A stretch of DNA of 15,832 nucleotides from Candidatus Cloacimonadota bacterium (lineage in GTDB: Bacteria; Cloacimonadota; Cloacimonadia; Cloacimonadales; TCS61), in the NCBI GenBank assembly GCA_030445745.1, contig JASUTE010000029.1, positions 1-15,832 on the forward strand, read 5' to 3'. Under the pieces are notes generated by a model that was given only the letters and a program-made list of their open reading frames with translations, had not been told where the DNA came from and made no database searches. The position numbers were made by a program, and so were the translations under genes. Positions 1 to 15,832 of this stretch are shown one piece after another (positions within the stretch are counted from its first letter, which is position 1; every line of letters starts with the position of its first letter).

Positions 1-180
1 AATCTATAAATTGTTAATAAAAGTCTTATATTAACTTTATGTTTTTAATTACAGATTGCTTCACCCATAAAGGGTTCGCAATGACGGTTTTTTGTCATTA
101 CGACTGGAAGCCGTAGACTGGAATGGAGAAATCTCTCTTTCTCTTAAAACTCTTATGAGATCTGCGCCAGAGGACGCATA
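1..180. repeat. Left arm of a long inverted repeat
   Basis: Bases 1-64 are the exact reverse complement of 15721-15784. Similarity continues inward: bases 65-103 match with only a few differences, an 8-12 bp stretch then diverges, bases 119-134 match again (pairing with 15645-15660), and after an indel of about 20 bp the segment around 158-178 matches again (pairing with 15581-15603). The arm contains a hairpin unit (attgc at 55-59, gcaat at 78-82, with inner ccc/ggg pairing) and an AT-rich stem (gttaata 13-19, tattaac 29-35) followed by T-rich sequence. Reading frames through it are artefacts of the repeat. The match begins at base 1, so the repeat may extend beyond the window. It looks like a dispersed intergenic repeat, not a transposon end, because no transposase is present. 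Confidence 0.93.
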
Positions 181-181
181 A

Positions 182-315
182 ATCTCGACTCCACTTCGTT
201 CCGCTCGAGATGACCACATTTTTTCCCTTCTTATTTTCTTCCTTGAACTTCTCAAGTTTTCTCTTGCGTAAGTAAGAGAAAACTACAAATGAGTTGTAGC
301 AAGAAAAACTACAAC
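182..315. repeat. Cluster of consecutive stem-loops
   Basis: Several perfect stems follow one another: atctcga (182-188) with tcgagat (205-211); cttga (242-246) with tcaag (252-256); an 11-bp stem (255-265 with 274-284, loop 8 nt); and gttgtag (293-299) with ctacaac (309-315), whose left arm can also pair with ctacaa at 283-288. The first stem belongs to the repeat class seen at 1-180. The 11-bp stem has no T-tract on either side, so it does not look like a standard intrinsic terminator. It may be repeat debris or a structured transcript. Confidence 0.6.
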
Positions 316-412
316 ACGTTTCGCCGAAATGGAACGATGGTGGAATGGGTTCACCTTGTGCGAATACTGGAAGAGCCAGAACGGCAAACAATGCTATTTT
401 CCCAATAAACTG
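218..412 (-). pseudogene. Signal-peptide-like coding fragment, probably decayed
   Basis: On the minus strand an open frame begins just after a stop at 413-415. It encodes a stretch typical of an export signal: QFIGKIALFAVLALPVFA, then QGEPIPPSF, with an Ala-X-Ala-like end. There is no ATG; only ATT or TTG could start it, and no Shine-Dalgarno sequence is evident. The downstream codons run through the stem-loop cluster into Lys/Glu-rich sequence and then into the left repeat, giving no recognisable domain. I read it as the 5' remnant of a secreted protein gene whose body was lost or replaced by repeat DNA. A chance hydrophobic frame is the alternative. Confidence 0.25.
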
Positions 413-429
413 TTAAAAATTTTAAAAAA

Positions 430-457
430 TTGACATTTTTTTCTAAACAACCATAAT
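430..457 (+). promoter_or_regulatory. Sigma70-type promoter ahead of the kinase remnant
   Basis: A perfect -35 hexamer TTGACA (430-435), a 16-bp T-rich spacer and a -10 of CATAAT (452-457, 5 of 6 to consensus). The predicted start near 464 lies about 40 bp before the first ATG (503) of the decayed histidine-kinase fragment. It probably once drove that gene. Confidence 0.5.
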
Positions 458-502
458 TATTCACAGCTGGAAAATATGAGAAAATAATATTTCTAGTTTG
501 TA

Positions 503-873
503 ATGCTTTTTATAAATTTTACGGCAGACGTAAATCTACTAGACAGCTTATTAGCTGAGCTTCCTAATAAAAGATGGTATTAAGAAAGTTTCGCTGTTTT
601 TGCAAATTAGTGAAGAATATCTTGAAGTAGAGATTTCTGCAACTGATTTCGAGCAGTTTAGTGAAATGAGGGTGAGTGATAACGGAAAAGGAAATTGCGC
701 TGGAAGCTCGTAAGCATATTTTCGCCGAGAATTATTCATTTGGTAAAAATGGTAATACTAGATTGTGTTTATACTTTGTTAAAAGCACAATTTTGAAATG
801 GGGTGGTGCTATCTATGTAGAAGATAATCTTCCTAAAGGAACTACTTTTGTAATAAATTCAAAGAAAGCTTAA
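503..873 (+). pseudogene. Frameshifted histidine-kinase ATPase domain remnant
   Basis: Three reading frames together give a piece of a HATPase_c domain. Frame one from ATG 503 reads into VNLLDSLLAELPN and ends at 581-583. Frame two, from about 555, contains KKVSLFLQISEEYLEVEI and RVSDNGKG, the latter being the DxGxG-type box. It stops at 706-708. Frame three restores the rest: IALEARKHIF, YSFGKNGNTRLCLYFVKS and WGGAIYVEDNLPKGTTF, ending at TAA 871-873. One extra A near 693 explains the second shift; the first lies near 565-570. The usual GLGL glycine box reads RLCL, so two conserved glycines are lost as well. No dimerisation or sensor domain precedes it. It abuts trkA tail to tail with no spacer. 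Frameshifts plus lost glycines make an inactive relic very likely. Confidence 0.8.
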
Positions 874-1545
874 TTATTTTGTAAGGAAATCACTTGCTTT
901 TTTAATGAATTCAGTATTGGAAACCACAAAAACTGTATCGTTTTCCGAGATAACATTATTACCACGTGGAATAAGAAAATGATCTTCTTTTTCGCGATAT
1001 AGGCCAATGAACACGCATTCCTGGGGAAAGTGTTTATTCTGAGCGATATCCTTGATTTTTTTATTACTCACTTTAGCCTTTTTTGGAATATTGATAGCGT
1101 AGATACTGGCCTTTCCACCTCCGATACGCATAATTCTGCGTACTTTGGGTTTTTCTACTTCCATTATAACTTGGTCTATTATTAAATCGGTAAGGTTGAT
1201 AAGTGCATCTACATCAGCTATTTTGTATGCTTCTAAATATTGTTTTTTACGCACGAATGCTACCACTCTTTTGCAACCCAAACTTTTTGCTAGCAGGGTA
1301 CAGGAGATATTATCGGCATCCTCGCGCATCAAGCACAGTAAAGTATCTGCTTTTCCCACACCGGCTTCTTCCAATACACTTAAATCGGTAGCATTTCCAT
1401 TTACTGTCATAGCACCTGTTTCTGCATATATGCGCTCACATACATCTTTGTCGTAGTCTATCACCACTACATCGTGTTTGTTATTCACCAAAGATTTGGT
1501 AATTTGTGAACCGATAAGGCCAGCTCCGGCAATTATTATAAACAT
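874..1545 (-). CDS. trkA: Trk potassium uptake regulatory subunit TrkA
   Basis: A 223-residue cytoplasmic RCK protein that binds nucleotide and gates the TrkH K+ pore. The N-terminal Rossmann fold opens with MFIIIAGAGLIGSQI (GxGxxG dinucleotide motif) and places an acidic residue at the end of strand 2 (VVVIDYDKD, Asp30/Asp32), expected for NAD(H)-type binding. Residues from about 135 onward form the TrkA_C (RCK-C) domain, with NIPKKAKVSNKKI and the closing SENDTVFVVSN. It has a single RCK module, about half the length of E. coli TrkA, as is common outside Enterobacteria. A strong AGGAGG (1552-1557) sits upstream of the ATG and overlaps the stop codon of trkH, 10 bp away, so the two subunits are probably translated together. 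It is the last gene of the minus-strand operon. Confidence 0.95.
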   Translation of the reverse strand: MFIIIAGAGLIGSQITKSLVNNKHDVVVIDYDKDVCERIYAETGAMTVNGNATDLSVLEEAGVGKADTLLCLMREDADNISCTLLAKSLGCKRVVAFVRKKQYLEAYKIADVDALINLTDLIIDQVIMEVEKPKVRRIMRIGGGKASIYAINIPKKAKVSNKKIKDIAQNKHFPQECVFIGLYREKEDHFLIPRGNNVISENDTVFVVSNTEFIKKASDFLTK

Positions 1546-1555
1546 TTTTTTCCTC

Positions 1556-3055
1556 CTAACTTTTCCAAGCTCTGGGACTAAACAGCAACAGCACCGGCAA
1601 GATTTCCAATCTGCCAGCTAACATTCCAAATATATAAGTTAATTTTGTAAATGGATTTAACTCAATTATTTCTTGTACACTTAGATAGCAAGGGCCCACA
1701 TTGCCCAGAGCACTGAACATTCCAGAGATAGATTTCAAAGTGTTATGGTTAGATAAAAGTGCAGTCACCGCTCCGCCGACTACTAACAAGATGACCCAAA
1801 TAAAGAACAACCCGCTCACTCGATAGATTTCATCTGCTTCTAAGGCTTTATTTTCCAATATTACAGATTTAATAGCTTTTTTAGGAGCAAAGAGCTTGTA
1901 TAACTCTCTTTTTACCAATTTCCATAAAATTGAGATACGTAATAATTTGAATCCACCAGCTGTTGAACTTACACAGCCGCCGGTAAACATCATAGCCAAA
2001 AATAGAAGCCTGGCTAAACTGCCAAAATAGGGAGACGCTATATTTTGGGTAGAATAACCAGTTGTGGTGAAGATTGCGATTACCTGAAACAAAGTAGTGC
2101 GAAAATGAGTTTCAAAATTATTCCAAAACTCCATAGTTGGTGCTGCCAGATATTTTTCCAATAAAATCAGTAGCGGATACAGAAAAATAAGCGAAAGCCA
2201 GAGTTTCATTTCTGGTGAAGTGAAGAAAGGTTTAAATTTTCCCCGTAAAAGTTGGAAATGGATCAAAAAATTGGTTCCACCTAAAAACATTCCTAAAATA
2301 ATGATATATTCTATCAGTTTAAAATGGGGATGGCCAATTGCCTGAAAATGGCCTATGCTATCGTCATACGTTGAATAACCGCCTGTGGAAATAGTAGTTA
2401 GTGCATGGGAAATGCTATCGAACCAATCAACTCCACTTAATAAAAGCGCTATAGCTACAGCAGCTGTTATTCCCAGGTAAATTGACCATAAAATTTTAAG
2501 CATGTGGCTTAAGCCGGGCACTAAACGTTCTGTAGAAATTTTATGGCTTTCAGCACTATAGAGACGATGTGCTGCTCCGGTTGCGGAAAACACTACTAAG
2601 AAAAAAGTAAGAATTCCCAAACCACCGATCCATTGGATAAGCGCACGCCAGAATAATAAACTTTGTGGCAAGGTTTGCAGATTGGTTAGCATAGTAATGC
2701 CGGTGGTAGTGAAACCACTCATGGTTTCAAAATATGAATTCAAATAACCTGCTGGAGTGAGAAAATAAAATGGTAATGCGCCTACAAAAGACAGGGTTAT
2801 CCAACCTAAGCTGCATACAAATACAGCCTGCAGTTTATTTAGAGTGCTGCTTGCGAAAATTGTTCTTAGCAAAAAACCTAAAAAAAACGAGACAGCAGCA
2901 GTAAAAATGAAAACTTTAATCGTGTAAAAGGAATGTTGATATTCGGAAGTAACGAGAGCAATTATTATTGGCAGCAGCAACAAGCCAGCCAGCAGCATCA
3001 GCAAAAAACCTAAATAATTAAAAATATGATTCAGGTTTTGCCAGAACTGCTTCAT
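1556..3055 (-). CDS. trkH: Trk-type potassium transporter pore TrkH
   Basis: A 499-residue integral membrane protein of the TrkH/KtrB superfamily that imports K+ through a pore built of four membrane-pore-membrane repeats. The four filter segments are visible: SGFTTTG (about 113-119), ISTGGYS (222-228), FTTTGYS (329-335) and GNVGP (451-455). The family hallmark GGCVSSTAGGFKLLR (359-373) precedes the last quarter. Length matches the usual 480-500 residues, so the protein looks complete. It starts 3 bp after the kdsD stop; only a weak GGGA-type ribosome site is available there, so translation is probably coupled. Its partner trkA follows 10 bp downstream. Regulation is expected through TrkA nucleotide binding; no K+ or c-di-AMP riboswitch is apparent upstream. 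Confidence 0.96.
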   Translation of the reverse strand: MKQFWQNLNHIFNYLGFLLMLLAGLLLLPIIIALVTSEYQHSFYTIKVFIFTAAVSFFLGFLLRTIFASSTLNKLQAVFVCSLGWITLSFVGALPFYFLTPAGYLNSYFETMSGFTTTGITMLTNLQTLPQSLLFWRALIQWIGGLGILTFFLVVFSATGAAHRLYSAESHKISTERLVPGLSHMLKILWSIYLGITAAVAIALLLSGVDWFDSISHALTTISTGGYSTYDDSIGHFQAIGHPHFKLIEYIIILGMFLGGTNFLIHFQLLRGKFKPFFTSPEMKLWLSLIFLYPLLILLEKYLAAPTMEFWNNFETHFRTTLFQVIAIFTTTGYSTQNIASPYFGSLARLLFLAMMFTGGCVSSTAGGFKLLRISILWKLVKRELYKLFAPKKAIKSVILENKALEADEIYRVSGLFFIWVILLVVGGAVTALLSNHNTLKSISGMFSALGNVGPCYLSVQEIIELNPFTKLTYIFGMLAGRLEILPVLLLFSPRAWKS

Positions 3056-3058
3056 TTA

Positions 3059-4024
3059 CTATCCCACAACTCCCGAATCGATAAGATCGTGCATGTGTAG
3101 CATACCCACAGGATGCTTGTTATCATCTACCACAGGTAACATGGTTATTTTATGGTCCTCCATCAAGTTTAAAGCATCTACAGCCAGCTGCTGTGGTTTT
3201 ACCGAAAGTGGATCCGCAGTCATAGCAGTTGTCACATTCGCCTGCATATCTATTCTACCTTTTGCCAGGAAGCGGCGCAGATCACCATCGGTAACTATTC
3301 CAATGAGTTTTTGCTTGCTATCTACCACGCTAGTGCAGCCTAATCCTTTAGAAGTCATTTCCAAGATAACTTTATCCATTTGGCAATTTGCAGTAACAAT
3401 TGGATTTTTATCGCCAGAGTGCATTAAATCTTCCACTTTTAAGATTAATTTTTTACCAATAGTTCCCCCCGGATGAAAACGGGCGAAATCTTGTGCTTTA
3501 AAATCTCTTTTTCGTAATAAAGCTACTGCTAGAGCATCTCCCATAGCCAATGCTACTGTAGTGCTGGCAGTAGGAACAAGGCCAAAAGGTTCGTAATCTT
3601 TGGGCACGTGACAATCTATCACAACATCGGCATTTCTGGCTAATTGCGATTTAATATTTCCAGTAAGAGCGATCAGAGGTGTTTTCATAAATTTGAAGAA
3701 AGGAATAAGGGCGGTAAGTTCGGGCGAATTGCCACTGTTGGAAACAGCTAGTACCACATCATTTTTATTCAAAATTCCCAGATCGCCATGGATGCCTTCA
3801 GCAGCATGAAGAAAAATAGCTGTTGTACCGGTGCTGGCAAGAGTTGCTGCAATTTTACGTGCCACGATACCAGTTTTGCCCATTCCCGTTACTACCACTT
3901 TTCCCCGGCAGTTGTATAGTAGCTCAATTGCCTTTTTTATGTTGGAATCTATACGATTAGCTGCTTGTTGAATTGCCTTGGCTTCTAAATTAAGTTCATT
4001 TTTTATGAAGTTTACCAGATCCAT
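3059..4024 (-). CDS. kdsD: Arabinose-5-phosphate isomerase (KpsF/GutQ/KdsD family)
   Basis: Interconverts D-ribulose-5-phosphate and D-arabinose-5-phosphate, the first step to Kdo for lipopolysaccharide or capsule. The SIS sugar isomerase domain occupies about residues 30-165 (VVVTGMGKTGIVARKIAATL, then SNSGNSPEL and VPTASTTVALAMGDALAVAL). Two CBS domains follow (about 200-260 and 268-321; GIVTDGDLRR, PVVDDNKHPVGMLHMHDLID). This is the standard SIS-CBS-CBS architecture, about 321 residues. I chose ATG at 4024: a Shine-Dalgarno AGGTGGAG lies a few bases upstream. An in-frame GTG at 4036 would place the start inside that site and is unlikely. It follows thrS by 61 bp and precedes trkH by 3 bp. 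The CBS domains may sense nucleotides or product sugars, by family knowledge only. Confidence 0.93.
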   Translation of the reverse strand: MDLVNFIKNELNLEAKAIQQAANRIDSNIKKAIELLYNCRGKVVVTGMGKTGIVARKIAATLASTGTTAIFLHAAEGIHGDLGILNKNDVVLAVSNSGNSPELTALIPFFKFMKTPLIALTGNIKSQLARNADVVIDCHVPKDYEPFGLVPTASTTVALAMGDALAVALLRKRDFKAQDFARFHPGGTIGKKLILKVEDLMHSGDKNPIVTANCQMDKVILEMTSKGLGCTSVVDSKQKLIGIVTDGDLRRFLAKGRIDMQANVTTAMTADPLSVKPQQLAVDALNLMEDHKITMLPVVDDNKHPVGMLHMHDLIDSGVVG

Positions 4025-4048
4025 ATTTATCTCCACCTAAATTACTAT

Positions 4049-4076
4049 TTTATAGGAAAGCGCAATGAGCTGTCCC
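4049..4076 (-). promoter_or_regulatory. Possible internal promoter for kdsD-trkH-trkA
   Basis: In the 61-bp thrS-kdsD gap the minus strand has GGGACA (4076-4071, 4 of 6 to the -35), a 16-bp spacer and TATAAA (4054-4049, 5 of 6 to the -10). It would start transcription about 15-20 bases before the kdsD ATG. This is the only sizeable gap in the operon. The evidence is a weak sequence match only. Confidence 0.35.
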
Positions 4077-4085
4077 TACGATAAT

Positions 4086-6005
4086 TTATTTTTTGCTTTT
4101 TATTTCCTTTTGTAATTCAGAGATAAAATCTGTAAGTGAACTGGTTCCTTGGTCACCAACTGTGTGCTTTCTAACAGAAACTGTATTGGAATTTTCTTCC
4201 TTTTCACCCACAATAAGCATATATGGAATTTTCTTTATTTCAGCTTCACGGATTTTATAACCAACTTTTTCGTTTTTATGGTCAATTTCTGACCGGATAT
4301 CATGTTGTTTTAGCTCTTTTTCCACCTGACGGGCATATTTTTCGAAATTTTCTGATATTGGAATTACCTTAACCTGCACAGGACAGAGCCACAGCGGGAA
4401 ATTACCAGCATGGTATTCAATGAGTGTACCGAAAAAGCGTTCCATGGAACCCAGCAAAGCCCGGTGTATCATATAGGGTTGGTGAGAGTTGTTATCGGCG
4501 CCAATATATTCCATATTAAATCTTTCTGGTAAGTTAAAATCGAATTGAATAGTAGAGCATTGCCAGGAGCGATTCAGGGCATCTTTAATTTTTATATCGA
4601 TCTTGGGGCCATAGAAAGCGCCACCGCCTTCATCCATAGCATATTCTATTCCCAATTTATCTAATGCTTTTTTTAGCGATAGCTGTGCTTTTTCCCATTT
4701 TTCTGGTATCCCTACAGCCTTTTCCGGTCGAGTAGAGAGAAATATCTCGAAATCTTCAAATCCGAAAGCACGTAACATTTCTAGAGAAAATTCAATGGTA
4801 TTTTCAACCTCTTCATCCAGTTGTTCAGGTGTACAAATTATATGGGCATCATCTTGGGTGAATCCGCGAACACGCATCAGTCCATGCAAAGCGCCCGAAG
4901 GCTCGTAACGGTAAACTGTGCCCATCTCAGCATATTTTATTGGAAGTTCGCGATAGCTACGTTTTTCATTTTGGTAGATAGCAATGTGGAAGGGGCAGTT
5001 CATGGGTTTAATATAATATTCTTGCTCATCTATTTCCATAGGTGCGTACATGCTATCGTGGTAAAAACTAAGATGTCCACTGGTTTCCCATAATCCTGCT
5101 TTGCCTATATGCGGAGTATTCACCAGTTGGTAGTTTTCCTGAAAGTGACGCTTTTTCCAAAAATCTTCAATTATAGAGCGCATCATAGCACCATTGGGAT
5201 GCCATAGAACCAATCCAGGCCCAATTTCATCTTGAATAGAATATATATCAAGTTCTTTGCCTATTTTGCGGTGATCTCGCTTTTTTGCTTCTTCCAAATT
5301 ATGTAGATATTTTCTCAGTTCCTTTTTACTGGGAAAGCTTACTCCATAAATTCTTTGCAACATTTTGTTGTTGGAATCGCCGCGCCAATAAGCTCCGGAA
5401 GTTTTTAAAAGTTTGATTGCTTTTATTTTGCCAGTGTGCAATATATGGGGGCCTCGGCACAGATCTATAAAATTACCTTGTTTGTAAACCGAGATAGTTT
5501 CACTATCAGGAATCTCATCTAAAATCTCCAGTTTATAATCCTCACCCATTTTGCGGAATATTTGCTCAGCTTCTTTTTTGGGTAGTTCCTGACGATGATA
5601 TTCCAAGTTTTCTTTACTCAGCTCTATCATCTTGTTTTCTATTTTTTCCAAATCAGCATCGGTGAAGGGAACTTCTTTATCGAAATCGTAATAAAAACCA
5701 GTTTCGATAGCAGGTCCGATGGTAACTTTAACATCGGGGAAAAGTTCTTTTACAGCTTGAGCCATTAAATGGGCGGTGCTATGCCAATAAACTTCGCGGC
5801 CTTCTGCGCTGTTGAACTTATATAAAACTATTTTTGCATCCTGGTTGAGAGGATGATTTAAATCTACCAATTTTCCATTTACTCTAGCGGTAATTATCTG
5901 CTTTGCTAATCCTTGACTTATATCTTCTGCTATTTTTTGGGGGGTAATTCCACTTTCATATTTTTTTTTGGAATTATCTGGGAAAGTAATTTCTATTTTA
6001 CTCAT
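4086..6005 (-). CDS. thrS: Threonyl-tRNA synthetase
   Basis: A 639-residue class II synthetase that charges tRNA-Thr, full length for the bacterial family (about 640). Order: TGS domain (1-63); editing domain with HxxxH at His75/His79 and Cys183/His187 (CRGPH); catalytic core with RYEPSGALHGLMRVRGFTQ (366-384) and the zinc ligands Cys337 (NCPFH), His388 (DDAHI) and His514 (YMIHRALLG); and the anticodon-binding domain from about 540. All zinc and editing residues expected from the E. coli enzyme are present. The ATG directly follows the TAA of the upstream lipoprotein gene (TAAATG), and its Shine-Dalgarno AGAGG lies within that gene's last codons, so translational coupling is likely. No T-box or operator-like fold was seen in the operon leader. 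Confidence 0.98.
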   Translation of the reverse strand: MSKIEITFPDNSKKKYESGITPQKIAEDISQGLAKQIITARVNGKLVDLNHPLNQDAKIVLYKFNSAEGREVYWHSTAHLMAQAVKELFPDVKVTIGPAIETGFYYDFDKEVPFTDADLEKIENKMIELSKENLEYHRQELPKKEAEQIFRKMGEDYKLEILDEIPDSETISVYKQGNFIDLCRGPHILHTGKIKAIKLLKTSGAYWRGDSNNKMLQRIYGVSFPSKKELRKYLHNLEEAKKRDHRKIGKELDIYSIQDEIGPGLVLWHPNGAMMRSIIEDFWKKRHFQENYQLVNTPHIGKAGLWETSGHLSFYHDSMYAPMEIDEQEYYIKPMNCPFHIAIYQNEKRSYRELPIKYAEMGTVYRYEPSGALHGLMRVRGFTQDDAHIICTPEQLDEEVENTIEFSLEMLRAFGFEDFEIFLSTRPEKAVGIPEKWEKAQLSLKKALDKLGIEYAMDEGGGAFYGPKIDIKIKDALNRSWQCSTIQFDFNLPERFNMEYIGADNNSHQPYMIHRALLGSMERFFGTLIEYHAGNFPLWLCPVQVKVIPISENFEKYARQVEKELKQHDIRSEIDHKNEKVGYKIREAEIKKIPYMLIVGEKEENSNTVSVRKHTVGDQGTSSLTDFISELQKEIKSKK

Positions 6006-7331
6006 TTATCCTCTTAACTCTATTTTATCTTCTTCTTTCTCTTTTTCTCTTTTTTTAATCATTTTTTCTATTTTTTCGGCTGCATTATCCAAAGCTTCTT
6101 TTGGTTCTAAGATACCCCGGATAACTTTTTCTAGAACTTGTTCTTCCATGTATTTACGCGTTTCGAACCATTCACTAATTTGTGGTTCATAGGTAGCATA
6201 ATTTAGCTGGTCGTACACAGATGCTATCTCTGGTTTGTCTTTTAACCTAGCGGCCAAAGCTGGTTCTTTTATCGCTGATTTTCGGACTGGCATATAATAT
6301 GTCATCTCGCTCCACCAAGCAGTTTGAGCTGTATCTGTGAACCATTTCACAAATTCCCAAGCAGCCCATTCCTTCTTCTCGTCTTTGGTTTTAAATATTA
6401 CCACATTAGTGCCGCTAATAATGTTTCGTTTTGTTCTGTAAACTGGAATAGCGGCAATTCCCATATTAAAATCCACTCCAGTACGCTGCATATAGGCTAA
6501 AGAGACACTAGAATCTTCGTACATGGCAACTTTGCTAGCTGTAAATTCTTTTTGACCTTCATATCCGGGAGTTAAGTATCCAGTTTTATCTTTATTTAAA
6601 ATAGTGGTGATAAAATTTAAGGCTTCTATACCATATTTACTGTTGAACAAGGCTTTAGTATTATCCTCATTCATTATTTCTCCACCAGCTTGCAGCAACA
6701 GGTTTTCAAATTGCCAGGCACTAATTTTGAAGGTAGTGCCATATTGGTCTTTTTGTCCATCTCCGTCTCTATCTTTGGTTAGTATGCGAGCATATTTGCG
6801 GAAATCTTGCCAAGTTACAGGTGGCTGATTGGGTTCTAACTGATTTCTGAAAAACAAATCTTTATTATAATATAGCACCCTTACACTTTTGTTGAATGGG
6901 AATGAGATTAATTTGCCATCTATAGTATTACTGCTAATAAAAACAGGATAGAAATCATCCAAGTCTTCTTGACCAAAATTTGGATCTTTTTTTATGAAAT
7001 CTTCCATAGGCTTTAGAACATCACCTTTGGCCATATTAGATGTCCAGGCTTCAAAAGCTTGAGCAATATCAGGTTGATTGCCGGTTTGAATGGAAGCCAT
7101 CAGCTTTTGGGAGAGTGCTGTGTAATTTCCCATGTTTATGGATTTCACGTTAATATTGGGGTGAGTTTCATTGAATTTTTGTATCAAATTACCTAGAGCA
7201 TCGCCCAAGGGACCGCCCATGGCTTGCCAAAAAACTATTTCGGTAACATCTTCACCTTTTTGTTTATTTTTGCTTCCACAGCCACTTAATAACAGCGGCA
7301 GCAAGACAACGATCAATAATAGCTTTTTCAT
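6006..7331 (-). CDS. ABC transporter solute-binding lipoprotein, family 1 (sugar type)
   Basis: A 441-residue extracytoplasmic binding protein of the MalE/UgpB kind (SBP_bac_1). The first 17 residues are a lipoprotein signal with lipobox LLSGC (Cys18), so it should be lipid-anchored. The mature part starts with EIVFWQAMGGPLGDALGNLI, typical of the family. It has an aspartate-rich loop DRDGDGQKDQYG as in related sugar binders, and near the C-terminus the hinge-region pattern WAAWEFVKWFTDTAQTAWW. The final 25 residues are unusually rich in Lys and Glu. No permease or ATPase gene is adjacent, so the rest of the transporter must be elsewhere and the substrate cannot be named. It is first in the operon, with AAGGAAGA about 10 bases before the ATG, and abuts thrS with zero spacing. 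Confidence 0.9.
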   Translation of the reverse strand: MKKLLLIVVLLPLLLSGCGSKNKQKGEDVTEIVFWQAMGGPLGDALGNLIQKFNETHPNINVKSINMGNYTALSQKLMASIQTGNQPDIAQAFEAWTSNMAKGDVLKPMEDFIKKDPNFGQEDLDDFYPVFISSNTIDGKLISFPFNKSVRVLYYNKDLFFRNQLEPNQPPVTWQDFRKYARILTKDRDGDGQKDQYGTTFKISAWQFENLLLQAGGEIMNEDNTKALFNSKYGIEALNFITTILNKDKTGYLTPGYEGQKEFTASKVAMYEDSSVSLAYMQRTGVDFNMGIAAIPVYRTKRNIISGTNVVIFKTKDEKKEWAAWEFVKWFTDTAQTAWWSEMTYYMPVRKSAIKEPALAARLKDKPEIASVYDQLNYATYEPQISEWFETRKYMEEQVLEKVIRGILEPKEALDNAAEKIEKMIKKREKEKEEDKIELRG

Positions 7332-7361
7332 ATTATACCATCTTCCTTTAAAATTTTTGGC

Positions 7362-7389
7362 AATTTACATATCAGTCTTTGGTAGTCAA
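7362..7389 (-). promoter_or_regulatory. Candidate promoter of the lipoprotein-thrS-kdsD-trk operon
   Basis: The minus strand has TTGACT (7389-7384, 5 of 6), a 16-bp spacer and TAAATT (7367-7362, 4 of 6). It would give a leader of roughly 25 bases that includes the AAGGAAGA ribosome site of the solute-binding protein gene. The -10 match is weak. Confidence 0.4.
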
Positions 7390-7440
7390 TAGATTTTTTC
7401 CTTCCTATTCAAGCATAGTTGGCTTCTTAATATTAAAAAA

Positions 7441-7470
7441 TTGACATCCAAGCTCCTTTAATTAAGTTAA
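7441..7470 (+). promoter_or_regulatory. Candidate promoter of the plus-strand redox/aroA operon
   Basis: A perfect TTGACA at 7441-7446 is followed by an AT-rich spacer. The best -10 positions (TAAGTT, AAGTTA or AGTTAA at spacings 16-18) are poor matches. It lies about 50 bp before the ATG at 7496 and shares the string TTGACATCC with the better promoter before ddl. The 7332-7495 region is therefore a divergent control region between two operons. Confidence 0.4.
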
Positions 7471-7495
7471 AAAAAAACAAAAAAATGGCAGGAAA

Positions 7496-7740
7496 ATGAA
7501 AAACTATAAAAATTTTTGGAAAATTTCAATGCTACTAATTTTTTAAGTTGGGGAATAGCAGGCACATTAATAACAGGCCCAGTTGCCGACCTGTTGCTGA
7601 AAAATGGCTATTCTGCCTTGCAAGCTTATCGTGGATCTTTTTTAGTAGCTTCTGGCTTGACTTTAATAAGTTTGGTTTTAATAGTTGTATTTAATATAAG
7701 AGAAAACAGAAATAGGAAAGGCAAGAGATGCACAGAGTAG
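7496..7740 (+). pseudogene. Broken or miniature MFS-like membrane protein
   Basis: ATG 7496, preceded by GCAGGAAA, starts MKNYKNFWKISMLLIF and meets TAA at 7544-7546 just after a run of six T (7539-7544). In the -1 frame the sequence continues at once as LSWGIAGTLITGPVADLLL, then NGYSALQAYRGSFLVASG, a second hydrophobic helix and a basic tail, ending at 7738-7740. One missing T would join the two parts into an 81-residue protein with about two membrane helices. The first part looks like a transporter N-terminus and the second like the last helices of an MFS carrier (GxxGP pattern). I favour a transporter that lost its middle and then its frame. A real small protein read through slippage on the T-run is the alternative. 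Its end overlaps the next gene by 13 bp. Confidence 0.55.
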
Positions 7741-8207
7741 ATTTTAATAAAGCAGTAAAACACGTAAAACATCCAGCCAAGATAGCTTTGGCAATTATGC
7801 AAACTCCTACAGGGAAGTATAATATGATTACTTTGGAATGGTTTATGCGAACTTCTATCCAACCAGCGATGTTTGCTATTTCTATTGGGCATAGTCGCTA
7901 TTCTTACGAGTGTTTGCAGCAAACGGATAGCTTCAACCTGTGTTTTCCTACAAGTAGCATGGTAGAAACAGCTAAACTAGCCGGGTCTACATCGGGACGT
8001 GAGATAGATAAATTTAAGGTTAGTGGAGAAGAATGGTTTAGTGGTCGCTTTCGAGGGCTTCCAATATTAAAAAATGCTGCTGCCAATTTTGAATGCGAAA
8101 TAGTAACTCAGGTAAAAAGCGGTGATCATACTATCTACGTGGGAGAAGTGAAGCAGAGTTGGATTGATGAAGATAAGGAAGACGTATTAACGTATAAAGA
8201 TTTTTAG
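7728..8207 (+). CDS. Flavin reductase-like (FMN-binding split-barrel) protein
   Basis: A 159-residue soluble protein of the flavin reductase-like/flavoredoxin group, which binds FMN and passes electrons between NAD(P)H or redox proteins and flavin. The visible pattern is the split-barrel core: PAKIALAIMQTPTGKYNMITLEWF, PAMFAISIGHSRYSYE, then FNLCFPTSSM and KLAGSTSGREIDKF, and the late strand TIYVGEVKQSWID. The length suits the family (150-200). The start is preceded by AGGAAAGGCAAGAG, giving a good ribosome site; the first 13 bases overlap the tail of the MFS-like frame. The alcohol dehydrogenase gene follows 9 bp later, so the two are co-transcribed and may share a redox role. Its electron donor and acceptor cannot be told from sequence. 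Confidence 0.8.
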   Translation: MHRVDFNKAVKHVKHPAKIALAIMQTPTGKYNMITLEWFMRTSIQPAMFAISIGHSRYSYECLQQTDSFNLCFPTSSMVETAKLAGSTSGREIDKFKVSGEEWFSGRFRGLPILKNAAANFECEIVTQVKSGDHTIYVGEVKQSWIDEDKEDVLTYKDF

Positions 8208-8216
8208 GAGGCTATA

Positions 8217-9314
8217 ATGATAAGCTACTATATGCCCGTAAAATTTTATTTTGGTAAGAATGCACTGGTGGAACATGGATATGAACTGAAACAGTTTGGT
8301 AAAAAAGCAATGGTTGTAACAGGTAGAAGTTCTGCCAAACTTTCTGGTGCTTTAGACGAACTTACTACAGTTTTCCAAGAAAATAACCAGGAATACATAA
8401 TTTTCGATAAAATAAAGGAAAACCCATACCTTGCAACTGTACACGAAGGCACTAAGCGTTTTACCGAATTTAAGGCTGAATTTATCATTGGCATAGGCGG
8501 TGGGAGTCCTATAGATGCTGCCAAAGCTATAGCTGCAATTGCCAAAAACCAAATTGAGGGCGATCATATTTATCAAGCTCAAAAATATATCAAGGATTCC
8601 TTTCCCATTATAGCAATTCCTACTACTGCCGGAACGGGAACCGAAGTAACTCCATATAGCGTTATTACCGATCAGGAAAAGGACAAGAAAGCCGGTTTTG
8701 GTTCACCTCATCTTTTTCCTAAAATTTCTTTTATAGATCCTAAATATACCCTGAGCCTACCCTATAAAGTTACGAAAGACACTGCAATAGACGCCTTAAG
8801 TCATCTCTTAGAAGGTATTTATTCACAAAATAGGAATGTGGTGAATTGTCCCATAATAAAGCGTGGAATAGAACTTATAATAGATAATTTACCCCTATGT
8901 TTGAATGACTCACAAAACTACACTGCTCGCGAAAATTTGATGTTGGCGGCTACTTATGGTGGTATGGTAATTGCACAATCGGGCACCACAGTGCAACATT
9001 CTATAGGTTACCCACTTACTTCCACTTATGGAATTAGTCACGGTTTGGCAAATGGACTGGTGATGAAAGAGATAATGGAAAAATTTTATCCAGTACTGAA
9101 ATCAGAGCTGGATGATATTTTCCAATATTTAGAAATGAGTAAAGAAGATTTCTATGAATGGCTGGAGTCTTTGAATTTGAATGCGGGTGTTAATATAGGT
9201 GATTGGTTTGTAGAAGAAAAGCCTGCTGAAGTGCTTAAAAGCAGAAATATGGCGTTGAATCCTATTAAAATTGATGCAGAAGCTATAAAAGCTATTTACA
9301 GAAAACTTCAATGA
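8217..9314 (+). CDS. Iron-containing alcohol dehydrogenase
   Basis: A 365-residue group III (Fe-ADH, PF00465) oxidoreductase that interconverts alcohols and aldehydes or ketones with NAD(P)H. The N-terminal Rossmann part (1-180) has GIGGGSPIDAAKA (92-104) and PTTAGTGTEVTPYSVIT (135-151). The all-helical C-terminal part carries the four metal ligands expected from FucO-type enzymes: Asp192 and His196 (DALSH), His261 (QHSIG) and His275 (SHGLANG). All are present, so it should be active. The protein is slightly shorter than typical (380-400). AGGAGG lies 7 bases before the ATG. Its TGA overlaps the aroA ATG in an ATGA junction. The substrate is unknown; fermentation of short alcohols or a 1,3-diol-type reaction are both possible. 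Confidence 0.93.
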   Translation: MISYYMPVKFYFGKNALVEHGYELKQFGKKAMVVTGRSSAKLSGALDELTTVFQENNQEYIIFDKIKENPYLATVHEGTKRFTEFKAEFIIGIGGGSPIDAAKAIAAIAKNQIEGDHIYQAQKYIKDSFPIIAIPTTAGTGTEVTPYSVITDQEKDKKAGFGSPHLFPKISFIDPKYTLSLPYKVTKDTAIDALSHLLEGIYSQNRNVVNCPIIKRGIELIIDNLPLCLNDSQNYTARENLMLAATYGGMVIAQSGTTVQHSIGYPLTSTYGISHGLANGLVMKEIMEKFYPVLKSELDDIFQYLEMSKEDFYEWLESLNLNAGVNIGDWFVEEKPAEVLKSRNMALNPIKIDAEAIKAIYRKLQ

Positions 9315-10555
9315 ATCCTTTACCGGAAGTAGCTAGCTCTAAGTCTATTCTGAACAGGGTGCTGCTGTTGTGCAGCTATCTGCAGGAACCTATTGTATTA
9401 TATAACTATATTCCCAATGCGGATTCAGCTACTTTTTTGGAAAATTTAAAACTATTAGGATTCGATTTTAAAGAAAGAGAGCAACAACTCACTGTTTTTC
9501 CACCCCAAAAAATAAATAAAGCTGCTTCACTTTTCATTAAAGATGCGGGAACTGCCTACAGGTTTCTATTAGCTAGGCTTTGCTTCATACCAGGCGGCCG
9601 CTACAAATTAAAGATTAGCAGACAGTTGCAAAAACGGCCTATAGAAGAATTAATAACAGCTTTGCAAAACTTGGGAGCACAAATAGAGCAGCTTAGCGAT
9701 AGCATTTTTTATATACAGGGAACAACTATCAAAAAAAATAAGGTAGAAGTAGATGGAAACCGATCCAGTCAATTTGTATCCGCACTTTACCTACTGGCAC
9801 CTCTAGCCCAAAAGAGATTTGAAGTATCCGTGCGAACTAAGCTTGTTTCCTCTTCTTATGTGAATTTAACAAAACAGATTTTGGCAGATTTTGGGATTCA
9901 ATTTTCAAAAGGTATTTGTAAAAATAATGTGGTAGTTAATCCGAAAATTTATAATTTAGAACCCGATTACTCTGCTATGAGTTATTTTTGGTTGTTAGCA
10001 AGTATGAACGATTTTCCCATTTATACATTTTATCAAAACTCTTGGCAACCCGATAGTAAATTTTGGCAAATACTCCGAAAAATGGGTGCAAAAACAGAAG
10101 TTCTACCTTCAAAATTAAAAATGCAATACAGAACTTTGCAAAGCATTCAGGTTGATATGCAAAATATGCCCGATCAGGTTCCTACATTGGCTGTTGCTGC
10201 TTTATTTGCCAAAGGGAAAACCATAATTTCCCAAATTCAGCATTTACGCTATAAGGAATCGGATAGAATTGGCAATTTAATAACAGAATTAAAGAAGCTG
10301 GGAGCAGAAATTAACTATAAAAACAACAAACTTATAATAACGCCATTGTCCGCCCCCCCCCCGACTACTGTTTTAAATGCCCACAACGATCATCGCTTAT
10401 TTATGAGTTTTTATATAATTTCAAAACTTTGGCCACAGATAGAAGTACAAAATGCAAATTGTGTAAAAAAATCTTTTCCTAATTTCCTCAAAGAAGTAGA
10501 AAAAATAACTAACTATCTGGCGTTTACCCAAATAAAAAAAGATCTCTTCCATTGA
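9311..10555 (+). CDS. aroA: 3-phosphoshikimate 1-carboxyvinyltransferase (EPSP synthase)
   Basis: Transfers the enolpyruvyl group of PEP to shikimate-3-phosphate in the route to chorismate. In 414 residues the main active-site landmarks appear: Lys11-Ser12 and Arg16 (SSKSILNR); DAGTAYRFL (78-86, family NAGTAMRPL); Arg109 (KRPIEE); SSQ at 152-154; Asp288 (MPDQVPT); RYKESDR at 313-319; Asp360-His-Arg362 (NDHRLF); and Lys387 before SFP. Numbering is compressed against E. coli because about 10 N-terminal residues are missing. Asp78 replaces the usual Asn. The start codon overlaps the alcohol dehydrogenase stop by 4 bp (ATGA), implying translational coupling. A run of ten C at 10353-10362 encodes Ala-Pro-Pro-Pro and is a frameshift-prone site. 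The sequence as given is open throughout. Confidence 0.95.
   Translation: MNPLPEVASSKSILNRVLLLCSYLQEPIVLYNYIPNADSATFLENLKLLGFDFKEREQQLTVFPPQKINKAASLFIKDAGTAYRFLLARLCFIPGGRYKLKISRQLQKRPIEELITALQNLGAQIEQLSDSIFYIQGTTIKKNKVEVDGNRSSQFVSALYLLAPLAQKRFEVSVRTKLVSSSYVNLTKQILADFGIQFSKGICKNNVVVNPKIYNLEPDYSAMSYFWLLASMNDFPIYTFYQNSWQPDSKFWQILRKMGAKTEVLPSKLKMQYRTLQSIQVDMQNMPDQVPTLAVAALFAKGKTIISQIQHLRYKESDRIGNLITELKKLGAEINYKNNKLIITPLSAPPPTTVLNAHNDHRLFMSFYIISKLWPQIEVQNANCVKKSFPNFLKEVEKITNYLAFTQIKKDLFH
10353..10362 (+). repeat. C10 homopolymer tract inside aroA
   Basis: Ten consecutive C in an otherwise strongly AT-rich gene, within the codons for Ser-Ala-Pro-Pro-Pro-Thr (residues 347-352), about 68 codons before the stop. 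A change of one base would frameshift the gene ahead of the DHR and KSFP active-site motifs. It could be a mutable (phase-variable) site or a homopolymer-length error. Confidence 0.9.
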
Positions 10556-10603
10556 TATGTAGTGGGAAAAGATGAAACATTTTTCTGTTAATCATATATT
10601 TCC

Positions 10604-10633
10604 TTGACATCCTAATTCAAATTTTCGTACAAA
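10604..10633 (+). promoter_or_regulatory. Promoter of ddl operon, probably leaderless
   Basis: A perfect TTGACA (10604-10609), an 18-bp spacer and TACAAA (10628-10633, 4 of 6). Transcription would begin about 7 bases later, at or next to the ddl ATG (10641). No Shine-Dalgarno sequence lies before that ATG, which fits a leaderless mRNA. Confidence 0.55.
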
Positions 10634-10640
10634 AGCTTTT

Positions 10641-11549
10641 ATGAGAAAGAATAATAAAATCGTCATTTTAGCAGGTGGAAATTCTACTGAGCGGGAAGTT
10701 TCTTTGGAATCTTCAGCGCAAATAGCCAAAAATTTATCACACTATGAAACATTTATGTTAGATCCTGGTGTCTTTGTAGATTATTGCCATTTGATAAAAG
10801 AGATTAAACGCATCGACCCACTAATAGTTTTCAACGGATTACATGGAGCAGAAGGAGAAGATGGGCGGCTGCAAGCACTTTTTGAATTAGAAAACATTCC
10901 TTTTACTGGGTCCGGTTTCCGAGCTAGTTGCATAGCAATGGATAAAATAGTAAGTCATAAACTGGCAGCACAAATAGGTTTAAAAATTCCTAACTATGTA
11001 ATTTTGGGAAAAAACGATAAGCAGGATTTGGGGAAAATTAGTTTACCCATGGTGGTAAAACCAAATAATTCTGGTTCTTCCGTAGGTATAACTATCGTGC
11101 AAAGTGAAATTGAATTGGAAAAAGCTATTCAAAACGCTTTCCAATATTCTGAGAAAATTATATGTGAAAAATATATAGCTGGACGAGAATTAACTGTAAC
11201 TGTTTTAGACGATACAGCTTTACCAGTTGTGGAAATAAAACCCAAAAATGGTTGGTACGATTTTAATAACAAATATACACACGGAAACACCATATACCAA
11301 GTGCCAGCTAAGTTAAATACTGCTGAATCCGCAAGAATACAAGAACAAGCATTGGCTATCTATGAATTGATGGAATGTAGAAGCTATGCTAGGGTGGATT
11401 TCAGATACGACGGTAAAGAGTTTTATTTTTTGGAAGTTAACACCTTGCCTGGAATGACAGAACTTAGCCTTACTCCTATGGCTGCTGCTGAAGCGGGCTA
11501 CAATTTCGAAGAACTTTTAGAAAAGATTATCGCCACTTCCCTAAAATAA
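10641..11549 (+). CDS. ddl: D-alanine--D-alanine ligase
   Basis: A cytoplasmic ATP-grasp enzyme that joins two D-alanines for the peptidoglycan precursor. The 302 residues fit the DdlB-type length. Motifs in order: AGGNSTEREVSLES (11-24, with Glu17 for the first D-Ala); FNGLHGAEGEDGRLQ (64-78); the ATP-grasp strand PMVVKPNNSGSSVGITIV (136-153); CEKYIAGRELTVTVL; the omega-loop region WYDFNNKYTHGN (205-216); and the Mg-binding RVDFRYDG...FLEVNTLPGMTELS (251-276). The ATG lacks a Shine-Dalgarno sequence, although the N-terminal motif leaves no better start. It is the first gene of an operon with two exported proteins, 13 bp and 11 bp apart, linking cell-wall synthesis to an envelope-facing set. 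Confidence 0.97.
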   Translation: MRKNNKIVILAGGNSTEREVSLESSAQIAKNLSHYETFMLDPGVFVDYCHLIKEIKRIDPLIVFNGLHGAEGEDGRLQALFELENIPFTGSGFRASCIAMDKIVSHKLAAQIGLKIPNYVILGKNDKQDLGKISLPMVVKPNNSGSSVGITIVQSEIELEKAIQNAFQYSEKIICEKYIAGRELTVTVLDDTALPVVEIKPKNGWYDFNNKYTHGNTIYQVPAKLNTAESARIQEQALAIYELMECRSYARVDFRYDGKEFYFLEVNTLPGMTELSLTPMAAAEAGYNFEELLEKIIATSLK

Positions 11550-11562
11550 AAAAGGGGGTTAT

Positions 11563-12663
11563 ATGAAAAAAAGTATATTTGTTTTATTTATTTTTATTTG
11601 TGGTAGTTTGTTCTCAGATTTTTATCCTTATAAGTTGGATTTTGCAATGCAACCACCTTTTTCTAATAATGCAACTTTCAATATTTTCCAACCCTCTTTT
11701 TTTGAAGACTATGATCCGCAATCTGCAAGCACACAACCGATCTTGTTTACTGTTTCCATACAAAATGTCGCTACCGAATTTCAGGATTACGAAATTTTAT
11801 TCAATATGCGCTGGCGCGATTTATATGCCGATGCTATTTTAACTCCCACTACCCAAGAACCTGTTCCCGGACAAATTATCCGTCTTACCAATCGCGATAT
11901 TTTAACTGATAGTAATTCTGCAAGTTATGAGATAGATAAAAACTTTGATGATGTATTAAAGGAAATGGAGGATATTATACAGGAAACTGGTCATATGCCT
12001 GATGGCAGCTATTTTTTTAGCATACAAGCTTTTGAACCAGGACATTTAGGTGAGGAAGAAAGAGCTCTTTCCAATATCGAAACACTTACGATTAATGTGA
12101 ATTCTCCCACACCAATTTCGCTAATTACTCCGGGAAACTCACTGGATATGGGACCTGCCAAAATCCAAGATACACAGCCCAGTTTTGTTTGGGTTTCCAA
12201 CCTTTCCCAATATCGCCTTAAAATTTATGAAACCGAGTTAACAGCGACGAACGAAGCTGAAATTGTGGCTACAGAGCCTTATTTTGAAGAGAGTAATATT
12301 ACCGGAACTAGCTATTTGTATCCAGATTCAGCACCAAAATTGCAACCGGGCTATACTTATGCTTGGCAGGTAGAGGCACCTTTAAGTACACTTGGTAGCA
12401 ATGCAGAAACTTTGAAAAGTGAACTTTATGTTTTCACTATCGCAAGTAATTATGATTTAACTCCCCAAGCTATGCAGCTTTACAATTTTATTGAGCAACT
12501 GGATATAGCTAACAAAGACCAGGTTTTACAACTTCTGCAGCGGGGCTATAAACCTGGTAAAATTTCCCTAAACGGGAAGGAAATAGCAATTTCGGAATTG
12601 AGGCAGATCTTACAAAAAACACAAACTGGACAGATCGAGATCAAGAATGTAACAGTAGAATAA
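11563..12663 (+). CDS. Secreted protein with a fibronectin-III-like region, function unknown
   Basis: A 366-residue exported protein. Residues 1-18 are a signal peptide (two Lys, hydrophobic core FVLFIFICGSLF, then Ser). No lipobox is evident, so it should be periplasmic or loosely surface-bound. Residues about 180-292 look like an FN3/Ig-like beta-sandwich: SPTPISLITPGNS, then QPSFVWVSNLSQYRLKIYE, LQPGYTYAWQVEAP and SELYVFTI, the usual order of FN3 strands. The N-terminal half (20-175) is Asn/Asp/Thr-rich with no family I recognise. The C-terminus is a charged helical tail (VLQLLQRGYKPGKISLNGK). GGGGG precedes the ATG as ribosome site. It sits between ddl and a FecR-domain gene, suggesting a shared envelope role. 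No enzymatic motif is seen. Confidence 0.85.
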   Translation: MKKSIFVLFIFICGSLFSDFYPYKLDFAMQPPFSNNATFNIFQPSFFEDYDPQSASTQPILFTVSIQNVATEFQDYEILFNMRWRDLYADAILTPTTQEPVPGQIIRLTNRDILTDSNSASYEIDKNFDDVLKEMEDIIQETGHMPDGSYFFSIQAFEPGHLGEEERALSNIETLTINVNSPTPISLITPGNSLDMGPAKIQDTQPSFVWVSNLSQYRLKIYETELTATNEAEIVATEPYFEESNITGTSYLYPDSAPKLQPGYTYAWQVEAPLSTLGSNAETLKSELYVFTIASNYDLTPQAMQLYNFIEQLDIANKDQVLQLLQRGYKPGKISLNGKEIAISELRQILQKTQTGQIEIKNVTVE

Positions 12664-12674
12664 GGGGGAGAGGT

Positions 12675-13337
12675 ATGTTAAAAAAAGCTTTCATTTTTCT
12701 ATTTTTTATCTTCAATCTATTAACAGCACAAGACTACATTGCTTTAGCAACAAAATCGGAAGGCGATGTGGTTTGGGAACGTGGAGAAGAGAAAACCGAT
12801 TTGAAAACGGGTTCCAAATTAATTAATGGAGACATTCTGGTAAGTAAAAAAGATTCCTATGCTGCTATAAAATTCATAGATGGAAGTTCTGTTGTGAAAC
12901 TTTTTGCCAATAGTAATTTGCGGTTAAACACAAATGGAGAAGATGAACATTTGAATAAATACTGTTTTCTGGAAATGGGTAATTTGTGGACAGCAGTGAA
13001 ACAAAAAACTGGAATCTTTGAAATAGAAACACCGACTACAGTAGTTTCGGTGCAAGGTACGGAATTTGTAGTAAATGTAATAGAGGAAGGAGTAACTTTG
13101 GTTCATGCGCTAAAGGGGCAAGTAGCCGTGAAAAGCAAGTTTAATGACGAAGAAATAATTTTGCCAGCTGACAAAACTGCTAAAGTCGCTGCTAATGAAG
13201 AACTGCAGGTAAGAAAAACCCGAGAAGATGACATTTCCGATGATATAAAGCAGGAAACTGCTGTAAAAAATATCAAAATTGAACTGGAAAATGAAGCTGG
13301 TGAGAAAAAAACTATTAAAATCGAATATGAAGACTAA
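12675..13337 (+). CDS. Exported FecR-domain protein
   Basis: A 220-residue secreted protein. Residues 1-18 form a signal peptide (LKKAFIFLFFIFNLLTAQ). Residues about 45-155 match the FecR fold: GSKLINGDILVSKKDSYAAI, FIDGSSVVKLFANSNLRL, FLEMGNLWTAVKQ, then IETPTTVVSVQGTEFVVNV, the strongest FecR signature (TPTxVxxVxGTEF), and LVHALKGQVAV. The acidic/basic C-terminal tail has no fold I recognise. It lacks the cytoplasmic segment and membrane helix of a true FecR anti-sigma regulator, and no sigma factor or TonB receptor is nearby, so it is probably a sensing or structural domain instead. GGGGGAGAGG precedes the ATG. It is co-transcribed with the FN3-like gene (11 bp gap) and lies upstream of the CHASE2 cyclase. 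Confidence 0.9.
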   Translation: MLKKAFIFLFFIFNLLTAQDYIALATKSEGDVVWERGEEKTDLKTGSKLINGDILVSKKDSYAAIKFIDGSSVVKLFANSNLRLNTNGEDEHLNKYCFLEMGNLWTAVKQKTGIFEIETPTTVVSVQGTEFVVNVIEEGVTLVHALKGQVAVKSKFNDEEIILPADKTAKVAANEELQVRKTREDDISDDIKQETAVKNIKIELENEAGEKKTIKIEYED

Positions 13338-13616
13338 GTTTATTGTTTTCCCGATTTCGATGAATATGCAAAAAGCAGCAGCAAGCAGTAACATGAAATT
13401 CCAAGTTGGAATAACTAACAAAAGGAATCCCAAAACTACTACCTGTGCGGACAGTTCAGAAAGTTGTATTGAACAGACTTCCTATAATTATGTATTATAG
13501 GAATTATTGGAAGACGATATGAGAGAAATAGGAACATTTTTTTCGGTTACGGTTAATTTTATAAGATTGTATAAAACAGCAGAGAATATACAGTAATACA
13601 AATTTTAGGAGATGAT
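13338..13616 (+). other. 279-bp gap between fecR-like gene and cyclase, with hairpin
   Basis: The gap holds no convincing gene. A perfect AT-rich hairpin with 10-bp arms lies at 13479-13488 and 13494-13503 (loop TATGT); it has no T-tract, so it is a weak terminator or a regulator site. A 46-codon frame (13360-13500) ending in Cys/Ser/Thr-rich residues has no ribosome site. A 25-codon frame from 13519 has GGAAG nearby. The cyclase's own site TTAGGAGATGAT lies at the end of the gap. Weak TATAAA sequences around 13570 have no good -35, so I do not call a promoter. Confidence 0.5.
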
Positions 13617-15494
13617 ATGAAATTTTTAAGATTTATTTTTTTGGCAATTCTGTTGGTGGTGTTGGTTATTTTGTTCTCATCGACCAGTTTTTGGCAAAAT
13701 ATGGAATATAGAGCTCGTGATTTGTTTTTTATGTTTAGGGGAGAGCGAGCTACATCTGAAGAAATAGTTTTAGTTGAAATTAGTGACGACACCATTAATT
13801 CATTAGGAAAAAAATGGCCGTTTCCCCAAAAATACCACGCTAAAGTGATAGATAATTTGTTTAAAGCTGGTGCCAAGCAGGTTATTTTCGAAGTTACCTT
13901 GTCCGCAAAATCTACTAACAAGCAAGATTCGCTGTTGGTTGCTGCCAGTAAGCATAGGAATGTGGTATTTGCTGGAAAATTGCTTCCGAACTTAACAGAA
14001 AAAAAGGGAAATAAGCAAGTTTTAAAGCCTACTTCTGCTATCTTGCAAACTACGTCTCAATGGGGATTAGCAAATATTCCCATAGATACTGATGGATTTG
14101 TTAGAAGATATCAACTTTACGAGAAAATTGCAGGGAAAAATTATTATTCTCTGGGTGTAGTTGCTCGGGCTGGGATAAATGGAAACGAGAATTGGAGACA
14201 AAATATTAATGACAGAAGTCGTTATTTCGAGCTTGATAATATTTTCATTCCCAAAGCTACTTCCCAAACAGCGTATATTAACTATTTTGGACCGGCCGGT
14301 ACCTTCCCATATTATGATTATGCTGATGTGATTGATGATGCAGATTTTAAACTCCCTGTTTTAGATACAAACAAATATGAACAACTGAAAAAAGATGAAG
14401 TATTCAAAGATAAGATCGTAATTGTTGGTGTCACTGCAGAGGAGCTAAACGATTACTTTAATACTCCATTTTTAACAGATAATAACAAAATGACACCGGG
14501 TATAGAGATCCATGCTAATTTTTTGGAGATGGTAAATCAGGAAAAATTCCTTAAAGAACTGCATTTTATAAAATTTGTTTTTGTAATGTTTGTTTTGGCC
14601 GTATTGCTTATGCTAGTTAACCGGATCTTAAAGCCGTTACCATCCTTGATAGTTAATTTAGTGCTAATCGCAGTTTCCTTTTTTGTTATTTACAATTTAT
14701 TCGTACAAAGTAACCTGATTATACCGATTTTGCCAATACCAGTGTTGATAGTTTTAATTTACATAGTTTGCTTGGTAGTGCACTATTTTAAAGTAAATCG
14801 TGAAAAAGCTTTTATCCGTGCTGCTTTTTCCAAAAATATGGCTCCAGAATTGGTAGAGGAATTGGGAAAAAATCCGTCAAAATTAGAATTGGGGGGTCAA
14901 CAAAAAGAGATAACGGTTCTGTTTACCAATATTCGTTCTTTTACCAGCTATGCCGAAAAACACAATCCCAAAGAAACTACAGGTATTTTGCGGGAATATT
15001 TGAATGAGATAACGGCTATTATCAAGCTAAATAAAGGAATAGTAGATAAATATGTGGGCGATGAAGTAGTGTCATTATTTGGAATTCCGCTAGATCTGCC
15101 AGACCATGCTTTTTGGGCTTGCAAAGCAGCTTTGGAAATTAGAGAAAAAGTGTTAGAATTACAACAAAAATGGCAAGCTAAAAAACTCGATATAATTGAA
15201 ATTGGTTCAGGAATAAATAGTGGTTTTGCCATTGTAGGAAATTTGGGCTCAGATACTATCTTCGATTATACCGCAATTGGCGATACTGTAAGTGTTGGTT
15301 CCAGATTGGAAGAACTGAACAAGGTTTACGAAACGCACAATAATATTATTATAAGTGAAGCTACTTATGAGATGGTAAAAGACCGCATAATAGCCGAATT
15401 TATCGAGGAAGTTACAGTGCAGGGCAGGAATAAGCCGGTGGCTATTTATCAGTTAATAGGGATAAAAAAAGAGCTGAAAAAAGAAGAAAAATAA
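13617..15494 (+). CDS. CHASE2-domain membrane nucleotide cyclase (class III), probably altered or inactive
   Basis: A 625-residue membrane sensor. Helix 1 (about 4-22) is followed by an extracytoplasmic CHASE2 domain (about 30-315: EEIVLVEISDDTINSLGKK, KWPFPQKYHAKVIDNLFKAG, DKIVIVGVTAEELNDYFNTP). Three membrane helices (about 316-392) lead to a class III adenylate/guanylate cyclase domain (430-615). Preserved catalytic residues: Lys478 and Asp482 (DKYVGDEV), Thr552 (DYTAIGD) and Arg563 (SRLEEL). Two are replaced: Asn438 stands where the first metal-binding Asp belongs (LFTNIRSFTS), and Ser559 where the transition-state Asn belongs (DTVSVGSR). By family knowledge both losses should strongly reduce cyclase activity. 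TTAGGAGATGAT gives a good ribosome site. It follows the FN3-like and FecR-domain genes. If active, the product would be cAMP, judging by Lys478/Thr552. Confidence 0.93.
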   Translation: MKFLRFIFLAILLVVLVILFSSTSFWQNMEYRARDLFFMFRGERATSEEIVLVEISDDTINSLGKKWPFPQKYHAKVIDNLFKAGAKQVIFEVTLSAKSTNKQDSLLVAASKHRNVVFAGKLLPNLTEKKGNKQVLKPTSAILQTTSQWGLANIPIDTDGFVRRYQLYEKIAGKNYYSLGVVARAGINGNENWRQNINDRSRYFELDNIFIPKATSQTAYINYFGPAGTFPYYDYADVIDDADFKLPVLDTNKYEQLKKDEVFKDKIVIVGVTAEELNDYFNTPFLTDNNKMTPGIEIHANFLEMVNQEKFLKELHFIKFVFVMFVLAVLLMLVNRILKPLPSLIVNLVLIAVSFFVIYNLFVQSNLIIPILPIPVLIVLIYIVCLVVHYFKVNREKAFIRAAFSKNMAPELVEELGKNPSKLELGGQQKEITVLFTNIRSFTSYAEKHNPKETTGILREYLNEITAIIKLNKGIVDKYVGDEVVSLFGIPLDLPDHAFWACKAALEIREKVLELQQKWQAKKLDIIEIGSGINSGFAIVGNLGSDTIFDYTAIGDTVSVGSRLEELNKVYETHNNIIISEATYEMVKDRIIAEFIEEVTVQGRNKPVAIYQLIGIKKELKKEEK

Positions 15495-15580
15495 TTTTTA
15501 CTATATGTAAAAACAGTTCAAAAGCTTTCTTTGCGAATCCCGATTGATTGGGAGAAGCAATGCGCTTACAGCGCATTTGA
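15495..15580. repeat. Degenerate hairpin unit and 7-bp palindrome downstream of the cyclase
   Basis: 15529-15560 is a degenerate second copy of the repeat unit seen at 15702-15731 (ttgcgaa-ccc ... ggg-gaagcaat), in the same orientation. It is followed by a perfect stem aatgcgc (15559-15565) with gcgcatt (15571-15577), loop ttaca. Transcription from the cyclase gene would run into these folds, which may attenuate it; the following T-run is too short for a clear intrinsic terminator. Confidence 0.6.
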
Positions 15581-15784
15581 GCGTCCTCTGGCGCAGGTCT
15601 CATTGTAGGAAGAAAAGTTTTAAATCTAACATTGTTGCTTTTTTAGATTTCTCCATTCCAGTAGCTTCGCTACTTCCAGTCGAAATGACAAAAAAAACTG
15701 TCATTGCGAACCCTTTATGGGTGAAGCAATCTGTAATTAAAAACATAAAGTTAATATAAGACTTTTATTAACAATTTATAGATT
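15581..15784. repeat. Right arm of the long inverted repeat
   Basis: Reverse complement of 1-180: the 64-bp outer part (15721-15784) is identical, the middle part differs at a few positions, and an insertion of about 20 bp near 15605-15645 distinguishes it from the left arm. It contains a hairpin (attgc 15703-15707, gcaat 15726-15730, inner accc/gggt, mismatched G-A flanks) and a second one (agtagc 15660-15665, gctact 15669-15674, loop ttc). Open frames through it are not genes. Confidence 0.93.
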
Positions 15785-15792
15785 ACTTCCAT

Positions 15793-15823
15793 GTGAAATG
15801 AGGGAAATTTCACCCAGTGAAAT
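15793..15823. repeat. Three alternating palindromic arms
   Basis: gtgaaat (15793-15799), atttcac (15807-15813) and gtgaaat (15817-15823) lie in a row, so the central arm can pair with either neighbour (loops of 7 and 3 bases). This is a distinct small repeat, adjacent to but outside the inverted repeat. It may be the edge of another dispersed element cut by the window end. Confidence 0.6.
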
Positions 15824-15832
15824 AGAAAAAAG

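Follow-up and report, generated by a model that had tools for sequence, protein, structure and literature searches.

The question raised by this locus is whether a CHASE2 sensor cyclase with two altered catalytic residues can still work as a cyclase and, if not, what kind of protein it has become. The window analyzed here, a stretch of 15,832 nucleotides from a Candidatus Cloacimonadota bacterium, makes up one entire contig (C5) in a 2.04-Mb genome that is assembled in 38 contigs and is 99.3% complete. The relatives identified by sequence belong to Candidatus Cloacimonadota as well. The contig probably breaks at repeats because repeat matches sit at several contig ends: its own ends carry inverted copies, 99% identical, of an interspersed repeat (1-93 and 15692-15784), and a search of the genome with the DNA at 15600-15832 gave 39 matches, of which several lie at contig ends.

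The gene under study is an open reading frame of 625 codons with no internal stops (Table 1). Its product has the architecture of a CHASE2 sensor cyclase: a CHASE2 domain, then membrane segments, then a cyclase domain. The hydrophobic segments were called by reading the sequence. The cyclase domain scores 62.3-65.7 bits on the PF00211 profile, which has a curated cut-off of 21.9, and is therefore assigned to class III. Orthologues are present in most of the Cloacimonadota genomes compared. The gene was placed in group A by its 42-50% full-length identity to most orthologues, together with a conserved neighborhood of ddl, a 366 aa protein, and a FecR-domain protein. The name ddl for the first of these is a putative assignment from the sequence. 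In a phmmer search of the cyclase domain against PDB chains, the closest relative of solved structure was Pseudomonas aeruginosa CyaB (3r5g; E 7e-34). An AlphaFold model made from the single sequence was uninformative (mean pLDDT 38).

Table 1. Features of the CHASE2-cyclase locus in the window
Feature	Position	Strand	Basis or remark
D-Ala-D-Ala ligase-like gene (ddl), neighborhood anchor	10641..11549	+	synteny
366 aa predicted secreted protein, conserved neighbor	11563..12663	+	no Pfam/NCBIfam match; synteny
FecR-domain protein, conserved neighbor	12675..13337	+	Pfam PF04773; synteny
Gap at the site of the relatives' ~2.4 kb barrel gene	13338..13616	.	no remnant found
CHASE2-cyclase gene, group A	13617..15494	+	625 aa, catalytic residues lost
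CHASE2 extracytoplasmic sensor domain	13656..14564	+	Pfam PF05226, residues 14-316, E 1.5e-47
Class III nucleotide cyclase domain	14901..15458	+	Pfam PF00211 Guanylate_cyc, residues 429-613, E 5.8e-17
Codon 438 AAT (Asn), position of the first metal-ligand Asp	14928..14930	+	orthologue alignment and codon reading
Lys478 (AAA) to Asp482 (GAT): adenine-specifying Lys and second metal Asp retained	15048..15062	+	
Thr552 (ACC) to Arg563 (AGA): adenine-specifying Thr and transition-state Arg retained, Ser559 between	15270..15305	+	
Codon 559 AGT (Ser), position of the transition-state Asn	15291..15293	+	orthologue alignment and codon reading

In the same phmmer search, LFTNIRSFTS of the window protein aligned to FFSDIRGFTE of CyaB and GDTVSVGSR aligned to GREVNLASR. 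An active class III cyclase has two metal-binding Asp residues, a transition-state Asn and Arg, and a substrate-specifying pair (Lys and Thr/Asp). The last pair is complete in the window protein (Lys478 and Thr552), the metal positions hold Asn438 and Asp482, and the transition-state positions hold Ser559 and Arg563. The initial annotation had reported both substitutions and the retention of Lys478, Asp482, Thr552, and Arg563; the codons and the orthologue panel described below bear this out, and codon comparison agrees that one transition explains each change. It had also proposed that the domain may be a pseudo-cyclase, which is well supported by the sequence since the protein departs from the norm at two of the six catalytic positions and orthologues very rarely do so. 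Going by the established class III mechanism, catalytic activity has very likely been lost. Nucleotide binding by the domain is possible because Lys478, Thr552, Asp482, and Arg563 remain; the signal sink that the initial annotation also suggested would be a hypothetical role.

Searching across the phylum provided 90 family members for comparison, along with six second-group paralogues. Alignment to the orthologues, which the initial annotation had recommended, gave Asp at position 438 in 88 of the 90 members, the exceptions being the window gene (Asn) and the orthologue in genome G001 (Ser). Position 559 is Asn in 86, with Ser in the window, Thr in G001, Lys in G086, and one sequence at a contig end. 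Position 563 is likewise Arg in 86, with Asp in G001, Ser in G086, Gly in G082, and one contig end. The G001 orthologue (L046 253-2109, - strand) has changed four of the six catalytic residues, including Lys478, which is replaced by Arg. Its cyclase domain is ~40% identical to relatives that share 65-75%, and its 619 aa frame is open, which has a probability of about 0.03 under neutral drift. The G086 gene (L092) has Gly at the position of Asp482 and also lacks Asn559 and Arg563. The genes of G086 and G082 (L092 and L076) are sister orthologues that both lack Arg563; codon 563 is AGC in G086, GGC in G082, and CGC in the close relative G057, and the two may share one Arg563 loss. The pairwise dN/dS of G086 and G082 is ~0.11 for CHASE2 and ~0.20 for the cyclase, a divergence that may partly predate the losses. 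Since G001 and G086 group apart from the window gene in the tree, the gene has been broken independently in at least three lineages (the window, G001, and G086). That G001 and the G086/G082 pair broke the gene separately shows that the family tolerates loss.

The gene had been described as otherwise undamaged. This holds for the reading frame but not for the cyclase domain, in which 13 of the 63 sites conserved at ≥95% are changed, compared with a maximum of four in intact orthologues (n=82). In the CHASE2 domain, five of 39 conserved sites are changed (intact-orthologue maximum eight, 95th percentile two), and the difference between the two domains is not significant (Fisher P 0.43). The catalytic residues are not singled out, as two of the six fall among the 13 changes (P 0.36). 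Compared with random single-base changes, those in the cyclase domain are not significantly more conservative (P 0.13), and those in CHASE2 are marginally so (P 0.05). Catalytic residues that are not preferred and cyclase changes that are not conservative form the pattern expected from relaxed constraint. The terminal branch of the window gene is long in both domains, with a cyclase/CHASE2 ratio of 0.79 against a family median of 0.76. Together with the Fisher result, this ratio led us to reject a burst of change specific to the cyclase domain. The cyclase branch is 1.6 times the threonyl-tRNA synthetase (ThrRS) branch, which is within the range of intact orthologues, whereas that of G001 is 7.9 times its ThrRS branch and outside this range. 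Neutral drift of the whole gene, simulated with substitutions only and far enough to give 13 changes of this kind, left the frame stop-free in about 0.2-1% of runs, and drift of the cyclase domain alone did so in about 17-21%. These data point to a constraint on the gene that is weakened rather than absent; the two catalytic changes are perhaps recent.

The neighborhood of the gene also differs from that of its relatives. The order in most relatives examined is ddl, the 366 aa protein, FecR, a protein of ~760-845 aa, and the CHASE2 cyclase. In the window, the FecR gene ends at 13337 and the cyclase gene starts at 13617 with nothing between. Outer-membrane barrels end in Phe. The ~760-845 aa protein of the relatives has a C-terminal Phe in 18 of 18 sequences and, by eye, a signal-peptide-like N-terminal segment, and we predict that it is an outer-membrane beta-barrel. 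"Barrel" remains a prediction because the porin match in Pfam is sub-threshold only. An adjacent barrel gene is usual in group A but not universal, and the window has none: no remnant was found there, and a genome-wide search with a profile of nine barrel orthologues did not find the gene either. In Sinorhizobium meliloti, the outer-membrane barrel NsrA acts upstream of CHASE2 cyclases and is required for the signal to be perceived (PMC7529298, PMC13001267), and by this analogy it is plausible that loss of the barrel gene here is loss of signal input.

The barrel gene is also absent at the locus in G001, G002, and G011, and the rest of each genome shows no clear copy (G001 is only 73% complete). 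G002 and G011 have all six catalytic residues, whereas G086 and G082 have the barrel and broken cyclases. The association between losing the barrel and losing catalysis is only weak (Fisher P 0.053, with no correction for kinship). With G002 and G011 as counterexamples, barrel loss was rejected as the cause of catalytic loss.

The initial annotation had suggested that the protein might dimerize with another cyclase and that a second intact CHASE2 cyclase should be looked for in the genome. Apart from the window gene, the class III profile matched one sequence, a CHASE2-cyclase pseudogene on contig C16 with in-frame TAA codons (L037 about 5530-6770). Over 195 residues it shares 58% identity with the second CHASE2 cyclase that G021 encodes, and scattered CHASE2 remnants lie upstream of it. 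A tRNA-like sequence, recognized by eye, adjoins the pseudogene (L037 about 5270-5340). A search of the genome with models for CYTH and class I cyclases found none. A partner encoded in the genome is therefore unlikely, and the suggested dimer is not supported. Matches to Pycsar cyclases reported by PADLOC were set aside since they reflect the shared class III domain. One intact protein with cNMP-binding and FHA domains is encoded (L042 1006-1788, - strand), the only cNMP-domain protein above the cut-off in the genome, and its phosphate-binding cassette, GELGVIQDSPRQATV, looks canonical by eye. This protein is no proof of cAMP synthesis because Campylobacterota often retain CRP-like proteins without adenylate cyclase (PMC9239204).

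We consider it most likely that a CHASE2-cAMP pathway is collapsing in this lineage and that the gene is a remnant of it without catalysis, because the partner barrel gene is missing upstream and other lineages have broken the gene as well. In class III cyclases, the metal Asp and the Asn/Arg of an active site come from different chains (PMC4174876). The chains pair head to tail, one providing the two metal Asp residues and the other the base-specifying residues and the Asn/Arg pair. Because each active site is built from both chains, both sites of a homodimer would carry the two substitutions, Asn438 in place of the first Asp and Ser559 in place of the Asn, and cAMP synthesis would be absent or negligible. 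The catalytic loss would then be part of a lineage-specific collapse, in which the barrel gene is gone, the paralogue is pseudogenized, and no other cyclase is found. What remains would be a sensor and a cyclase-fold dimer, perhaps still binding nucleotide, from which no cAMP signal is expected. Selection on this protein would be weakened, and no new function is required. Several results count against such a collapse: the 625-codon frame is intact, which whole-gene neutral drift seldom allows; the normal cyclase/CHASE2 and cyclase/ThrRS ratios mean that the domain is not strongly accelerated; the intact cNMP-FHA protein is still encoded; and the barrel is missing beside intact cyclases (G002 and G011) and present beside a broken one (G086). 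An alternative is a retained pseudoenzyme, in which catalysis is lost and the protein has a non-catalytic job, for example as a CHASE2 receptor that signals to another protein through a nucleotide-binding dimer. We consider this possible but less probable. It would account for the open frame, the unremarkable rates, the four retained catalytic residues, and the conservative changes at conserved CHASE2 sites, as well as for the open frame of the diverged G001 gene and the low dN/dS of the G086/G082 pair, with the caveat on its timing given above. However, the conserved cyclase sites are eroded beyond those of any intact orthologue, no interaction partner was identified, and the window lineage has no genus-level relative for a test of selection; the indirect indicators of purifying selection after the catalytic loss point in different directions. 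More doubtful still is the broader idea that Cloacimonadota CHASE2 cyclases have repeatedly turned into retained non-catalytic receptors (in this genome, G001, and G086), which would signal via the dimeric nucleotide-binding fold without a second messenger.

The remaining explanations keep some catalysis or question the sequence. We take Asp300 of Rv1625c to be its second metal Asp, equivalent to position 482. The metal-Asp mutant D300A of this enzyme is inactive alone (PMC4821796), which makes it improbable that the window protein is an enzyme of altered chemistry that tolerates Asn438 and Ser559. Two catalytic roles are altered together in it, and the metal Asp is almost invariant in the family. 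On the other side, four of the six catalytic residues are intact, a cNMP-binding protein is still encoded, and other residues have been reported at the Asn position, such as His in Rv1900c and Ile in a mycobacterial set (PMC4886424). Complementing Rv1625c mutants do give active dimers (PMC4821796), and eukaryotes have class III pairs in which one partner is degenerate (PMC8815786), so the protein might be half of a heterodimer that is completed by another cyclase chain. This is very unlikely, since the genome has one pseudogene and no other intact class III cyclase to supply that chain. In addition, the metal half and the Asn/Arg half are both altered, and either site formed with an intact chain would have a defect. 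Least probable of all is that both codons result from faulty sequencing or assembly. Asp and Asn occur in almost every orthologue, and one transition would explain each change, but 11 further nearly invariant cyclase sites also differ in an intact frame, and the absence of the partner gene argues independently against an error.

The S. meliloti proteins CyaD1, CyaD2, and CyaK likewise have a CHASE2 sensor, a transmembrane segment, and a C-terminal class III cyclase (PMC13001267, PMC7529298). A link to a barrel is common to S. meliloti, through NsrA, and the Cloacimonadota relatives, through the neighbor gene, as a parallel by description. The window protein differs from these cyclases in that Asn438 and Ser559 replace the catalytic Asp and Asn and there is no barrel gene. 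The canonical Asp and Asn are also present in P. aeruginosa CyaB (3r5g), unlike the window protein. In Campylobacterota, a CHASE2 cyclase is likewise clustered with a FecR-domain gene (PMC9239204). Those clusters contain a phosphodiesterase and a TPR gene, whereas the window has ddl and the 366 aa protein and the relatives add the predicted barrel; in the passages of that study used here, the Campylobacterota cyclases are not described as broken, in contrast to the window cyclase. The pseudo-site of mammalian tmACs and mycobacterial homologues that have just one metal Asp (PMC4886424) have also kept the cyclase fold and lost catalytic residues. The tmACs have one working site that is completed by a partner domain, and the window genome encodes no such partner.

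CHASE2 cyclases, FecR-CHASE2 cyclase clusters (PMC9239204), and degenerate class III domains (PMC8815786, PMC4886424) are already known. What is new is that catalytic loss has recurred among the full-length CHASE2 cyclases of a single phylum, plus the loss of a partner gene and a paralogue pseudogene in one genome; a literature search, incomplete in coverage, found no prior account of such losses. In this family, such losses have arisen naturally in full-length proteins at least three times, each independently of the others. Intact, broken, missing partner gene, and pseudogenized paralogue form a natural series for the loss of a bacterial cAMP sensor pathway. The predicted barrel protein is suggested as a candidate partner of the CHASE2 cyclases in this phylum. 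If selection acts on any of these altered proteins, that protein would be a class III pseudo-cyclase from bacteria that functions as a receptor. The relatives have kept a signaling pathway that appears to be shutting down in the source bacterium.
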